Assembly (NCBI GenBank): GCA_028704385.1
Contig: JAQVLA010000002.1
Coordinates: 186,001 to 250,000 of the forward strand
From: Bacteroidales bacterium
Lineage (GTDB): Bacteria; Bacteroidota; Bacteroidia; Bacteroidales; F082
Direction of reading: 5' to 3'
DNA: 64,000 nucleotides
A model generated the notes under the pieces. It was not told the DNA's origin and searched no databases. It worked only from the letters and a program-made list of their open reading frames with translations. Below, piece after piece: positions 1 through 64,000 of this stretch. A program made the translations under genes and the position numbers. Position 1 is the stretch's first letter. Each line of letters starts with the position of its first letter.

Positions 1-1495
1 GAATATCGTTCTTTTTGTAATTAATCAATTCATTTACAAGAGCTTCAAGTTGAGGGTTAACAGCGTCAAGATAGGATTCTTCAAGTGCTATTTCGCGCAT
101 TTTATTTATCATGCGTTCGCTTTCGGTAGTATAGGTGAAGTTTTTTTCAGCAATAAATTTCATGAAATCCTCGTAAATATCATCTGTTATTTCAAATTCC
201 TCAGGACGGGGAATGCTTGTGTTTTGACGCATGAAATGATTGGCATATTTAAAGATAAAATTTCCGGTATAAAGGTTAGCACTCACAGCCGAAAAATCCT
301 TTTCATCAATGATGATGTCGGGTGAGATTCCTTTCCCGTCAAAAACGGTTCTTCCGTTTCTGGTTTTGAATGTGGCAATGGTCGAATCCGTCTTTTGCTT
401 TTCGCCATTGCGCAATTTGGAATAATCAATCTCCTGGATACATCTGCCACTTGGGATGTAATATTTTGCGATTGTCACCTTCATTTGGGTGTTGTAGCTT
501 AATGGAACAACATTTTGTACTAGGCCTTTGCCAAATGTCCGTCTTCCAATTATCACGGCTCTGTCAAGATCCTGCAAGGCACCGGCAACAATTTCGCTGG
601 CCGAAGCACTGGCTTCATTAACCATTACAACAACCGGTATATCTTTGTCAACAACCGCCTGCCGAGTGCGATGAACACTTGTTTTATCTGCTGATTTGCC
701 ACGTGTTGCAACAATTAACTCACCTTTTTCAATAAAAATATTGCAAATATCCACGGCTTCGGTCAGTAAACCTCCTCCATTACCTCTAAGATCAACCACA
801 AGTCCCTTTAAGTTGTGCTGTTCGCGCATGGCCAAAAATATTTCCTTCATCTCGGCTGCAGCTTTTTGCGTGAAACCAGTTAAAAGAATATAAGCTATTC
901 CGTTTTCAAAAACCGTGTGATAGGGTATATTTTCCAGTTTGATTTTTTCGCGGATTAATTTTTTTTCGAGCGCTTTGTCTTCTCCTTCGCGCTCAATTAC
1001 CAGCGAAATGGTTGAACCCGGCTGTCCTTTTAATAACTCACTTACTTCGGCAGTATTTTTGTTTTTTGTGTCAACGCCATTCACTTCCAATATTTTATCA
1101 CCCGGAATTAATCCTGATTTTTGAGCAGGGAAGCCTTCGTATGGTTCGGTTATGGTTACTCTTCCATCAATCTGTTGTATCAATGAGCCAATACCGCCAT
1201 ATTCGCCGGTGGTCATCAACTGAAAGCTTTCGATGTCGGCTTCCGGAACAAAAACGGTATAGGGATCAAGTTCTTGCAGCATTGCCTTGATAGCAATTTC
1301 GTTTAGTTCAGCAGGGTTTATATCATCAACATAATTCAGGTTCAATTCTTTGAAAAGGCTGGCATAAATATCAAGACTTTTGGAAATCTCGAAATTATTA
1401 TGGTTTTGAGCATTTAGGCTTAAAAGCTGAAATGGCAGAAATGCAAGAATAATAATCCAGTGTTTAAATCGTATCATAATTTCAAATTGATTCAT
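1..1495 (-). CDS. S41 family C-terminal processing peptidase (partial)
   Basis: Periplasmic serine protease of the tail-specific/CtpA group, which trims C-terminal tails of envelope proteins. At least 498 codons are present and the reading frame is still open at base 1, so the C-terminus lies outside the window. Visible in order: a signal peptide ending near LNAQ, an N-terminal helical region, a PDZ domain (GGIGSLIQQ to IPGDKILEVNG), and the S41 core with NEASASASEI carrying the catalytic Ser and RRTFGKG carrying the catalytic Lys. The start is taken at ATG 1495; an in-frame ATG at 1477 directly before the hydrophobic signal segment is equally possible. It lies 6 bases after yidD, probably in the same transcript. 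The family call is firm; the substrate is unknown. Confidence 0.9.
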   Translation of the reverse strand, partial: MNQFEIMIRFKHWIIILAFLPFQLLSLNAQNHNNFEISKSLDIYASLFKELNLNYVDDINPAELNEIAIKAMLQELDPYTVFVPEADIESFQLMTTGEYGGIGSLIQQIDGRVTITEPYEGFPAQKSGLIPGDKILEVNGVDTKNKNTAEVSELLKGQPGSTISLVIEREGEDKALEKKLIREKIKLENIPYHTVFENGIAYILLTGFTQKAAAEMKEIFLAMREQHNLKGLVVDLRGNGGGLLTEAVDICNIFIEKGELIVATRGKSADKTSVHRTRQAVVDKDIPVVVMVNEASASASEIVAGALQDLDRAVIIGRRTFGKGLVQNVVPLSYNTQMKVTIAKYYIPSGRCIQEIDYSKLRNGEKQKTDSTIATFKTRNGRTVFDGKGISPDIIIDEKDFSAVSANLYTGNFIFKYANHFMRQNTSIPRPEEFEITDDIYEDFMKFIAEKNFTYTTESERMINKMREIALEESYLDAVNPQLEALVNELINYKKNDI

Positions 1496-1501
1496 AATTA
1501 T

Positions 1502-1732
1502 TTAAGGAACGGGATCATAACCACTGCCACCCCAGGGATGACATGAACTTATACGTTTTGCCGCCAGCCAGCCACCTTTTAATGCTCCGTATTTTCTAAT
1601 GGCATCAACACTATAAACCGAACATGAAGGGATGTATCTGCACGATCGCCCCAAATAAGGCGATAATGTGTATTGGTAAATTCTGATAAAAAGAATCAGA
1701 AAATACGATGGTAATTTAATCAGCCACTTCAT
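1502..1732 (-). CDS. yidD: Membrane protein insertion efficiency factor YidD
   Basis: A 76-residue YidD-family protein, thought to assist YidC/Sec insertion of inner-membrane proteins. It shows an N-terminal amphipathic/hydrophobic segment ([14 protein letters not shown]), the conserved cysteine region [14 protein letters not shown], and the C-terminal [15 protein letters not shown] typical of the family. Length matches the usual 70-90 residues. Its start overlaps the 3' end of rnpA by 17 bases, indicating translational coupling. The rnpA-yidD order is widespread in bacteria, where yidC often follows; here an S41 protease follows instead. Confidence 0.95.
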
Positions 1733-2126
1733 AGTCTTGTATTAAACGTTTGATTATGGCTTTTATTTTTTTTTGAACAAGAATGAATTCGGGTGTTTGC
1801 TGTCCGGTGTATATCAGCGCAATATCGATTTGTTTATTAACTGATGAAACCTTGTTGATAACAGCTTGTTTATTAAGCCTCCATGCCTCTCTGATCATTC
1901 GTTTGATATGGTTTCGGTCAACAGCATTTTTGACTTTTTTTTTGGATACACTGATCAAAATTCTTACTTCAGTACCATCTTCTTCAGCTTTATTGTGAAC
2001 AAAGATTACTTTAAAGGGATAAACGTAAAAGGACTGTCCGTTTGCAAATAAAGTACTAATCGCATTATGACCATGCAATCTTTCATTTTTTGGAAAGGAA
2101 TGGCTGATATGCTGAGGTTTTTCCAT
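1716..2126 (-). CDS. rnpA: Ribonuclease P protein component
   Basis: Protein subunit of RNase P, which binds the catalytic RNA and helps remove 5' leaders from pre-tRNAs. At 136 residues it is at the upper end of the family range. The N-terminus has the usual basic start ([13 protein letters not shown]), and the RNR-type basic helix appears as [15 protein letters not shown] near residues 70-85. rpmH, which precedes rnpA in most phyla, is absent; hemD is upstream instead, which is an arrangement I associate with Bacteroidetes. No separate promoter was recognised, so it is probably read from further upstream together with hemD. Confidence 0.93.
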
Positions 2127-2184
2127 GCTGATTTAAATTTATGGGCACCGGAACCTATCCCGGTTGAAAACAAATCCGGAAAAC

Positions 2185-2946
2185 CTATTTTTTTCGGGCG
2201 CTCTTAATCTGGTCATCAATATATTCCTCAATGGCCATCGTCATGGAAGGAGCCGACTTGGTTGGGGCGTTGATCTGAAGTTTGAATCCGGCTTCTTTTA
2301 CTGCTTGGGCTGTTGATGGGCCAAAAGCACCAAAAATCTTTGTGCCCTGTTTAAATTTTGGAAAATTCTTGGTAAGCGACCTGATTCCTGCCGGGCTAAA
2401 AAATACCAACATATCATATTCATCCACCTTAATTTTTGACAAATTGGCGGCAACAGTCCGGTACAAAACTGCCTTGTGATACGTGACTTTTGCCTCATCA
2501 AGCATTTCGATCATACTTTCTTTGTGTATGTCGGAACAAGGGAGTAAAAATTTTTCTTCCTTATGCTTTTTAATGATTTCCATCAAATCTCCAAAGCTTT
2601 GTTTGCCGTGAAAAATCTTACGTTTTCGATATTGTACATATTTTTGAAGGTAGAAAGCGGTACTTTCGGAGATACAAAAATACTTAAGCGTTTCGGGCAC
2701 TTCGTATCTCATTTCCTTGGCAATTCTAAAAAAATGATCAACCGAATTACGGCTGGTCAGAATTATGGCTGTATGATCGGCAAGTGAAACACGTTCCTGC
2801 CTGAATTCACGTGCAGGAACTCCTTCAATTTTAATGAATTTCTCAAAATCAATCGTAAGGTTATATTTTCGAGCCAATTCTCCGTAAGGTGACTTTTCGA
2901 GATCTGCCGGCTGTGGCTGAGACACCAGAATGGATTTGATTTTCAT
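2185..2946 (-). CDS. hemD: Uroporphyrinogen-III synthase
   Basis: Cyclises hydroxymethylbilane to uroporphyrinogen III in tetrapyrrole (heme/sirohaem) synthesis in the cytosol. At 253 residues it matches the HemD fold of two similar alpha/beta domains. The sequence is typically divergent for HemD; supporting segments are ILTSRNSVDHFFRIA (domain 1), LPCSDIHKESMIEML, and VFFSPAGIRSLTKNFP followed by GAFGPSTAQAVKEAG (domain 2), the last being the most conserved HemD signature. It sits between a DUF4271 gene and rnpA, a common Bacteroidetes neighbourhood. No other heme genes occur in the window. Confidence 0.88.
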   Translation of the reverse strand: MKIKSILVSQPQPADLEKSPYGELARKYNLTIDFEKFIKIEGVPAREFRQERVSLADHTAIILTSRNSVDHFFRIAKEMRYEVPETLKYFCISESTAFYLQKYVQYRKRKIFHGKQSFGDLMEIIKKHKEEKFLLPCSDIHKESMIEMLDEAKVTYHKAVLYRTVAANLSKIKVDEYDMLVFFSPAGIRSLTKNFPKFKQGTKIFGAFGPSTAQAVKEAGFKLQINAPTKSAPSMTMAIEEYIDDQIKSARKK

Positions 2947-3059
2947 CTGTTTACGATTTTTTAGCTTTTACCGTTTCCATAATTAGTTTACAAAAACATT
3001 CGCTATTTAGTGCTTTAAAATCCACAGCTACAAACGATTGAAACGAATTTTTGGAATGG

Positions 3060-3890
3060 TCAAACAGAAGTGTCAAAAATTAATATTTCACCAGTAAGCA
3101 CTAAGCTGATTGTTTTTAAAAGCAGTAAAAAGGGAACGATTTCGAGTGCGCAAAGATATAAAAATAAATAGAATACTGAAAAGGGGGCAGCCCCGAGGCT
3201 GTAAAAAAATGTTCGTATAAAACTGAATATAAACACTATACTTACTAGGATCAGGCTGATATAAAATCCTGTTTCGTTTGGATATAAGAGCAAGCCGATG
3301 ATTGAGGGTATCATGGTGAGCGAAGCAATGAGATAGTGCGAAAATTCAATCGTTCGTAACTGTATATTTAAAACATGATTCCTGAAAATCAATGAAATAA
3401 ATTTACTTACACTTTGCCGGACAAGCGTGAAAAGAAATACCACGGACGCAATATTCAGAATGATACCTATCTGTGGATTAGCTAATTGGTGATTTTTACT
3501 CAAAACCAATCCAAGCATTAGTGCCAGTAAAAATATGTATGATAAAACAACTGCCGGCCCCGGCATACTTTTAGATGGATTCCATTCCCGAAGCAACTGA
3601 TTCAACCATCGATTGGCTGTATAAGTCCCAAGCAGCTGAAAAAATCTTCTGGGCATAAAATGTTTCACTAAAACCAAACTTACAGCACTCAATCCTATCA
3701 AAAGTAACAAATATGGATCAATGCTTTTGTAATGACTTCTGTGGGTTAGGACAGGATCGGTCCCATGTGGTTTGGTTATAAAAGTTTGACCGGCCGCAAG
3801 CCCGATGGTATCGACATTTGTGCTATCCAAAGTTGATAGTGTGCTGTCGTTTTTGCCAATCAAAAAATTATAAAGCTCTGCCTGGCTCAT
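3060..3890 (-). CDS. DUF4271 domain membrane protein
   Basis: A 276-residue integral membrane protein of the Bacteroidetes DUF4271 family; function unknown. A polar N-terminal stretch of about 55 residues precedes roughly seven hydrophobic segments (for example YLLLLIGLSAVSLVLV, VVLSYIFLLALMLGLVL and the closing VPFLLLLKTISLVLTG). The gene stands directly upstream of hemD, with a 113-base gap, as in many relatives. A TAnnTTTG promoter element lies 25-32 bases upstream of its ATG and probably drives this gene and the hemD-rnpA-yidD-protease genes after it. Its constant linkage to hemD hints at a membrane role near heme metabolism, but this is inference only. Confidence 0.8.
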   Translation of the reverse strand: MSQAELYNFLIGKNDSTLSTLDSTNVDTIGLAAGQTFITKPHGTDPVLTHRSHYKSIDPYLLLLIGLSAVSLVLVKHFMPRRFFQLLGTYTANRWLNQLLREWNPSKSMPGPAVVLSYIFLLALMLGLVLSKNHQLANPQIGIILNIASVVFLFTLVRQSVSKFISLIFRNHVLNIQLRTIEFSHYLIASLTMIPSIIGLLLYPNETGFYISLILVSIVFIFSFIRTFFYSLGAAPFSVFYLFLYLCALEIVPFLLLLKTISLVLTGEILIFDTSV

Positions 3891-3914
3891 GCCTTATGGT
3901 GATTATTTCACTTG

Positions 3915-3922
3915 CAAAAGTA
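3915..3922 (-). promoter_or_regulatory. -7 promoter element for DUF4271-hemD operon
   Basis: TACTTTTG on the minus strand matches the Bacteroidetes -7 consensus TAnnTTTG, 25 bases before the DUF4271 start codon. No clear TTG -33 box at the expected spacing was seen. Confidence 0.55.
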
Positions 3923-4202
3923 CTGTAAAGTTCATTTTGTTAATTCCATACATGTAATCTACTCAAAAATGAACCCGATAGGTTACGCCAAAACGATTAA
4001 TAATAGTCCCCTAATCAATAAGATAGATTAATTTGTACATGTTTTAACTTGATTTCTAATAACAAAGTTGTGACCCTATTATTATTTATAATGAGTATAA
4101 ACTAATCAATAATTATCTAAATGATTACAAATCAGTCAGATAAAAATCTTGTTGACTTGTTATTTAATTCACAAAAAGCAGTGAAGATCTACTTGATTTT
4201 GG

Positions 4203-4210
4203 TACATTTG
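4203..4210 (+). promoter_or_regulatory. -7 promoter element for pta
   Basis: TACATTTG matches TAnnTTTG. Transcription would begin around 4217, only a few bases before the ATG at 4225, giving a very short leader; this leaves the in-frame ATG at 4234 as an alternative start. Confidence 0.65.
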
Positions 4211-4224
4211 CAACCGTTAAACAA

Positions 4225-5232
4225 ATGAAATCAATGGACTTAATCACTAAGATAAGAACTCAAGCAAAATCAAGTGGAAAACGTATCGTATTGCCCGAAG
4301 GAACAGAAGAAAGAACTCTTCGTGCAGCAGATATCATCCTGGAGGAGGAGTTGGCAAATCTGATTTTACTTGGAAATGTAGAAGAAATAAAATCTAATGC
4401 TGCGCACTGGAACTTAAAACAAATCGCAAGAGCTACCATCATAGATCCTTTAAATAATCCCGAAAAGGAACGCTACGCAAACTTATTGTATCAACTTCGT
4501 AAGCCCAAAGGACTGAGCATGGAACAAGCTCTAAAACTGGTGGAAGACCCTTTGTATCTGGCTGTTTTACTGATCAAAAACGGGGATGCAGATGGCGAAG
4601 TTGCTGGTGCTGCGAATGCTACAGGGGATGTACTGAGGCCTGCTTTTCAGATAATCAAAACAGCACCTGGTATGAGTGCTGTTTCAGGAGCTTTTTTTAT
4701 GGTAGTACCTGATAAAAGTTTTGGAGATGAAGGGGTTTTGGTTTTTGCAGATTGTGCGGTGAATCCTGATCCTACGGTTAATGAACTGGCCGAAATTGCT
4801 GTGGCATCTGCTCAAACTGCCGTTTCCATTGCCGGAATTGAGCCACGCATTGCCATGTTAAGTTTTTCAACAAAGGGAAGTGCTAAACACGAAAAGGCAG
4901 ATAAGGTTATTCAGGCAACTTTACTGGCAAAAAAAATGGCTCCCGACTTATTGATTGAAGGTGAGTTGCAGGCCGACGCTGCCATAGTTGAAGCGATTGG
5001 TCGAAAAAAAGCTCCGGAATCTAAAATTGCCGGAAAAGCAAATGTGTTAGTTTTTCCATCCCTCGAAACCGGAAATATCGCCTATAAATTAGTTCAGCGT
5101 TTGGCGGGGGCCGAAGCAATTGGACCTGTGTTGCAGGGGCTGGCTGCTCCTATTAATGATTTGTCCAGAGGTTGTTCGGTAGAAGATATAGTTAACCTTG
5201 TTGCCATTACGGTAAATCAGGCTAAAAAATAA
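4225..5232 (+). CDS. pta: Phosphate acetyltransferase
   Basis: Converts acetyl-CoA and phosphate to acetyl phosphate, the first step of acetate/ATP formation with AckA. The 335-residue length fits the short, single-domain Pta without the N-terminal DRTGG extension. Diagnostic segments are RIVLPEGTEERTLRAA near residue 19, GEVAGAANATGDVLRPA near 130, LSFSTKGSAKHEKADKV near 213 and the C-terminal NVLVFPSLETGNIAYK and GAEAIGPVLQGL, which separate Pta from phosphate butyryltransferase. The start may be ATG 4234 instead, because the predicted transcript begins close to 4217. It heads an apparent three-gene operon with a hydroxyacyl-CoA dehydrogenase-like gene and ackA. Confidence 0.93.
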   Translation: MKSMDLITKIRTQAKSSGKRIVLPEGTEERTLRAADIILEEELANLILLGNVEEIKSNAAHWNLKQIARATIIDPLNNPEKERYANLLYQLRKPKGLSMEQALKLVEDPLYLAVLLIKNGDADGEVAGAANATGDVLRPAFQIIKTAPGMSAVSGAFFMVVPDKSFGDEGVLVFADCAVNPDPTVNELAEIAVASAQTAVSIAGIEPRIAMLSFSTKGSAKHEKADKVIQATLLAKKMAPDLLIEGELQADAAIVEAIGRKKAPESKIAGKANVLVFPSLETGNIAYKLVQRLAGAEAIGPVLQGLAAPINDLSRGCSVEDIVNLVAITVNQAKK

Positions 5233-5273
5233 TGTGAAATTTTGATATTATCACCTTAAAAGATTTTAAATAT

Positions 5274-6236
5274 ATGCATGAAACATTAGCAGATTTCAGT
5301 TTGGGAAGAAGTATTCAACCCAGAGGTATGATCCAGAAAGTAGGAGTTATCGGATGTGGAGCAGTAGGGCAGGAAATTACACGAGCAATCAGTCAATATG
5401 GAATTGATATTGTTTTTCTGGATTTAGACGAAGATAGAATAAAATTGATATTCAGCCAGATAGAGGATCAGCTGGATGATGTGATTAATCACTGGGGACT
5501 TACTCCGGGCGAGAAACGTGCCATACTTAGCCGTATAAAAGGCACTACTGATTATAACGATCTGGCAGATTGTGATATAGTTATCGAATCAATAAGCTCC
5601 CGGAAAAGAGGCACCAGCATTGAAGAAAGGAAAGAGATTTTTAAGAAAGTTGAAGCCGTAGTTCGTGAGGATGCAATTATCTCCTCAAACATTGCTACTT
5701 TGATGATATCTGATCTGGCAGCAGTGCTTCAGCATCCCGAAAGGGCGATCGGAATCCACTTCATCCTTCCGGTACATAAATCACGTATGATAGAAGTAGT
5801 TAAGGGCATTAGCTCATCCGATGAATCTTATCAGCAGGTGATTAAGTTTGCCGGCATGATCAATAAAAAAATTGTAAGGGTGAATGAATCCCCCGGTAAT
5901 ATTGTAACACGTATGTTGGTCACAACTATAAATGAAGCCTGCGAAATTTTAATGGAAGGTGTGGCCTCGGTTTCGGATATTGATACTGCCATGAAAGAAT
6001 CATCAGGTAATATTTACGGCCCTTTCGAAATGGCCGACCGCATCGGGCTGGACAAAATCCTTAAATATATGGATAACCTTTATCAGGAATTTGGTGATAA
6101 AAAGTATAAACCATCACCCATTATAAAAAGACTGGTCAGGGCTAACTACTACGGACGTATCACAAACCGGGGATTTTATAATTACGAAAGTGGAAAATCT
6201 GTTGACCAAACAGTTACGTGCGCCGTTATCAAATAA
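5274..6236 (+). CDS. 3-hydroxyacyl-CoA dehydrogenase-like protein
   Basis: A 320-residue member of the 3-hydroxyacyl/3-hydroxybutyryl-CoA dehydrogenase family. An N-terminal Rossmann domain has VGVIGCGAVGQEI (GxGxxG, residues 23-35) and an acidic residue ending strand 2 (FLDLDEDR), favouring NAD. The C-terminal helical domain has DIDTAMKESSG and GPFEMADRIGLD. Of the catalytic set, Ser (SSN, 137-139), His162 and Glu174 are in place, but the position normally Asn in PGFIVNR is Thr212 (PGNIVTR), and the usual HFFNP is HFILP. It may therefore have altered or no dehydrogenase activity. The first 18 residues precede the fold; ATG 5328 (MIQKVG) is an alternative start. It lies between pta and ackA with short gaps. 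Confidence 0.85.
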   Translation: MHETLADFSLGRSIQPRGMIQKVGVIGCGAVGQEITRAISQYGIDIVFLDLDEDRIKLIFSQIEDQLDDVINHWGLTPGEKRAILSRIKGTTDYNDLADCDIVIESISSRKRGTSIEERKEIFKKVEAVVREDAIISSNIATLMISDLAAVLQHPERAIGIHFILPVHKSRMIEVVKGISSSDESYQQVIKFAGMINKKIVRVNESPGNIVTRMLVTTINEACEILMEGVASVSDIDTAMKESSGNIYGPFEMADRIGLDKILKYMDNLYQEFGDKKYKPSPIIKRLVRANYYGRITNRGFYNYESGKSVDQTVTCAVIK

Positions 6237-6256
6237 ACTAAAAAAAAGAAATTATA

Positions 6257-7477
6257 ATGAAGATCATCGTTTTGAACTGCGGAAGTTCGTCCATCAAATA
6301 TCAGCTATTTGAAATGCCCTCAAAAATGGTTCTGGCCAAAGGGATTGTTGATAAGATAGGCTTAAAAGGTGCGTCAATAAAGCACAAACGTGAAGATGGC
6401 AAAGAGGTTAAACTGGAAGGCGAGATATTGGATCATCAGGCAGGGATTCAATATTTGCTTGGTGTATTGGTAAGTGAAAAATACGGTTGTATCAAATCTA
6501 TTGACGAGATAGATGCAGTGGGTCACCGGGTTGTTCATGCCGGCGAAAAGTTTAGCGGAAGTGTATTCATTACCAATGAGGTAATTGATGCGTTAGAAGA
6601 ATGTGTTGATTTGGCTCCTCTGCATAACCCACCAAATTTAAAAGGAATTTATGCCATGAAGGAGTTGTTGCCCGAAGTGCCACAGGTGGGGGTTTTCGAT
6701 ACGGCTTTCCACCAAACCATGTTGCCATCGGCATACCTTTATGGTATTCCTTATTCACTTTACGAGAAGCACAAAATCAGACGCTACGGATTTCATGGAA
6801 CCAGCCATAAATATGTTTCAATGCGCGCCTGTGAAATTCTCGGGCTCGACATAAACACGCAAAAGATAATCACCTGTCACCTTGGAAACGGTGCTTCGAT
6901 GGCGGCCATAAAGAATGGAAAATCAGTTGATACCACAATGGGAATGACTCCCATCGAAGGCTTGATTATGGGTACAAGATGTGGCGATTTGGATGTGGGT
7001 GCTTTGCTATATATTGCTGATAAAGAAGAAACAAGCATTCAATATACAAGCACATTGGTAAATAAGTTTAGCGGAATGCTAGGCATTTCTGGTGTGTCGT
7101 CTGATATGCGCGATATCGAACTGGCTGCTAACGAAGGCAACGAAAGAGCCAAAATAGCACTGGAAATGTATCAGTACCGTGTTAGAAAATATATCGGATC
7201 CTATGCCGCTGCAATGGGCGGTATTGATGTGATTGTGTTTACGGGTGGCATTGGCGAAAATGATACACTAACACGCACAAAATCGCTGGAAGGACTTGAA
7301 TTTTTAGGAATCGAACTTGATACGAATAAATCAATGACATCCAGAGGTAAAGAAGAGGTAATTAGCAATGTTGATTCAAAAGTTAAAGTAATAGTGGTGC
7401 CAACTGATGAAGAATTGATGATTGCCACTGATACCCATGATATTGTGGAAAAATTAGGTGAAGCTAATACTTTCTGA
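6257..7477 (+). CDS. ackA: Acetate kinase
   Basis: Transfers phosphate from acetyl phosphate to ADP, giving acetate and ATP. At 406 residues it has the full ASKHA fold. Visible signatures are the N-terminal IIVLNCGSSSIKYQLF, HRVVHAGEKF, the acetokinase motif YGFHGTSHKYVS with the catalytic His region, HLGNGASMAAIKNGKS, the TRCGDLDVG loop and the C-terminal FTGGIGEND. It begins 20 bases after the dehydrogenase-like gene and ends just before a strong bidirectional terminator, so pta, the dehydrogenase-like gene and ackA appear to be one transcript. Butyrate kinase is excluded by the acetokinase motifs. Confidence 0.96.
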   Translation: MKIIVLNCGSSSIKYQLFEMPSKMVLAKGIVDKIGLKGASIKHKREDGKEVKLEGEILDHQAGIQYLLGVLVSEKYGCIKSIDEIDAVGHRVVHAGEKFSGSVFITNEVIDALEECVDLAPLHNPPNLKGIYAMKELLPEVPQVGVFDTAFHQTMLPSAYLYGIPYSLYEKHKIRRYGFHGTSHKYVSMRACEILGLDINTQKIITCHLGNGASMAAIKNGKSVDTTMGMTPIEGLIMGTRCGDLDVGALLYIADKEETSIQYTSTLVNKFSGMLGISGVSSDMRDIELAANEGNERAKIALEMYQYRVRKYIGSYAAAMGGIDVIVFTGGIGENDTLTRTKSLEGLEFLGIELDTNKSMTSRGKEEVISNVDSKVKVIVVPTDEELMIATDTHDIVEKLGEANTF

Positions 7478-7500
7478 TGGCTTATCAATTAAAGACAAAA

Positions 7501-7533
7501 GCCGCCTGAGTTTTAAATTCAGGCGGCTTTTTT
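7501..7533. terminator. Bidirectional rho-independent terminator
   Basis: The stem GCCGCCTGA (7501-7509) pairs with TCAGGCGGC (7519-7527), followed by six T and preceded by an A-rich run. It lies between the convergent ackA and GIN-domain genes and can serve both. Confidence 0.9.
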
Positions 7534-7550
7534 ATTCTTGAATTTGTTGA

Positions 7551-9146
7551 TTACCAGCTCGATATGGCTAATCCAACTGCAAAGGGATAAAGTTCAGGGC
7601 CCTTGTCTTTGATAAACAAACTGGTGAGGGAATAATTTGCGTAAAGATTTACAATTCCCCAACCCATTCTTATTCCGGCATCGAGTTTAAATGGCCGCAT
7701 ATGGAAACTGTCAAAGTTTTTACTGATGTTTCGGTTTGAATTTCCCGGGCTTTGCACAGTTCCGGGTAATAAACTACCTGTTTCCGGATCGCGCAACTTA
7801 AAATCTTTGTTGGCTTCGTTGTAATAGATTTTGGTGTGACTACTTATTCTCCAGCCAGCCACAACCCCTGCAGCAAAATGTAATTTTTCTTTATTTCGGT
7901 ATGATTTCGACTGAACTTCGAAAAACAAAGGAAGTGTGAGATACAGATTTGTGAGCTTGCTTTTTCTCACTGATACGCCTTCCATCAGATAGCCTTTGAA
8001 AACGCTCGAATCGCCAGTGAGGAAAGTTGAGTTGGAAAAGCGATAGTTGTTCCAGCTAAGGCCTAATCCACTGAACATTCCTATTGTTCCCGATTTATTC
8101 AGCTTAATGTTTTGCTCATAGAAATTCAAATTTAAATTGATGCTTTTTTCCATTCTTTGGTCTAAATAGCTTTGGCTGGCAGGATAACTCATGTTGAAAT
8201 CGGGAGTGAGTAAGCCGTTCAAACCTATCTCAACGCCTGCCCAGTGCCCGTTGAAACGGTGTTTTTTGATTCTTGTGATGTTAATGTTCCCATTATCGTC
8301 AATGACAATGGATCGGGTCCCAACTGAGATTTTTGTAGAATCATCATCAATCACCTTAATATTTAAATTACCGATTTTTACACTAACAGAATCTCCTCTG
8401 CCATTATTCCAGGTATTAGTACTCGTATAAAATTGGTCATTTCTTACATTGGTCGAAACCTTGGTTTCCGGGTCGTACATATGCTTATTGGGTACTTTGT
8501 CAAATTTCACTTTGGCGGCACCACTGGTTTTGCTGTAAAGGGTTTCCGTTGCCCATACCTTGGCATCACTCGCACCGCTGGCAACAATATTCGAAGTGGT
8601 AGTTTTGAAATCAGCGGCATTTAATCGCGCAGCACCACTGATGTCGGAAGTATGTTTTTCGGCTGTCCCATTAAGCGTTAAACGGCTTGCACCTGATATA
8701 TCTGTTGTTAACTCTTGAGCCTCTATCAGAGCTGTCACATTCGATGCCCCGCTTACTTTTATCGTAAACAGTCCAACACGCAACAGTTCCGGAATTTCAA
8801 CTTTGCTGGCACCAGCGGCTTCTATTTCAGCAAGGTCGGGAGATGTTACTGTTGCAGTCATTTTCGTATGCTTTCTGATATGACTGGTAGTCAGAATTAA
8901 AGTATTTTCTTCCACCTTTACATCAATATACTCGAATAGATTGTTGTCAGTTTCAACATAAACAGTGTGTTCAGGAGCATAGATAAATATCAGCTGAAAA
9001 TTTCCACTTACAGCGATCTTATTAAATGTTCCTACATCATATATACGCTCTTCAAGATTTCCATTACCATAATATTGGCCAAAAAGGCTGACTGAAAATC
9101 CCATTAAAAAGAGCATAAAGCTAAAAGCGAATAATTTTGATTTCAT
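7551..9146 (-). CDS. GIN-domain (DUF2807) adhesin-like protein with C-terminal beta-barrel
   Basis: A 531-residue exported protein. A signal peptide (MKSKLFAFSFMLFLMG to LFGQ) precedes a head-GIN/DUF2807 region of about residues 35-215, recognisable from repeated beta-helix rungs such as VSGASNVTA, DISGASRLTL, DISGAARLNA and VASGASDAKV. A Ser/Thr/Asp-rich linker follows (about 216-300). The last 230 residues alternate hydrophobic and polar residues in strand-like blocks (GVEIGLNGLL, SGLGLSWNNYRF, LYLTLPLFFEV, LDAGIRMGWGIVNLYANYSL), as in small outer-membrane barrels. The likely location is the outer membrane with the beta-helix exposed or periplasmic. Function is unknown; GIN domains are often called putative auto-transporter adhesin heads. 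It is monocistronic and convergent to ackA. Confidence 0.75.
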   Translation of the reverse strand: MKSKLFAFSFMLFLMGFSVSLFGQYYGNGNLEERIYDVGTFNKIAVSGNFQLIFIYAPEHTVYVETDNNLFEYIDVKVEENTLILTTSHIRKHTKMTATVTSPDLAEIEAAGASKVEIPELLRVGLFTIKVSGASNVTALIEAQELTTDISGASRLTLNGTAEKHTSDISGAARLNAADFKTTTSNIVASGASDAKVWATETLYSKTSGAAKVKFDKVPNKHMYDPETKVSTNVRNDQFYTSTNTWNNGRGDSVSVKIGNLNIKVIDDDSTKISVGTRSIVIDDNGNINITRIKKHRFNGHWAGVEIGLNGLLTPDFNMSYPASQSYLDQRMEKSINLNLNFYEQNIKLNKSGTIGMFSGLGLSWNNYRFSNSTFLTGDSSVFKGYLMEGVSVRKSKLTNLYLTLPLFFEVQSKSYRNKEKLHFAAGVVAGWRISSHTKIYYNEANKDFKLRDPETGSLLPGTVQSPGNSNRNISKNFDSFHMRPFKLDAGIRMGWGIVNLYANYSLTSLFIKDKGPELYPFAVGLAISSW

Positions 9147-9362
9147 ATTTTTAAAATGTTTAGAAAAGGTTTATTGATTCTTTTGTCATGTGACGGACGA
9201 TTTGGTTCTGATGTTACAGCTTGTCGAAAATTTATTACATAAGCGGTTGGTTGTGGCAACATTTTGGGTGGGTTTGCGTTTCTTTTTCAGTTTTTGATTT
9301 TCATCCTGGTCACTTTCAAACTCTTGTTTTGACATTATGTTCCAATGGGGATATTAATTCAT

Positions 9363-9370
9363 TAATTTTG
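9363..9370 (+). promoter_or_regulatory. -7 promoter element for LptF/LptG-like gene
   Basis: TAATTTTG matches TAnnTTTG, 25 bases before the TTG start at 9395. Confidence 0.6.
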
Positions 9371-9394
9371 CCTGGCTAACACCATTTATTTGTC

Positions 9395-10882
9395 TTGAAA
9401 AAAATATATGCATTCTCGATCAGGTCGTATCTTGGCCCATTAGTGCTCACCTTTTTTATTGCACTTTTTATCCTGTTGATGCAGTTTTTGTGGAAATACA
9501 TCGACGATCTAGTTGGCAAAGGCCTCGAAGGTACAGTTATTGCTCAATTGCTTTTTTATGCCAGTGCCACTTTTGTGCCAATGGCACTCCCACTTGCGAT
9601 TTTATTGTCGTCATTGATGACTTTTGGCAATCTGGGCGAACATTATGAGTTGGTTGCCATGAAGGCGGCCGGAATTTCGGTCTGGAAAATCATGCGTCCG
9701 CTCGTTATTTTGTCGGTTGCAATCAGCATGTTGGCTTTTTTGTTTTCAAACTATGTGCAACCTTATGCCAATCTCAAGTTTCAGTCGTTATTGTATGATG
9801 TAAGGCAGCAGAAACTGGCATTTGATATTACCGAAGGGGTTTTTTATCATGGCATCGAAAATTATGTGATAAGAGTGGGCAAAAAAGATAAGGACGGACG
9901 AACAATTTATGATGTAAAAATCTATGACCACACTGACAGGCAGGGAAATATCAAAGTTACAACAGCCCAATCGGGCTTTATGGAAATGAGCTCCGATCAA
10001 CAATTTATCATCTTTACCCTGTTTGATGGCAATTCTTATACGGATGTTGTTTCTGAGCGTAATTTTCGGGATAACAGGCCTTTTGACAGAACAGAATTTA
10101 AACAGCAGCGGATCCGGTTCGATCTTTCAGAATTTAATATGAACCGAACCAAAGAAGATCTTTTCAAAAGTCATTATACCATGCTGAATATCAAACAACT
10201 GAATATGTCAGTTGATTCGTTGGATCAAAGATTAAACGAACGAAAGGACCGGTACAAATTAAGTTTCGAAAGACGTTTCCAGCATTTTTCCACCCTGGAT
10301 ACAAATCTTAAATCGATGGTTATTGCAAAAGTGCCGGTTAATAAAGTAGATACGAGTAAAATTGGGCAGGAAAATTTGCAGGATACCACCTTAATTAATT
10401 TACAATGGCCTTTAATGCAAAATTTTGATAAGGCAGATAAAAGCAGCATTCTTGATATGGCAACAACAGCTGCACGATCAGCCTGGGACAATGTTATTTT
10501 TAATAAAAATGATTTCAATTATCAACAAGAGAATATCCGTAAACATCTGATTGCCTGGCATAAGAAATTCACCCTTAGTATTGCTTGTCTGATACTTTTC
10601 TTTATTGGCGCACCAATGGGGGCAATCATCCGGAAGGGCGGCCTTGGATTACCAGTCGTTATTGCAGTTTTATTTTTCGTGATTTATCATATAACAAGCA
10701 TCACTGGCGAAAAAGCAGCTAAAGTAGGCGATTTGGATATGGTAACAGGGGTATGGCTATCGTCAATAATACTATTTCCAATAGGGTTGTTTCTGACCTT
10801 TAAAGCTACAACAGATGCGGCATTGCTGGATGTTGACAGCTGGCGAAAATTATTTAAAAAGGTTTTACCTTTAAAGAATTAA
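9395..10882 (+). CDS. LptF/LptG family permease
   Basis: Inner-membrane permease of the YjgP/YjgQ family, half of the LptFG pair that with LptB extracts lipopolysaccharide toward the outer membrane. At 495 residues it has an N-terminal membrane block (FFIALFILLMQFLWKYIDDL, then ATFVPMALPLAILLSSLM and the conserved coupling-helix region HYELVAMKAAGISVWKI), a large periplasmic beta-jellyroll (about residues 130-380, long as in Bacteroidetes relatives), and C-terminal helices (SIACLILFFIGAPMGAIIRKGG). The start codon is TTG 9395: the first downstream ATG would cut into transmembrane helix 1. Two glycosyltransferases follow closely, consistent with surface-polysaccharide work. I cannot tell LptF from LptG. 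Confidence 0.88.
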   Translation: MKKIYAFSIRSYLGPLVLTFFIALFILLMQFLWKYIDDLVGKGLEGTVIAQLLFYASATFVPMALPLAILLSSLMTFGNLGEHYELVAMKAAGISVWKIMRPLVILSVAISMLAFLFSNYVQPYANLKFQSLLYDVRQQKLAFDITEGVFYHGIENYVIRVGKKDKDGRTIYDVKIYDHTDRQGNIKVTTAQSGFMEMSSDQQFIIFTLFDGNSYTDVVSERNFRDNRPFDRTEFKQQRIRFDLSEFNMNRTKEDLFKSHYTMLNIKQLNMSVDSLDQRLNERKDRYKLSFERRFQHFSTLDTNLKSMVIAKVPVNKVDTSKIGQENLQDTTLINLQWPLMQNFDKADKSSILDMATTAARSAWDNVIFNKNDFNYQQENIRKHLIAWHKKFTLSIACLILFFIGAPMGAIIRKGGLGLPVVIAVLFFVIYHITSITGEKAAKVGDLDMVTGVWLSSIILFPIGLFLTFKATTDAALLDVDSWRKLFKKVLPLKN

Positions 10883-10891
10883 AATTCCCTG

Positions 10892-12124
10892 ATGATGAAA
10901 GTGCTTTTTGTTTGCAATAAATCTCCATTTCCTGCCCATGAAGGCGGCCCGATTGCCATGAAAAGCATTATTGATGGTTTGCTCAAGACCGGAAATCAAG
11001 TGAAGGTCCTTGCTGTTAACTCCGGAAAGTATAATGTTGATCTGAAGGATATTGCTGCTGAGGTTAGAGAGAATACGGGATTAACACTTGTTGATGTTGA
11101 TCTTCGTATTAAGCCAATTGGGGCACTCAAAGCTTTACTAAGAAACCGATCTTATCACGTAGAACGATTTATTTCAACAAGTTTTAAGAAGGAGCTGGTT
11201 AGGATACTTGATACTGAAACCTATGATGTTGTTCAGCTGGAGACGGTTTTTATGGCTCCATATATTCCTATAATACGCAAGCACTCTAAAGCTGTAATTG
11301 TGTTGCGGGCACATAATATCGAACATTTGATCTGGAAGCGATTGGCACGTCAATCAATGTTTCTGCCAAAACGTTTTTACCTGAATCACCTGAGTGAAAC
11401 ACTCAGACAATTTGAGCTGCAAAGTCTGAATCAGGTGGATGGCATAGCAGCGATTACACGTAAGGATGCTTCATTTTTTAGAGGGTTTACTCATAAAAGT
11501 GTGGTGGATATACCTTATAGCATAAACACAGCTAAATTTGTACCGGTCTTTGAAGTTGCTGCATCTCCTGTTTTTTTTCATCTCGGATCGATGAACTGGA
11601 TACCCAACCAGGAAGGCATCAAATGGATGCTTGATAAGGTTTGGCCAAAGGTGATCAGCAAAGTACCCGATGCCCGTTTTGTATTAGCCGGGCGTTTTAT
11701 GCCCGATTGGCTGTTGAGTTATAAGGCTCCTGGTGTGGAAGTGATTGGCGAAGTGGAAGATGCAACCGATTTTGTACAGAAAAATCATATTGCTGTAGTT
11801 CCACTTTTGTCAGGCAGTGGCATCAGAATTAAAATCATTGAGGCAATGGCACTTGGAAAAACAGTTGTTACAACAAATGTGGGTGCCGAGGGAATCAATT
11901 TTACCGATCGGTATGATATATTTATTGCAGATGATGCAGCAAAGATGGCGGCTTTAATGGTGTTGCTTTTTCAGCATCCTGAAAAAGCTTATAATTGTGG
12001 TGTTACAGCACGTAAACTTGTTGAAGAACAGCATAACAGCGATAAAGTAAATGCCCGCCTGCTGAAGTTTTACAATAACCTGATCCAAAATACTTGTAAT
12101 GGATTAAATCCGGTAAATCATTAA
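10892..12124 (+). CDS. Glycosyltransferase family 4 protein
   Basis: A 410-residue GT-B glycosyltransferase that probably adds a sugar to a surface glycan. The N-terminal domain begins KVLFVCNKSPFPAHEGG with the Gly-rich acceptor loop. The C-terminal nucleotide-sugar domain has FHLGSMNWIPNQEGIKWM, ARFVLAGRFMP and the family-4 signature GSGIRIKIIEAMALG with the Glu pair near residues 315-325. It starts 9 bases after the LptF/LptG-like gene (ATG 10892 or 10895) and is likely co-transcribed with it. Donor and acceptor cannot be read from the sequence. Confidence 0.85.
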   Translation: MMKVLFVCNKSPFPAHEGGPIAMKSIIDGLLKTGNQVKVLAVNSGKYNVDLKDIAAEVRENTGLTLVDVDLRIKPIGALKALLRNRSYHVERFISTSFKKELVRILDTETYDVVQLETVFMAPYIPIIRKHSKAVIVLRAHNIEHLIWKRLARQSMFLPKRFYLNHLSETLRQFELQSLNQVDGIAAITRKDASFFRGFTHKSVVDIPYSINTAKFVPVFEVAASPVFFHLGSMNWIPNQEGIKWMLDKVWPKVISKVPDARFVLAGRFMPDWLLSYKAPGVEVIGEVEDATDFVQKNHIAVVPLLSGSGIRIKIIEAMALGKTVVTTNVGAEGINFTDRYDIFIADDAAKMAALMVLLFQHPEKAYNCGVTARKLVEEQHNSDKVNARLLKFYNNLIQNTCNGLNPVNH

Positions 12125-12198
12125 ACGATCATTGTACCCGATCCCTTTTCTGGAATAGTACATCTCTCATCTGTACTTAACCAACACCAAAAATCCCG

Positions 12199-12206
12199 TA
12201 CCTTTG
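12199..12206 (+). promoter_or_regulatory. -7 promoter element for second glycosyltransferase
   Basis: TACCTTTG matches TAnnTTTG, with the ATG 29 bases downstream at 12235. It indicates separate transcription from the upstream glycosyltransferase. Confidence 0.6.
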
Positions 12207-12234
12207 TTTCCGAATCAAAAATAGTAACAGCCTG

Positions 12235-13416
12235 ATGAAGATTTTTGTGCTGCTATCACGCATTCCTTGGCCTCTTGAAAAAGGTGATAAACTGAGGGCA
12301 TTTAATCAATTGAAACAACTCTCCAAAAATAACGAGATCATATTATGTGCCTTAAATTCTGATCGGAAAGCCAATAAAAAAACAGCTTTTGCAGCACTTC
12401 AGCCTTTTTGCAAATCAATCAGTTTTATCGATTTGCCCGGAATTGGTATTCTGTTTAACCTGATGGTGGCCTGGCTAAATGGAGACCCTTTGCAATCAGG
12501 TTATTTTTATAATGCCAGGGCAGCTAAAAGAATTGCAGGCCTCATCAATGAGCACAAACCTGATATACTTTATGGTCAATTGCTGCGTGTTGCCAAATAT
12601 ATAAGAAGGTCAAACCTCCCAAAAGCACTTGATTATCAGGATGTATTTAGTATAGGAATGAAGCGCAGACTTGAGGTGTCTTCATGGCTGATGAAACCTT
12701 TTTTGATGATGGAGTATCTCAGACTTCAACGATATGAAGCTGCTGTTTTTAATGATTTTGATTTGAAAACAATCATCAGTGAAACGGACAGGGTCTTAAT
12801 TCCGCATCCTAAAAGAGACCAGATCCTGATTGTTCCCAATGGAGTTGATCATGATTATTTTAGCCCCATTTTAGCAGATAAGAAATACGATATTGTCTTC
12901 ACGGGAAATATGGCTTATCCACCTAATGTTAATGCAGCCGCTTTCCTGGTTCATGAAATCATGCCCTTGGTTTGGAAGAAAATTCCAAAAGCCAAAGTAT
13001 TACTTGCCGGTGCCACGCCTGACATCAGTATCAGGCAGTCTGCTTCCGATCGAGTGATTGTAAGCGGCTGGATGGATGATATCCGGCAGGCTTATGCGCA
13101 TGCAAGTGTTTTTGTTGCACCCATGCGTATTGGCACAGGTTTGCAGAACAAACTTCTGGAAGCCATGTCGATGGCTGTGCCCTGTGTTACTACTTCGTTG
13201 GCCAGCAAGCCATTGAATGCAAAAGCGGGGAGCGAAATTTTGGTTGGTGATACTGCGGAACAGATTGCCGGTTATTTGGTTCAACTGTTAACTGATTCGG
13301 ATTATGCCAATCAGCTTGCATCTGCCGGACATGCTTTTGTTCACAGGCAATTTAGCTGGGAAACGGCAAATGAAAAACTTGAAAGTGCCATGAGCAACAT
13401 TCTGAAAAAGGATTGA
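12235..13416 (+). CDS. Glycosyltransferase family 4 protein
   Basis: A 393-residue GT-B glycosyltransferase, a distant paralogue of the preceding gene. The N-terminus KIFVLLSRIPWPLEKGDK holds the acceptor loop; the C-terminal half has the domain-joining FTGNMAYPPNVNAAAFL, AKVLLAGATPD, VIVSGWMDDI and the donor-binding GTGLQNKLLEAMSMA. This protein resembles the sugar-transferase group seen near exopolysaccharide loci, but no other polysaccharide genes are adjacent. It has its own promoter element 29 bases upstream. No terminator was seen before ettA. Confidence 0.83.
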   Translation: MKIFVLLSRIPWPLEKGDKLRAFNQLKQLSKNNEIILCALNSDRKANKKTAFAALQPFCKSISFIDLPGIGILFNLMVAWLNGDPLQSGYFYNARAAKRIAGLINEHKPDILYGQLLRVAKYIRRSNLPKALDYQDVFSIGMKRRLEVSSWLMKPFLMMEYLRLQRYEAAVFNDFDLKTIISETDRVLIPHPKRDQILIVPNGVDHDYFSPILADKKYDIVFTGNMAYPPNVNAAAFLVHEIMPLVWKKIPKAKVLLAGATPDISIRQSASDRVIVSGWMDDIRQAYAHASVFVAPMRIGTGLQNKLLEAMSMAVPCVTTSLASKPLNAKAGSEILVGDTAEQIAGYLVQLLTDSDYANQLASAGHAFVHRQFSWETANEKLESAMSNILKKD

Positions 13417-13514
13417 TTCCAGCTTTTCCATTCTGTTTTCACTTCCCTGGATTCCGGGATGAATCCAGAAAACCATATCCATTTTGTACCGAAGAAATCA
13501 GGATAAAAGATTTG

Positions 13515-13522
13515 TAATTTTG
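13515..13522 (+). promoter_or_regulatory. -7 promoter element for ettA
   Basis: TAATTTTG matches TAnnTTTG, 36 bases before the ettA start codon. Confidence 0.6.
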
Positions 13523-13557
13523 CGGTTTAATTTTTGTCATAATTTAAAATCAATGAT

Positions 13558-15237
13558 ATGTCAGACGACAAGAAGATAATTTTTTCTATGGTAGGTGTAA
13601 GCAAAGTCATACCGCCTTCCCGTCAGATTTTAAAGGATATTTATCTCTCATTTTTTTATGGAGCTAAGATTGGGATCATTGGCCTCAATGGTTCCGGGAA
13701 ATCAACTTTGTTGAAAATCATCGCAGGCAAGGAGAAATCATATAATGGTGAAGTGGTTTTTTCGCCTGGTTATTCAGTTGGTATGCTGGATCAGGAACCG
13801 GAATTAGATAATTCCAAAACCGTGCGCGAAGTTGTGGAGGAAGGTGTTCAGGAAGTGGTTGACTTGCTTAAAGCTTATGAAGCGGTTAATAATCGGTTTA
13901 TGGAGCCGCTCACAGATGAGGAGATGTCGAAGCTGATAGACGAACAGGGACGTTTGACTGATCTGATTGAGCAAAAGGATGCCTGGGAGCTCGATAGCAA
14001 GCTGGAACGCGCTATGGATGCGTTGCGCTGTCCCGAAGGCGAAGCACCTGTAAAAAACCTGTCAGGAGGTGAGCGTCGCAGGGTTGCGCTGTGTCGCCTG
14101 TTATTAAGCGAGCCAGATATTTTACTTCTGGATGAGCCAACCAACCACCTGGATGCAGAATCGGTAGAATGGCTCGAGAATCATTTGCGACAGTATAAAG
14201 GAACGGTGATAGCCGTAACGCACGATCGTTATTTTCTGGATCATGTTGCTGGCTGGATACTGGAACTTGATCGGGGAGAGGGTATCCCCTGGAAAGGTAA
14301 TTATTCATCGTGGCTCGAACAGAAAACCAAACGCATGGAGATGGAAGAAAAGTCAGCATCCAAAAGACGAAAAACACTTGAACGTGAACTGGAATGGGTG
14401 CGGATGGCTCCCAAAGCCCGTCATGCCAAATCGAAAGCCCGTTTGTCCTCATACGAAAAAATGCTTAACGAGGATGTGAAACAGAAAGAAGAAAAACTCG
14501 AACTCTTTATCCCCGACGGGCCGCGGTTGGGAAATAAAGTGTTCGAATTTAACCAGGTTTCGAAAGCTTATGGTGATAAAATACTGTATGAGAATTTGAG
14601 TTTTAGCCTTCCTCCGGCCGGGATTGTTGGTGTTATCGGACCAAATGGAGCCGGGAAAACAACCTTGTTCAGATTGATGATGGGACTTGAAAAACCTGAT
14701 ACCGGGAATTTTGAGATCGGCGAAACGGTAAAGCTTGGTTATGTGGATCAGGCCCATGCCGAAATTGATCCTGAAAAAACAGTTTACGAAATAATTTCGG
14801 GTGGTCATGAGGAGATTAAGCTTGGCAACAGAACGATGAATGCCAGAGCGTATGTTTCAAGGTTTAATTTCAGCGGAACAGATCAGAATAAAAAGGCCGG
14901 GATTCTATCAGGAGGTGAGCGAAACAGATTGCATTTGGCCCTAACCCTGAAACAGGAAGCCAATGTTTTACTGCTCGACGAACCTACCAATGACATTGAT
15001 GTGAATACCTTGCGTGCCTTGGAAGAAGGAATTGAAAACTTTGCCGGTTGTGCTGTTATCATCTCGCACGATCGTTGGTTTCTCGATCGCGTAGCGACAC
15101 ATATGCTGGCCTTTGAAGGCGATTCACAGGTTTATTTCTTTGAAGGAAGTTATACCGAGTACGAGGAAAACAAACGCAAACGATTGGGTGATAAAGGCCC
15201 TACCCGCATAAGATACAAAAAGCTAAAAGCAGATTAG
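13558..15237 (+). CDS. ettA: Energy-dependent translational throttle protein EttA (ABC-F)
   Basis: A soluble ABC-F ATPase that binds the ribosomal E site and gates the first elongation cycle according to energy state. At 559 residues it matches EttA (about 555). It has two ABC domains without membrane segments: Walker A IGLNGSGKST (41-50), signature LSGGERRRVAL, Walker B ILLLDEPTNHLD; then GPNGAGKTT, LSGGERNRLHLAL and VLLLDEPTNDID. The arm insertion in domain 1 (EGVQEVVDLLKAYEAV region) and the basic inter-domain linker with KSKARLSSYEKML support EttA over antibiotic-resistance ABC-Fs. It is monocistronic, ending in a hairpin terminator shared with the convergent antiporter gene. Confidence 0.93.
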   Translation: MSDDKKIIFSMVGVSKVIPPSRQILKDIYLSFFYGAKIGIIGLNGSGKSTLLKIIAGKEKSYNGEVVFSPGYSVGMLDQEPELDNSKTVREVVEEGVQEVVDLLKAYEAVNNRFMEPLTDEEMSKLIDEQGRLTDLIEQKDAWELDSKLERAMDALRCPEGEAPVKNLSGGERRRVALCRLLLSEPDILLLDEPTNHLDAESVEWLENHLRQYKGTVIAVTHDRYFLDHVAGWILELDRGEGIPWKGNYSSWLEQKTKRMEMEEKSASKRRKTLERELEWVRMAPKARHAKSKARLSSYEKMLNEDVKQKEEKLELFIPDGPRLGNKVFEFNQVSKAYGDKILYENLSFSLPPAGIVGVIGPNGAGKTTLFRLMMGLEKPDTGNFEIGETVKLGYVDQAHAEIDPEKTVYEIISGGHEEIKLGNRTMNARAYVSRFNFSGTDQNKKAGILSGGERNRLHLALTLKQEANVLLLDEPTNDIDVNTLRALEEGIENFAGCAVIISHDRWFLDRVATHMLAFEGDSQVYFFEGSYTEYEENKRKRLGDKGPTRIRYKKLKAD

Positions 15238-15246
15238 GATAAAAAT

Positions 15247-15284
15247 AAAAGGCTGAAAATCAATAAGATATCAGCCTTTTTTTA
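15247..15284. terminator. Bidirectional terminator between ettA and antiporter gene
   Basis: The stem AAAAGGCTGA (15247-15256) pairs with TCAGCCTTTT (15271-15280), followed by more T. It lies between convergent genes. Confidence 0.85.
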
Positions 15285-15300
15285 TTATGTTCGTCAGGTC

Positions 15301-16617
15301 TTAGATAAACAGTAATTGTGTTAATATGTAGATCGGCAGCAACACAAGGATTGAGAACTTAAAAATATAACCAAAGAAACTTGGCATTGGTATTTTATTT
15401 TCCTCAGCAATGGCTTTAACCATGAAGTTGGGGCCGTTACCGATGTAAGTCATCGCACCAAAAAATACAGCTCCCAATGATATTGCGGTGAGCAATTCTT
15501 CAGGTATGCCTGCCACATAACCTGTTGCTGCAATTGCAACACCACCTTCGTTCATTCCCATCGCTAAATTATGAAATGCCAGTGCTGTAGGTGCGTTGTC
15601 AAGGAAGGAACTTAATCCGCCAGTGGCATAATAAAACATGGCTGTCGTGTTAATCCCCAGTGAGCCCGCATTTGAGTTAAGCCACAACAAAGCAGGTACC
15701 ATCGTAGCAAAAATGCCTAAAAACAGGAAAGCAACCTCAATGATCGGTCCCCAGGTGAATTTATTGTCGATACGCAGTTGTTTTTTGGTAAAATAGAGCG
15801 ATAGTATAGCAAAAAATAACATGGCAGCTTCGCGAACAAATCCAATATAGTGGTTGTCGTGAATGGCATGAATATAGTTCTGATTGAGAAAAGCCACAGA
15901 AAATACTACACCAAGCAGGAAAATGAAATTGAAGATGCCTCTCATGCTGATGGGTTCAATTTCAGTATGATCTTTTACGATATTAATTACTGGTTCTTTT
16001 TTATGGTAATAGGTGTCAAGCAGATAATAAACCAACAATAAAAGGCCGTTTACGAAAGCCCATTCTTTGGTTAAACTAAAAAACCATTCGAATGGTGCAC
16101 CCCGGAGATAGAGAAGAAAAAGTGGCGGATCACCCAGCGGAGTTAACATACCACCGGCATTGGCAACAATGGCAATAAAAAACAGTATGGTATGCACTTT
16201 AAACTTACGTTCCGAATTGGTTCTGATCACTGGCCGGATCAGCAACATGGCAGCTCCGGTAGTTCCCATAAAACTGGCCAGTACGGCACCAATACCTAAA
16301 AATAAGGTGTTGATAGCAGGCTTTGCTTCAATGTCTCCTTTTAGTTGAATGCCACCTGTAATCACAAACAACGAGCCGAGCAGGATAATAAATGGTACAT
16401 AATCAAACAACATCTGATGAATTAGGTTGTGTGATAAACCGTTGTAAATTAACCAGATAGATGTGGGTATGCCAAGAACCAGCGAAACAATCAATTTATT
16501 ACGGTTGTTTTCCCACCAATGATGAAAAAACAAAGGTCCAATGGCAATAAATAATAAAACTATTGCAAAAGGGATGGAAGCCCACAGTGGAATAACTTCA
16601 AGATGTTGATGATCCAT
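15301..16617 (-). CDS. NhaD-like sodium:proton antiporter
   Basis: A 438-residue polytopic membrane protein of the ArsB/NhaD part of the ion-transporter superfamily. About 11-12 hydrophobic segments are visible. Family features are the glycine-rich re-entrant segments ASFMGTTGAAMLLIRP and NAGGMLTPLGDPPLFL in the first half and SSFLDNAPTALAFHNLA and AMTYIGNGPNFMVKAIA in the second half, reflecting inverted repeats. Such proteins exchange Na+ (or Li+) for H+; citrate or arsenite transport in relatives is the main alternative. The N-terminus has clustered His residues (DHQH, HHWW). It is a single gene, convergent with ettA and divergent from the nitroreductase gene. Confidence 0.8.
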   Translation of the reverse strand: MDHQHLEVIPLWASIPFAIVLLFIAIGPLFFHHWWENNRNKLIVSLVLGIPTSIWLIYNGLSHNLIHQMLFDYVPFIILLGSLFVITGGIQLKGDIEAKPAINTLFLGIGAVLASFMGTTGAAMLLIRPVIRTNSERKFKVHTILFFIAIVANAGGMLTPLGDPPLFLLYLRGAPFEWFFSLTKEWAFVNGLLLLVYYLLDTYYHKKEPVINIVKDHTEIEPISMRGIFNFIFLLGVVFSVAFLNQNYIHAIHDNHYIGFVREAAMLFFAILSLYFTKKQLRIDNKFTWGPIIEVAFLFLGIFATMVPALLWLNSNAGSLGINTTAMFYYATGGLSSFLDNAPTALAFHNLAMGMNEGGVAIAATGYVAGIPEELLTAISLGAVFFGAMTYIGNGPNFMVKAIAEENKIPMPSFFGYIFKFSILVLLPIYILTQLLFI

Positions 16618-16791
16618 AAGTTTCAGTTTTTTAATGAAGGCGCTAAATTAATACCTTTCATTTTTCCGGCAATTATCAAATGTTGATTTTAAAGGCAATT
16701 TAGAATGAGTTTTAATAATTAGAATATGTTCATATGTACTTTTCTGAATTTAAATACACCAGCAGGCAGTAGAGTAATAAATCATAAAGCG

Positions 16792-16799
16792 TAACTTTG
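16792..16799 (+). promoter_or_regulatory. -7 promoter element for nitroreductase gene
   Basis: TAACTTTG matches TAnnTTTG. The predicted transcription start is near 16806, leaving a leader of about eight bases before ATG 16814. Confidence 0.65.
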
Positions 16800-16813
16800 C
16801 ATAAATTCATTTT

Positions 16814-17404
16814 ATGTCTGAAATCCCACAAGAATTTATAGAACTTCTCCGTAAAAACCGAAGCTACAGAAAGTTTAATCAATTCCCTGTGCCTGATGAA
16901 AAACTACTTTATCATTTGGTTGAGATAACCCGGTTTACAGCCTCTTCAAAAAATATTCAACCATTGAAATATGTGATTGTCAAAGAGCCGCAGGAGCTTA
17001 ATTTTGTATTTAACCAGCTTAAATGGGCATGGTATCTGAAGGATTGGGACGGCCCTTCACCCGTTGAACGTCCGACAGCATATTTGGTAATGCTGCTGGA
17101 TACTAATCTTAACGATCGGGCTGACTTTGATGCGGGCATTGCAGCTCAGACAATTTTACTCGGTGCCACAGCTGCTGGTTTTGGTGGATGCATTGTCAGA
17201 ACACTTAATCGATATGCAATCTCGCGTTATTTTGAAATTGGAGAGCATCTGGAAATTATGATGGTACTGGCTCTTGGCAAGCCAAAACAAACAATTGAAA
17301 TAGAAACGGTTAAAAATGAATCAGTTGCCTACTTTATCAATAAAAATGATGTTCATATCGTGCCCAAACGGCCTGTTAGTGATCTGATTTGGAAAAAGAC
17401 ATAG
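16814..17404 (+). CDS. Nitroreductase family protein
   Basis: A 196-residue FMN-dependent oxidoreductase of the nitroreductase fold. The N-terminal RKNRSYRKFNQFPVP is the phosphate-binding Arg/Ser motif for FMN; TASSKNIQPLKYVIV matches the usual substrate/FMN segment; ATAAGFGGCIVRTLN and MMVLALGKPKQTIEIE form the typical C-terminal core. The natural substrate is unknown; relatives reduce nitroaromatics, quinones or flavins. The next gene, a cupin, starts 2 bases after this stop, so the two are very likely co-translated. There are no clear mechanistic links to the hisS gene that follows. Confidence 0.88.
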   Translation: MSEIPQEFIELLRKNRSYRKFNQFPVPDEKLLYHLVEITRFTASSKNIQPLKYVIVKEPQELNFVFNQLKWAWYLKDWDGPSPVERPTAYLVMLLDTNLNDRADFDAGIAAQTILLGATAAGFGGCIVRTLNRYAISRYFEIGEHLEIMMVLALGKPKQTIEIETVKNESVAYFINKNDVHIVPKRPVSDLIWKKT

Positions 17405-17406
17405 CC

Positions 17407-17877
17407 ATGATAAAAATTGATACAGATTTGATTGACAAGGTTTCCAAAAAAGCTAAAAATTCAGCACGCAAAAGAATGAACCTGAACTTTCATGATAAGC
17501 CAGAAGCCCTGATGCAACGAATGTTGAATGCCATGGAACCCGAAACTTATATCCAACCTCACAAACATGAAAATCCGGATAAATCGGAAGCGTTTTTTTG
17601 TTTGCGAGGAAAAATTCTGGTGGTCGAATTTGAAGAGGATGGACGGGTACGCGATCATATCTTACTGGATGCTTCCAAAGGAAATTTTGGCTGTGAGATC
17701 AATCCGCGTACTTATCATTGTATCATTTCGATGGAATCAGGCTCTGTAGCTTATGAGGTGAAAGACGGCCCTTATGATCCGACAGTTGACAAACATTTTG
17801 CAACCTGGGCACCGGCCGAAGGAGATTCAGAAGCTTCTGCATACCTTAAAAATCTGCTTGAGAATTTGGGATTTTAA
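17407..17877 (+). CDS. WbuC-family cupin-fold metalloprotein
   Basis: A 156-residue cupin from ATG 17407, directly after the nitroreductase stop; a TTG at 17389 would give six more residues but overlap the upstream gene. The double-stranded beta-helix holds metal-ligand motif 1 (QPHKHENPDKSEAFFCLRGK, around residues 52-71) and a second His in NPRTYHCIISME. The N-terminal lysine-rich helix and C-terminal DPTVDKHFATWAPAEGD match the WbuC family, often found near O-antigen genes though of unproven function. Here no O-antigen locus is adjacent. The metal and substrate cannot be predicted. Confidence 0.82.
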   Translation: MIKIDTDLIDKVSKKAKNSARKRMNLNFHDKPEALMQRMLNAMEPETYIQPHKHENPDKSEAFFCLRGKILVVEFEEDGRVRDHILLDASKGNFGCEINPRTYHCIISMESGSVAYEVKDGPYDPTVDKHFATWAPAEGDSEASAYLKNLLENLGF

Positions 17878-17947
17878 TGTTACTTCTTCTTAAATCTGAC
17901 GTATTTTTTACCTTGGTATTGGTTATGACAGGCAAACGTCTTTTTAG

Positions 17948-17955
17948 TACCTTTG
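17948..17955 (+). promoter_or_regulatory. -7 promoter element for hisS
   Basis: TACCTTTG matches TAnnTTTG; hisS begins 23 bases downstream at 17978. Confidence 0.65.
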
Positions 17956-17977
17956 CCATTTCAGAAATGTAAATGGA

Positions 17978-19354
17978 ATGGCGCAAAAACCTGCAATACC
18001 AAAAGGAACCAGAGACTTTGACCCTGATGTGATGGCGCGTCGGGATTATATTTTTAGCACCATAAAAGAGGTGTTTAAACTTTATGGTTTTGAACCGATC
18101 GAAACACCTGCCATGGAAAATCTTTCTACACTAACGGGCAAATATGGCGATGAAGGCGACAAGCTTTTATTCAGAATTTTAAATTCAGGAGACTTCCTTT
18201 CCGATGTGAAAGAACCTGATAAACAATCTTTTGAAACTTTAGGGCAAAAAATCAGCGAGAAAGGTTTAAGGTATGATCTTACGGTTCCTTTCGCACGTTT
18301 TGTTGTACAATACCGAAATGAGATAAACTTTCCATTTAAAAGATATCAGATACAGCCCGTGTGGCGTGCCGATCGACCGCAGAAAGGACGCTACCGCGAG
18401 TTTTATCAGTGTGATGTGGATGTGGTTGGCAGCGATGCCCTGATTAATGAGGCAGAATTGGTTCAATTGGTTGATGATGTATTTAAAAGATTAAATATCA
18501 ACGTTGTAACCAAAATCAATAATCGCAAAGTATTGGCCGGACTTGCCGAATATATCGGAAAACCAGAGGCTTTGATCGACATCACAGTGGCTATTGACAA
18601 GCTGGACAAGATAGGAATTGATCAGGTTAATGCCGAACTAAGCGAAAAAGGTCTGTCAGATAAAGCTGTCGAACTACTTCAACCTGTGTTGTTTATGGAA
18701 GGTTCTACCACTGAGAAACTAGATATGCTCGAAAAGCTGATAGGTCATATCGCAATTGGCTCCAAAGGAATTACTGAATTGAGGCAGCTTTTTACTTATC
18801 TGTACAATATGAAGATTGCTATGCCTGTTGAACTTGATCTTACGCTTGCTCGTGGATTAAATTACTACACCGGAGCCATTTTTGAGGTGAAAGCAACTGA
18901 TGTGCCCATGGGAAGTATTTGTGGTGGTGGGAGGTATGATAATTTAACCGGTGTTTTTGGAATGCCTGATGTTTCGGGCGTGGGTATTAGTTTTGGTGCA
19001 GATCGCATTTATGATGTAATGCAAAACCTTGAACTTTTTCCAGATAAAGCCATTCAGTCAACACAGATCATCTTTCTGAATTTTGGCGAAAAAGAAATGA
19101 CTTACTGCCTTCCATTTTTGAAAGAGTTAAGGGCAAAGGGTTTTCGTGTTGAGATATTTCCGGACGCTGCAAAAATTAAAAAACAATTACGTTATACCGA
19201 TCAAAAACGCATTCCGATTGCTGTGATGGCAGGTGAATCAGAAATGGCAGCTAATCAATTTACTGTTAAACAGATGCAATCGGGTGAGCAAATCACTGTG
19301 GATGCAGAAACATTGGTTGAAAAACTGGGAGAAAGCTTAAAAGACCGACTATGA
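17978..19354 (+). CDS. hisS: Histidyl-tRNA synthetase
   Basis: Class II synthetase that charges tRNA-His. 458 residues. The start [14 protein letters not shown] carries the usual KGTRD motif; motif 2 reads [27 protein letters not shown]; the His-A signature is [14 protein letters not shown] and motif 3 [10 protein letters not shown] with [11 protein letters not shown]-terminal anticodon-binding domain follows from about residue 355. It has its own promoter element 23 bases upstream. hutH follows after 122 bases, so synthesis of His-tRNA and histidine breakdown genes stand side by side; no direct link is implied by the sequence. Confidence 0.97.
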
Positions 19355-19476
19355 CGCCAGCCCTGATACGCGATTTCCTGATCAAAGTGAACAGAACAGC
19401 CTTGTTTTAATTGGCTTGATTTTTTCAGGAACTTCACAAATATTATTTATTCGTTAACAATTAAGCTGCAATAAAA

Positions 19477-20994
19477 ATGCAAACTCATTATATTAATTCT
19501 GAAAAACTAACTTTTCAGCGAATTTTCGACATTACAAAGAATAAATTTAAACTGGCACTTTCAAACGAAGCTGTTGCAAAAATTGATCATTGCCGTACCT
19601 ATCTCGATCATAAAATTGCCAGTCAGGATGAACCTGTTTACGGCATTACTACCGGATTTGGTTCGCTTTGCGACACCAATATTTCAAAATCTGAGCTGGG
19701 TCAGTTGCAGGAAAATCTGGTGATGTCTCATGCCTGTGGTACTGGCGATCTTGTCCCCCCCGAAATTGTGAAGCTGATGCTCCTGCTTAAAGTTCAAAGC
19801 CTGTCGTATGGACATTCCGGCGTGCAACGTATTACCGTAGAGCGACTTATTGATTTTTATAACCATGATGTTATTCCGGTGGTTTACGAAATGGGTTCTC
19901 TTGGTGCTTCGGGCGATTTGGCACCGCTTGCTCATTTGTCCTTGCCTCTGTTGGACAAGGGTGAGGTTTATTTTGAAGGAAAACGTCTGCCCTCAGATAT
20001 AGTGACGAAGCAATTTGGCTGGGAGCCAATCAAATTGAAATCCAAAGAAGGGTTAGCCTTGCTCAATGGCACACAATTTATGAGTTCATACGGTGTTTTC
20101 ACCTTGCTTAAAACCTTCCGGCTTTCGATGCTTGCTGACATTATCGGCGCACTTTCGCTGGATGCTTTTGATGGACGATTGGAGCCGTTTTATGACCAGG
20201 TACATCAGATCCGGCATCACAAAGGACAGATTGCAACCGCAGAGCGTTTTCGTAAGTTGCTGGAAGGAAGTGAGTTGATAAACCGAAAAAAAGCTCATGT
20301 TCAGGATCCTTATTCTTTTAGATGCATTCCTCAGGTGCATGGAGCTTCAAAGGATTCAGTTAATTATGTTGCCTATGTATTTAGTAATGAGATAAATGCA
20401 GTAACAGATAATCCAACGATTTTTCCGGATGATGATCTGATTATTTCGGCCGGAAATTTTCATGGACAGCCGCTTGCCCTGGCACTTGATAACCTGGCTA
20501 TTGCCCTTAGTGAATGGGGAAATATCAGCGAGCGAAGGACTTATCAGCTTCTGCATGGAAAGCGGGGATTGCCGCCCTTTTTGGTAGCCAGTCCGGGATT
20601 AAATTCGGGATTTATGATACCACAATACACTGCAGCGAGTTTGGTAAGTCAAAACAAGCAGCTTAGCACACCGGCATCTGTAGATTCTATTGAATCCTCA
20701 CAAGGCCAGGAAGATCACGTGAGTATGGGAGCCAATGCTGCTACCAAAGCTTTGCGCGTAGTGCTGAACCTGGAAAGAATTTTGGCGATTGAGCTTTTCA
20801 ACGCTGCCCAGGCCATTGAATTTCGCAGGCCAGCCAAGTCCTCTGAATTCATCGAGGATTTTGTGAAAGCTTATCGCGAAAAGGTTGATTTTATTGATAA
20901 TGATAAGGTGATGTACACCGAGATGGCCAAGTCTGTTGAATTTCTCAGAACAGTGCCACTTAACATTCCTGATGCCCTGATGAAAGGCATTTGA
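19477..20994 (+). CDS. hutH: Histidine ammonia-lyase
   Basis: Deaminates histidine to urocanate, the first step of histidine use. 505 residues. The MIO cofactor triad Ala144-Ser145-Gly146 lies in GSLGASGDLAP, and the histidine-selective pair Ser84-His85 in NLVMSHACGTGD matches true HutH. Other conserved segments are YGITTGFGSLCD, NGTQFMSSYG, VQDPYSFRCIPQVHG, TDNPTIFPDD and SSQGQEDHVSMGANA. hutU, hutI and formiminotransferase genes are not in the window. Its stop is 2 bases from the stop of the convergent thioredoxin-like gene. Confidence 0.93.
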   Translation: MQTHYINSEKLTFQRIFDITKNKFKLALSNEAVAKIDHCRTYLDHKIASQDEPVYGITTGFGSLCDTNISKSELGQLQENLVMSHACGTGDLVPPEIVKLMLLLKVQSLSYGHSGVQRITVERLIDFYNHDVIPVVYEMGSLGASGDLAPLAHLSLPLLDKGEVYFEGKRLPSDIVTKQFGWEPIKLKSKEGLALLNGTQFMSSYGVFTLLKTFRLSMLADIIGALSLDAFDGRLEPFYDQVHQIRHHKGQIATAERFRKLLEGSELINRKKAHVQDPYSFRCIPQVHGASKDSVNYVAYVFSNEINAVTDNPTIFPDDDLIISAGNFHGQPLALALDNLAIALSEWGNISERRTYQLLHGKRGLPPFLVASPGLNSGFMIPQYTAASLVSQNKQLSTPASVDSIESSQGQEDHVSMGANAATKALRVVLNLERILAIELFNAAQAIEFRRPAKSSEFIEDFVKAYREKVDFIDNDKVMYTEMAKSVEFLRTVPLNIPDALMKGI

Positions 20995-20996
20995 GC

Positions 20997-21335
20997 TTAG
21001 TCAATCAATAATTCGTAAGGTCTGCTGATGGCTGCATCCAATTGTGGGATAGCTACATACTTGCTCAACCTTTGATGTTCGTGGCCATCAAAATAGAGTA
21101 GGAGGGTTGGGTTTGAGAAAACACCAAAATGTCCGGCGATTTCTGGTTGTTTTTCTGAATCTATGTAAATGAGTCTCATTTCAGGATATTTATCGCTCAA
21201 TAATTTTTCAACTTTGGGTCTCAAACTGATGCAGGGTGCACATCTGTCGCTAAAAAAATATAAGAGCAAGGCCGGTGTTATAGCGATTTGGTTTTGAATT
21301 GATTTAAGGCTTGTGTTTTGCATTGAAGTGAGCAT
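20997..21335 (-). CDS. Thioredoxin-like protein
   Basis: A 112-residue thioredoxin-fold protein without a signal peptide, so probably cytosolic. The active site reads DRCAPCISLRP (CAPC instead of the usual CGPC), followed by the strand RLIYIDSEKQPEIAGHFGV and the cis-proline FSNPTLLLYFDGHE. It is a likely dithiol reductant or a thioredoxin-like partner. The gene sits between the two ammonia-lyase genes but on the opposite strand, almost touching the hutH stop; there is no sign of shared transcription with either. Confidence 0.82.
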   Translation of the reverse strand: MLTSMQNTSLKSIQNQIAITPALLLYFFSDRCAPCISLRPKVEKLLSDKYPEMRLIYIDSEKQPEIAGHFGVFSNPTLLLYFDGHEHQRLSKYVAIPQLDAAISRPYELLID

Positions 21336-21432
21336 TGGTTTGAGCTTACAAAAATACTAATCTTTGATTGCATGAGCTTATTCTATAATTTAGCTTCTTG
21401 AAAGTAATACATAAACCTAAACCGATTTTAAA

Positions 21433-22962
21433 ATGAAAACAAATCTTATCATCACCGGAGGTGGATTGACCATAGAAAATGTTGTTGAAGTAGCCCGGCA
21501 TCATCGCAAAGTTGAACTGGATACTACTGCTGTTGAGCGAATTGAGAAATGCAGAGCCATGCTTGAGCGTAAAATCCAGGCCAAAGAAATTATGTATGGT
21601 GTAAATACTGGCATTGGTGAGTTTTCGGAGATAGTTCTAAATGATGATCAGGTGAAGGATTTTCAGAAATACCTGATTTATAACCATGCGGCTGGTATTG
21701 GCGAAGCAATGCCCGAAGATTGGGTTCGAGGTGCCATGCTTGGCCGGATTAATGTCCATGCTCATGGGCATTCGGGTTGCAGGCTGGCAATCACGCAAAC
21801 TTTGGTAGCGATGCTGAACAAAGGCGTAACACCCTATGTATGTCGCAAAGGCAGTGTGGGAGCTTCCGGCGATTTGGCACCCATGTCGCAAATTGCATTA
21901 TTGATGATGGGTGAAGGCAAGGCTTTTTACAAAGGTGAGCTGCTTTCGGGAAGAGAAGCCTTGAAACGGGCTGGTATCGAAGTGCCCGGTTTACAGGCGC
22001 GCGATGGGCTGGCCACGATCAACGGGTCGAATGTGCTCACCGCGATGAGTGCGTTGTTTCTGTATGATGCAGATCGCTTTTTGCGTCAGGCGGAGATTGC
22101 GGCAGCCATGTCGCTCGAAGCCTTAAAGGCAAATATGAAACCCTACGACCGCAAGATTCACGAAGTGAGAGGATTTGCCGGTGCTGTTCGTTCGGCTATG
22201 GCCATTAATAAAATTGTCAAGGGTGGCGACCTGGCTGAGGGAAGGATAAAATGCAAAGTTCAGGATGCCTATAGTATGCGCAGTACACCACAAGTGATCG
22301 GGGCAGCCCATGATGCAATGAAATGGGCTCGCTCGCAGGTTGAGATTGAGCTCAACGGAGTAGGTGATAATCCAATCTTTTTCCCGGACGAGAACCTGCA
22401 ACTTTCAGGTGCAAACTTCCAGGGTTCGCCGGTATCATTACCAATGGATATGGCCGGAGCTGCCATTACGATGGTGTGTGTGCTTTCTGAGCGCCGCATG
22501 AATCGTTTGAATAATCCTGCTTTGAGCGTTGGTCTTCCGGCTTTTCTGACCAAAGGAGCCGGAATGTTTTCGGGACTGATGCTATCGCAATATACGGCTG
22601 ATATGCAGATTGTGGAACAGCGGATCCTTTCGGCTCCGGCAAGCATTCAGTCGATACCTGCAGCGGCTGATCAGGAAGACTTTGTTTCGATGGGAATGAA
22701 CACTGCACTTAAGAACTTCCAGATCATGGATAATGCGTATGGTGTTTTGGGAATAGAGCTGATGGCTGCCGCACAGGCATTGGATTTCAGGGAATACACT
22801 TTTGGTGAGGGTACGAGGAAAGCGCATGAGGTTGTCCGTCGTCATGTGGCATTTCTTGATGTGGATCGGCCATTGTTCGATGATCACAACGCAATGAAGG
22901 CCCTGGTAGAATCAGGAGAATTACTGGAAGCAGTAGAAAAGCATATCGGACACTTAAATTAA
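21433..22962 (+). CDS. MIO-type aromatic amino acid ammonia-lyase (HAL/PAL/TAL family paralogue)
   Basis: A 509-residue second member of the ammonia-lyase family. It keeps the MIO triad Ala144-Ser145-Gly146 in GSVGASGDLAP, MYGVNTGIGEFSE, INGSNVLTA, VQDAYSMRSTPQVIG, GDNPIFFPDE and DQEDFVSMGMN. The selectivity pair is Asn84-His85 (LIYNHAAGIG): His85 is as in histidine lyases, but the neighbouring Ser is Asn. It differs markedly from HutH upstream, so it is not a recent duplicate. It could be a second histidine lyase, another amino-acid lyase or an aminomutase. Two small membrane protein genes follow within 16 and 69 bases and may be co-transcribed. Confidence 0.85.
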   Translation: MKTNLIITGGGLTIENVVEVARHHRKVELDTTAVERIEKCRAMLERKIQAKEIMYGVNTGIGEFSEIVLNDDQVKDFQKYLIYNHAAGIGEAMPEDWVRGAMLGRINVHAHGHSGCRLAITQTLVAMLNKGVTPYVCRKGSVGASGDLAPMSQIALLMMGEGKAFYKGELLSGREALKRAGIEVPGLQARDGLATINGSNVLTAMSALFLYDADRFLRQAEIAAAMSLEALKANMKPYDRKIHEVRGFAGAVRSAMAINKIVKGGDLAEGRIKCKVQDAYSMRSTPQVIGAAHDAMKWARSQVEIELNGVGDNPIFFPDENLQLSGANFQGSPVSLPMDMAGAAITMVCVLSERRMNRLNNPALSVGLPAFLTKGAGMFSGLMLSQYTADMQIVEQRILSAPASIQSIPAAADQEDFVSMGMNTALKNFQIMDNAYGVLGIELMAAAQALDFREYTFGEGTRKAHEVVRRHVAFLDVDRPLFDDHNAMKALVESGELLEAVEKHIGHLN

Positions 22963-22977
22963 AACATTTAGCGGATT

Positions 22978-23406
22978 ATGCAACAAAATGAAAATCAAAG
23001 CTTAAGGCCGGGTTTATTAACTTTCTTGTGTGTATTAAGCTTTATCGGTTCGGGTTTGGCAGCAGTGAGCAATTTTTTTGTTTATTTTAACCATACGGTA
23101 GTTTTGGAAATGATTGAACAGGAAAGCTTTGAGGCAATGGGTTTTGATTTCAGCCTTTTTGGAAGGATTGATCGTTCCTACTTTTTGATTTCAGCCTTTT
23201 TGCAGGTCATTTCATTTAACGGAGTGCGTTTGATGTGGAACCTGCGACGAACAGGATTTCATCTGTATGCGATTTCGCAACTTCTGATGCTGATCATATC
23301 TACGATATATATCTATAAACCGGAGGATGTATTTCCGATGTTCGATCTGGTACTTGCTACACTTTTTATATTGTTGTACCTTCGCTTCAGGGATCGCATG
23401 AACTAA
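22978..23406 (+). CDS. Small integral membrane protein, unknown
   Basis: A 142-residue protein I do not recognise. Four hydrophobic segments are visible: GLLTFLCVLSFIGSGLAAV, YFLISAFLQVISFNGV, FHLYAISQLLMLIISTIYIY and FDLVLATLFILLYL. A short polar N-terminus (MQQNENQSLRP) precedes the first. There is no catalytic motif. It starts 15 bases after the ammonia-lyase stop and is followed by another membrane protein, suggesting a short operon. Confidence 0.7.
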   Translation: MQQNENQSLRPGLLTFLCVLSFIGSGLAAVSNFFVYFNHTVVLEMIEQESFEAMGFDFSLFGRIDRSYFLISAFLQVISFNGVRLMWNLRRTGFHLYAISQLLMLIISTIYIYKPEDVFPMFDLVLATLFILLYLRFRDRMN

Positions 23407-23475
23407 TCTATTAATTTGAGGCCGAATGCAATAGACATCACTAAACCAATCTTTGAAAACTCAAAACAAACCATT

Positions 23476-23913
23476 ATGACATCTCAGGAATCAGTAATGA
23501 AATCTCGCACACGATTGCTGCAATTGTTGGTAGGTACTTTTGCGATTACGTACTACATTTTTATTGCTTTGCTTGATCTGTCAGCCTTGATTTTTAACAA
23601 ATATATCATTGAATGGGCAGGACTTGGAGCTAATCCGGTTACGTTTGATATTTTTCCCGTGTGGGTGGTTATGTTGGTGTTGTTTTTGCTTAATACGTTG
23701 ATTATTGTGGGTTTTTTCAGGTATTTCAGAAAAGGAACAAAATGGATGGTTTTGTTTTTTGGTATAATCCTGATAGGAGTTCAAATCATGATAGGAGGAT
23801 TTGAAGGCTGGCAAAAACTGTTGCTTGAAGCAATAATTATGGCTTTGATCATTATCATACCCACCCAAAAAAATACTTCAAGGATACTCCAAAATACAGA
23901 AAATTTAGGATAG
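23476..23913 (+). CDS. Small integral membrane protein, unknown
   Basis: A 145-residue protein from ATG 23476; a TTG at 23416 in the same frame would add 20 polar residues without family support. Hydrophobic segments: LLQLLVGTFAITYYIFIALL, FPVWVVMLVLFLLNTLIIVGFF, WMVLFFGIILIGVQIMIGG and LLLEAIIMALIIIIP. A basic motif RYFRKGTKW lies between the second and third. The function is not recognised. It follows the previous membrane gene by 69 bases; the pair may act with, or simply follow, the ammonia-lyase. Confidence 0.65.
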   Translation: MTSQESVMKSRTRLLQLLVGTFAITYYIFIALLDLSALIFNKYIIEWAGLGANPVTFDIFPVWVVMLVLFLLNTLIIVGFFRYFRKGTKWMVLFFGIILIGVQIMIGGFEGWQKLLLEAIIMALIIIIPTQKNTSRILQNTENLG

Positions 23914-24139
23914 AGACTCTGTAATTTCACTTAAGTTCTTAAATTATTGAAATTGTAAAAACTTGTAAACCTGTAAAATATAATTATTTTGATATGAAAG
24001 TAAAAATATTTTTCGATTAATTTTTTGTTAAATACAGAGATGTTTATAACTTGCACGCTTAAATGCAAACGTTTTCGTACTACATTTATGAATCGAAATT
24101 TTTTATAGTTAATCAATTCACTAACCAAAAATCACCATT

Positions 24140-27100
24140 ATGAGAAAAATTACGATTATGTTAGTGTTCTTACTGATCGCAGGTGTAAATTTTGCATTTG
24201 CGCAGTCGAGAACAATTACTGGTAAGGTTACCAGTGCGCAGGATGGGATGGGAATTCCCGGAGTTACCGTGATGGTTAAGGGTACTACCATTGGTACCAC
24301 TACCGATATTGACGGTAATTATTCATTTGCTGTACAACCGAATTATCAAACACTAGTATTCCGGTATGTAGGAATGATAAGTCAGGAGATTACCATTGGA
24401 GAGCAAAATACCATTAATGTGGTCATGGAACCTGATGTACTTCAGATGGAAGAAGTGGTTGTAACAGCTCTTGGTATTCCCAAAGAGCGTAAGGCTCTTG
24501 GATATTCGGTGCAGGATGTTTCAGGTGAGGAGCTTACTCGTTCAGGTACATCTAACCTTGCAGCAGCTATGCAAGGTAAATTGTCTGGCGTTGAAATCAA
24601 GCCTTCTTCTGGTATGCCAGGTGCATCGTCACAAATTATTATCAGAGGAGCCCGCTCGTTTTCTGGTGATAATACACCCTTGTATGTAGTTGATGGTATG
24701 CCCATTTCCTCTACGGCAGATTATTCAACTGGCAACAGTGTAACCGGTGCCGATATTGCAAACAGGGCAATAGATATTGACCCTAATGATATTGAAAGCA
24801 TTAACGTGCTCAAAGGTCAGGCTGCTGCTGCGCTTTACGGAATTAAAGCTTCTAATGGGGTAATTATTATTACTACCAAAAGTGGTAAAGGGAATAAAAC
24901 CAGTAAACCTGCCATTTCATTCTCCAACTTTACCAGCTTTGACAAGGTTTCACGTAAACCAGATTATCAAACTAAATATGCTCAGGGTAGTTATGGCATG
25001 AATGTACCAAATACTTCATTTTCATGGGGACCTGAAATTAGCAATTTGCCAGATGATCCAACCTACGGTGGTAATTCACAAGGTCATCCGGGGATGTATT
25101 ATGTTCCTCAGCTTGAGGCGGCAGGTCTGGATCCATGGGTAACCCCACAAGTATATGATAATTTTGGGGACTTTTTTGATGTTGGTTTTACTACAACAAC
25201 ATCTCTTAACATAAGCCAGGCCAATGATAAGGGAAATATTGCCTTTGGCATTGGTAATACAACTCAGGATGGTATAGCACCCTCTACAGGCATGGATAGA
25301 TGGAATGCAAAGGCTGCTGGAGAAACCAAACTAAATGATAAATGGAGTTTGGGATTCTCGTCAAATTATTCACGAACTTCTATAGATAAACTTCCTGCTG
25401 CAAACGACGCTGCATTGAATGGGGTTTATGCAGCTCCACCGAACTATGATCTGGCGGGTATCCCAACTAATACGCCTAGTGATCCTTATTCACAGATTTA
25501 TTTTCGCTCACTTACTTTTGACAATCCTTATTGGGGTGCGTCACATAATACCTTCAATGAAGTGACTGACCGTTTCTTTGGTAATGGCTTTGTGGAATTC
25601 AATCCTTATATTGCTGAGAACATGAGTCTTAAAACACGTTATCAGTTAGGAACAGATATTTATACTACTCATTATCAGGATATTTTTGAATTTGGAAGCA
25701 GAGGAAGAACAGGTGAGATGAACAATTATGGTGTGACTTCTCAAACAATGAATTCTTTGTTAACTGCTACCTTTGACTGGACAATAAACAGCGATTTCAA
25801 CTTTTCTGCTTTAATAGGAAATGAGTTTAATCACAGAAACCGGAAGTTTTATGATGAATACGGTACTGGATTTAACTTCGGCGGATGGGCACATATGGGA
25901 AATACAAAAATCCAACAGGCGGATGAATCTCAATACCAGGATCGGACAGTTGGTTTCTTTGGAAATCTTTCTCTGGATTTCAGAAGCATGTTGTTCTTAA
26001 GCGTTACTGGTCGTCAGGATTATGTCTCAATTATGCCACGTGATAACAACAGTTTCTTCTATCCTTCGGTATCACTTGGCTTTGTGATTACAGAATTGGA
26101 AGGCTTGCGTGATATGCCAGTTCTTTCTTATGCTAAAGTAAGGGCATCTTATGCAGAAGTTGGCCAGGCAGCAGAATATTATCAAAACTACTTTGCTTCT
26201 CCAGATTATGGCGGTGGTTTCTGGGGTGCTACACCTATTCAGTATCCTGTTGCTGGAATTAGTTCTTATTTATCCAATAATGTTCAGTTTGACCCCAACC
26301 TGAAGCCACAGAATACGAAGACATATGAATTAGGTGCTGAGTTGAAATTCTTCAGCAATCGTTTAGGTGTGGATTATAGTTATTCAAATCAGTTGGTTAC
26401 CGATCAAATTTTCCAGGTACCCATAGCTGCTTCAACTGGTGCTGCAGCATTGGTAATGAATGGGGGAGAAATTAAGACCAATGTTCACGAAGTTGTTCTT
26501 TATGCCACTCCTGTAATTCACCGTGGATTTGAATGGAACATGACAGTGAATTTCTCGAAAACTGACAATATGGTGAACGAGTTGGCTCCCGGAGTTGAAA
26601 GTATTTTCCTGGGAGGTTTTGTAACACCACAGGTTAGAGCTGGTATTGGAAGTACTTTCCCTGTAATTTATGGTAGTTCATTCCTTCGTGATGACAATGG
26701 TAATATAATCGTTGTTGATAATCCTGGAGCCTGGAATCATGGTATGCCCGAAACCGGACCTCCAGCAGTAATTGGAGAGGTTTCACCCGACTTTTTACTT
26801 GGTTTCACAAACCGTTTCGACTACAAAGGCATTTCTCTTTCGGCAACACTCGACTGGAAATCAGGTGGCCAGATGTATTCAGGTACAAACGGATTGCTTG
26901 ATTTGTATGGTGTTTCCAAGCTGAGCGAGGATCGCGAAGAAACTTTTGTGTTCGAAGGCGTTAAACCTGATGGTACTCCTAACGATATTGTACGTGGTGG
27001 GCCAAACGATCCGGATGCTTACCAGGATTTAATTACTAACGTACTTACCAATATTGATGAGTATTATATTTATGATAACTCCTTTGTTAAACTCAGAGAG

Positions 27101-27310
27101 ATTACACTCAGTTATGATATTCCCAAAAAACTGCTTAATAACGTTGATCTAACAGTCTCTGTTTTTGCACGAAACCTCTTGCTTTGGACAGAGCTTCCAA
27201 ACTTTGACCCTGAATCTACTCAAGGTAATAATAATATGGGAGGATCTTTTGAGCGTTTCTCAATGCCTCAGACTTCCAGTTATGGTTTTGGAATCAACCT
27301 GAATTTTTAA
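24140..27310 (+). CDS. SusC/RagA family TonB-linked outer-membrane transporter
   Basis: A 1056-residue TonB-dependent transporter that imports a glycan, peptide or other nutrient together with its SusD partner. A signal peptide (MRKITIMLVFLLIAGVNFAFAQ) is followed by a carboxypeptidase-regulatory-like domain (ITGKVTSAQDGMGIPGVTVMV, residues about 25-105), a TonB-box-like EEVVVTALGIP, the plug (SGVEIKPSSGMPGASSQIII, YVVDGMPI, VLKGQAAAALYG) and a long beta-barrel ending in FGINLNF. susD follows after 12 bases. No glycoside hydrolase, sigma/anti-sigma pair or hybrid sensor is adjacent, so substrate and regulation are unknown. Confidence 0.95.
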   Translation: MRKITIMLVFLLIAGVNFAFAQSRTITGKVTSAQDGMGIPGVTVMVKGTTIGTTTDIDGNYSFAVQPNYQTLVFRYVGMISQEITIGEQNTINVVMEPDVLQMEEVVVTALGIPKERKALGYSVQDVSGEELTRSGTSNLAAAMQGKLSGVEIKPSSGMPGASSQIIIRGARSFSGDNTPLYVVDGMPISSTADYSTGNSVTGADIANRAIDIDPNDIESINVLKGQAAAALYGIKASNGVIIITTKSGKGNKTSKPAISFSNFTSFDKVSRKPDYQTKYAQGSYGMNVPNTSFSWGPEISNLPDDPTYGGNSQGHPGMYYVPQLEAAGLDPWVTPQVYDNFGDFFDVGFTTTTSLNISQANDKGNIAFGIGNTTQDGIAPSTGMDRWNAKAAGETKLNDKWSLGFSSNYSRTSIDKLPAANDAALNGVYAAPPNYDLAGIPTNTPSDPYSQIYFRSLTFDNPYWGASHNTFNEVTDRFFGNGFVEFNPYIAENMSLKTRYQLGTDIYTTHYQDIFEFGSRGRTGEMNNYGVTSQTMNSLLTATFDWTINSDFNFSALIGNEFNHRNRKFYDEYGTGFNFGGWAHMGNTKIQQADESQYQDRTVGFFGNLSLDFRSMLFLSVTGRQDYVSIMPRDNNSFFYPSVSLGFVITELEGLRDMPVLSYAKVRASYAEVGQAAEYYQNYFASPDYGGGFWGATPIQYPVAGISSYLSNNVQFDPNLKPQNTKTYELGAELKFFSNRLGVDYSYSNQLVTDQIFQVPIAASTGAAALVMNGGEIKTNVHEVVLYATPVIHRGFEWNMTVNFSKTDNMVNELAPGVESIFLGGFVTPQVRAGIGSTFPVIYGSSFLRDDNGNIIVVDNPGAWNHGMPETGPPAVIGEVSPDFLLGFTNRFDYKGISLSATLDWKSGGQMYSGTNGLLDLYGVSKLSEDREETFVFEGVKPDGTPNDIVRGGPNDPDAYQDLITNVLTNIDEYYIYDNSFVKLREITLSYDIPKKLLNNVDLTVSVFARNLLLWTELPNFDPESTQGNNNMGGSFERFSMPQTSSYGFGINLNF

Positions 27311-27322
27311 CCTTTTAAACCA

Positions 27323-28765
27323 ATGAAAATGAATACAATAATAAAATATTTAGCCGTCCCGGTACTCCTATTGATTATGGCCGGATGTTCGAAGGACAAG
27401 CTAGAGGAAATCAACGTTAATAAGAATAATCCATTAGATGTTCCTTCACGTTTGCTCATTACAGATGTAATTACCAAAACTGCCTTTTCAATTACCGGCA
27501 GCGACTTTGCTTTTTATGCATCTGTTTATACCGAACACAATGTTGGTATCTACAATCAAATGTATAATGCCGAAATTCGTTCAGCTGAACCTGCTTTAGC
27601 AACTACCTACAACAATACCTGGGGATCTGTTTATGAAACGCTGTATAATCTCAAGATTATCATCAATAAAACCTCCGAAGGTGGTGATGAGGTTGGTAAC
27701 TATCATACTTTAGGTATTGCACAGGTTTTAACAGCCTATAACTTAGCGATTCTGACTGACCTTATGGGTGATGTTCCTTACACTGAAGCCTTGCAACCCG
27801 GAGTTATTTTCCAGCCTACGCTTGATAAACAGGAAGCTCTTTATACTGAAATATTCCGCTTGCTGGATGAGGGTATTGCCAATATGGGCAAGGAAACAAC
27901 AGCTGCTGGTTTAGGTACTCAGGATTTTCTCTATGGAGGAAATATTGGTAAATGGACACAGTTTGCGTATGGCCTTAAAGCCCGTTATACTGCCAGGTTA
28001 GCCTTCCGCAATGGCGGAAAATGGGATGATGTGATTGCTTTTGCTAATCAATCTTTCACCTCAGCCGCTGATGAAGCTAAGTTTGTGTATAATGGTAGTT
28101 CTACCAATAGCCCTTTCTATACTTTCTTTATTGACAGAGACTATTTTGGTGCCAGTACAAGTTTGCATAATAAACTAACTCAACGTAACGATCCTCGTGA
28201 TGGTGTATTCTTTGTGCCTTATTCAGGATCAGGTGATGTAGTTTTTGCCCCTAATGGTACTCCAAGTCAGGTACAAGGTTACTACGGAATCTCAGGAATT
28301 ATGAGCCCGACAGCACCTACTTATCTTTTAAGTTATCATGAACTTGAGTTTTTGAAAGCAGAAGCGTATGCACGCAATAACGGAGCATCAGCCGATGCAG
28401 AAGCTGCCCTCGAAAAAGGACTGACTGCTGCATTCGCAAAAGTTGGAATGGAATTGGATTCTACTTATTGGGTTGATGAGGTGCTACCACTTTTCAATGC
28501 TGATCCGGTAAAAGAAATTATGGTTCAAAAGTATATTTCGTTCTTCGAATCAGAAGCCGTAGAAGCGTACAACGACATTCGCCGTTTGAGAGCTTTAGGT
28601 AATGATTTTATAACACTCGAAAACCCCAATAACGCTACTCAGTTCCCACAAAGATTTACTTATGGTGCTGATGACGTAACCACAAATCTTAACATAGCTG
28701 ATGCCTATGGCAACGGAAGTTACGTTTACACCGAAAAAGTATGGTGGGCGGGCGGTACTCGCTAA
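27323..28765 (+). CDS. SusD/RagB family nutrient-binding outer-membrane lipoprotein
   Basis: A 480-residue surface lipoprotein that closes over the SusC barrel and captures ligand. The lipobox is LLIMAGC with the acylated Cys at residue 22. The helical TPR-like body matches the SusD-like_2 subfamily: AYNLAILTDLMGDVPYTEAL, a long middle region, SPTAPTYLLSYHELEFLKAEA and the C-terminal YISFFESEAVEAYNDIRRL. It pairs with the SusC gene 12 bases upstream. A further lipoprotein gene follows. The substrate cannot be told from this pair alone. Confidence 0.92.
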   Translation: MKMNTIIKYLAVPVLLLIMAGCSKDKLEEINVNKNNPLDVPSRLLITDVITKTAFSITGSDFAFYASVYTEHNVGIYNQMYNAEIRSAEPALATTYNNTWGSVYETLYNLKIIINKTSEGGDEVGNYHTLGIAQVLTAYNLAILTDLMGDVPYTEALQPGVIFQPTLDKQEALYTEIFRLLDEGIANMGKETTAAGLGTQDFLYGGNIGKWTQFAYGLKARYTARLAFRNGGKWDDVIAFANQSFTSAADEAKFVYNGSSTNSPFYTFFIDRDYFGASTSLHNKLTQRNDPRDGVFFVPYSGSGDVVFAPNGTPSQVQGYYGISGIMSPTAPTYLLSYHELEFLKAEAYARNNGASADAEAALEKGLTAAFAKVGMELDSTYWVDEVLPLFNADPVKEIMVQKYISFFESEAVEAYNDIRRLRALGNDFITLENPNNATQFPQRFTYGADDVTTNLNIADAYGNGSYVYTEKVWWAGGTR

Positions 28766-28799
28766 GTTTTTAATTTAGTAATTTAAAAAACGATTGAAA

Positions 28800-29597
28800 A
28801 TGAAAAATATTAAATTATTGGCCTTATTGATGATAATGGTTATTGGCATTTCTGCCTGCAAAACTGATGTTGTTGATCCTGCAGGTCCCAGAAATGAAGG
28901 TGTCATACCAACAATCTCCAACCTTAATCCGGCTGTGTTTGATGTGAATGATCCTGAGAACACATTTATCAAATTTGATTTAGATGCTACTTCTGCAGTA
29001 AGTGAAGTAAGAGTCATTGCATCATTTAACGGAGATAAGAGTAGAACTCAGTTTAAGAGTTATTCCGCATTTCCAATAAAGGATGAAATGATTTATATGC
29101 GTGATGTTGCCAGTACCTTAGGTATTGCCTTGGATGATATTACTCCTGGTGATGTGTTTAATTTGGAATTATTAACCGTTCAAGGATCAAATACATACAG
29201 ATCAAGCGCAGTAATAAATGCTGCTGCAGTATGTGCTTATGATCCTGAAATGGTTACAGGTTCCTACAAAGCTGTAAGTGCAGATTGGGCTGTTGATGGC
29301 CCTGTTACTATTACAGTTGATCCTGAAGATGAATATACCATTTACGTAGCTGGTCTGGCAGAACTTGATGGATTGACCGAAGATAAAGGACCACTGAAAA
29401 TGGTTGTGAATCCTCTTACCTTTGCAGTAACTGCTGAAAGAACTGTCCTTGCTTCAATTGCCTTTAGTTATACAAACATTGCTTATGAGGGCTTTGGATT
29501 GCTGAATACATGTGATGGTACTTATGAAATGAATTTCACCATTACCGTTGATCAGGGTTCGTTTGGGCAGTATCCCTTTACGCTGACAAAACAATAG
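28800..29597 (+). CDS. SusCD-associated lipoprotein, unknown
   Basis: A 265-residue exported lipoprotein from ATG 28800 (a TTG six bases earlier is possible). The signal sequence KLLALLMIMVIGISAC ends in lipobox ISAC. The rest is beta-rich: a first domain of about residues 45-140 (VFDVNDPENTFIKFDL to LELLTVQGSNTY) and a second with a Cys pair (AAVCAYDPEM ... LLNTCDGTYEMNF). I do not recognise a catalytic motif; it resembles the accessory surface glycan- or peptide-binding proteins that often form the third gene of SusCD loci. A strong terminator follows directly. Confidence 0.75.
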   Translation: MKNIKLLALLMIMVIGISACKTDVVDPAGPRNEGVIPTISNLNPAVFDVNDPENTFIKFDLDATSAVSEVRVIASFNGDKSRTQFKSYSAFPIKDEMIYMRDVASTLGIALDDITPGDVFNLELLTVQGSNTYRSSAVINAAAVCAYDPEMVTGSYKAVSADWAVDGPVTITVDPEDEYTIYVAGLAELDGLTEDKGPLKMVVNPLTFAVTAERTVLASIAFSYTNIAYEGFGLLNTCDGTYEMNFTITVDQGSFGQYPFTLTKQ

Positions 29598-29623
29598 ATT
29601 TATACAATCTGTAGTAAATATTG

Positions 29624-29656
29624 GAGGCTGTCTTAGAAATGAGACAGCCTCTTTTG
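29624..29656 (+). terminator. Terminator of the SusCD operon
   Basis: The stem GAGGCTGTCT (29624-29633) pairs with AGACAGCCTC (29642-29651), loop TAGAAATG, followed by a TTTT run. Confidence 0.88.
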
Positions 29657-29880
29657 TTCATGCTATGCTTACTCACTACCTCGAAGGTGCAAGTCTATTA
29701 GGTGAGCCATAAAGTTGAAATAGGTCAAAGCAAAACTCACTCCAAAATCAGCCAATAGGACTTTTGACTTCATTGCGGAGTCTGCTACTCATCATACGGA
29801 AATTCGTAATGTCAGGGATTAAACCTTTACCAATTATGCTGCGTCGGAAAATAAACAGAATGGCTCATTTCAAATCGATA
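29657..29880. other. Unassigned non-coding stretch
   Basis: These 224 bases between the SusCD terminator and a convergent gene contain no convincing ORF. One 8-base inverted repeat is present: TGAGCCAT at 29703-29710 and ATGGCTCA at 29860-29867. The sequence looks unlike its coding neighbours and may be debris of a lost gene or element, but no family could be recognised. Confidence 0.35.
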
Positions 29881-31104
29881 TTAAAATAATGTAAAGCCCA
29901 AAATAATACTGAGACTATTATAATTCGAATTCCAAAACTGGTGATCTTTCATAACTTCGCGTTTTGTATAATATCGAATTTCCAGGCTATAGGTCTCTTT
30001 GTATTTATAACCAATTCCTAAGGCAAGGCTTTTTCCGGTTGAAATCTCCTCCTGAGATATCTCAGTGTCATCGCTTCTCAGGAATTTTATAGATGAATTA
30101 CTTGGAAAATCAATTACATACGAAATATTTGCGTATAGCTTTGACTTATTATTTAAATGAAAATAGTGTCGAACACCTATTGGCAATTCGATTGATTTAT
30201 AATCAACCTTTGAAACCAGAATCCCACCTATAAAACTACTCGTTTCCTTCGATTGTTCTGATTTAAAATATTGATAAGTCGGTTCTATTATTATGCTCCA
30301 TTTGTTTTTATTAAACGGTAAAATAAGTTCTGCTTCAATTCCAAACCTAAAACCCATCATATTTCCAAAATCAGTATCTTTTGAATCATCTATCGCGTTT
30401 TTTATATCAAGACTGCTATATTTAAAACCTGGTTTTAAGGTCAAATTAAATAAGTCTTTCTTTTGAATTGTTTTATAGCTGAGATAGTCTGAACCAGTGC
30501 ATTCATTATATTTAATAAATAGCTTTTCCAAGTCTCTTTTAGTATAGTTGAGGTGCTCAACCTCTTTTAATCCAAGGCCTTCGCATTCTAGGTTTATAAG
30601 AAGTTGGTGCTTGTAATAATCATTTCTGTCAATTTTATTTTCAATTAGATATCGTTTATAAACTAATTGTTCTATTTCAGAATCATCATAATTAAAGAAA
30701 AAACGGATCAAATTACCATTTACATAAGTAAATAATGATGCCTTACCCTCAATAAGAACTTTTAGAAATAGAATTTCTTCATTAAAAATTGGCTTTCTTT
30801 CCGCACTCATGGCACTTACATGGTCAGAAGACCTATCCATTTTGGTTTTCGCTCTGATATATTTGGAAACATTATCAATTCCAAATTCTTTCACAGTCTC
30901 AATAGTTGCTCTTTGAACTGTCTGATTCGGGGGAATCATATATTCAAACTCCGTTGGATTATTTCTCCAATCAATATTTTTTATTAGACATACAATTTTT
31001 TCGTCCGCTTCATTTATGAAATACCCATTTTCAAAAATGATCTGAGCATACGATTTAGCATAAAAAATAGTAAAAAATACTACTAGGAGTAAAAGTTTTT
31101 TCAT
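29881..31104 (-). CDS. Outer-membrane beta-barrel protein, unknown
   Basis: A 407-residue exported protein. The signal peptide is MKKLLLLVVFFTIFYAKSYAQ. Residues 22-210 form a polar N-terminal region (FENGYFINEADEKIVCLIKNIDW, then EFGIDNVSKYIRAK) seen in a Bacteroidetes family often left without a function. The C-terminal half, about 230-407, has strand-like repeats and ends in LSIILGFTLF, as in eight-stranded outer-membrane barrels. It is noticeably richer in A/T, Lys, Ile and Asn codons than the flanking genes, compatible with recent acquisition. Two TAnnTTTG elements lie upstream on this strand. It is not part of an operon. Confidence 0.7.
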   Translation of the reverse strand: MKKLLLLVVFFTIFYAKSYAQIIFENGYFINEADEKIVCLIKNIDWRNNPTEFEYMIPPNQTVQRATIETVKEFGIDNVSKYIRAKTKMDRSSDHVSAMSAERKPIFNEEILFLKVLIEGKASLFTYVNGNLIRFFFNYDDSEIEQLVYKRYLIENKIDRNDYYKHQLLINLECEGLGLKEVEHLNYTKRDLEKLFIKYNECTGSDYLSYKTIQKKDLFNLTLKPGFKYSSLDIKNAIDDSKDTDFGNMMGFRFGIEAELILPFNKNKWSIIIEPTYQYFKSEQSKETSSFIGGILVSKVDYKSIELPIGVRHYFHLNNKSKLYANISYVIDFPSNSSIKFLRSDDTEISQEEISTGKSLALGIGYKYKETYSLEIRYYTKREVMKDHQFWNSNYNSLSIILGFTLF

Positions 31105-31228
31105 TGATGTGGTTTTTGATTAACTACGTAAAAATCAATTAACAACAGGTGATTGAAAAGACAATAATACAGAAAAATTGAAAGGTAATCAATCGTATCA
31201 ATCCTTTCAAAGGAAAAGTGTTGTTGAG

Positions 31229-31236
31229 CAAAAGTA
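31229..31236 (-). promoter_or_regulatory. -7 promoter element, minus strand
   Basis: TACTTTTG on the minus strand matches TAnnTTTG, about 125 bases before the start of the barrel protein gene. A second identical octamer lies exactly 60 bases further upstream. Confidence 0.5.
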
Positions 31237-31288
31237 AGTAAAAAATGAAATAGGACCCAATCTTTAATATGATAAGTCAACAAGAACA

Positions 31289-31296
31289 CAAAAGTA
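31289..31296 (-). promoter_or_regulatory. Second -7 promoter element, minus strand
   Basis: TACTTTTG repeats the octamer at 31229-31236 with a 60-base offset; it could be an alternative promoter for the barrel protein gene. Confidence 0.4.
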
Positions 31297-31303
31297 AAAG
31301 ATT

Positions 31304-31444
31304 ATGAAGTGGTTATGGCAATACTTTATCGGTTATAATCAGCTTGTCGGTGGCGGTAGTAATCAGCTAAGGGTTGTGTTGGCCTTGTTATCCGTATTTG
31401 TCTGGATCTATCAAAAGGTTATTCTATCAATAATACGAAAATGA
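31304..31444 (+). CDS. Possible 46-residue membrane miniprotein
   Basis: A short ORF, MKWLWQYFIGYNQL then a Gly/Ser turn and a single hydrophobic helix VVLALLSVFVWIYQ, ending with a basic tail (SIIRK). The composition is typical of a small inner-membrane protein with a positive cytosolic end. There is no recognised promoter directly upstream and no homologue that I know. A 5-bp hairpin followed by a T-rich run begins just after the stop. It could equally be a chance ORF. Confidence 0.3.
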   Translation: MKWLWQYFIGYNQLVGGGSNQLRVVLALLSVFVWIYQKVILSIIRK

Positions 31445-31540
31445 AAGAGCCTCAACGGGCTCCTTCTTTGTTTTCGTACAATTCGGACACTTTATAGCTT
31501 TCTGTTAATAAAAAAACTGTGAATATCAACTCTACTGTTA

Positions 31541-31548
31541 TAAATTTG
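31541..31548 (+). promoter_or_regulatory. -7 promoter element for PEGA-like gene
   Basis: TAAATTTG matches TAnnTTTG, 42 bases before ATG 31590. Confidence 0.6.
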
Positions 31549-31589
31549 TGCTTTAAATTATTCTAAAGTACTGACTAAAAAATCAAACA

Positions 31590-32261
31590 ATGAAGATCAA
31601 AAATTTAAGCTATATCCTGCTGGTGCTTTTATTTACCGCATCGGCTGTTGATGTTTTTGCTGCTAAAAGTAAAGTACAGGTGAGTGCTTCCGAAAGTGAT
31701 GCAACTATCTACGTTGACGGGGTTAGGATGGGAACCGGACGCGTGGATATTGTTGTACTTGACAATAGCTGCGTTACAGTGAAAACTGAAAAAGTTGGCT
31801 TTCTGGACGAAATAGTCACTTTTTGTAATAAAAAGAATGCTGCCAAACTCCCGAAGACATATTTTATTGAGATGCGACGGGATGATTCTTATGATGCTTC
31901 CATTCAGCTCGACATTGCCAATATTGATATGGAAATTCGTACCAATAAGCCCTACGATGATGCCTGGAAACTGCTTAACCAAATTGTTGTTAGCTATATT
32001 GATGCGATTGAAATTACAGATAAGGAAACCGGATACATCAGAACATCCTGGGAAGTTCAATCATATACCCAAAATACTGTTCGCACGCGAATCATTGTAA
32101 AGCTGGGCTCAGAAGATCCATTGGCATTTAAGATTAAGCTGGTGAGTGAAATCTCTCGTCAACCGCTTACCAGTGTGAAAGCTGATGAACTCTTCCGCGA
32201 ATGGGATCGTGTTTTGCGTAAGTATGCCAACCTGAATTCGGAAATTCAAAGTCGCTTATAA
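31590..32261 (+). CDS. Exported protein with PEGA-like N-terminus, unknown
   Basis: A 223-residue secreted or periplasmic protein. A signal peptide (NLSYILLVLLFTASAVDVFA) precedes a PEGA-like beta unit (SDATIYVDGVRMGTG, residues about 36-55) with a Cys pair nearby (LDNSCV ... FCNKKN). From about residue 105 the fold changes to alpha/beta: IDMEIRTNKPYDDAWKLLNQ and EITDKETGYIRTSW recall the BamC/NlpB-type repeat, a weak resemblance only. The next gene begins 13 bases after the stop and encodes an outer-membrane-like protein, so the two likely form an operon that ends at a strong terminator. Confidence 0.6.
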   Translation: MKIKNLSYILLVLLFTASAVDVFAAKSKVQVSASESDATIYVDGVRMGTGRVDIVVLDNSCVTVKTEKVGFLDEIVTFCNKKNAAKLPKTYFIEMRRDDSYDASIQLDIANIDMEIRTNKPYDDAWKLLNQIVVSYIDAIEITDKETGYIRTSWEVQSYTQNTVRTRIIVKLGSEDPLAFKIKLVSEISRQPLTSVKADELFREWDRVLRKYANLNSEIQSRL

Positions 32262-32274
32262 TTGTTTCTGTGTA

Positions 32275-33054
32275 ATGATGAAAACAATAATCATAGCAAT
32301 CTTTGCTTTAGTATTTCTTCCTTTATTGTCTGCTGCGCAAATTTATACGGGAGAGAAACCGGTTGAGACAACGAATCAAACGAATGAGCCTGAAGAGAAA
32401 GTAAGGAGCAAAGGCGGGGCTTTTAAAACCAGCTTTGTGCATCTGGCGTATTTTATGCCTGATATGACTCCTGAACGCAACTATGTTTATGGACCATTTA
32501 AAAATGGTGCCGGACCTAAATGGGGCTTGATGATCGAGAGTGGCGCCATTCGTTTTTTTGATGAAAACTTTATGTTTAATGGTGCCGGAAATATTGGCCT
32601 TTATTCAAGTTTTGGCTTTGGAGCTTCAATTTACGACTTTAATGAACCTTCGGACTTTGAGGGGGTAAAGGTGCCCTTTTTCTTTGCTGATTTAAAACTG
32701 GGGCCTGATCTCAGACTCGAATTTATTGATTTCGCAAAGGTTGATCTGTATGCTAATGTTGGCGTGTTGTCAAGCTATGGTGGTTTTGTGGGAAATATCG
32801 ATCAGGATGATACTTTTTATAAACCAACAAAACCAGTCATCGCTTTTCAAGCCGGTTTTGGTACGAATGTGGCACTCGGACGATTTGTAATTGGTTTACA
32901 ATACACACTGGCAAAAGGCGCCTATGAGTTTGAAGTTTCAGAAGATCCGGCATTATATCCCGGTGGTCCTATCGAAGATACACAGCAATATGATGTAAAC
33001 CTGAACAGTTTAAGGTTACATATTGGGATTTATACTGAGAAAAGAAGAAGATAA
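32275..33054 (+). CDS. Predicted outer-membrane beta-barrel protein, unknown
   Basis: A 259-residue exported protein. The signal peptide is KTIIIAIFALVFLPLLSAAQ (start ATG 32275 or 32278). A charged linker (TNQTNEPEEKVRSKGG) is followed by alternating strand-like blocks: GLMIESGAIRFFD, GLYSSFGFGASIYDF, VDLYANVGVLSSYGG, AFQAGFGTNVALGRFVIGLQYTL and the final LNSLRLHIGIYTEKRRR. The function is unknown. It is the second gene of a pair with the PEGA-like protein and ends 24 bases before a terminator. Confidence 0.65.
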   Translation: MMKTIIIAIFALVFLPLLSAAQIYTGEKPVETTNQTNEPEEKVRSKGGAFKTSFVHLAYFMPDMTPERNYVYGPFKNGAGPKWGLMIESGAIRFFDENFMFNGAGNIGLYSSFGFGASIYDFNEPSDFEGVKVPFFFADLKLGPDLRLEFIDFAKVDLYANVGVLSSYGGFVGNIDQDDTFYKPTKPVIAFQAGFGTNVALGRFVIGLQYTLAKGAYEFEVSEDPALYPGGPIEDTQQYDVNLNSLRLHIGIYTEKRRR

Positions 33055-33078
33055 AAACCAAATATCACAGCTATTATT

Positions 33079-33111
33079 AAAGTCATCTCCTTGTTGAGAT
33101 GACTTTTTTTT
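33079..33111. terminator. Bidirectional terminator
   Basis: The stem AAAGTCATCTC (33079-33089) pairs with GAGATGACTTT (33096-33106), loop CTTGTT, then a T run. It lies between the convergent barrel-protein and M23 peptidase genes. Confidence 0.9.
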
Positions 33112-34432
33112 AGCTTTTGGAGCCTGCTATTTCAGCATTTTCCTGGCTCTTTCTAAGCTCATCAGCAGTTGCTTTTAGGAGGTTAAGCTTCGATTGCCAG
33201 TTCAAGACATGATCGCTATACCTTAGCAAATTAGCTGAATCAACAGGTTTTGCAGGAGGTGATTCAACAGTAAGCGGGTTTACTGCATTCCCATTTCTGA
33301 AAAACCTGAAATCAAGATGAGGACCCGTGGAAAGGCCTGTACTGCCCACAAAGCCAATCAGTTGGCCTTGCTTTACGCGCACTCCCTCAGTGATGCCTTT
33401 GGCAAATCCTTTAAGGTGCATATAGGCTGTAGTATAGGTTCCATTGTGTTTGATGTACAAATAGTTGCCGCCTCCGCTTTTTTGATATCCTTTACGGGTA
33501 ACCACACCATCGCCAATGGAATAAACCGGTGTGCCCGAAGGAGCTGCATAGTCAACCCCATGATGCGGACGGTAAATTTTGAGTACAGGATGAAACCTTG
33601 CGTTTGAAAATCCGGAGCTGATCCTGTTGTATTTCAAAGGTGCTTTCAGGAAAGTACGCATCAAACTCTGGCCAGTCTCGTCAAAATAATCCCCAACGCT
33701 ATCCTGTTCAAAATAAAATGCAAACTGATTTTTTCCGTAATGCTGAAACCTGGAGGCCAATATTTTACCTATTCCAATTGGTTTGCCATCCACATACAAC
33801 CTTTCATACATCAGCTCGAACTCGTCTCCTTTTTGGATTCCAAAAAAATCAATGGTCCAGGCATATACTTCTGACAGCTTATTGGCAAGATTAGGATCGT
33901 ATTGCCCATCAACCATGGCATTCCATAGAGAGGAGGATATTGTGCCATAGGCAGTTTCAGTTTCTCTGTGAATCGGCTTATATCCCTTATGGGCAGTTAG
34001 GCTATCTGTCAGGCTAAATACCACATAATCAGTATAATCAATTTCATAAATGAAATATAATGGAGTTTGAACGGAGTCGTTGGCTGAAATAAAGGTGTAT
34101 TGATTTCCAGCCCTTATTTTTCTAACATCAAAAACAGTCTTATGATTGCGGGCTATGTGGTCAATAAGATCGTAATTAACACCTTTTGAAAGTAAGATAT
34201 CTGCCAAAAACTGATTGCGTTTTACCTGTCCCTGTTCTATAATCAAGCTATCAATAGCGATATCGAATAAAAAGGTTTGTGGCTTTTCAACCTCCGCTTC
34301 TAAAGTTTTGGATTGTATGCCTGAATTATTTTCCTTTGAAGAGTGGCAGGCAGAAAGGATAAATAAAAATATCCAGATAAGCCTGAAATATTTAATCCGG
34401 GATAATAACGATTGTATTGAAGTACCTGGCAT
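33110..34432 (-). CDS. M23 family metallopeptidase lipoprotein
   Basis: A 440-residue peptidoglycan endopeptidase-like lipoprotein. From ATG 34432 the signal sequence RLIWIFLFILSAC ends in a lipobox; a TTG at 34441 would add three residues. The middle region (about 50-265) has two OapA/Csd3-like beta domains, as in MepM. The C-terminal LytM domain has HHGVDYAAPSGTPV (HxxxD metal ligands at about 290-294), YLYIKHNG, AYMHLKGF and STGPHLDFRFFRNG. The usual HxH third-ligand motif is HLD here, a change I recall in other Bacteroidetes relatives; activity may be kept with Asp or lost. A promoter element lies at 34471. Confidence 0.85.
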   Translation of the reverse strand: MPGTSIQSLLSRIKYFRLIWIFLFILSACHSSKENNSGIQSKTLEAEVEKPQTFLFDIAIDSLIIEQGQVKRNQFLADILLSKGVNYDLIDHIARNHKTVFDVRKIRAGNQYTFISANDSVQTPLYFIYEIDYTDYVVFSLTDSLTAHKGYKPIHRETETAYGTISSSLWNAMVDGQYDPNLANKLSEVYAWTIDFFGIQKGDEFELMYERLYVDGKPIGIGKILASRFQHYGKNQFAFYFEQDSVGDYFDETGQSLMRTFLKAPLKYNRISSGFSNARFHPVLKIYRPHHGVDYAAPSGTPVYSIGDGVVTRKGYQKSGGGNYLYIKHNGTYTTAYMHLKGFAKGITEGVRVKQGQLIGFVGSTGLSTGPHLDFRFFRNGNAVNPLTVESPPAKPVDSANLLRYSDHVLNWQSKLNLLKATADELRKSQENAEIAGSKS

Positions 34433-34470
34433 AGTGCGCAATCCTGAAACTTGTTAGTAATATTGTGCTG

Positions 34471-34478
34471 CAAAAATA
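34471..34478 (-). promoter_or_regulatory. -7 promoter element for M23 peptidase gene
   Basis: TATTTTTG on the minus strand matches TAnnTTTG, 38 bases before ATG 34432. Confidence 0.6.
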
Positions 34479-34598
34479 CGATTTGCAGTAGTAAATATCC
34501 TATTTACAAAAGTTAAAACATCAGAATTGGCTAAAATAGGAAAACTGCATCGGAAGATACAAATGCAGTTTTTCACTATTAGTCACATTAGCAAAATA

Positions 34599-35180
34599 TT
34601 ACATTTGTTTTAGGGCGTGTTCGCGGCCCATCTGAACGGCTTTCAGGTTAAGTTCAATTATCTCGTCTCCTTTGTTATTGAAGAGTTTTTTTACGGCACT
34701 TTCTATGCTGCTATATTCCAATCCCAAAAAGGGAGTTGCAGCACCCAGCACCACCATATTAGCGGCTTTAATATTACCGCAATCCTTGGCCATTGAATTG
34801 GCATCCAGTGTGATATAACGCGGTAGTTTCCAGATTTCCTTCATCAGTTGTTCCATTTCGGGATAGTCCGTGATATTGATAAAAGGATTGATACTCGTAA
34901 TAATCCAGCCACTATGATCCAGCATTGGGAGGTATCGCAACGACTCCATTGGTTCAACTGCAATGATAAGGTCGGCTTTTCCGGCAGGGATCAGGTCTGA
35001 TGCAACAGGATCAGACGAAAGTCGCAAATTGGACTGTACTGCTCCTCCACGTTGGCTCATTCCATGCACTTCGGCTTGTTTGAGAAATAAGGATTCTTCG
35101 AGTGCGGCTAACCCAATACAGGCTGCAATGCTTAAGATTCCCTGTCCCCCAACTCCGGCAAGTATAATGTCTTTTTTCAT
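34599..35180 (-). CDS. iorB: Indolepyruvate:ferredoxin oxidoreductase, beta subunit
   Basis: Gamma-domain subunit of the IorAB 2-oxoacid oxidoreductase, which oxidises aryl pyruvates from aromatic amino acids to aryl-acetyl-CoA with ferredoxin reduction. 193 residues, matching the family. Motifs: DIILAGVGGQGILSIAACIG at the N-terminus, EVHGMSQRGGAVQSNLRLS and DLIIAVEPMESLRYLP. It starts 21 bases after iorA and shares its promoter. It is an oxygen-sensitive, typically anaerobic, amino-acid fermentation enzyme. Confidence 0.93.
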   Translation of the reverse strand: MKKDIILAGVGGQGILSIAACIGLAALEESLFLKQAEVHGMSQRGGAVQSNLRLSSDPVASDLIPAGKADLIIAVEPMESLRYLPMLDHSGWIITSINPFINITDYPEMEQLMKEIWKLPRYITLDANSMAKDCGNIKAANMVVLGAATPFLGLEYSSIESAVKKLFNNKGDEIIELNLKAVQMGREHALKQM

Positions 35181-35201
35181 CGTATATTGCTTATTTTATA
35201 T

Positions 35202-36818
35202 TTAAATATTCATGGTTTTGGCCATGGCTTTCTGTCTCATACGACGATTTAGCGTTTGAATACACTCACGACGAGGTATTAGTACAGAAACCCCTTGATA
35301 TTCAAGTTCTTCTTTAATGATAGCTACATTTTCATCATGATATTTATGCAGTGGTTTTAATACTTTAATATGCTCCTCAGATACGCCAAGTCCGCGTACG
35401 ATGTTGTCAATCTTGCCAAAAGCTGAAGAGGTTTGGCCACCTGTCATACCGGTAGTTGAATTGTCGAGAATGATTACAGTGATCGGACTATTGTTGTTCA
35501 CAGCATCCAGCAAACCAGTCATGCCTGAATGGGTAAAGGTTGAATCCCCAATTGCTGCCACTGCAGGAACCAGTCCGGCATCAGCTGCTCCGATTGCCAT
35601 TGTGATACTGGCACCCATATCCACACAGCTGTTGATGGCTTCAAGGGGCTCCAGGGCACTGAGTGTATAACAGCCAATGTCGCTAAAAACACGTCCCCGT
35701 CCATATGAAGCAAGTGCTTCATTTAAAGCCAGAAAAGCATCGTTGTGGGCACATCCGTCACATAGTTTTGGCGGACGGTTTTTAACCAGATCCGGTACGA
35801 CTGAACCTTGTAAATGTTTTTTGCCGAGAGCAAAACCAACAATCACCGGATTGAGTTCTCCATCTCGGGGCAAGGTACCATCAAGTCTTCCTTTAATCTT
35901 TTTTCCTTTGTTTAACATGCCACGCAAGAGCTCCTCAATTACAGGGTATCCGTCTTCTAAAACAAGTATTTCCTCGCAGCTTTCATAAAGCTCATTTACC
36001 AAGTCGAGTGGCAGTGGGTATTGGCCAATTTTGAGTACGGGATGTTCGAGTTTGCCGTTTGTATAATTTTCAAGTAAGTAGTTGAATGACAAGCCACAGG
36101 CAATAATGCCCAAATTTTTATCAGAGCCTGCTATGATGCGGTTGTAACCACTTTCGGCAGACGCAGCTTCCATTTGCGTTTGTTTTCCCAATAATTCGCG
36201 GTATTGTTTTCGTGCGATAGCCGGAAGCAAAACAAACTGACGCAGATTATCAGGGAGTTTCAGCTCGTTTTGTTTCTCTGGGTCACTGCATTCAACGCCG
36301 GTGCGCGAATGTGCTAAACGTGTTGTAATCCTGAGCAATACGGGAATCCGCATACGTTCCGAGAGTTCAAAAGCATAGCGGGTCATATCATAGGCTTCCT
36401 GCTGATTGGAAGGTTCTAGCATTGGGATTAAGGCAAACTTGCCATAAAAACGCGAGTCCTGCTCATTTTGACTTGAATGCATTGATGGGTCATCTGCAGC
36501 AACAATTACCAATCCGCCATTTGCACCGGTAATTGCGGCATTAACAAAGGCATCTGCTGCTACATTTAGCCCAACATGTTTCATGCAAACCATTGCTCTT
36601 TTACCAGCATACGACATCCCAAGAGCTGATTCCATAGCAGTTTTTTCATTGGCTGACCACAGGGCTCTGATGTTATTTTCTTTCGCAGTTTTGGAGGCTT
36701 GCACATATTCCATAATCTCGGTTGACGGAGTTCCGGGATAAGCATAAATTCCTGATATGCCTCCGTCAATAGCTGCCTGAGCTATGGCTTCGTCTCCGAG
36801 TAATAGTAGTTTTTGCAT
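35202..36818 (-). CDS. iorA: Indolepyruvate:ferredoxin oxidoreductase, alpha subunit
   Basis: Thiamine-pyrophosphate subunit of IorAB. 538 residues. The N-terminal pyrimidine-binding domain has GGISGIYAYPGTPSTE, ANEKTAMESALGMSYAGKR and MKHVGLNVAADAFV; the TPP-binding half has CDGCAHNDAFLALN, DIGCYTLSALEPLEA and GDSTFTHSGMTGLLDAVNN followed by ILDNSTTGMTGGQ. The protein stops after a basic tail without the C-terminal two-[4Fe-4S] ferredoxin-like CxxCxxC domain found in the archaeal enzyme (about 630 residues), so electrons must leave by another route or protein. A complete TTG-N19-TATTTTTG promoter precedes it. Confidence 0.92.
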   Translation of the reverse strand: MQKLLLLGDEAIAQAAIDGGISGIYAYPGTPSTEIMEYVQASKTAKENNIRALWSANEKTAMESALGMSYAGKRAMVCMKHVGLNVAADAFVNAAITGANGGLVIVAADDPSMHSSQNEQDSRFYGKFALIPMLEPSNQQEAYDMTRYAFELSERMRIPVLLRITTRLAHSRTGVECSDPEKQNELKLPDNLRQFVLLPAIARKQYRELLGKQTQMEAASAESGYNRIIAGSDKNLGIIACGLSFNYLLENYTNGKLEHPVLKIGQYPLPLDLVNELYESCEEILVLEDGYPVIEELLRGMLNKGKKIKGRLDGTLPRDGELNPVIVGFALGKKHLQGSVVPDLVKNRPPKLCDGCAHNDAFLALNEALASYGRGRVFSDIGCYTLSALEPLEAINSCVDMGASITMAIGAADAGLVPAVAAIGDSTFTHSGMTGLLDAVNNNSPITVIILDNSTTGMTGGQTSSAFGKIDNIVRGLGVSEEHIKVLKPLHKYHDENVAIIKEELEYQGVSVLIPRRECIQTLNRRMRQKAMAKTMNI

Positions 36819-36870
36819 GGTGTTAAGTGTGTGATTTATAGCTTATTTTAATATTTCAAATACGGTGTTA

Positions 36871-36900
36871 CAAAAATAACAAATCCAGTGAAGTCAGCAA
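36871..36900 (-). promoter_or_regulatory. Promoter of iorAB (-33 TTG, -7 TATTTTTG)
   Basis: On the minus strand TTG (36898-36900) is followed by 19 bases and TATTTTTG (36878-36871), the full Bacteroidetes promoter arrangement. iorA begins 53 bases downstream. Confidence 0.75.
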
Positions 36901-36969
36901 TCGTTTGCACTAAATCAGAACCTTTCTAAATAATTAAATATACTATTCTGCCTGCATTGGCATAATGAC

Positions 36970-36977
36970 TATTTTTG
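36970..36977 (+). promoter_or_regulatory. -7 promoter element for AcpH-like gene
   Basis: TATTTTTG matches TAnnTTTG. Transcription would start near 36984, downstream of the ATG at 36965, which supports the TTG at 36998 as the true start codon. Confidence 0.65.
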
Positions 36978-36997
36978 CCGAAAAAGGAGCGTATAAT

Positions 36998-37603
36998 TTG
37001 AATTTTCTTGCACATGCGTTTCTGTCGGGTCCAGATCATCAGGTGCTGATCGGGAATTTTGTTGCCGATAGCATTAAAGGGAAAATGATCGAACGATATA
37101 ACGATGGTGTTAAAAAAGGGGTGATTTTACACCGTGCCATCGATGCCTACACAGATCAGCATGAAGTGGTTAAAAATAGCGTTGCGCGACTTCAGCCGGC
37201 TTTTCGCAGGTTTTCACCAGTGATAGCTGATATTTATTATGATCATTTTTTGGCGGTTCATTGGAAAGATTACGGTTCAACAGAATTGTCGGAATTTTCG
37301 GCTAAGGTTTACAAAATTCTTATCAGAAATTTCTCAAAACTTCCTCCACGATCTAAGCGGATATTGCCTTGGATGATAGCACAAAACTGGCTCACAGGTT
37401 ATGCTAATCTACATGATCTTCAAAGGGTTTTTAAGGGGATGTCGCATCGAACAAGTTTTGACTCAGGCATGGAAAATGCAGTAGATTTTTTAAGGAAGAA
37501 CTATCAGGATTTTGAAGATGACTTCAAACTCTTTTTCCCTGATCTGATGTCAAAAAGTGACGAAGTTTTAAAGGGCCTGGATGCCGGTTCTTCTGGCGAA
37601 TGA
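36998..37603 (+). CDS. Acyl carrier protein phosphodiesterase-like protein (AcpH/DUF479)
   Basis: A 201-residue member of the AcpH family, which removes 4'-phosphopantetheine from acyl carrier protein in E. coli; HD-like all-helical fold. TTG 36998 gives MNFLAHAFLSGPD, the usual family N-terminus; ATG 36965 would add 11 residues but overlaps the -7 element. Conserved segments: GNFVADSIKGKM, GVILHRAIDAYTDQHEVV with the metal-ligand His/Asp, ADIYYDHFLAVHW and MAIAQNW-like MIAQNWLTGYAN. It is divergent from iorAB and followed at 117 bases by the cyclic-nucleotide-binding gene. Confidence 0.82.
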   Translation: MNFLAHAFLSGPDHQVLIGNFVADSIKGKMIERYNDGVKKGVILHRAIDAYTDQHEVVKNSVARLQPAFRRFSPVIADIYYDHFLAVHWKDYGSTELSEFSAKVYKILIRNFSKLPPRSKRILPWMIAQNWLTGYANLHDLQRVFKGMSHRTSFDSGMENAVDFLRKNYQDFEDDFKLFFPDLMSKSDEVLKGLDAGSSGE

Positions 37604-37720
37604 TTATCAGTGCAGCGATTGTTTATTAACTTTTATTGAATTTATAGTTTGGATAAAAATTGTTTGGTTGTTGCAGAAATATTAGTTTTACATTTTTGAA
37701 AAATTCAATCAACACAAACC

Positions 37721-38929
37721 ATGGACGAATTGTTGATAAACATTGAGCAGCGTATCATATTACTGAAACGAATTGCTGTATTTAGCTCATTAAGTAACGA
37801 GGCACTAAATAAATTGTCCTTGCTTTTAAAAGAGCGAAAAACCAGGCCACAAGAATCCCTATTCAAAAAAGGAGAACAAGGTGAAAATATGTATATTCTG
37901 GCCGAAGGAGAGGTGCGTGTACATGATGGTAATCACGTGATTGCACGTTTGGGTGCCGGCGAAGTTTTTGGTGAATATGCACTTTTTGATACTGAAAATC
38001 GTTCGGCTTCGGTAACCACTGAAAAACAATGTGTTATACTTGTTTTGGACAGGGTTTCTTTAATGGATTTTTTAAAGAAGTATCCTGAATTACTGATGGG
38101 TATGCTTCAGCTTCAAATCAAACGCATGCGAGAGATGAATGAATTGGAAGAGAAATTGTCGAAAAGCTATCTTAAGATTACTAGACAGAAGCAGGAAATA
38201 GAGACGCAACATGAAGCCATTAAATATCAGAAAACACAACTCGAAGCACAGAATAAAAGTTTGGAGGAGCTCAACAATCAGAAAAAACAGCTGTTAAGTA
38301 TTATTATTCACGGACTGAAAAATCCAATGACAAGCGTGAGGGCAATGGCTGAGATGATTGATTCGTCAGACCAACTTGTTCCTGAAATTTCTGAGTATGC
38401 TTCCATTATGCTTCATGCCGTTGGCAGGATGGATAATGTGATCAATGATCTGATCCGGACAAATCAGGCACAGGAGATGCTTCAGGATAAAACACAGCAA
38501 AGGCTCAACTTACCGGATGTCTTAATCCAAATTTCAGATGAAAATTCACAAATCCTTAAGCATAAGAAAATTAAGGTAAGTGTTCCGAAGAATAATCCTG
38601 ATCTCAACCACAACCATACTTCTGTTCAACTGATGTTGGAGCAACTTTTCAATTGGATGATAGTCTTTGCCGATGAGAATCAATCGATAGAATTCACTTT
38701 TGGTGATTCGGATAATTTTGTCATATATACGGAGTTTGTTCCTGCAAAACAACTTCATTCTTATTTAAAAATTGATTCATTAAGCTGGTGGCAACTTGCC
38801 ATTATTGCAGAAGAAGGAGAAGATTTTGAAAGATTGAATTATTTAAAGATATTATTCAGGCAGGCCGGTGCAGTGATTCACTGGTCGTTTAATAGCAACA
38901 GATTAAAAATAAGCATTACGCTTAGTTAG
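37721..38929 (+). CDS. Cyclic-nucleotide-binding domain protein with degenerate histidine kinase module
   Basis: A 402-residue cytosolic protein. Residues about 15-130 form a cyclic-nucleotide-binding domain with the phosphate cassette FGEYALFDTENRSASV (Glu85, Arg94). Residues 135-192 are a long heptad-rich coiled coil. A HisKA-like dimerisation helix follows with IIHGLKNPMTSV (His197, Pro202), an intact-looking H-box. The C-terminal 150 residues have the size of a HATPase domain but lack recognisable N, G1 and G2 ATP-binding boxes. It is thus probably a cNMP-controlled scaffold or phosphotransfer protein and not an autokinase. No response regulator is adjacent. Confidence 0.72.
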   Translation: MDELLINIEQRIILLKRIAVFSSLSNEALNKLSLLLKERKTRPQESLFKKGEQGENMYILAEGEVRVHDGNHVIARLGAGEVFGEYALFDTENRSASVTTEKQCVILVLDRVSLMDFLKKYPELLMGMLQLQIKRMREMNELEEKLSKSYLKITRQKQEIETQHEAIKYQKTQLEAQNKSLEELNNQKKQLLSIIIHGLKNPMTSVRAMAEMIDSSDQLVPEISEYASIMLHAVGRMDNVINDLIRTNQAQEMLQDKTQQRLNLPDVLIQISDENSQILKHKKIKVSVPKNNPDLNHNHTSVQLMLEQLFNWMIVFADENQSIEFTFGDSDNFVIYTEFVPAKQLHSYLKIDSLSWWQLAIIAEEGEDFERLNYLKILFRQAGAVIHWSFNSNRLKISITLS

Positions 38930-39066
38930 TATTTCTGTTCTTTGGATAATTTTCCTGATTTTGGAAATGTTTGAAGAATTCCTGTTTTTTAATTAATACA
39001 AAATCAATAATTTAAATTATTGTTTTGTATTGGCATGTGATTTGTTTCTGAGGCTGAAATTTTCTT

Positions 39067-39408
39067 ATGCACTATTGCAAAGTCATAATATTTACAACGC
39101 TTATCCTACTCCTGCTTGCCTCCTGTGCAAAAAGAGAACTAGATATTGATATCGGCAGGGTAGAGGTGATTAATGAATCTGAAAAACCTCATGCTGTTTT
39201 TGTAAAGCTTGTCGGGGATAGTTTAGCATTGGAACAATATGTTGGTACTTTACCAATAGCATCACACATACTTGTACCACTCAGAGCCAAGGTAGAATAC
39301 GAATTAAAAATAGGGGAAATAAATACCGGAAGAGTTGATAAATTTGAAAGTAGAGTAAGGCTTCAGAAGGATGAATATTTTAAACTTATTTTCAACGGAA
39401 TAGATTGA
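39067..39408 (+). CDS. Small lipoprotein, unknown
   Basis: A 113-residue protein with a lipoprotein signal (IIFTTLILLLLASC, lipobox LASC near residue 20). The mature part is a single small beta-rich domain (IGRVEVINESEKPHAVFVKLVG ... EYFKLIFNGID). I do not recognise the family. It follows the pseudo-kinase gene by 137 bases and has no obvious partner. The -7 element was not identified. Confidence 0.6.
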   Translation: MHYCKVIIFTTLILLLLASCAKRELDIDIGRVEVINESEKPHAVFVKLVGDSLALEQYVGTLPIASHILVPLRAKVEYELKIGEINTGRVDKFESRVRLQKDEYFKLIFNGID

Positions 39409-39466
39409 AGCAAAATTAGTTATAATAATTATTTGGTACTCTGACGTCCAAAATTAACAACATACA

Positions 39467-39877
39467 CTAGCTGATAACACTTAGAATTAATGTTCGGGGT
39501 TTGGCATGACTTCTGAATTCGAAAAGATAAATGCCCTGCCAGGTACCTAATCCTAATTTTCCATTTATTATGGGTATTGTAATGCTGTTTCCGGTAAGCA
39601 TATTTTTTATGTGTGCCGGCATATCATCCGGGCCTTCAAGTTTATGTCGAAAATATGGAATATTTTCAGGAACCAGCTTGTCCAGATATGCTTCCAAATC
39701 GCGTCTTACATCGGGGTCGGCATTTTCGGTGATCAATAACCCGGCTGAGGTATGCATCAAAAAAATATGCAGAAGGCCATTATCAGTAAACTGATTGATT
39801 TCTGATTGAACAAAGTGTGTTATGGAATGTATTCCACGTTTCATTGCTGGCAACTCAATTGTATGATGGGTAAGCAT
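39467..39877 (-). CDS. yjbQ: YjbQ family protein (UPF0047)
   Basis: A 136-residue member of the secondary thiamine-phosphate synthase enzyme/YjbQ family, a small trimeric alpha/beta protein with a His cluster; weak thiamine phosphate synthase activity has been reported for E. coli YjbQ but the true role is uncertain. Motifs: LLHIFLMHTSAGLLITENADP, VRRDLEAYLDKLVPE, KNMLTGNSITIPI and LGTWQGIYLFEFRSH. No thiamine genes are nearby. It follows gltA on the minus strand but a terminator separates them. Confidence 0.88.
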   Translation of the reverse strand: MLTHHTIELPAMKRGIHSITHFVQSEINQFTDNGLLHIFLMHTSAGLLITENADPDVRRDLEAYLDKLVPENIPYFRHKLEGPDDMPAHIKNMLTGNSITIPIINGKLGLGTWQGIYLFEFRSHAKPRTLILSVIS

Positions 39878-39890
39878 TTCTGATAAATAT

Positions 39891-39934
39891 AAAAGCTGAA
39901 AGTCGAAAGGGGGTACACTTACAACTTTCAGCTT
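39891..39934 (-). terminator. Terminator after gltA (minus strand)
   Basis: On the minus strand AAGCTGAAAGT (39934-39924) pairs with ACTTTCAGCTT (39903-39893), an 11-bp stem with a 20-base loop, followed by a TTTTATATTT tract. Confidence 0.75.
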
Positions 39935-39956
39935 GATGGTTTTACAAATGAAATTA

Positions 39957-41282
39957 CTATTCTTTATTTTCTTCTTTTTTTCTAATTCCCACTAATTCTT
40001 CTAACATATTAGTAGTTAATGATTTAGGTCGTTCAAGCGGATAGAGCAATGCCCTGTCCCAGATCAGGTTGGTGGTTACGCCAATCGCACGTCCAATACC
40101 AAACAAAACGGTATAAAAATCATATTCAGTTACACCATAATGCCATTGAATAACACCCGACTGGGCATCAACATTAGGCCAGGGGTTTTTAGCCTTGCCT
40201 TGTTCCAGTAATATGGGAGGTACAACATTATAAAGCAGATCCACATATTTAAATATAGGGTCATCGGCAATATGTTTCAGGCTGAATTCGCGTTGTATCA
40301 TATATCTGGGGTCAGTTTTGCGAAGAACGGCATGTCCAAAACCGGGAATGACCTGTCCGCTGTGCAAGGTATCCCAAACATATTGTTTCATTTCGTTTTC
40401 GTTGGGGGTTTCGCCTCCCATTTTGTCCATCAGATCCTGTAGCCACCTTAATACTTCCTGATTGGCAAGTCCGTGAAGCGGGCCGGCCAAACCGTTGATC
40501 ATAGCTGAAGTGGCAAGATATACATCAGAAAGTGAACTTCCGACAAGATGTGCTGTATGGGCACTAACATTACCACTTTCGTGATCGGCATGGATGATAA
40601 AGTGCATACGCGACACATCATCGTATGGTTTTTTGATTCCCATCATGTGAGCAAAATTGGCTCCCAGATCCAGGTCTGGATTGCCAACAATACGTTTGCC
40701 ATCCCGATATAATTTGGCATAAATATAGGATGCAATCTCTGGAAGCTTGGCCAGCATATTTAGCGAATCCTCGTACATTGGCTCCCACAGATCCATTTTA
40801 TTGATACCTGCCTTGTATTTTTTGGCAAAGAAAGATTCGCGTGCCATTGCAAGGATTGCCGAGCTGAATATTGCCATTGGATGACTGCAGCATGGCCAGG
40901 CATCAATTACTTCGTACACATATCTGGGGAGGATTCGTCTCTTTGAAAACTCATCTATCAAATCGTCAACCTGAATTTTGTTTGGAATATCTCCAGTGAG
41001 CAACAGATAGATTAAACCCTCAACATAAGGCATTTCTGCTCCTTTGGCTTTTGGTAATTTTTCAAATACTTCAGGTAGGGTATAACCCCGATAGCGGATA
41101 CCTTCATTGGGATCAAGGTACGAAATATCAGTTACCAGACATTTAATGCCACGCATACCGCCTAATATCTGACCAATGGTTACTTTGTCCACAACAAAAT
41201 CGTTAAATTCTTCATTTAACCTTTGAGTGCGCAGGCGCCAATGATCGATTTTCTCTCTCAGAACATCTTTTAAGTTCGACAT
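39957..41282 (-). CDS. gltA: Citrate synthase, mitochondrial-like type
   Basis: Condenses acetyl-CoA and oxaloacetate to citrate. 441 residues. The catalytic groups are visible: His in IHADHESGNVSAH, His in PGFGHAVLRKTDPRYM and Asp in NPWPNVDAQSG. The run LEQGKAKNPWPNVDA and LERPKS closely match animal mitochondrial citrate synthase, unlike the NADH-regulated hexameric E. coli enzyme; this relationship is known for Bacteroides. It lies 23 bases after icd, forming an oxidative-branch operon with it; aconitase, which completes this operon in Bacteroides fragilis, is not in the window. Confidence 0.95.
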   Translation of the reverse strand: MSNLKDVLREKIDHWRLRTQRLNEEFNDFVVDKVTIGQILGGMRGIKCLVTDISYLDPNEGIRYRGYTLPEVFEKLPKAKGAEMPYVEGLIYLLLTGDIPNKIQVDDLIDEFSKRRILPRYVYEVIDAWPCCSHPMAIFSSAILAMARESFFAKKYKAGINKMDLWEPMYEDSLNMLAKLPEIASYIYAKLYRDGKRIVGNPDLDLGANFAHMMGIKKPYDDVSRMHFIIHADHESGNVSAHTAHLVGSSLSDVYLATSAMINGLAGPLHGLANQEVLRWLQDLMDKMGGETPNENEMKQYVWDTLHSGQVIPGFGHAVLRKTDPRYMIQREFSLKHIADDPIFKYVDLLYNVVPPILLEQGKAKNPWPNVDAQSGVIQWHYGVTEYDFYTVLFGIGRAIGVTTNLIWDRALLYPLERPKSLTTNMLEELVGIRKKEENKE

Positions 41283-41305
41283 ATCACAGTGTTTTTTATA
41301 TTTTT

Positions 41306-42535
41306 TTAGGTACTTAATTTTGTTTGTAATCCTTTATTAATGGCATTTAGGAAATCCTGGGTATAAAGATAATGCTCTGGTTTTAAAGAGTTTCCGTGTA
41401 TCAGTAATGCCAGGTCTTTGGTCATTTTTCCTGTTTCAACAGTTTCAATGCAAACTTCTTCCAGTGTTTGACAAAAATCAATAAGTTCCTGATTGTCATC
41501 CAGTCTTCCCCTATGTGCCAGACCTCTGGTCCAGGCAAAGATGGAGGCAATTGGATTAGTTGAAGTTGGATTTCCTTTTTGATGGTCACGATAATGGCGT
41601 GTAACGGTTCCGTGTGCAGCTTCTGCTTCCATGGTCTTGCCATCAGGCGTAACCAATACACTTGTCATCAGGCCCAACGAACCAAAACCCTGTGCCAGCG
41701 TGTCTGACTGCACATCGCCGTCATAATTTTTACATGCCCATACAAATTTTCCACTCCATTTTAAGGCCGCTGCAACCATGTCATCGATCAGCCGATGCTC
41801 ATAAATAATGCCTTTGGCTTCAAATTTTGATTTGTAGCTCTGGAGATAGATCTCTTCAAAAATATCTTTGAAACGCCCATCGTATTTTTTCAGGATGGTG
41901 TTTTTGGTCGAAAGATAAAGCGGCCAGCCTTTTTGCAAAGCCATATTGAAACAGGAATGTGCAAAGCCACGAATGGATTCATCGGTATTATACATGGCTA
42001 AAGCAACCCCATCGCCACCAAAATCATAAACCTCATAGTGTTGAGCTTCGCTGCCATCGTCAGGGGTGTAGGTTATGGTGAGTTTTCCCTTGCCTTTTGT
42101 TAAAAAATCTGTTGCCTTGTATTGATCTCCAAAAGCATGACGACCAATTACGATCGGGTCTTTCCATCCCGGAACCAATCTGGGAATATTGTTAATCAAA
42201 ATAGGTTCACGAAAAACTGTGCCACCTAAAATATTACGGATTGTTCCGTTTGGCGACCGATACATGGCTTTTAGTTTAAACTCTTCAACACGTTTTTCGT
42301 CGGGGGTAATGGTAGCACATTTAATTCCCACATTATATTTTTTTATTGCTTCAGCTGCGTCAATCGTGATCTTGTCGTTGGTGGCATCACGACTTTCCAT
42401 GCCCAAATCAAAATATCTGATGTCAATATCGAGGTATGGAAGAATTAATTTTTCTTTGATAAACGACCAGATTACGCGTGTCATTTCGTCTCCGTCAAGT
42501 TCAACTACAGGATTGGCAACTTTGATTTTTGTCAT
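41306..42535 (-). CDS. icd: NADP-dependent isocitrate dehydrogenase, eukaryote-like
   Basis: Oxidises isocitrate to 2-oxoglutarate with NADP. 409 residues, the size and sequence type of human IDH1/IDH2 (subfamily II). Matching segments: [35 protein letters not shown], the isocitrate-binding [15 protein letters not shown] (the Arg corresponding to IDH1 R132), [34 protein letters not shown] and [12 protein letters not shown]. It precedes gltA by 23 bases; the pair supplies 2-oxoglutarate for glutamate synthesis. A 387-base AT-rich region lies upstream. Confidence 0.96.
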
Positions 42536-42922
42536 GTTTGAAATAATTTGCTTTTTAGCGATTTATTGTTAGTGGATTAAATATCTTTACTTAGTCCTTT
42601 GTGGAATTAATTAAAAAAAATCATATTAACTTGATATGTCACATATTACATTATAATTTTGTTATTAATGATCATTATTTAAGCTTGAAAAATAATTGCC
42701 AAAACTCCTTCATTTTGTCCTTATAATCCGGCAAAATTTAGGAACGTAAAAATACAAAAATCTTTATCATGGCAGCATTTTTGTTGCGCTAAATACTTAA
42801 TTTATAAATTCTTTTAAAGAATTTTATTGTTTATTATTTAACAAAAGCACGATTTAAAAATAAAACAACGAAATTTGTTGTGGAGAAATAAGTTGTTATT
42901 ATAAAACCTTAATTCTGTTCGT
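42536..42922. other. AT-rich divergent intergenic region
   Basis: The 387 bases between the divergent icd and PspC genes are strongly A/T-rich. On the minus strand a near-consensus TAAATTTTG (one base too long) occurs around 42730. No ORF, tRNA or stable hairpin was recognised. The length suggests regulation, but no defined operator could be picked out. Confidence 0.5.
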
Positions 42923-43162
42923 ATGGAAAATCAAGCAGACAGACTTTACCGATCAAGCTCTGCCAAAATTATAGCTGGTGTGTGTGCAGGTCTTGCAAAG
43001 CATTTTAAGATTGATCCTACAATTGTTAGAGTAATATTTGTATTTCTTGCTATTTTTGCTTTAGGAGGGGTGATTGCTTATGTAGTTTTATGGATTGTAC
43101 TGCCCGAAGCACCCTTTGATAGCCAGGATTTTAATTCAGAAAGGATGACGGACGAATTTTAG
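42923..43162 (+). CDS. PspC domain membrane protein
   Basis: A 79-residue PspC-family protein. The polar N-terminus RLYRSSSAKIIAGVCAGLAKHFKIDPTIV is the PspC signature, followed by one hydrophobic helix (VIFVFLAIFALGGVIAYVVLWIVLP). Family members respond to envelope stress. The stop codon is separated by a single base from the next small gene's TTG start, and LiaF-like and DnaJ-like genes follow, so a stress-related operon is likely. Confidence 0.88.
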   Translation: MENQADRLYRSSSAKIIAGVCAGLAKHFKIDPTIVRVIFVFLAIFALGGVIAYVVLWIVLPEAPFDSQDFNSERMTDEF

Positions 43163-43163
43163 C

Positions 43164-43343
43164 TTGTCTGAAACTTCAGCCAAAGGAAAATCTCAGTTGG
43201 TCATAGGGCTTACCCTTATCAGTATTGGAGCATTGTTCCTGATCATTGCTTTTATTCCCCGCTTCAATGTATTAGACCTCTGGCCGGTTGCATTAATTGC
43301 GGTAGGAATATTACTTTTGCAGCAAAGCAGTAAAAATACCTGA
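43164..43343 (+). CDS. LiaI/LiaF-type small membrane protein (TTG start)
   Basis: A 59-residue protein beginning with TTG one base after the PspC stop. The sequence SETSAKGKSQLVIGLTLISIG ends the N-terminal part, then two hydrophobic helices with the turn IPRFNVLDLWPVALIAVGILLL form the LiaI/LiaF-like two-helix unit with its typical LWP motif. This same unit occurs at the start of the next gene (RLWPLLLILWG). The tight spacing and matching domain make it a real gene despite its size and weak start codon. Likely role: partner of the PspC and LiaF-like proteins in the inner membrane. Confidence 0.72.
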   Translation: MSETSAKGKSQLVIGLTLISIGALFLIIAFIPRFNVLDLWPVALIAVGILLLQQSSKNT

Positions 43344-43442
43344 TATACACTATCTGTTTTTAACTGGCACATTTGCATTAAGTTGATTAGTAAATCATAT
43401 CTGTTTGGGCAGCAGATCATTCGCGGAAATAAAACTTAAAAC

Positions 43443-44366
43443 ATGAAACAACAGAATGTATTTTGGGGAATATTGCTCATTGCATTGGGTACCCTTTTTT
43501 TACTTGACAGATTAGATTTTTTTGATTTTCAGTGGAGGGTTTTGATAAGGCTTTGGCCTTTGTTGCTAATTTTATGGGGTGTTTCAATTCTCCCTGTCCA
43601 GAACTTTTTGAAGATTATACTGGCTCTTGCAGTTGGAGCACTGGGTGTTGTGATGTATGGACACCAGTATGAGAATTACAAGCCTCACAAATCTGGATTT
43701 CGTTATAACTTCGAGAAAGACGAAGGACGAATTCGTGATACGCTGGTTACACAAACTTTTAGTCATGAGCTTGAAGCTGGCATATCATCGGCATCTCTCC
43801 AGCTTGATGCCACGGCCGGAACCTATAAACTCCTGGGAACGACCAGCGAACTCATCCGTGCTGATAAGCGAGGCTCTAGCATGGCATATAATTTTCGGGT
43901 TGAGGAGCTTGGCGACAACTGCAAAGTAATCATCGAGCAGGTGGATAATAAAATCGTACTGAATAGTAATAAGTTGAACAATTTCGACCTGATGCTGAAT
44001 CCAGATGTAGCTTGGAGTTTTAACCTGGATGTTGGAGCTGCAGAGCTGGATTTTGATCTGCGTGAATTTAATATTCATGAAATTGAAATTAATGGAGGTG
44101 CCGCTGCTATTGATTTACAGTTGGGAACTGAAAGCCGGAATACAAAAGTGAATATAGATGCAGCTGCTTCGGCCATAAAACTGGTCATACCTTACGAAGC
44201 AGGATGCCGTATCAAAACAGCTTCAGTGCTGTCGAGCCATAACTTCAAGGATTTTGAAAAGATAAGTCGGGGTGTTTACGAAACTTCCGGCTTCGAAAAC
44301 GCTGATCAACAGATTTTTATCGATCTGGATGCAGCGGTATCTAGTTTTAAGATTAGCCGTAACTAG
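43443..44366 (+). CDS. LiaF-like envelope stress protein
   Basis: A 307-residue membrane protein. Residues 1-75 hold a LiaI/LiaF-type unit of about three hydrophobic helices (FWGILLIALGTLFLLDRL, VLIRLWPLLLILWGVSIL, ILALAVGALGVVMYG). After a polar linker the C-terminal part (about 110-307) is a beta-helical toast-rack domain with repeating rungs (LEAGISSASLQLDA, LDVGAAELDFDL, INGGAAAIDLQLG, IDAAASAIKLVIP), as in LiaF/cell-wall-active antibiotic response proteins. It lies 99 bases after the LiaI-like gene. Function in this phylum is unproven; sensing or buffering of envelope stress is inferred. Confidence 0.8.
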   Translation: MKQQNVFWGILLIALGTLFLLDRLDFFDFQWRVLIRLWPLLLILWGVSILPVQNFLKIILALAVGALGVVMYGHQYENYKPHKSGFRYNFEKDEGRIRDTLVTQTFSHELEAGISSASLQLDATAGTYKLLGTTSELIRADKRGSSMAYNFRVEELGDNCKVIIEQVDNKIVLNSNKLNNFDLMLNPDVAWSFNLDVGAAELDFDLREFNIHEIEINGGAAAIDLQLGTESRNTKVNIDAAASAIKLVIPYEAGCRIKTASVLSSHNFKDFEKISRGVYETSGFENADQQIFIDLDAAVSSFKISRN

Positions 44367-44406
44367 GGTACATAAACCAGGTTTCGATATTTTGAGTAAT
44401 TTACGT

Positions 44407-44419
44407 TGTCAAAATGACA
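44407..44419. promoter_or_regulatory. Palindrome upstream of cbpA-like gene
   Basis: A perfect inverted repeat TGTCA-AAA-TGACA lies 52 bases before the DnaJ-family start codon, with a related TTTGACAA at 44451-44458. It is a possible operator for a stress regulator. Confidence 0.4.
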
Positions 44420-44470
44420 GTATTTTCCAAAATTGGGAATTGGCATATTGTTTGACAATGAAAAGGAGCT

Positions 44471-45388
44471 ATGGATTATAAGGACTATTACAAAATATTA
44501 GGTGTTGATCGCAAAGCTACAGCTGAGCAGATTAAGAAACAATACCGTAAGCTGGCTGTTAAATATCATCCGGATAAAAACTCCGGAGATAAGGCTGCAG
44601 AGGAGCGTTTCAAGGAAATAAGTGAGGCATACGAAGTGCTGGGCAATGCAGAGAAGAGAAGAAAATACGATGATTTGGGAGCCAATTGGAAGCATTACCA
44701 ACAGCAGGGGTTTGAAGGATTTGGTGGCTTTAGGGAAGGTGGCACGCATGGCAGACAGCAAGGCTTTGAGGATTTTTTTGGTGGTCAGCATGGGTTTTCT
44801 GATTTTTTTGAGTCCTTTTTTGGTAGTGGATTTGGAACCGGATCGTTTGGAGGAAGCTCCCGGCAACGACAACAAGTAAAGGGGGAGGATCTGATGGCCA
44901 CCCTCAGCCTGAGCATAGAGGATGCATATAGGGGCTCCACTCACCTGATCAATCTCAATGGCAATCATATCCGATTGAAGATAAAACCCGGTGTAAAAGA
45001 CGGACAAACATTGCGGATAAAAGGAAAAGGACAATCTTCTCCTTTTGGAGGTGAAGCCGGCGATTTACTGTTAAAAGTGCAGGTAAAGCCACAAAAAGGT
45101 TTAGTTCGTGAAGGTGATGATCTTATTGCTGATTTTCCGGTCGACTTCTATACCGCTGTTTTGGGAGGTAAACTTCCGTTTAGCACATTTAAAGGAACTG
45201 TACAGGTAACTGTTAAAGCAGGTCAGCAAAACGGAAGTATTCTCCGGCTCAAAGGGCTGGGAATGCCGGTATATGGCGAAGACAAATTTGGTAATTTATT
45301 GTTAAAAGTTCAACTTAGGTTGCCTGAATCAATTTCACCTGCCGAGAAGGAATTATTAATGCAGGCTGTAGCCTTACGTTCGCAATAA
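44471..45388 (+). CDS. DnaJ-family co-chaperone, CbpA type
   Basis: A 305-residue type II J-protein that would stimulate DnaK and bind unfolded clients. The J domain occupies residues 1-70 ([22 protein letters not shown] triad at 33-35, [19 protein letters not shown]). A Gly/Phe-rich linker spans about 75-135 ([25 protein letters not shown]). There is no CxxCxGxG zinc finger, which separates it from DnaJ. The C-terminal peptide-binding domains run from about 140 ([40 protein letters not shown]). No MerR-type cbpM partner follows; the gene instead follows PspC/LiaF-like genes. Confidence 0.9.
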
Positions 45389-45535
45389 GCAGAGATCACC
45401 TTACCATAAACTGAACAGATTTCGCATTATTCTTAATTATTCAGCATTTTTGCGTACTTTTTAGTTAATTTGCGCGTTCTTTTCTGATCTCAGTCAGAAT
45501 GGTTCCGATATTTTATTTATATTCAAAATGTTGAT

Positions 45536-47872
45536 ATGCAACAATTTACATTTTTAAAGAAGATTTTTATTGGCCTAGCTTTAATTTGTACATCGCTTAC
45601 AACTGCATTTGGTCAGGAGGCTGCTATTAGGGGATTTGTGTATGAGACCAGCACAGGCGAACCTGTAATATTTTCAAATGTTTACCTCGAAGGAACCAAT
45701 TTTGGTGCTTCAACAGATATCAATGGATATTTTAGTATCACAAAAGTACCGGCAGGTGAGTACATAATGTTAGTAACATTTTTGGGGTACGATACGCTCA
45801 GAGAGCCTGTTACACTTGTCCCGGGAGATGTAATCAACAAGCGTTTTCACCTTAGCGAAGGCAGTGTAAGCCTCGAAACCGTGAATATTACAGCTGATAA
45901 GATTGAATCGAGAAGTGAAACCAGAACTTCGGTTATCAACATCACCCCAAAATCTTTGAAAAAGATACCTTCAATTGGAGGCCAGAGCGACCTCGCACAG
46001 TATTTACAGGTTATTCCGGGAGTAGTGTTTACAGGCGATCAGGGCGGACAATTATACATCAGAGGCGGCTCGCCCATTCAAAACAAGGTTCTGTTGGACG
46101 GCATGATTGTTTATAACCCATTTCATTCGATAGGCTTGTTTTCGGTTTTCGAAACCGATATCATTCGTAATGCTGAAGTTTTTACCGGAGGATTTAGTGC
46201 TGATTATGGTGGCCGGATTTCATCAGTCATGGATATCACCACACGCGATGGGAACAAAAACCGCATTGCCGGAAAGCTGGGAGCAAGTACTTTTGGTGCT
46301 CGTTTTCTGCTTGAAGGTCCTATTTCAAAAGCTAAAACCCAGGATGGTGCCAGTTCGAGTTTTGTGCTGTCAGTGAAAAATTCCTATCTCGAACAAACAA
46401 GCAAGAGCCTTTACAGTCATATTGACAAGAATGGATTACCTTTCAACTTTTTGGATATCTATGCGAAAGCTTCAATCAACTCGGCTAATGGCAGCAAGAT
46501 TAATTTCTTCGGATTTAATTTTGACGATCAGGTGAACAATTACAAAGCGCTATCCGATTTTAGCTGGAATGCAATGGGCGGTGGATCAAACTTTTTAATT
46601 ATTCCCGGTAAATCTCCCGTACTGATTGAAGGTAATTTGGCTTATTCAAGTTATCAGGCCAAACTGTCGGAAGTTTCTTCTCCCGATCGCTCAAGCTCTA
46701 TTAATGGCTTCAATATGGGATTTCACTTCACTTATTTTCTGGGAAAAGACCTTGTTAAATATGGTGTGGAATTATTAGGTTTCAAAACAGAATTTGATTT
46801 CACCAATGGAGTTGGTCGTACGATCAGCCAGGTGGAAAATACAACAGAACTGGCAGCCTATGTGCGATACAAAGGAAACTATGGCAAATTGCTCTTTGAA
46901 CCCAGCCTTAGAATTCAGTGGTATGCCTCCTTATCAAATATTTCGCCCGAACCCCGGCTCGCAATGAAGTATATGGTGAATGATTGGTTCCGGATAAAGC
47001 TGGCTACCGGAATGTATTCACAGAATCTGATTGCAGCCAATTCGGATCGTGATGTTGTGAATTTATTTTATGGTTTTTTGTCGGGGCCTGATAATCTGCC
47101 AGCCCGCTTTGATGGCAAGGAGATTAATCATAAGCTGCAAAAAGCAAATCACTTCATTTTTGGTACAGAGATAGACCTTACTCACCGGATCAACCTGAAC
47201 ATCGAAGGTTATCTTAAGGATTTTAATCAGCTTACAAACCTTAATCGTAATAAGCTATATGATGAGTCAACAGCTCCTTTTGGCACACCGGATATCTATA
47301 AGAAGGATTTTATTATCGAAAAAGGAAAAGCTTATGGTGGCGACATAGCCTTGAAATATGAAGACAACCATTGGTATATCTGGACCGTTTATTCGTTGGG
47401 ATTTATAACAAAAGAGTTTGAAGAAAAACCCGGCGAACTCGTTACTTACAGGCCACATTACGATCGCCGGCATAATGTAAACGTGATCATTTCATACACT
47501 ACAGGCGATCGCAAACAATGGGAATTTAGCGGCAGATGGAATTATGGGTCTGGTTTTCCATTTACGCAGGTACAGGGATATTATGAATACATCAATTTTG
47601 ATGGAGGTGTAAATGATGACTATATGATTGCCAACGGCGAATTGGGGCTGATTTATGGAGATCTTAATAAAGGGGAGTTGCCAAGCTATCACCGGCTTGA
47701 TCTGGATGCCAAACGCAGGTTTTTCCTGAGCGAAAGAACCGAACTCGAATTTAATCTTAGTGTCACCAATCTGTATAATCGCGAAAATGTTTTTTATGTA
47801 GATCAGATCACCAGCGAAGTTGTACGACAATTACCTCTGATGCCTAGTTTTGGGCTTACACTGAGTTTTTAA
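45536..47872 (+). CDS. TonB-dependent receptor with carboxypeptidase-regulatory-like domain
   Basis: A 778-residue outer-membrane TonB-dependent receptor of the smaller, non-SusC kind. After a signal peptide (FIGLALICTSLTTAFGQ) comes a carboxypeptidase-regulatory-like domain (AAIRGFVYETSTGEPVIFSNV, residues about 27-110), then a plug (DLAQYLQVIPGVVFTGDQGG, LYIRGGSPIQNKVLLDGM, GGFSADYGGRISSVMD) and a beta-barrel ending in SFGLTLSF. No SusD partner is adjacent. The next gene, an oligopeptidase lipoprotein, starts 17 bases later and is likely co-transcribed, so peptides are one possible cargo; metals or cofactors are others. Confidence 0.9.
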   Translation: MQQFTFLKKIFIGLALICTSLTTAFGQEAAIRGFVYETSTGEPVIFSNVYLEGTNFGASTDINGYFSITKVPAGEYIMLVTFLGYDTLREPVTLVPGDVINKRFHLSEGSVSLETVNITADKIESRSETRTSVINITPKSLKKIPSIGGQSDLAQYLQVIPGVVFTGDQGGQLYIRGGSPIQNKVLLDGMIVYNPFHSIGLFSVFETDIIRNAEVFTGGFSADYGGRISSVMDITTRDGNKNRIAGKLGASTFGARFLLEGPISKAKTQDGASSSFVLSVKNSYLEQTSKSLYSHIDKNGLPFNFLDIYAKASINSANGSKINFFGFNFDDQVNNYKALSDFSWNAMGGGSNFLIIPGKSPVLIEGNLAYSSYQAKLSEVSSPDRSSSINGFNMGFHFTYFLGKDLVKYGVELLGFKTEFDFTNGVGRTISQVENTTELAAYVRYKGNYGKLLFEPSLRIQWYASLSNISPEPRLAMKYMVNDWFRIKLATGMYSQNLIAANSDRDVVNLFYGFLSGPDNLPARFDGKEINHKLQKANHFIFGTEIDLTHRINLNIEGYLKDFNQLTNLNRNKLYDESTAPFGTPDIYKKDFIIEKGKAYGGDIALKYEDNHWYIWTVYSLGFITKEFEEKPGELVTYRPHYDRRHNVNVIISYTTGDRKQWEFSGRWNYGSGFPFTQVQGYYEYINFDGGVNDDYMIANGELGLIYGDLNKGELPSYHRLDLDAKRRFFLSERTELEFNLSVTNLYNRENVFYVDQITSEVVRQLPLMPSFGLTLSF

Positions 47873-47889
47873 TATAATATTTACCCTTT

Positions 47890-50037
47890 ATGAAAAAAGA
47901 TTATTTTAAATCATTGATTATCAATGTGAAACAGATTTTTTATTTGTTTATGATCCTCTTGTTGCTAAACAGTTGCGATCAGCCAAAAAAAGAAACTATG
48001 CAGCCACCTGTAGCACAACAAAAACCGCATGAACTAACAAAACACGAACACACCAGAATTGATAACTATTATTGGCTCAACGACCGGGAAGATCCTGAAG
48101 TTATTGCCTATCTCGAAGCAGAGAATGCATACACTGATGCGGCTTTGGCGCATACCGATGTCTTGCAACAGGAGCTTTATGATGAGATGTTAGGAAGGAT
48201 TAAGCAAACAGATATTTCGGTTCCTTATCAACGTAATGGTTATTTTTACTACACACGTTACGAGGAAGGTAAGGAGTATCCAATTTATTGTCGCAAAAAA
48301 GGCAGCCTTGATGCAGAAGAGGAAATAATGCTTAATGGCAACGAAATGGCAGAAGGTTATGCCTATTTTCAAATCGGAGGATGGGAAATTAGCGCTGACA
48401 ACAATTTGCTGGCCTTTTCTGTTGATACTGTTAGTCGCAGGCAATATACCATTTATGTTAAAAATCTAACTACCGGCCAAATCTACTCCCAAAGTATTCC
48501 AAACACTTCCGGAAATATGGCCTGGGGAAATGATAATGAGACACTTTTTTATAGTGTTAAGGATGAAACATTACGGCCCTATAGAATCGTCAGGCATCAG
48601 TTGGAACAAGATTTTAACAATGATGTTGTGATCTTTGAAGAAAGCGATCCAACTTTTTATGCCTTTGTGTTTAAAACAAAATCTGACGCATATATCATGG
48701 TTGGTTCAGTAAGTACGCTTTCCGCCGAATATCATTTTGTGGATGCTGACAAACCTGTAAATGCACTTCAGGTTGTTCAGGAACGTCAGCCTGATATGCT
48801 CTACGGTGTTGACCACTACAAGAACGATTTTTATATCCGGACGAATCTTGATGCCCAGAATTTCAGGCTGATGAAAACCAGTGTTAAAAAACCAGGTATG
48901 AAAAACTGGAAAGAAGTAATTGCACACCGCGAAGATGTTTTATTGGAAGATTTCGAAATATTTAGTAACTATTTGGTAGTGAGCGAACGGCAGAAGGGAT
49001 TGCTTAATATCAGGGTGATGAGTTGGAATAAAAAACAGGATTATTATCTCGATTTTGGCGAGCCTGCCTATACTGCTTACACCAGTACCAATGTTGATTT
49101 CGACACAGATATTCTGCGTTATGGCTATACTTCGCTCACTACACCTAACTCTGTTTACGATTTCAATATGGTCGACAAAAGCAGAAAGTTATTAAAACAG
49201 CAGGAAGTACTCGGGGGTTATAATCCTGATGATTATCAATCAGAAAGGCTGTATGCCCCCTCGCACGATGGCGTGATGGTTCCCATTTCGCTGGTGTATA
49301 AAAAAGGTCTTGTAAAAAACGGAGAAAATCCGCTGGTACTCTATGGTTATGGTTCTTATGGTGCCAGCATGGATGCTTATTTCTCATCTACCCGATTGAG
49401 TTTGCTCGACAGGGGATTCGTTTGGGCTATCGCACATATCCGTGGCGGTGAAGAATTGGGACGTCAATGGTACGAAGACGGTAAACTGCTCAACAAGAAA
49501 AATACATTTTTCGATTTTATTGCCTGTGGCGAATATCTGATTGATCAAAAATTTACTGATAACAGACATATGTTTGCATTGGGAGGCAGTGCCGGTGGTT
49601 TGCTTGTTGGTGCAGTGGTAAATATGCGACCTGACTTGTGGAAAGGCGTGATAGCAGCTGTACCTTTTGTTGATGTTGTGACTACTATGTTGGACGAAAG
49701 CATTCCTCTCACAACAGGTGAGTACGACGAATGGGGAAATCCAACCGATAAGGAATATTATGAGTATATGCTTTCTTATTCGCCTTATGATAATGTCGTA
49801 CAACAGGATTATCCTGCTATGCTTGTTACAACCGGATTGCATGATAGCCAGGTGCAATACTGGGAACCAGCAAAATGGGTTGCCAAGCTCAGAACTCATA
49901 AGACCAATGAGGAACATTTGTTGCTGAAAACCAATATGGATTTTGGACATGGAGGTGCTTCCGGTCGCTTTGAACGTTTGAAAGAAACAGCTTTGGAATA
50001 TGCCTTTATGATGAACGAATTGGGGATGGTACAATAG
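47890..50037 (+). CDS. S9 family serine peptidase, oligopeptidase B-like lipoprotein
   Basis: A 715-residue prolyl-oligopeptidase family enzyme cleaving short peptides. An N-terminal hydrophobic stretch with NSC (FYLFMILLLLNSC) suggests a lipoprotein signal, so it probably acts outside the cytoplasm. A beta-propeller of about residues 45-430 carries DNYYWLNDREDPEVI; the alpha/beta-hydrolase domain follows. The catalytic triad reads Ser567 (GGSAGG), Asp652 (GLHDSQVQYWEP) and His687 (FGHGGASGR). The AHIRGGEELGRQWYEDGK segment is typical of oligopeptidase B (PtrB). It is the second gene after a TonB-dependent receptor and ends at a terminator. Confidence 0.92.
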   Translation: MKKDYFKSLIINVKQIFYLFMILLLLNSCDQPKKETMQPPVAQQKPHELTKHEHTRIDNYYWLNDREDPEVIAYLEAENAYTDAALAHTDVLQQELYDEMLGRIKQTDISVPYQRNGYFYYTRYEEGKEYPIYCRKKGSLDAEEEIMLNGNEMAEGYAYFQIGGWEISADNNLLAFSVDTVSRRQYTIYVKNLTTGQIYSQSIPNTSGNMAWGNDNETLFYSVKDETLRPYRIVRHQLEQDFNNDVVIFEESDPTFYAFVFKTKSDAYIMVGSVSTLSAEYHFVDADKPVNALQVVQERQPDMLYGVDHYKNDFYIRTNLDAQNFRLMKTSVKKPGMKNWKEVIAHREDVLLEDFEIFSNYLVVSERQKGLLNIRVMSWNKKQDYYLDFGEPAYTAYTSTNVDFDTDILRYGYTSLTTPNSVYDFNMVDKSRKLLKQQEVLGGYNPDDYQSERLYAPSHDGVMVPISLVYKKGLVKNGENPLVLYGYGSYGASMDAYFSSTRLSLLDRGFVWAIAHIRGGEELGRQWYEDGKLLNKKNTFFDFIACGEYLIDQKFTDNRHMFALGGSAGGLLVGAVVNMRPDLWKGVIAAVPFVDVVTTMLDESIPLTTGEYDEWGNPTDKEYYEYMLSYSPYDNVVQQDYPAMLVTTGLHDSQVQYWEPAKWVAKLRTHKTNEEHLLLKTNMDFGHGGASGRFERLKETALEYAFMMNELGMVQ

Positions 50038-50060
50038 ATTGTTCAGATTGTATAACTTTG

Positions 50061-50098
50061 AGAGGCTGCTTTGTGACAAAATCAGCCTCTTTTTTTTT
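50061..50098 (+). terminator. Terminator after oligopeptidase gene
   Basis: The stem AGAGGCTG (50061-50068) pairs with CAGCCTCT (50083-50090), followed by eight T residues. Confidence 0.85.
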
Positions 50099-50136
50099 GT
50101 GGGTTAAACCTGACTTCGGACTTAAGCTTTGGGGAA

Positions 50137-50589
50137 ATGTCACGTAAAATGCCTTTCAATACGGCTCATAAAATGCTCGAGAGGGAAGTACTCGAAGTTT
50201 TCAAAACCTGCTATTCCGATTTTCCGAAGGCACGCATTAAAACATTTGAATCACCCGATTTTCAGCTTATTGTGAACAGGCACAAAACCATAGGACTAGA
50301 AATTGTAAGGTATGTAACAGATCCTGAATTGATTGAAAATTCAGATTTCAGTCAGTTTGAGCCACAACGGATTCAGGAATTGATTGAAAAAAAAGAACAA
50401 AAGTCATTAGGTTATAATCGGATGCGATATTATGAATTGTGGTTGTTAATTGTAAGTGGTTCTAATCCGTTGGAACCTGTTATGTTGCACCCCGAAAATA
50501 TTGATTCCATGGTATTTGATTCTGTTTTTTTCGAAAAGATATTCTATCTGGATATGCGACGAACTCATCTTTATTATCTGCAGGATTGA
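50137..50589 (+). CDS. Unknown protein with possible PD-(D/E)XK nuclease-like motif
   Basis: A 150-residue soluble protein without signal or membrane segments. An N-terminal helix (AHKMLEREVLEVFKTCY) is followed by ESPDFQLIV and, after a turn, GLEIVRYV (Asp41 and Glu55). The spacing PD-x13-E-x-V resembles the PD-(D/E)XK phosphodiesterase core in which the Lys is replaced. A charged helix (QRIQELIEKKEQKSLGYNRM) and strand YELWLLIVSG follow. It stands alone between a terminator and an outer-membrane protein gene. The family assignment is tentative. Confidence 0.55.
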   Translation: MSRKMPFNTAHKMLEREVLEVFKTCYSDFPKARIKTFESPDFQLIVNRHKTIGLEIVRYVTDPELIENSDFSQFEPQRIQELIEKKEQKSLGYNRMRYYELWLLIVSGSNPLEPVMLHPENIDSMVFDSVFFEKIFYLDMRRTHLYYLQD

Positions 50590-50655
50590 ATTTTACAGTT
50601 AATTCACCTAGTGTAATACGGTTTTTACCTTAGCAATTTCACTTTATACTGCTAT

Positions 50656-50663
50656 TAGTTTTG
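50656..50663 (+). promoter_or_regulatory. Possible -7 promoter element for small barrel gene
   Basis: TAGTTTTG matches TAnnTTTG but lies about 180 bases before ATG 50843, implying a long leader; a chance match is possible. Confidence 0.35.
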
Positions 50664-50842
50664 CTTCATCAAAGCCTTCAATATAAGGTCAGGCGAAAGC
50701 AAAAACGCTAAACATAATTGTAAAAAACAGCATTCAAATGACTTTATTGCAGGTTTCGGCCACTAACCGACTTTTGTCTGTTATGGTTTGCGGAAGCCGA
50801 AAAGCATAAAGAGTAGGCATAGAAATTACATCCAAATGTATT

Positions 50843-51373
50843 ATGAGAAAAGTTTTATTTGTATTAGCATTTGCCCTCATCGGGCTTAGCTACAGTGCTC
50901 AGGCACAGTTCGAAAAAGGTCAGGTTGATGCCAATATTGGTATCGGTCTGGGTGCCACTTTTGCCACAGGAACGCTGGATTTGCCACCCGTTTCGCTTGC
51001 ACTCGATTTTGGTGTAAGTGATAACCTAAGTATTGGTGCTTATCTGGGCTATTCAGCATCAAAAGAGGATTTTTCAGGATTTGGTGCAAATTATTCCTGG
51101 AAATATACCTATATGATTGCTGGTGCCCGCGGAGCTTATCATTTTGATCTTGCTGATCAGCTTGATACTTATGCTGGTGTGATGTTGGGTTATAATATTG
51201 CCAGTGTAAAATATGATGGTCCGGGTGCGTCACCTGCATCTCCAAAAGCAGGTGGTATAGCTTATGCAGGCTTTGCAGGTGCCAGGTATCATTTTGGCGA
51301 CACCTTTGGTATTTATGCCGAACTGGGATACGGGATTGCCCTGCTGAATGCAGGTCTGACGCTGAAGTTCTAA
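50843..51373 (+). CDS. Small outer-membrane beta-barrel protein
   Basis: A 176-residue protein with a signal peptide (KVLFVLAFALIGLSYSAQAQ) and an eight-stranded OmpW/OmpX-like pattern: ANIGIGLGATFATG, VSLALDFGVSDNLSIGAYLGYSA, YTYMIAGARGAYHFDL, LDTYAGVMLGYNIASVKYD, GIAYAGFAGARYHFG and the closing YAELGYGIALLNAGLTLKF with terminal Phe. Role unknown; small barrels of this sort are membrane-integrity or adhesion proteins. It is monocistronic and convergent with the carotenoid genes. Confidence 0.8.
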   Translation: MRKVLFVLAFALIGLSYSAQAQFEKGQVDANIGIGLGATFATGTLDLPPVSLALDFGVSDNLSIGAYLGYSASKEDFSGFGANYSWKYTYMIAGARGAYHFDLADQLDTYAGVMLGYNIASVKYDGPGASPASPKAGGIAYAGFAGARYHFGDTFGIYAELGYGIALLNAGLTLKF

Positions 51374-51397
51374 TCTTGAAGCTGTCGTATCTTTAGA

Positions 51398-51436
51398 AAG
51401 TCTGATCTTGTTTGATTACAGGGTCAGGCTTTTTTA
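51398..51436. terminator. Terminator between barrel gene and crtZ
   Basis: AAGTCTGA (51398-51405) pairs with TCAGGCTT (51424-51431, one G-T pair), followed by T. It overlaps the end of the convergent crtZ gene. Confidence 0.6.
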
Positions 51437-51885
51437 GTTTTATACCATTCTTGTTGATAGTATTTCCATGGTGCGATCAAAAAACCATAATTATAATGTG
51501 CACGTGGCTTATGATGATCTAGGTGGGCTGTTATGGTTGCTCTCAGATAACGATTGCTTAATCTTTGGAAAAGCGGTAGGCGGCCATGCACAAAAACATC
51601 ATGAAAAAGGAAGTAAGCCAGGCCATAAAGTGCAATTCCCAACCCAAGGTAAAATTTCCAATCGAAGCCACCTTGAGTGCCGGATACGATTAACAGAAAA
51701 CTGGGAATAGCAAAAATCACTGCAAAAAGATCGTTCCATTCAAACTTTCGGCCATCACGTATATGGTGGTCTTTGTGTAGTATCCACAAAAAACCATGCA
51801 TCACATATTTGTGTGTAAACCAGGCTATAAACTCCATAAACAGGAAGGCGCCAAGTATCAATGCAGCAGCCAAAATCCAGCTCAT
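51424..51885 (-). CDS. crtZ: Beta-carotene hydroxylase (CrtZ family)
   Basis: Membrane non-heme di-iron hydroxylase adding 3-OH groups to beta-ionone rings (beta-carotene to zeaxanthin). 153 residues. The iron-binding His clusters are HKYVMH (25-30), HKDHH (37-41), FHDVFVHGR (His95, His100) and HLDHHKP (121-125). Hydrophobic segments: ILAAALILGAFLFMEFIAW and FAVIFAIPSFLLIV and GLGIALYGLAYFLF. It is the last gene of the idi-containing carotenoid run. Its substrate needs lycopene cyclase, which is not found in this window. Confidence 0.92.
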   Translation of the reverse strand: MSWILAAALILGAFLFMEFIAWFTHKYVMHGFLWILHKDHHIRDGRKFEWNDLFAVIFAIPSFLLIVSGTQGGFDWKFYLGLGIALYGLAYFLFHDVFVHGRLPLFQRLSNRYLRATITAHLDHHKPRAHYNYGFLIAPWKYYQQEWYKTKKA

Positions 51886-51886
51886 A

Positions 51887-52414
51887 TCATTTTGTTTTTA
51901 GGTTTTTCAGATGTGCATCCACTTCATCAAAAGCGATACGAAACCAGGCAGTATAATTTTCGGGATGGTTTGTGATTTCTTTTCTTAGTTCGCTCATTGT
52001 TGCATATTTCCATCTGGCAACTTCTCTGTGATTAATCACAGGAAGCTCATCTGAATAACCTATAAAAACGTGATCCAACTCATGTTCTGTGAGTCCTTGT
52101 CCGACATCTGCCTTGTAAATAAACGAAAAGGCATGATTTATCTCACATTGCATTCCCATTTCTTCTTTTAATCTTCGGCTGGTTGCGGCTTCCAGACTTT
52201 CATTTTCACGCGGATGCGAACAGCAGGTGTTGGTCCATAATCCTGGAGTATGGTATTTAGACAAGGCCCTTTGCTGAAGCAATAACTCATTATTGCTGTT
52301 AAAAATAAAAATTGAAAAAGCGCGATGCAACACTCCTTTTTCGTGAGCTTCCATTTTTTCCATCAAACCCAGTGGCTCGTCTTTGGTGTTTACTAAAACA
52401 ACTTGTTCTTCCAT
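51887..52414 (-). CDS. idi: Isopentenyl-diphosphate delta-isomerase
   Basis: Interconverts isopentenyl and dimethylallyl diphosphate, supplying the prenyl chain starter. Type I (Nudix-like), 175 residues from ATG 52414; a TTG at 52420 would add two. Motifs: the catalytic Cys in TNTCCSHPRENE, the Nudix-like LEAATSRRLKEEMGM, and the second catalytic Glu in EHELDHVFIGY. It starts 2 bases after the preceding stop codon, and crtZ follows with a single-base gap, so the cluster is tightly coupled. Confidence 0.95.
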   Translation of the reverse strand: MEEQVVLVNTKDEPLGLMEKMEAHEKGVLHRAFSIFIFNSNNELLLQQRALSKYHTPGLWTNTCCSHPRENESLEAATSRRLKEEMGMQCEINHAFSFIYKADVGQGLTEHELDHVFIGYSDELPVINHREVARWKYATMSELRKEITNHPENYTAWFRIAFDEVDAHLKNLKTK

Positions 52415-52416
52415 AA

Positions 52417-52941
52417 TCAATTATTTTCTGCATTTAACATTTTTTGCAGCAATGCAATTTGTTGGTCCGTGATTTGACTTGATTGTATCAAAAACCTGAT
52501 GATGTTACCTCTTAACAAATCATCTTCAAATAAGGTTTGATCCTGAGTAAATTTATTCATTAAAAAGGCAAGATCCTTTTCAATATCATCATGATAACCC
52601 AAAAAAGCCGGCGCTCTGGATTGTATGCTAAACCTGATAAATCTTATTTCCGAGTTGAGCGAATCCAATTTTAAAGCCAATTCTATCTTTTGTTTTCCCT
52701 GATTAAAACGTTTTAACTTGTTTAAAGGGAAAACGGCACAACTGGCCGAACTAGCTTCGGCTGCACCTTCGTAAGCCAATAAAACAGCCGTCTTTTTTGT
52801 GTTTTGCTGCAATATTTCAAAAAGCTTTTCCGAAACGCATCCGGGTTGATCAAGCCTGAAATATAATTTTCTGGCTTCATTCAGTAGTTCGGGCTGTTCC
52901 GTTGGTAAAACTAAGAAAATAATTGCAAGAAAATGGATCAT
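52417..52941 (-). CDS. Unknown exported protein inside the carotenoid cluster
   Basis: A 174-residue protein with a short signal-like N-terminus (IHFLAIIFLVLP). The rest is helical: PELLNEARKLYFRL, SEKLFEILQQ, AVLLAYEGAAEASSASC, FNQGKQKIELALKLD and SEIRFIRFSIQSRAPAFLGYHDDIEKDLAFL, which suggests TPR-like or other helical repeats. No catalytic motif is seen. It fits between crtB and idi with gaps of only 1-2 bases, so it is almost certainly expressed with the carotenoid enzymes. Function unknown. Confidence 0.65.
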   Translation of the reverse strand: MIHFLAIIFLVLPTEQPELLNEARKLYFRLDQPGCVSEKLFEILQQNTKKTAVLLAYEGAAEASSASCAVFPLNKLKRFNQGKQKIELALKLDSLNSEIRFIRFSIQSRAPAFLGYHDDIEKDLAFLMNKFTQDQTLFEDDLLRGNIIRFLIQSSQITDQQIALLQKMLNAENN

Positions 52942-52942
52942 T

Positions 52943-53782
52943 TTAAAGCAGGTTTAACCGGTAGCGTAGATATGAGCTTAACAACATGCCATATTTAACC
53001 GGATTTGGAACTCTGATTCGCTTATAACCAAGTAATTTATTTGATTGTATTCGTTTGATTTTCTTAAATAAATTGTGGTAATAAACGTAAGCCACATACA
53101 CCCCATAACGCACACCAACCGGAAGTTTGCGAATGCCAGCCAAACCATCCTGAAAGTCTTTTTCGATGTCGGCTTCTATGTTTTCCTTTTCCTGTTGGCT
53201 AAAGTTATTTAGGTCGAGATTAGGGAAATAGGTGCGTCCCAGATGAAGTTGGTCGGCATGTAAATCGCGTAAAAAATTGATTTTCTGAAAGGCCGAGCCC
53301 AAACGCATCGCTGGTATTTTTAATTCCTGATACATGCGTTCATCGCCATAGGCAAAAACTCGCAAACACATTAACCCAACTACCTCAGCTGAGCCAAGAA
53401 TATATTCCTCAAACAGCTGCTGGTCATACACCAATTCGTCAAGATCCATTTCCATGCTTTTCAAAAAACGATCGATGAGTACCCATTCAATTTTGTATTT
53501 ATGAACCGTATCCTGAAAACTATGTAAAATGGGGTTCAAACTGATTTTGCGTTCAAGAGCCAGCACTGTATCTCTTCTGAATTCCTCGAGCAGACTTTTT
53601 TTGTCATATTCATGAAACGAATCAACAATTTCATCGGCCAGCCTCACAAAACCGTAAATGGCATAGATCGGATCGTGATACTTTCGATTAAAAAGTCTGA
53701 TACCCAACGAAAAAGATGTACTGTAATTCCGGGTAGTAATTTTACTCGTTTTTCGTGAAATCTGATCGTAGATTGCTTTCAT
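52943..53782 (-). CDS. crtB: Phytoene synthase
   Basis: Joins two geranylgeranyl diphosphates to phytoene, the first committed step of C40 carotenoids. 279 residues of the squalene/phytoene synthase family. The two Asp-rich magnesium sites are VRLADEIVDSFHEYD (near residue 48) and INFLRDLHADQLHLGRTYFP (near 165). The Cys/Tyr-containing N-terminal KITTRNYSTSFSLGIRLF is typical. The neighbours crtI, idi and crtZ confirm phytoene over squalene synthesis. It starts 15 bases after crtI. Confidence 0.93.
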   Translation of the reverse strand: MKAIYDQISRKTSKITTRNYSTSFSLGIRLFNRKYHDPIYAIYGFVRLADEIVDSFHEYDKKSLLEEFRRDTVLALERKISLNPILHSFQDTVHKYKIEWVLIDRFLKSMEMDLDELVYDQQLFEEYILGSAEVVGLMCLRVFAYGDERMYQELKIPAMRLGSAFQKINFLRDLHADQLHLGRTYFPNLDLNNFSQQEKENIEADIEKDFQDGLAGIRKLPVGVRYGVYVAYVYYHNLFKKIKRIQSNKLLGYKRIRVPNPVKYGMLLSSYLRYRLNLL

Positions 53783-53797
53783 AATTTTGGGATTGTT

Positions 53798-55273
53798 TTA
53801 TTGTTTTTGCTCCTTTTTCACAAGTTGTCCGGCAGCAACCTGACCTGAAATGATAGCGGGAGGCACACCGGGCCCGGGAATAGTTAACTGGCCAACATAC
53901 AACAAGTTATGAACGGCTTTGTTAAACATGGAAGGTTTAAGTATGGCTGTTTGTCTCAAGGTGTTTGCCAGGCCATAGGCATTGCCTTTGTAAGCATGAT
54001 AGTCATGGGTAAAATCCCTGTTCGAATACATGCGCTTGTAACTAATATCTGCTTTGAAGTTTATATCGAGCGTATCTTCAATGCGCTGCACCGAAAAATC
54101 AAAATAATGATTTCTTACAGCGTCTGTATCCTGCAAGCCCGGGGCTACAGGTATTAAAATAAAGAGGTTTTCCTTGCCCGAAGGAGCTGTTGATAGATCG
54201 GTTTTTGAGGTACAGCTTAAATACACAGAGGGATTTTGGGGCCATTGGGCTTGTTCGTAAATCTGTTGGGCATGTTTTTCGAAATCTTTGTTGAAAATGA
54301 GCGTATGATGTTGCATATTATTCAGCTTTTTGTCGATGCCCAAAAAATAGATGAGCGAAGATGGCGACATGGTGCGCGACTGCCAATAGGCAGGTGAATA
54401 GTTGCGATATTTTTCGGGAAGTATTTTTTGTTCAATGTGGTGATAATCTGCACTGGCTATCACATAATCAGCCTGATAGGTGCCTTTGTTAGTCACGACT
54501 GACTTGACTTTTTTATCCTTAAAATCAAAACGTTGTACTTCTTCATCAAAGCGAAAACACACACCTTGTTGTTCTGCCAGTTTTTGAAAACCCTCAACAA
54601 CTTTATACATTCCTCCCTCAGGATACCAGGTGCCCAGCATCATATCTCCATAATTCATCAAGCTGTATAGTGCGGGTGTTTTTTTTGCCGTCGCTCCCAA
54701 AAACAGAATTGGAAACTCAAGGATGCGCAATAGTTTTGGGTGGTTAAAATATTTTCGGATATAACTGTGAAAGGAGGTGAGAATATGCATGCGCAGGCTC
54801 GATCTGATAATTTCCCAATCAACAAATTCCAGTAAACTTTTTGAAGGTTTATAGACTAGTTTTTTGATGCCAATTTCATATTTAAAGGCAGCTTCTTCCA
54901 GAAACTTTTTAAGTTTATTGCCACTTCCGGTTTCAATGCTTTCGAAAAGTTGGTAAAGCATTTTTGGGTCGGCTGGTAAGTCAACCTTATCTCCGGGGCT
55001 AAAATAGATGGTGTAGGAAGGATCCAGTCGTATAAGTTTGTAATAGTCAGAAACTTTTTTGCCAAAAAGCTCAAAATATCTTTCGAATACATCCGGCATC
55101 CAATACCAGCTTGGTCCCATGTCGAAAGTAAAGCCTGCCTCGCTGAACATCCTGGCTCTGCCTCCTGCCATATCGAGTTTTTCGATCACTTCCACTTCAA
55201 ACCCGTCTCTGGCCAGCAGGGCAGCAGATGAAAGTCCTGAGAAACCAGCCCCAATGACTATTACTTTTTTCAT
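53798..55273 (-). CDS. crtI: Phytoene desaturase
   Basis: FAD-dependent desaturase converting phytoene to lycopene. 491 residues. The N-terminal dinucleotide fold KVIVIGAGFSGLSSAALLARD is followed by EVIEKLDMAGGRARMF and GFTFDMGPSWYWMPDV; the C-terminal carotenoid oxidoreductase signature reads NLLYVGQLTIPGPGVPPAI. It is the first gene of the minus-strand run crtI-crtB-unknown-idi-crtZ and is divergent from a thioredoxin-like gene. The sequence just upstream is AT-rich with a near-consensus TAACTTTT but no exact TAnnTTTG. Confidence 0.94.
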   Translation of the reverse strand: MKKVIVIGAGFSGLSSAALLARDGFEVEVIEKLDMAGGRARMFSEAGFTFDMGPSWYWMPDVFERYFELFGKKVSDYYKLIRLDPSYTIYFSPGDKVDLPADPKMLYQLFESIETGSGNKLKKFLEEAAFKYEIGIKKLVYKPSKSLLEFVDWEIIRSSLRMHILTSFHSYIRKYFNHPKLLRILEFPILFLGATAKKTPALYSLMNYGDMMLGTWYPEGGMYKVVEGFQKLAEQQGVCFRFDEEVQRFDFKDKKVKSVVTNKGTYQADYVIASADYHHIEQKILPEKYRNYSPAYWQSRTMSPSSLIYFLGIDKKLNNMQHHTLIFNKDFEKHAQQIYEQAQWPQNPSVYLSCTSKTDLSTAPSGKENLFILIPVAPGLQDTDAVRNHYFDFSVQRIEDTLDINFKADISYKRMYSNRDFTHDYHAYKGNAYGLANTLRQTAILKPSMFNKAVHNLLYVGQLTIPGPGVPPAIISGQVAAGQLVKKEQKQ

Positions 55274-55471
55274 GAGATAATGTTTAATGAAAAACTAAAA
55301 AAGTTAAACAAAAATGCTTTTGTTTTGTTCTAAACCAGGGAGAAAAATTTAAAATAATAACAAAGTAAATATAAGCTATTTTTTTCTTGTTTTTACAATT
55401 TCTCAATTGTATATTTGTATTCTTTTCAACCCGGACCAAAGCTGTCTTCCTCCTCAATAATTTAGGGAAGC

Positions 55472-55996
55472 ATGAAGCATTTTATTACTTTACTAACAGG
55501 ATTACTTGTAGTGGGGATTCTGATGGCACAAGAGAAGAGAATTGATATGTCGGGCTTATTTCTGCGGGATGCAAACGGGAAGCAGCATGAAATCTCAGTT
55601 TTATTGAAATCGCACAAGATGAATTTACTTGTATTTTGGAAGCTTGATGACGGGAAATCGTGCACCATGCTGAATGAGCTACACGAAGCTGCCACAGAAA
55701 CGCTTGAAGGAATGGATTTTCAATTAATAACGATCATCGAAACGTCCGTATCATTAACACAGCTTGAGTATAATTATGTAAACGCCAATGCTTCGGAAGC
55801 TAAATGTTTTGCAGATGTAAATGGTGATTTACGTAGACATCTCGCAATTACCGAACTTCCTTATACCTTTTTATTTGATTCTGATTCCCACCTGATTTGT
55901 AGCCAGCGTGGTTATTGTGTAGATGCCGGCAACCAGCTTTGTGAAAAAGTACGATCCTGCCTCATAAAAATGGATCAGGCTGCTTTAAAACCTTAA
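55472..55996 (+). CDS. Exported thioredoxin-like protein lacking CxxC
   Basis: A 174-residue protein with a signal sequence (FITLLTGLLVVGILMAQ) and a TlpA/AhpC-like fold: LFLRDANGKQHEISVLL, KMNLLVFWKLDDGKSCTML, FQLITIIETS, ADVNGDLRRHLAITELPYTFLFD. The site where TlpA proteins have WxxxCxxC is WKLDDGKSCTM, with one Cys. Other cysteines occur in AKCFADV, LICSQRGYCV and LCEKVRSC. It may be a redox-inactive scaffold or a one-Cys enzyme. It is divergent from crtI and followed by an antiporter gene. Confidence 0.65.
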   Translation: MKHFITLLTGLLVVGILMAQEKRIDMSGLFLRDANGKQHEISVLLKSHKMNLLVFWKLDDGKSCTMLNELHEAATETLEGMDFQLITIIETSVSLTQLEYNYVNANASEAKCFADVNGDLRRHLAITELPYTFLFDSDSHLICSQRGYCVDAGNQLCEKVRSCLIKMDQAALKP

Positions 55997-56090
55997 GAGG
56001 TAGAAGGTTTTTCGTTTATATTTGCCTGCGAAAGACGTGAATCCCGCCTCGCTGGATTTTGTCTGGATTATGAATTAATGCATAGCATTT

Positions 56091-57485
56091 ATGAATATAG
56101 CTGTTACAGTTGTTGGTGTTGGATTGTTGGTATTTCTGGCTCATGTTTTTGCGGAAGTATTTAGTCGCAAACGTGTACCTGATGTTTTGTTATTAATTCT
56201 AATTGGATTGGTGATAGGACCTTTGTTGGGAATTGTATCACCGGATCACTTAGGATTAGTAGGGCCTGTTTTTACTACCATCACACTGGTTACCATACTT
56301 TTTGAAGGAGGAACAGAACTCAAATTTGATACACTAAGGAACTCACTCAGAGGGACATCCCTTCTTACATTTCTCAACTTTTTTGCCACTTTGATAGTTG
56401 TAGGGTTGCTGTCATGGCTTTTTCTTAACATGGATCCCATAGTGGCTTTTATGCTGGGAGCCATAATTGGCGGGACTTCATCAGCGGTGGTTATTCCGCT
56501 TGTGAGACAATTAAATATTTCCGGCAACAGCCGCACCATCCTAATCCTCGAATCTGCCTTTAGCGATGTGCTTTGTATCGTTTTTGCACTGGCTTTTATC
56601 GAAGCAGCACAATTGGGCGAAATACAAGTAGGAACCACGATTGGGCAGATTTTGGCAAGTTTTATTCTGGCCTCTATCATGGGATTAATTGGTGCTTTTT
56701 TTTGGTCGGTGATTTTGCACAAGGTCAGAAATATTAAAAACTCCATTTTCACAACTCCAGCCTTTGTTTTCATCATATATGGTATTAGTGAAATACTGGG
56801 CTATAGTGGTGCAATCAGTGCCCTGGCATTTGGAATAGGACTGGCGAATACCGACCTTATTAAAAATACTGCATTAAGCTCGTATTTCACAAAAGAGCCG
56901 GATTCACTTAATGAAACGGAACGGATACTTTTTGGTGAAGCGGTATTTTTGTTAAAAACCTTTTTCTTTGTCTATATTGGAGTTTCAATGCAGCTTTCAG
57001 AATGGGTTCCCATCCTGATTGGTTTTGTTATTACCCTGGTATTATTTGCCTTACGAATTCCTGTTGTGAGGGCATCAATGCCAATTTCTGACGCTAAACA
57101 TACCAATCAGGACTTGATCTTTATGTCAACAATTGTTCCAAAAGGATTGGCAGCTGCGGTTTTGGCAACTATACCGATGCAACAGGGGATAGCAGGCAGT
57201 GAATTGATTAAAGACATTGTTTTTTCCGTGATTCTTTTCAGTATTGTTTTTACTTCCGTATTAATTCCGGTGATCGAGAAATCTACGGGGATGCAGCGGT
57301 TTTACATGAATTCGCTCAACCTTAATTTATGGATGAGGGAACGCATCCAGAAATACCAGCAAAAAAGAGCTGAGAAGAAAGCTGCCAAAACTGTTTCAAC
57401 AAAGGTTGATTCAGCAATAGAATCGGTTGAAGAAAAGCATGAAGAGAATGCTGAAAAAAAAGATTCTGCAAATGAAGTTGTTTAG
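56091..57485 (+). CDS. Cation:proton antiporter, NhaP-like (CPA1 family)
   Basis: A 464-residue Na+(K+)/H+ antiporter with about 12-13 transmembrane helices. N-terminal helices include VPDVLLLILIGLVIGPLLG and LVTILFEGGTEL; the ion-binding core has AFMLGAIIGGTSSAVVIPL and ESAFSDVLCIVFALAF, where the conserved Asp is preceded by Ser instead of the usual Asn of CPA1 proteins. ALRIPVVR and STIVPKGLAAAVLATIP follow. The C-terminal tail of about 50 residues is hydrophilic and rich in Lys and Glu, cytosolic. rpsO follows 53 bases later with its own promoter. Confidence 0.85.
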   Translation: MNIAVTVVGVGLLVFLAHVFAEVFSRKRVPDVLLLILIGLVIGPLLGIVSPDHLGLVGPVFTTITLVTILFEGGTELKFDTLRNSLRGTSLLTFLNFFATLIVVGLLSWLFLNMDPIVAFMLGAIIGGTSSAVVIPLVRQLNISGNSRTILILESAFSDVLCIVFALAFIEAAQLGEIQVGTTIGQILASFILASIMGLIGAFFWSVILHKVRNIKNSIFTTPAFVFIIYGISEILGYSGAISALAFGIGLANTDLIKNTALSSYFTKEPDSLNETERILFGEAVFLLKTFFFVYIGVSMQLSEWVPILIGFVITLVLFALRIPVVRASMPISDAKHTNQDLIFMSTIVPKGLAAAVLATIPMQQGIAGSELIKDIVFSVILFSIVFTSVLIPVIEKSTGMQRFYMNSLNLNLWMRERIQKYQQKRAEKKAAKTVSTKVDSAIESVEEKHEENAEKKDSANEVV

Positions 57486-57508
57486 TTCTAAAAATAGTTT
57501 TATTTTTG
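57478..57508 (+). promoter_or_regulatory. Promoter of rpsO (-33 TTG, -7 TATTTTTG)
   Basis: TTG (57478-57480), 20 bases, then TATTTTTG (57501-57508): a near-ideal Bacteroidetes promoter. rpsO starts at 57539, about 24 bases after the predicted transcription start. Confidence 0.75.
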
Positions 57509-57538
57509 CAGCCCAAAAAAAATCGAAAAGAAGTAGCT

Positions 57539-57808
57539 ATGTATTTAACAGCTGAAAAGAAGACAGAAATTTTTAACGAGTACGGTAGCAAGGCTGCTGA
57601 TACTGGTTCTGCAGAGGGTCAGATTGCTTTGTTTACCTTCCGTATCAAGCATCTTACCGAGCACATGAAAGGAAATAATAAGGATCTGGCAACGATGCGT
57701 TCACTCGTTCGTATGGTAGGTAAAAGAAGGAAGCTGCTCGATTATTTAAAGAAAAAAGATATTGAAAGATACCGTGAAATAATCAAAAAGCTGGGTATCA
57801 GAAAATAA
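57539..57808 (+). CDS. rpsO: 30S ribosomal protein S15
   Basis: Primary-binding small-subunit protein contacting 16S rRNA h20-h22. 89 residues from ATG 57539, the exact family length. Motifs: DTGSAEGQIALFTFRIKHLTEH and DLATMRSLVRMVGKRRKLLDYL with the closing REIIKKLGIRK. An in-frame TTG further upstream is part of the promoter element and cannot be the start. It is separated from pnp by a terminator, so readthrough probably sets the pnp level, as in other bacteria where rpsO and pnp are adjacent. Confidence 0.97.
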   Translation: MYLTAEKKTEIFNEYGSKAADTGSAEGQIALFTFRIKHLTEHMKGNNKDLATMRSLVRMVGKRRKLLDYLKKKDIERYREIIKKLGIRK

Positions 57809-57833
57809 TCCTGATCCTGTTGAAGGTCCGAAG

Positions 57834-57863
57834 AAAGGCAATTTACTTGATTGCCTTTTTTTG
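57834..57863 (+). terminator. Terminator/attenuator between rpsO and pnp
   Basis: AAAGGCAAT (57834-57842) pairs with ATTGCCTTT (57850-57858), followed by a T run. Its position between rpsO and pnp suggests partial readthrough. Confidence 0.85.
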
Positions 57864-57908
57864 TATTTAAACAGGCTTCACCAATACGATTACAATTAAA
57901 GTTAATAT

Positions 57909-60059
57909 ATGAGTCCACAAGGAATTACACAAACGATTCAAATGGCTGATGGAACAGTCATTACGATCGAAACAGGGAAGCTTGCCAAACAGGCGCATGG
58001 AGCTGTTGTTGTCACAACCGGAAAAACCATGTTGCTGGCTACCGTTGTTTCATCAAAAGAGGCCAGAGAAGATGCAGATTTTTTACCACTTTCTGTTGAT
58101 TATAAAGAGAAATATGCTGCTACCGGGAAGTTTCCGGGAGGTTTTTTCAAGCGCGAAGGACGCCCTTCTGATTACGAAGTGCTGATTTCACGATTGGTTG
58201 ACAGGGCTTTACGTCCACTTTTTCCGGATGATTACCATGCTGAAACCCAGGTTTTGATAAATCTGATTTCGGGCGAAAATGATGTGGCCCCCGATGCCTT
58301 TGCTGCATTGGCTGCTTCTGCTGCGCTATCCGTTTCTGATATTCCTTTCCAAGGTCCAATTTCTGAAGTTCGAGTTGCTCGTATCAATGGAGAATTTGTT
58401 GTAAATCCTCCTTTTAGTACCCTGGCCGATGCCGATCTCGATCTGATGGTTGCTGCAACCAAAGAGAACATCATGATGGTTGAGGGCGAATCAAAAGAGG
58501 TTTCAGAAACTGTTATGCTCGAAGCGCTTAAAGTGGCTCACGAGGCAATAAAAATACAATGCGAAGCTCAAATTGAACTGGCATCCAAAGTTGAGAATGC
58601 CCAACAGAAAAGGGAATATTCGCACGAGACTAACAACGAAGAATTGCGTGAAGCCATTCAGGAGTTTGCATACAAACCCTGTTATGATATCGCCTTACAA
58701 GGCAATGCCAATAAGCATGAGCGATCCGATGCCTTCGCTTCTGTTCTGGAAGAGTTTATGACACGTTTTTCTGAAGAGGAGCAAGAAGAAAAGCTCTCAC
58801 TTGCCAAACGTTATTTTCACGACGTAGAGAAAAAAGCCGTAAGAGACGCTATCCTGAACGAACGCAAACGTCTTGACGGCAGAGCGTTGGATCAAATTCG
58901 TCCGATCTGGTCAGAAGTTGATTATTTGCCTTCGGCACATGGTTCGGCTGTTTTCACACGGGGCGAAACCCAGGCTTTGGTAACGGTTACCTTAGGCACT
59001 AAAATGGATGAACAAACCATTGATGGCGCTGTGATTGAAGGCACTTCCAACTTTATGTTGCATTACAATTTTCCAAGTTTTTCAACCGGAGAAGCAAGAC
59101 CTTCTCGTGGTGTAAGTCGTCGTGAAGTGGGGCATGGTAATCTTGCCGAAAGAGCACTAAAGCCAATGATCCCCAATGGTGATGAAAATCCTTATACCAT
59201 CCGGGTGGTTTCTGATATTCTCGAATCGAATGGTTCATCTTCCATGGCCAGTGTTTGTGGCGGAACTTTAGCCTTGATGGATGCAGGTGTAAAAATTAAA
59301 AAGCCTGTTGCCGGAATAGCTATGGGTTTGATCACCGAAACCGGAAATAAAAAATATGCCGTATTGTCTGATATTCTTGGTGATGAAGATCATTTAGGCG
59401 ATATGGATTTTAAAGTTACCGGAACAGCTGATGGGATCACTGCCTGCCAGATGGACATCAAAGTTGACGGCCTTTCTTACGAGGTGCTCGAAGAAGCCCT
59501 TGAACAAGCCCGCAAAGGCCGGCTTCATATCCTGAACGAGATGGCCAAAACGATCACTGAACCTCGTGCTGATTACAAGGAACATGTTCCACGTATTGAG
59601 AAAATGGTTGTTGATAAAGAGTTTATCGGTGCCATCATCGGACCCGGCGGAAAGATCATCCAGGAGATGCAGCGCGAAACCAACACTACCATTGTGATTG
59701 AGGAAAAAGGTGAATATGGTGTGATCGACATCGTATCGTCCAACAAAGATTCAATTGAAGCTGTGAAAGCTCGTATCAGGGCAATTGTTGCTGTTCCAGA
59801 GGTTGGTGAGGTTTATCTTGGCACTGTAAAAACAATCACGCCTTTTGGTGCTTTTGTTGAAATACTGCCCGGAAAAGATGGCCTTTTGCATATCTCTGAA
59901 ATCGAGTGGCGGAGACTTGAAACGGTGGAAAGTGTATTAAAAGTAGGCGATAAGATTAATGTGAAACTTATTGGCGTTGATGCAAAAACAAATAAGATAA
60001 AGCTTTCCCGCAAAGTACTCATTCCACGTCCGGAAGGCGATAACAAACGAAACAATTAA
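57909..60059 (+). CDS. pnp: Polyribonucleotide nucleotidyltransferase (PNPase)
   Basis: 3'-5' phosphorolytic exoribonuclease and polymerase that turns over mRNA. 716 residues: two RNase PH domains (the first with [13 protein letters not shown] and [15 protein letters not shown], the second with [13 protein letters not shown] and [18 protein letters not shown]), a KH domain ([16 protein letters not shown] near residue 575) and an S1 domain ([18 protein letters not shown] near residue 640). It starts 46 bases after the rpsO terminator and is followed by rpoD. No additional promoter was recognised. Confidence 0.97.
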
Positions 60060-60096
60060 TCATATTTTGCGTACAAAGCTAAATAAAGCATAAAGC

Positions 60097-60960
60097 ATGA
60101 GGCAACTTAAGATTACTAAACAGGTAACGAACCGGGAAACTGCTTCACTTGACAAGTATCTTCAGGAGATCGGGAAGGTAGAACTTATCACTGCAGAAGA
60201 AGAAGTAACACTGGCACAACGCATCAAACAAGGCGATCGCGTTGCACTGGAGAAACTTACTAAAGCTAATCTTCGTTTTGTGGTTTCCGTTTCAAAACAA
60301 TATCAAAATCAAGGACTTAGTCTTCCTGATTTGATCAATGAAGGGAATCTTGGTCTGATAAAAGCAGCGCAGCGATTTGATGAAACCCGTGGATTTAAAT
60401 TTATCTCCTATGCGGTTTGGTGGATTCGTCAGTCCATTCTTCAGGCTCTGGCCGAACAATCGCGCATTGTGAGGCTGCCGCTCAACAAGATTGGTTCTAT
60501 CAATAAGATAAATAAGGCTTATGCCCGTCTGGAGCAGGAATACGAACGTGAACCTAATGCAGAAGAAATAGCAGATATTCTCGAGATCACTGAAAATGAG
60601 GTAAAAGAATCCATGAAAAATGCCGGAAGACATGTTTCGATGGATGCCCCACTCATTCAGGATGAGGAGAATAATATGTATGATGTACTAAGGAGTGATG
60701 AGGCTCCCACACCGGAAACTGAGTTACTCTATGAGTCGTTGCGCAAAGAGATAGATCGCGCCATATCAACACTAACGCAGCGCGAAGCTGATGTGATCCG
60801 GCTTTATTTTGGGCTGAACGGAAGTCATCCCATGACTCTCGAAGAAATTGGTGAGAAATTTGATCTTACTCGCGAACGTGTCCGTCAGATCAAAGAAAAA
60901 GCCATCCGCCGGCTCAAACACACCAGCAGAAGCAAAATTTTAAAGAGTTATCTTGGATAA
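60097..60960 (+). CDS. rpoD: RNA polymerase primary sigma factor
   Basis: Housekeeping sigma factor directing recognition of the TTG/TAnnTTTG promoters of this phylum. 287 residues, lacking sigma 1.1 and the non-conserved insert, as usual in Bacteroidetes. Regions: 1.2 ([20 protein letters not shown]), 2.1-2.4 ([35 protein letters not shown]), 3 ([12 protein letters not shown]) and 4.2 ([21 protein letters not shown]). It starts 37 bases after pnp, and a strong terminator ends the transcript. Confidence 0.95.
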
Positions 60961-60968
60961 GTTATTAG

Positions 60969-60990
60969 AGCACCTTCGGGTGCTTTTTTT
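60969..60990 (+). terminator. Terminator after rpoD
   Basis: AGCACC-TTCG-GGTGCT (60969-60984) with a UUCG-type tetraloop and a run of T to 60990. The tract ends in the T that begins the -7 element of the next gene. Confidence 0.92.
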
Positions 60991-60997
60991 ATTTTTG
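60990..60997 (+). promoter_or_regulatory. -7 promoter element for rpe
   Basis: TATTTTTG matches TAnnTTTG and abuts the T-tract of the rpoD terminator. rpe begins at 61027. Confidence 0.65.
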
Positions 60998-61026
60998 CTG
61001 TCTGGTAAACCCTAAAACCAAAAATC

Positions 61027-61683
61027 ATGAAACCTTTGATTGCGCCTTCCCTTTTATCAGCTGATTTTTTGAACCTTGAAACGGAAATTGAAATGATTAA
61101 CAATAGTGAGGCCGATTGGTTTCATCTTGATATCATGGATGGTGTTTTTGTACCAAATATTTCGTTTGGGTTGCCTGTTGTTGAGGCAGTTAAACGGAAA
61201 GCAAAAAAGCCACTGGATGTGCATTTGATGATCGTAGAACCAGATCGTTATATTGATGCATTCAGGAAAGCCGGAGCTGATATCCTTTCAGTTCAGTATG
61301 AAGCCTGCACCCATCTTCACAGGGTACTGCAAAGTATTCGTGATGGTGGCATGAAATCAGGTGTAGTTTTGAACCCGCATACCCCGGTTCAGTTGTTGGC
61401 AAATGTGCTGGCCTATACCGATTTGGTTCTTATCATGTCAGTGAATCCGGGTTTCGGTGGCCAGCAATTTATCCCTGAAACCTACAATAAAATCGCAGAA
61501 CTTAAATCGATGATCAAAGCAAGTGGCCAAAGTGTCCTGATTGAAGTGGATGGGGGTGTTAATACTGTCAACGCCAAACAACTAGTTGAAGCCGGTGCTG
61601 ATATACTTGTTGCGGGAAATGCTGTTTTTAAAACTGAAAATCCTGCCCAAACGATTGCGAAGCTAAAAAATATTGCATTTTAG
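61027..61683 (+). CDS. rpe: Ribulose-phosphate 3-epimerase
   Basis: Interconverts ribulose 5-phosphate and xylulose 5-phosphate in the pentose phosphate pathway. 218-residue TIM barrel, the family length. Motifs: IAPSLLSADFLNLETEI, WFHLDIMDGVFVPNISFG with the metal-binding Asp, KPLDVHLMIVEPD, IMSVNPGFGGQQFIPET and IEVDGGVNTVNAKQL, AGADILVAGNAVF for phosphate binding. It has a promoter element 30 bases upstream and is followed by a receiver-domain gene with its own promoter. Confidence 0.96.
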   Translation: MKPLIAPSLLSADFLNLETEIEMINNSEADWFHLDIMDGVFVPNISFGLPVVEAVKRKAKKPLDVHLMIVEPDRYIDAFRKAGADILSVQYEACTHLHRVLQSIRDGGMKSGVVLNPHTPVQLLANVLAYTDLVLIMSVNPGFGGQQFIPETYNKIAELKSMIKASGQSVLIEVDGGVNTVNAKQLVEAGADILVAGNAVFKTENPAQTIAKLKNIAF

Positions 61684-61703
61684 TAAATACTTGTTTAGCT
61701 TTG
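61673..61703 (+). promoter_or_regulatory. Promoter of receiver-domain gene (-33 TTG, -7 TAGCTTTG)
   Basis: TTG (61673-61675) inside the 3' end of rpe, 20 bases, then TAGCTTTG (61696-61703). The ATG follows at 61731. Confidence 0.7.
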
Positions 61704-61730
61704 CATTTCACAAAACCAAATTCCACCCAA

Positions 61731-62213
61731 ATGACCTCCATAGCTTATGCCAGTTTGGTTTTTCCGAATTCGGGCATACTTCACTCTTCAGCTGAATTTG
61801 ATGAGACTGAATTTGATTTTCGAAACATCAAGAATATCTATCTCGGAAAGAAGGTTCTGATTGTAGAAGATATTCCTTCGAATTTTCAGCTTTTACATGC
61901 ATTTTTGGCACCAACCGGACTAACTGTTATTCATGAAGTTGATGGCGAACACGCTTATGCAGCATTTAAAAGAAGTCCGGATTTCGACCTGATTTTGATG
62001 GATATCAGACTGCCTGACGTAAGTGGGTTGATGATAACCAAAATGATTCGGGAATTATCGCCTGATATTCCCATTATTGCACAAACCGCCTACGCACTGG
62101 ATGCTGACCGCTATCAATGCCTGGAAGCAGGTTGCAACGATTATATTGCCAAGCCAATCCGGAGAAACCAATTGTTTAGGATTGTGCATAAATACCTTTC
62201 CTGGTCCTGCTAA
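61731..62213 (+). CDS. Single-domain response regulator
   Basis: A 160-residue protein with about 38 non-conserved N-terminal residues, then a receiver domain: KVLIVEDIPSNFQLL (Glu46, Asp47), phospho-acceptor Asp91 in LILMDIRLPDVSGL, Thr119 in IIAQTAYALDADR and Lys141 in DYIAKPI. There is no output domain, so it probably shuttles phosphate or binds a target, like hybrid-kinase receiver modules. ATG 61731 is preferred because an earlier in-frame TTG overlaps the -7 element. No histidine kinase is adjacent; the only kinase-like gene in the window is the pseudo-kinase at 37.7 kb. Confidence 0.88.
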   Translation: MTSIAYASLVFPNSGILHSSAEFDETEFDFRNIKNIYLGKKVLIVEDIPSNFQLLHAFLAPTGLTVIHEVDGEHAYAAFKRSPDFDLILMDIRLPDVSGLMITKMIRELSPDIPIIAQTAYALDADRYQCLEAGCNDYIAKPIRRNQLFRIVHKYLSWSC

Positions 62214-62219
62214 AAGAGT

Positions 62220-62227
62220 TATTTTTG
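62220..62227 (+). promoter_or_regulatory. -7 promoter element for pepD
   Basis: TATTTTTG matches TAnnTTTG, 14 bases before ATG 62241, so the leader is very short; the ATG at 62250 is an alternative start. Confidence 0.6.
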
Positions 62228-62240
62228 TGCTTCATCAAAA

Positions 62241-63716
62241 ATGTGTAATATGAATGAAGTACTCAATACGCTGGAGCCAACAATGATTTGGAAGTATTTT
62301 GCTGAAATACTTCAAATTCCCAGACCAAGCAAAAAAGAAGAAAAAATCCTGGCTTATCTGATTGATTTTGCAAAAAAACATCACTTGGAATACGAACAGG
62401 ATACGGTTGGCAATGTGCTGATAAAAGCTCCGGCAAGCCCTGGATTTGAAAAACGTAAAACAGTTGTTTTGCAAAGTCATGTGGATATGGTATGCGAAAA
62501 AAACAGTGATACCGAACATGATTTTGAGAAAGATCCGATAAGTGTTCTTATTGAGGACGGTTGGGTGAAAGCCAAAGGTACCACGCTCGGAGCCGATGAC
62601 GGAATTGGTGTAGCTGCACAGCTTGCCTTATTGGCTGATAAATCAATATCACGTGGGGCCATCGAGTGTTTGTTCACTGTTGATGAAGAAACAGGTTTAA
62701 CGGGTGCTTTTGGATTGGAACCAGACTTTCTGAAAGGAAAAATACTACTTAACCTCGACTCGGAAGATGAAGGAGAGCTGTTTATTGGATGTGCCGGAGG
62801 AAAGGATACTGTGATTACTTTACCTTACAAACTGGAAAAAGCACAACAAGGTCTTGAGTTTTATCGGATTGATGTTAAGGGACTGAAAGGAGGCCATTCA
62901 GGTGATGATATCCATAAAGGATTAGCTAATGCAAACAAACTATTGACCCGTATCGTATGGAAAGCTGCACGTGACCTTAATGTAAGGATGGCTCATTTTG
63001 AGGGTGGAAACCTACGCAATGCAATTGCACGTGAGGCCTTTGCGATAGTAGCGGTCAAACATGAATCAGTGGATTCTTTTATGCAACTTATGGAAAAGAG
63101 CACAAGAGAAATGACTTATGAATATGCAGTGACCGAACCTAAACTGGATATTTCAATAAAGCCTACACAACCAACTGAAAAGTTGCTGATGTTAAAAGAA
63201 GCTCAGAATAAGTTGTTAAATAGTTTGTATGCTTGTCCGCATGGCGTAATTGCCTGGTCGCAGCGAATCCCGAATTTTGTCGAGACTTCAACCAATTTGG
63301 CTTCTGTACGGATGGAAAATGGCTTGGCAGTGATCACCACAAGTCAGCGAAGTTCTGTAGAGTCCTCTAAAGAGGATATTGCCCAAATGGTTGCTGCCTG
63401 TTTTGACCTAATCGGAGCAGAAGTTAAGCACAGCAATGGATATCCGGGTTGGGCTCCCGATCCAAATTCTGAAATTCGTGCGATAACTGTTGAAGCATAT
63501 CGGGATTTGTTTCATCAGGAACCAGATGTAAAAGCCATTCATGCCGGATTGGAATGTGGCCTTATTGGCGACAAATACCCCGGAATGGATATGATTTCCT
63601 ATGGGCCAACCATTAAAGGAGCACACTCACCTGATGAACGGATACAGATCGAAACCGTTATTAAATTTTGGGATTTAACGCTTGAAATTTTAAAAAGGAT
63701 ACCTGATCAGGAATAA
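62241..63716 (+). CDS. pepD: Aminoacyl-histidine dipeptidase (PepD)
   Basis: Cytosolic M20-family zinc dipeptidase hydrolysing Xaa-His and other dipeptides. 491 residues (488 from the alternative start ATG 62250). Motifs: QIPRPSKKEEKILAYLIDFA, the metal-binding VLQSHVDMVCEKN and TLGADDGIGVAAQLAL, catalytic DEETGLTGAFGLEPDFL, dimerisation domain from GGHSGDDIHKGLANAN, and C-terminal IHAGLECGLIG with the last zinc His near GAHSPDERI. It links to histidine metabolism (HutH at 19.5 kb) but the two are far apart. A terminator follows directly. Confidence 0.93.
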   Translation: MCNMNEVLNTLEPTMIWKYFAEILQIPRPSKKEEKILAYLIDFAKKHHLEYEQDTVGNVLIKAPASPGFEKRKTVVLQSHVDMVCEKNSDTEHDFEKDPISVLIEDGWVKAKGTTLGADDGIGVAAQLALLADKSISRGAIECLFTVDEETGLTGAFGLEPDFLKGKILLNLDSEDEGELFIGCAGGKDTVITLPYKLEKAQQGLEFYRIDVKGLKGGHSGDDIHKGLANANKLLTRIVWKAARDLNVRMAHFEGGNLRNAIAREAFAIVAVKHESVDSFMQLMEKSTREMTYEYAVTEPKLDISIKPTQPTEKLLMLKEAQNKLLNSLYACPHGVIAWSQRIPNFVETSTNLASVRMENGLAVITTSQRSSVESSKEDIAQMVAACFDLIGAEVKHSNGYPGWAPDPNSEIRAITVEAYRDLFHQEPDVKAIHAGLECGLIGDKYPGMDMISYGPTIKGAHSPDERIQIETVIKFWDLTLEILKRIPDQE

Positions 63717-63720
63717 AAAT

Positions 63721-63752
63721 AAAGCCCCCGATTTTTCAGATTCGGGGGCTTT
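63721..63752. terminator. Bidirectional terminator after pepD
   Basis: AAAGCCCCCGA (63721-63731) pairs with TCGGGGGCTTT (63742-63752). It is shared with the convergent gene at the right edge. Confidence 0.88.
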
Positions 63753-63755
63753 ATT

Positions 63756-64000
63756 TTAACCAATCCATTTCACCAGAGGCAGATCCTGGCGGTGTGGTAA
63801 AAGTCTGTTGGAAGGATAAATCCTGAAAGTGTAATCATACACACCAGCACGATAAACAGGCACATTAATTTTATAACTTGCCCAACCATCACCCGATTCA
63901 GTAAGATCCATCGATTCAACAAAAACGATTTCATCTATCTTGTCAAATAGCTTGCGGCCAAAAATAAGTTCTATTGCCACATCACCAGCATCCAGGCCAG
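63756..64000 (-). CDS. Alpha-glucan phosphorylase, C-terminal fragment (partial)
   Basis: The last 81 residues of a minus-strand gene that continues beyond the right edge of the window. The frame is open through base 64000 (residues before the first in-frame GTG read GLDAGD). The segment has ELIFGRKLFDKIDEIVF, GWASYKINVPVYRAG, YDYTFRIYPSNRLLPHRQD and ends LVKWIG, which matches the C-terminal beta-sandwich end of the alpha-glucan phosphorylase type found in Bacteroidetes, an enzyme of glycogen breakdown. The match is from memory of the family and the fragment is short, so the call is moderate. Confidence 0.6.
   Translation of the reverse strand, partial: GLDAGDVAIELIFGRKLFDKIDEIVFVESMDLTESGDGWASYKINVPVYRAGVYDYTFRIYPSNRLLPHRQDLPLVKWIG

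Follow-up and report, generated by a model that had tools for sequence, protein, structure and literature searches.

A probably kinase-dead histidine kinase homologue with a cyclic nucleotide-binding domain in Bacteroidales: a candidate response-regulator phosphatase

Cyclic nucleotide-binding domains (CNBDs), HisKA histidine kinases and pseudo-kinases are all known individually. In CrdS, a Gly or Gln at the position next to the phospho-accepting His (H+1) leaves the protein kinase-dead and phosphatase-competent, and the Asn at H+4 is required for phosphatase activity; in the cited passages of the same paper, four tested HisKA kinases without the H+1 acid were unable to autophosphorylate (PMC3510030). 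The core of RetS, with a degenerate HATPase domain, is described as a transmitter phosphatase in the cited part of PMC5992135. The isolated DHp domain of HK853 has phosphatase activity, so the ATPase domain appears to be dispensable for this activity (cited part of PMC5727384). PhyT carries the motif HRxxN and a degenerate ATPase domain, and according to the portion of PMC5898713 cited here it transferred phosphate in vitro but showed no phosphatase activity.

In this study, we analyzed P0001, a protein of a Bacteroidales genome (G000) encoded within a window of 64,000 nucleotides, by which we mean the whole stretch of DNA that was analyzed. The gene starts with ATG and comprises the following features, given in window positions.

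37721..38929, + strand: whole gene P0001, 402 aa, in the order CNBD, coiled coil, DHp, decayed HATPase
37835..38083, + strand: cNMP-binding domain (CNBD), residues 39-121 (Pfam PF00027, E 3e-20)
37967..38017, + strand: phosphate-binding cassette, residues 83-99, including Glu85 and Arg94
38084..38278, + strand: long helix or coiled coil, residues 122-186 (model helix 123-215)
38279..38467, + strand: HisKA/DHp helix pair, residues 187-249 (Pfam PF00512 and model helices)
38309..38326, + strand: H-box HGLKNP, residues 197-202, with His197, Gly198 replacing the acid, and Asn201 at H+4
38492..38926, + strand: decayed HATPase domain, residues 258-402 (hhalign, model and fold search, residue tally)

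The Pfam matches to the CNBD and to HisKA (residues 187-246, E 2.5e-9) both lie above the curated cut-off. No HATPase_c match was found in P0001 up to E 1, and the C-terminal part had no Pfam match of any kind. In the AlphaFold2 model of the full-length protein (pLDDT 84, pTM 0.49), the CNBD is followed by a single helix (residues 123-215), which comprises the first DHp helix as well as the coiled coil. The second DHp helix spans residues 221-249, and an alpha/beta domain starts near residue 258. For comparison, 50 homologues were aligned. Four of these (L018, L021, L022 and L043; incomplete at a contig edge, short or broken) were left out, giving 46 rows for the tree and the residue tallies, and alignment A1 (44 rows) additionally excludes L054 and L059; L048 was omitted as a duplicate of L038 with an identical sequence. 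L038 is one of three loci retrieved from a further contig collection; the contigs of the other two, L036 and L037, are equal in length to those of L007 and L008. Matches occurred in 67 genomes of the order, and locus DNA covers the best 30 of these matches. A profile search over 60 order genomes led to no new class of relative being taken up, and viral contigs held no relative of P0001.

The phosphate cassette of P0001, FGEYALFDTENRSASV, is complete. Gly84, Glu85 and Arg94 are present in all 46 rows, and the CNBD was matched in 44 of the 44 A1 proteins. Structure comparison of the full-length model with 1u12 (Z 20.8, rmsd 1.8 over 131 residues) agrees with a CNBD fold, so that P0001 combines this fold with the Glu/Arg cassette of the CNBD family. 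Five CNBD proteins are encoded in G000. When they were read individually, the Glu/Arg cassette was complete only in P0001; the other four are one CNBD-aspartase fusion without the Arg and three proteins of CRP/FNR size. The fusion (L111:1327-3177, G000:C21) is a 617-aa protein that joins a CNBD (E 6.8e-19) to a lyase of the aspartase/fumarase family (Lyase_1 E 2.1e-94, FumaraseC_C E 2.8e-22), and its cassette keeps Gly-Glu and is missing the Arg. Similar fusions were seen by eye at L115, L117 and L029. They look like a cyclic-nucleotide-type sensor placed on a metabolic enzyme, and they occur also in genomes without the cyclase linked to P0001 (G083, G085).

The HisKA domain carries the phospho-accepting His of active kinases (His197), and the acid that active HisKA kinases have beside it is absent (Gly198). 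The His and a Thr or Asn at H+4, here Asn201, are the pair found in HisKA transmitter phosphatases of the RetS type. A DHp His next to a non-functional ATPase-like domain is also the arrangement of the dimeric histidine phosphotransferases Spo0B, ChpT and PhyT. The His is invariant in the 46 rows, while H+1 is Gly in 37, Asp in six, Gln in two and Asn in one. The 44-protein alignment shows no variation at His197 or Pro202 and more than 90% conservation at Asn201.

The C-terminal half was folded and searched separately because the full-length model retrieved only CNBD proteins (Foldseek, VIA-align). The model of residues 184-402 (pLDDT 82, pTM 0.63) matches whole DHp-HATPase kinases in the PDB, the best listed match being ZraS (9jfj; Z 17.1, rmsd 3.6 over 204 residues, Foldseek E 7.7e-11) and further ones RetS (7n0e, Z 14.4; 6dk7, Z 14.2) and DivL (4q20, Z 13.9); this model and the full-length one are biased towards the HATPase fold because the alignments behind both hold relatives with real HATPase domains. 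In hhalign, the C-termini of the seven members of the genus matched 12 real HATPase domains with a probability of 97% (E 8.7e-11, 10% identity). Profile and predicted structure thus point to the same homology to real HATPase domains. However, in these seven members the two N-box Asn residues are replaced by Gln/Lys and Trp/Thr, the D-box Asp by Phe/Leu, and the glycines are either missing or substituted. None of the tallied N-, D- and G-box residues, which an active kinase would have, is left in any of the seven. By comparison, both N-box Asn residues and the D-box Asp are present in 30 of the 30 HATPase-bearing relatives, and each D-box glycine in 29.

These results confirm what an earlier note on 37721-38929 had observed: a cNMP-binding domain with an intact-looking cassette, a coiled coil joining it to the H-box helix HGLKNP, and a C-terminal part lacking the ATP-binding boxes. 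The structure prediction that the note had proposed as a check yielded a HATPase fold without ATP-binding residues, which leaves the claim standing. At the level of sequence, its view of a design gated by a cyclic nucleotide and devoid of its own kinase activity is also supported, and P0001 is very probably kinase-dead.

The decay of the HATPase domain is lineage-wide, since it is found in all seven genus members, and the gene is kept in seven of the seven genomes of the genus. Nine relatives from g4 and g13, sister genera within the same family, end 57-59 residues after the His. No ATPase remnant was detected downstream of the stop in these nine truncated genes (best tblastn E 0.058 over 19 residues; for L039 the search was limited to 210 bases). 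HATPase_c matched 28 of the 44 A1 proteins, and the 16 without a match equal in number the seven genus members plus the nine truncated relatives. In the 46-row tree, these two groups form one clade of 16 rows (100/100) on a long stem (1.36). This clade is nested in a 33-row clade (95/96) whose remaining members carry HATPase domains; the deepest forks are weak (44/57). The relatives in other families retain the ATPase boxes, and most of them already have Gly in place of the catalytic acid beside the His. The H+1 residue is Gly in 16 of 16 ATPase-less proteins and in 21 of the 30 HATPase-bearing ones. Because Gly is so common where the HATPase domain is still present, the acid would have been lost before the ATPase domain, provided that the canonical acid is ancestral. 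L065 (family f14), a member of A1, shows what looks like a separate, second case of ATPase decay: its H-box HDLKNP is intact, but it has neither the D-box glycines nor the G-box.

Within the ATPase-less clade (mean identity 62%), the His, the H+4 Asn and the cassette do not vary in the 16 proteins. The invariant columns include F83, G84, E85 and R94-T99, 20 of the 50 coiled-coil columns at 137-186, and S193, I196-G198, K200-P202, T204 and S205 of the DHp helices. The reading frames are intact in the seven genus members and the nine truncated relatives, which share 53-95% identity. The dN/dS ratios indicate purifying selection, being 0.02-0.19 for the CNBD, 0.01-0.29 for the DHp helices and 0.25-0.31 for the C-terminal domain among the unsaturated pairs (dS was saturated in many others). 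Constraint on the C-terminal domain is therefore relaxed, yet present. The retention of the gene in all seven genus genomes and ratios of 0.01-0.31 argue that the feature reflects more than chance. In G013 (genome 83% complete), the gene copy (L128, G013:C201) is split over several frames. Other frames on the same contig look broken too, which makes an assembly error as likely as decay.

A candidate source of the signal lies outside the window.

G000:C22:73022-74836: membrane class III cyclase (cyclase domain E 5.1e-24)

It is the one class III cyclase found in G000 with PF00211. Hydrophobic N-terminal stretches were seen by eye, and a HAMP-like stretch falls below the Pfam cut-off. Among the 173 genomes of the family, the gene is present in 17, the cyclase in 17 and both in 16, counts that ignore shared descent. 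G084 (84% complete) has the gene without the cyclase. G079 (79% complete) has the cyclase without the gene; its acyl carrier protein phosphodiesterase (AcpH) gene is cut at the contig end where the gene would follow. Two members of g13, G083 and G085 (96-97% complete), have neither gene nor cyclase; both encode an AcpH homologue that has no P0001-like neighbor. Two independent co-losses of gene and cyclase in these genomes were considered and set aside: the AcpH tree is weak at this point, with G083 grouping with G031 at 92/59 and G085 long-branched and unplaced. In the order sample of 393 genomes (P0001-like gene at E <= 1e-50, cyclase at E <= 1e-60), the cyclase occurs in 28 of 31 gene carriers versus 34 of 362 other genomes, uncorrected for shared descent. 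The three carriers without it (G301, G327 and G358) are 76-81% complete. By our reading, one or more genomes with the cyclase occur in each of the 12 family codes that have the gene. Of gene and cyclase, it is the cyclase that is found more widely, as the 34 order genomes with it and without a P0001-like gene indicate. Taken jointly, it is likely that P0001 binds a cyclic nucleotide and that the co-occurring cyclase supplies it. Some cyclase orthologues have a C-terminal HD domain (L083:7321-9861, E 2.1e-5; by eye also L084:6679-9129), possibly a built-in phosphodiesterase.

The AcpH gene directly precedes that of P0001, 117 nt upstream.

36965..37603, + strand: acyl carrier protein phosphodiesterase (AcpH) gene (Pfam PF04336, E 3.6e-67)

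In 21 of 26 loci, AcpH is the immediate upstream gene in the same orientation, at distances of 5-472 nt, and it keeps this place in L096 and L097 although nearly all the remaining neighbors differ. AcpH was rejected as a functional partner and is counted as a neighbor only, because it is far more widespread than the gene (67 versus 17 of the 173 family genomes). The five loci without an upstream AcpH are L100, L103, L087, L105 and L107. The H-box is the canonical HDLRNP in L105 and L107 (family f76) and HDLKNP in L087 (f14). In L107 and similar loci, the neighbors resemble, by eye, glycoside hydrolases, a sugar phosphorylase and a sugar transporter; the position of L087, L105 and L107 among genes resembling those for maltose and starch use suggests that cyclic nucleotides may regulate sugar utilization in these families. 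A small predicted lipoprotein is encoded downstream of the P0001 gene (window 39067-39408), with homologues in five of the 26 loci, all from the same genus.

Receiver-like proteins are encoded in six of the 26 loci, and no receiver gene lies within two genes of a P0001 homologue in any of the 26. The earlier note had named a lone receiver at 61.7 kb (61701-62213) as a possible partner. It is not supported as a specific partner and was rejected as such, since the distribution of its homologues does not follow the gene: they are found (E <= 1e-30) in 28 of the 173 family genomes, some of which (G083, G085 and those of genera g6, g7 and g15) are devoid of a P0001-like gene. The two genes are linked, about 24 kb apart, only in close relatives and are unlinked in G004 and G005. 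The TTG start of this reading frame is doubtful. The receiver domain itself starts at residue 52; in several relatives the alignment sets in only near residue 40, or a stop precedes that point. The interpretation in the earlier note thus holds for the build gated by a cyclic nucleotide, the missing kinase activity and the kept DHp, and finds no support for this partner.

We propose that P0001 is a soluble cyclic-nucleotide receptor derived from a histidine kinase that lost kinase function. The membrane class III cyclase would make the cyclic nucleotide, probably cAMP, and the CNBD would bind it. The coiled coil would relay the ligand-induced change to the DHp dimer, which, with its His and H+4 Asn and without the adjacent acid, may dephosphorylate a receiver domain encoded elsewhere; we infer the direction of this switch and the identity of the receiver along with the phosphatase output. 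We give about an even chance to the proposal as a whole, that of a kinase-dead receptor acting through its DHp, most probably as a response-regulator phosphatase, and for the phosphatase output by itself the balance is roughly equal. It is only tentatively possible that P0001 is a dedicated response-regulator phosphatase switched by a cyclic nucleotide, which was derived from a histidine kinase by the loss of one element after another and provides a one-cyclase, one-receptor route from cAMP-type to two-component signaling in Bacteroidales. The acid beside the His would have gone first, then the ATP site and then the entire ATPase domain. The scaffold or phospho-relay suggested in the earlier note may also be right, but a transmitter phosphatase accounts for the kept His and H+4 Asn no less well.

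That no receiver gene lies within two genes in the 26 loci counts against this proposal. So does the result on PhyT, as far as the cited portion of PMC5898713 goes: a similar anatomy can relay phosphate instead. P0001 might likewise be a dimeric histidine phosphotransferase of the PhyT/Spo0B/ChpT kind, in which a His197 gated by the cyclic nucleotide moves phosphate from receiver to receiver. This would explain a His invariant in 46 of 46 rows, and PhyT, with a non-acidic H+1 and a degenerate ATPase domain, relays phosphate from SdrG to PhyR; Spo0B and ChpT are likewise cited as degenerate kinases (both from the same part of PMC5898713). However, phosphotransfer does not specifically need the H+4 Asn that is kept in 16 of 16 ATPase-less proteins, and no receiver pair lies nearby. 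We regard this role as unlikely, yet as a serious rival, and the same applies to a non-enzymatic adaptor. In the latter case the ligand-bound coiled coil and DHp would associate with another histidine kinase, as a mixed DHp bundle, or with a receiver and thereby inhibit or release it, which is one of the mechanisms of RetS. RetS, which is among the best listed structure matches of the C-terminal half, also inhibits GacS autophosphorylation (cited part of PMC5992135), and few parts of the 16 proteins are as conserved as the coiled coil; a pure binder, however, would need neither the His nor the H+4 Asn, both present in 16 of 16.

Phosphorylation of P0001 in trans, by the ATPase domain of another kinase in a mixed dimer, is very improbable. 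Mixed dimers of kinases are known, which counts in its favor, as does the constraint on the C-terminal frame within the genus (dN/dS 0.25-0.31). However, nine relatives are without any ATPase-like domain, and the tested HisKA kinases lacking the H+1 acid failed to autophosphorylate (four kinases, cited part of PMC3510030). That the gene is a functionless kinase relic on its way out is hardly credible: despite the long clade stem (1.36), the rapid C-terminal evolution and the absence of gene and cyclase from G083 and G085, the frames are intact in all 16 proteins, the CNBD is under constraint (dN/dS 0.02-0.19), and the sequences from nine genomes share an end point within two residues.

To our knowledge, little is known about the role of class III cyclases in Bacteroidales. 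One cyclase and one complete-cassette receptor, each the sole one of its kind in the genome, co-occur across families, and the circuit that we propose is for this reason simple enough for a two-deletion test. The pairing suggests that cAMP-type signals feed into two-component signaling by a route that has not been studied. The family also offers a natural gradation in the loss of kinase function, from which the sensor, the His and the H+4 Asn are exempt; such a series is relevant to the way in which pseudo-kinases acquire a new job. No published account of the combination of CNBD and dead kinase, of the graded decay or of the cyclase link was found in our literature search, which covered few subscription journals.

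Among known systems, the Pycsar antiphage systems resemble the present case in pairing a class III cyclase with a CNBD protein. In Pycsar the cyclase gene lies beside that of the CNBD effector, whereas the P0001 gene is on G000:C12 and the only class III cyclase found is on G000:C22; P0001 also differs from Pycsar effectors in having DHp and HATPase domains and no TIR. Assignment to Pycsar was rejected, as the PADLOC models match only the shared domains and the genes are unlinked. RetS of Pseudomonas aeruginosa shares with P0001 a HisKA domain with a kept H-box motif and a degenerate HATPase domain unable to autophosphorylate, but the cited part of PMC5992135 describes a membrane hybrid with receivers that keeps HExxT, whereas P0001 has a CNBD sensor and Gly in place of the acid. 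PhyT and PhyP of Sphingomonas are similar in the non-acidic H+1 (HRxxN) and the degenerate ATPase domain. As the cited portion of PMC5898713 presents them, they are unlike P0001 in being membrane-anchored phosphotransferases without a CNBD, encoded beside their target PhyR. Spo0B and ChpT, cited in the same portion, share the dimeric DHp and the non-working ATPase-like domain. They are not among the best 50 structure matches listed for the C-terminal half of P0001. We know of no sensor domain in either of them, unlike in P0001. The CNBD-HisKA-HATPase kinases of Bacteroidales, such as L071 and L045, are direct homologues with the same domain order. The H-box of L071 is the canonical HDLRNP and that of L045 is HGLKNP, as in P0001, and unlike P0001 both keep the N-, D- and G-box residues.
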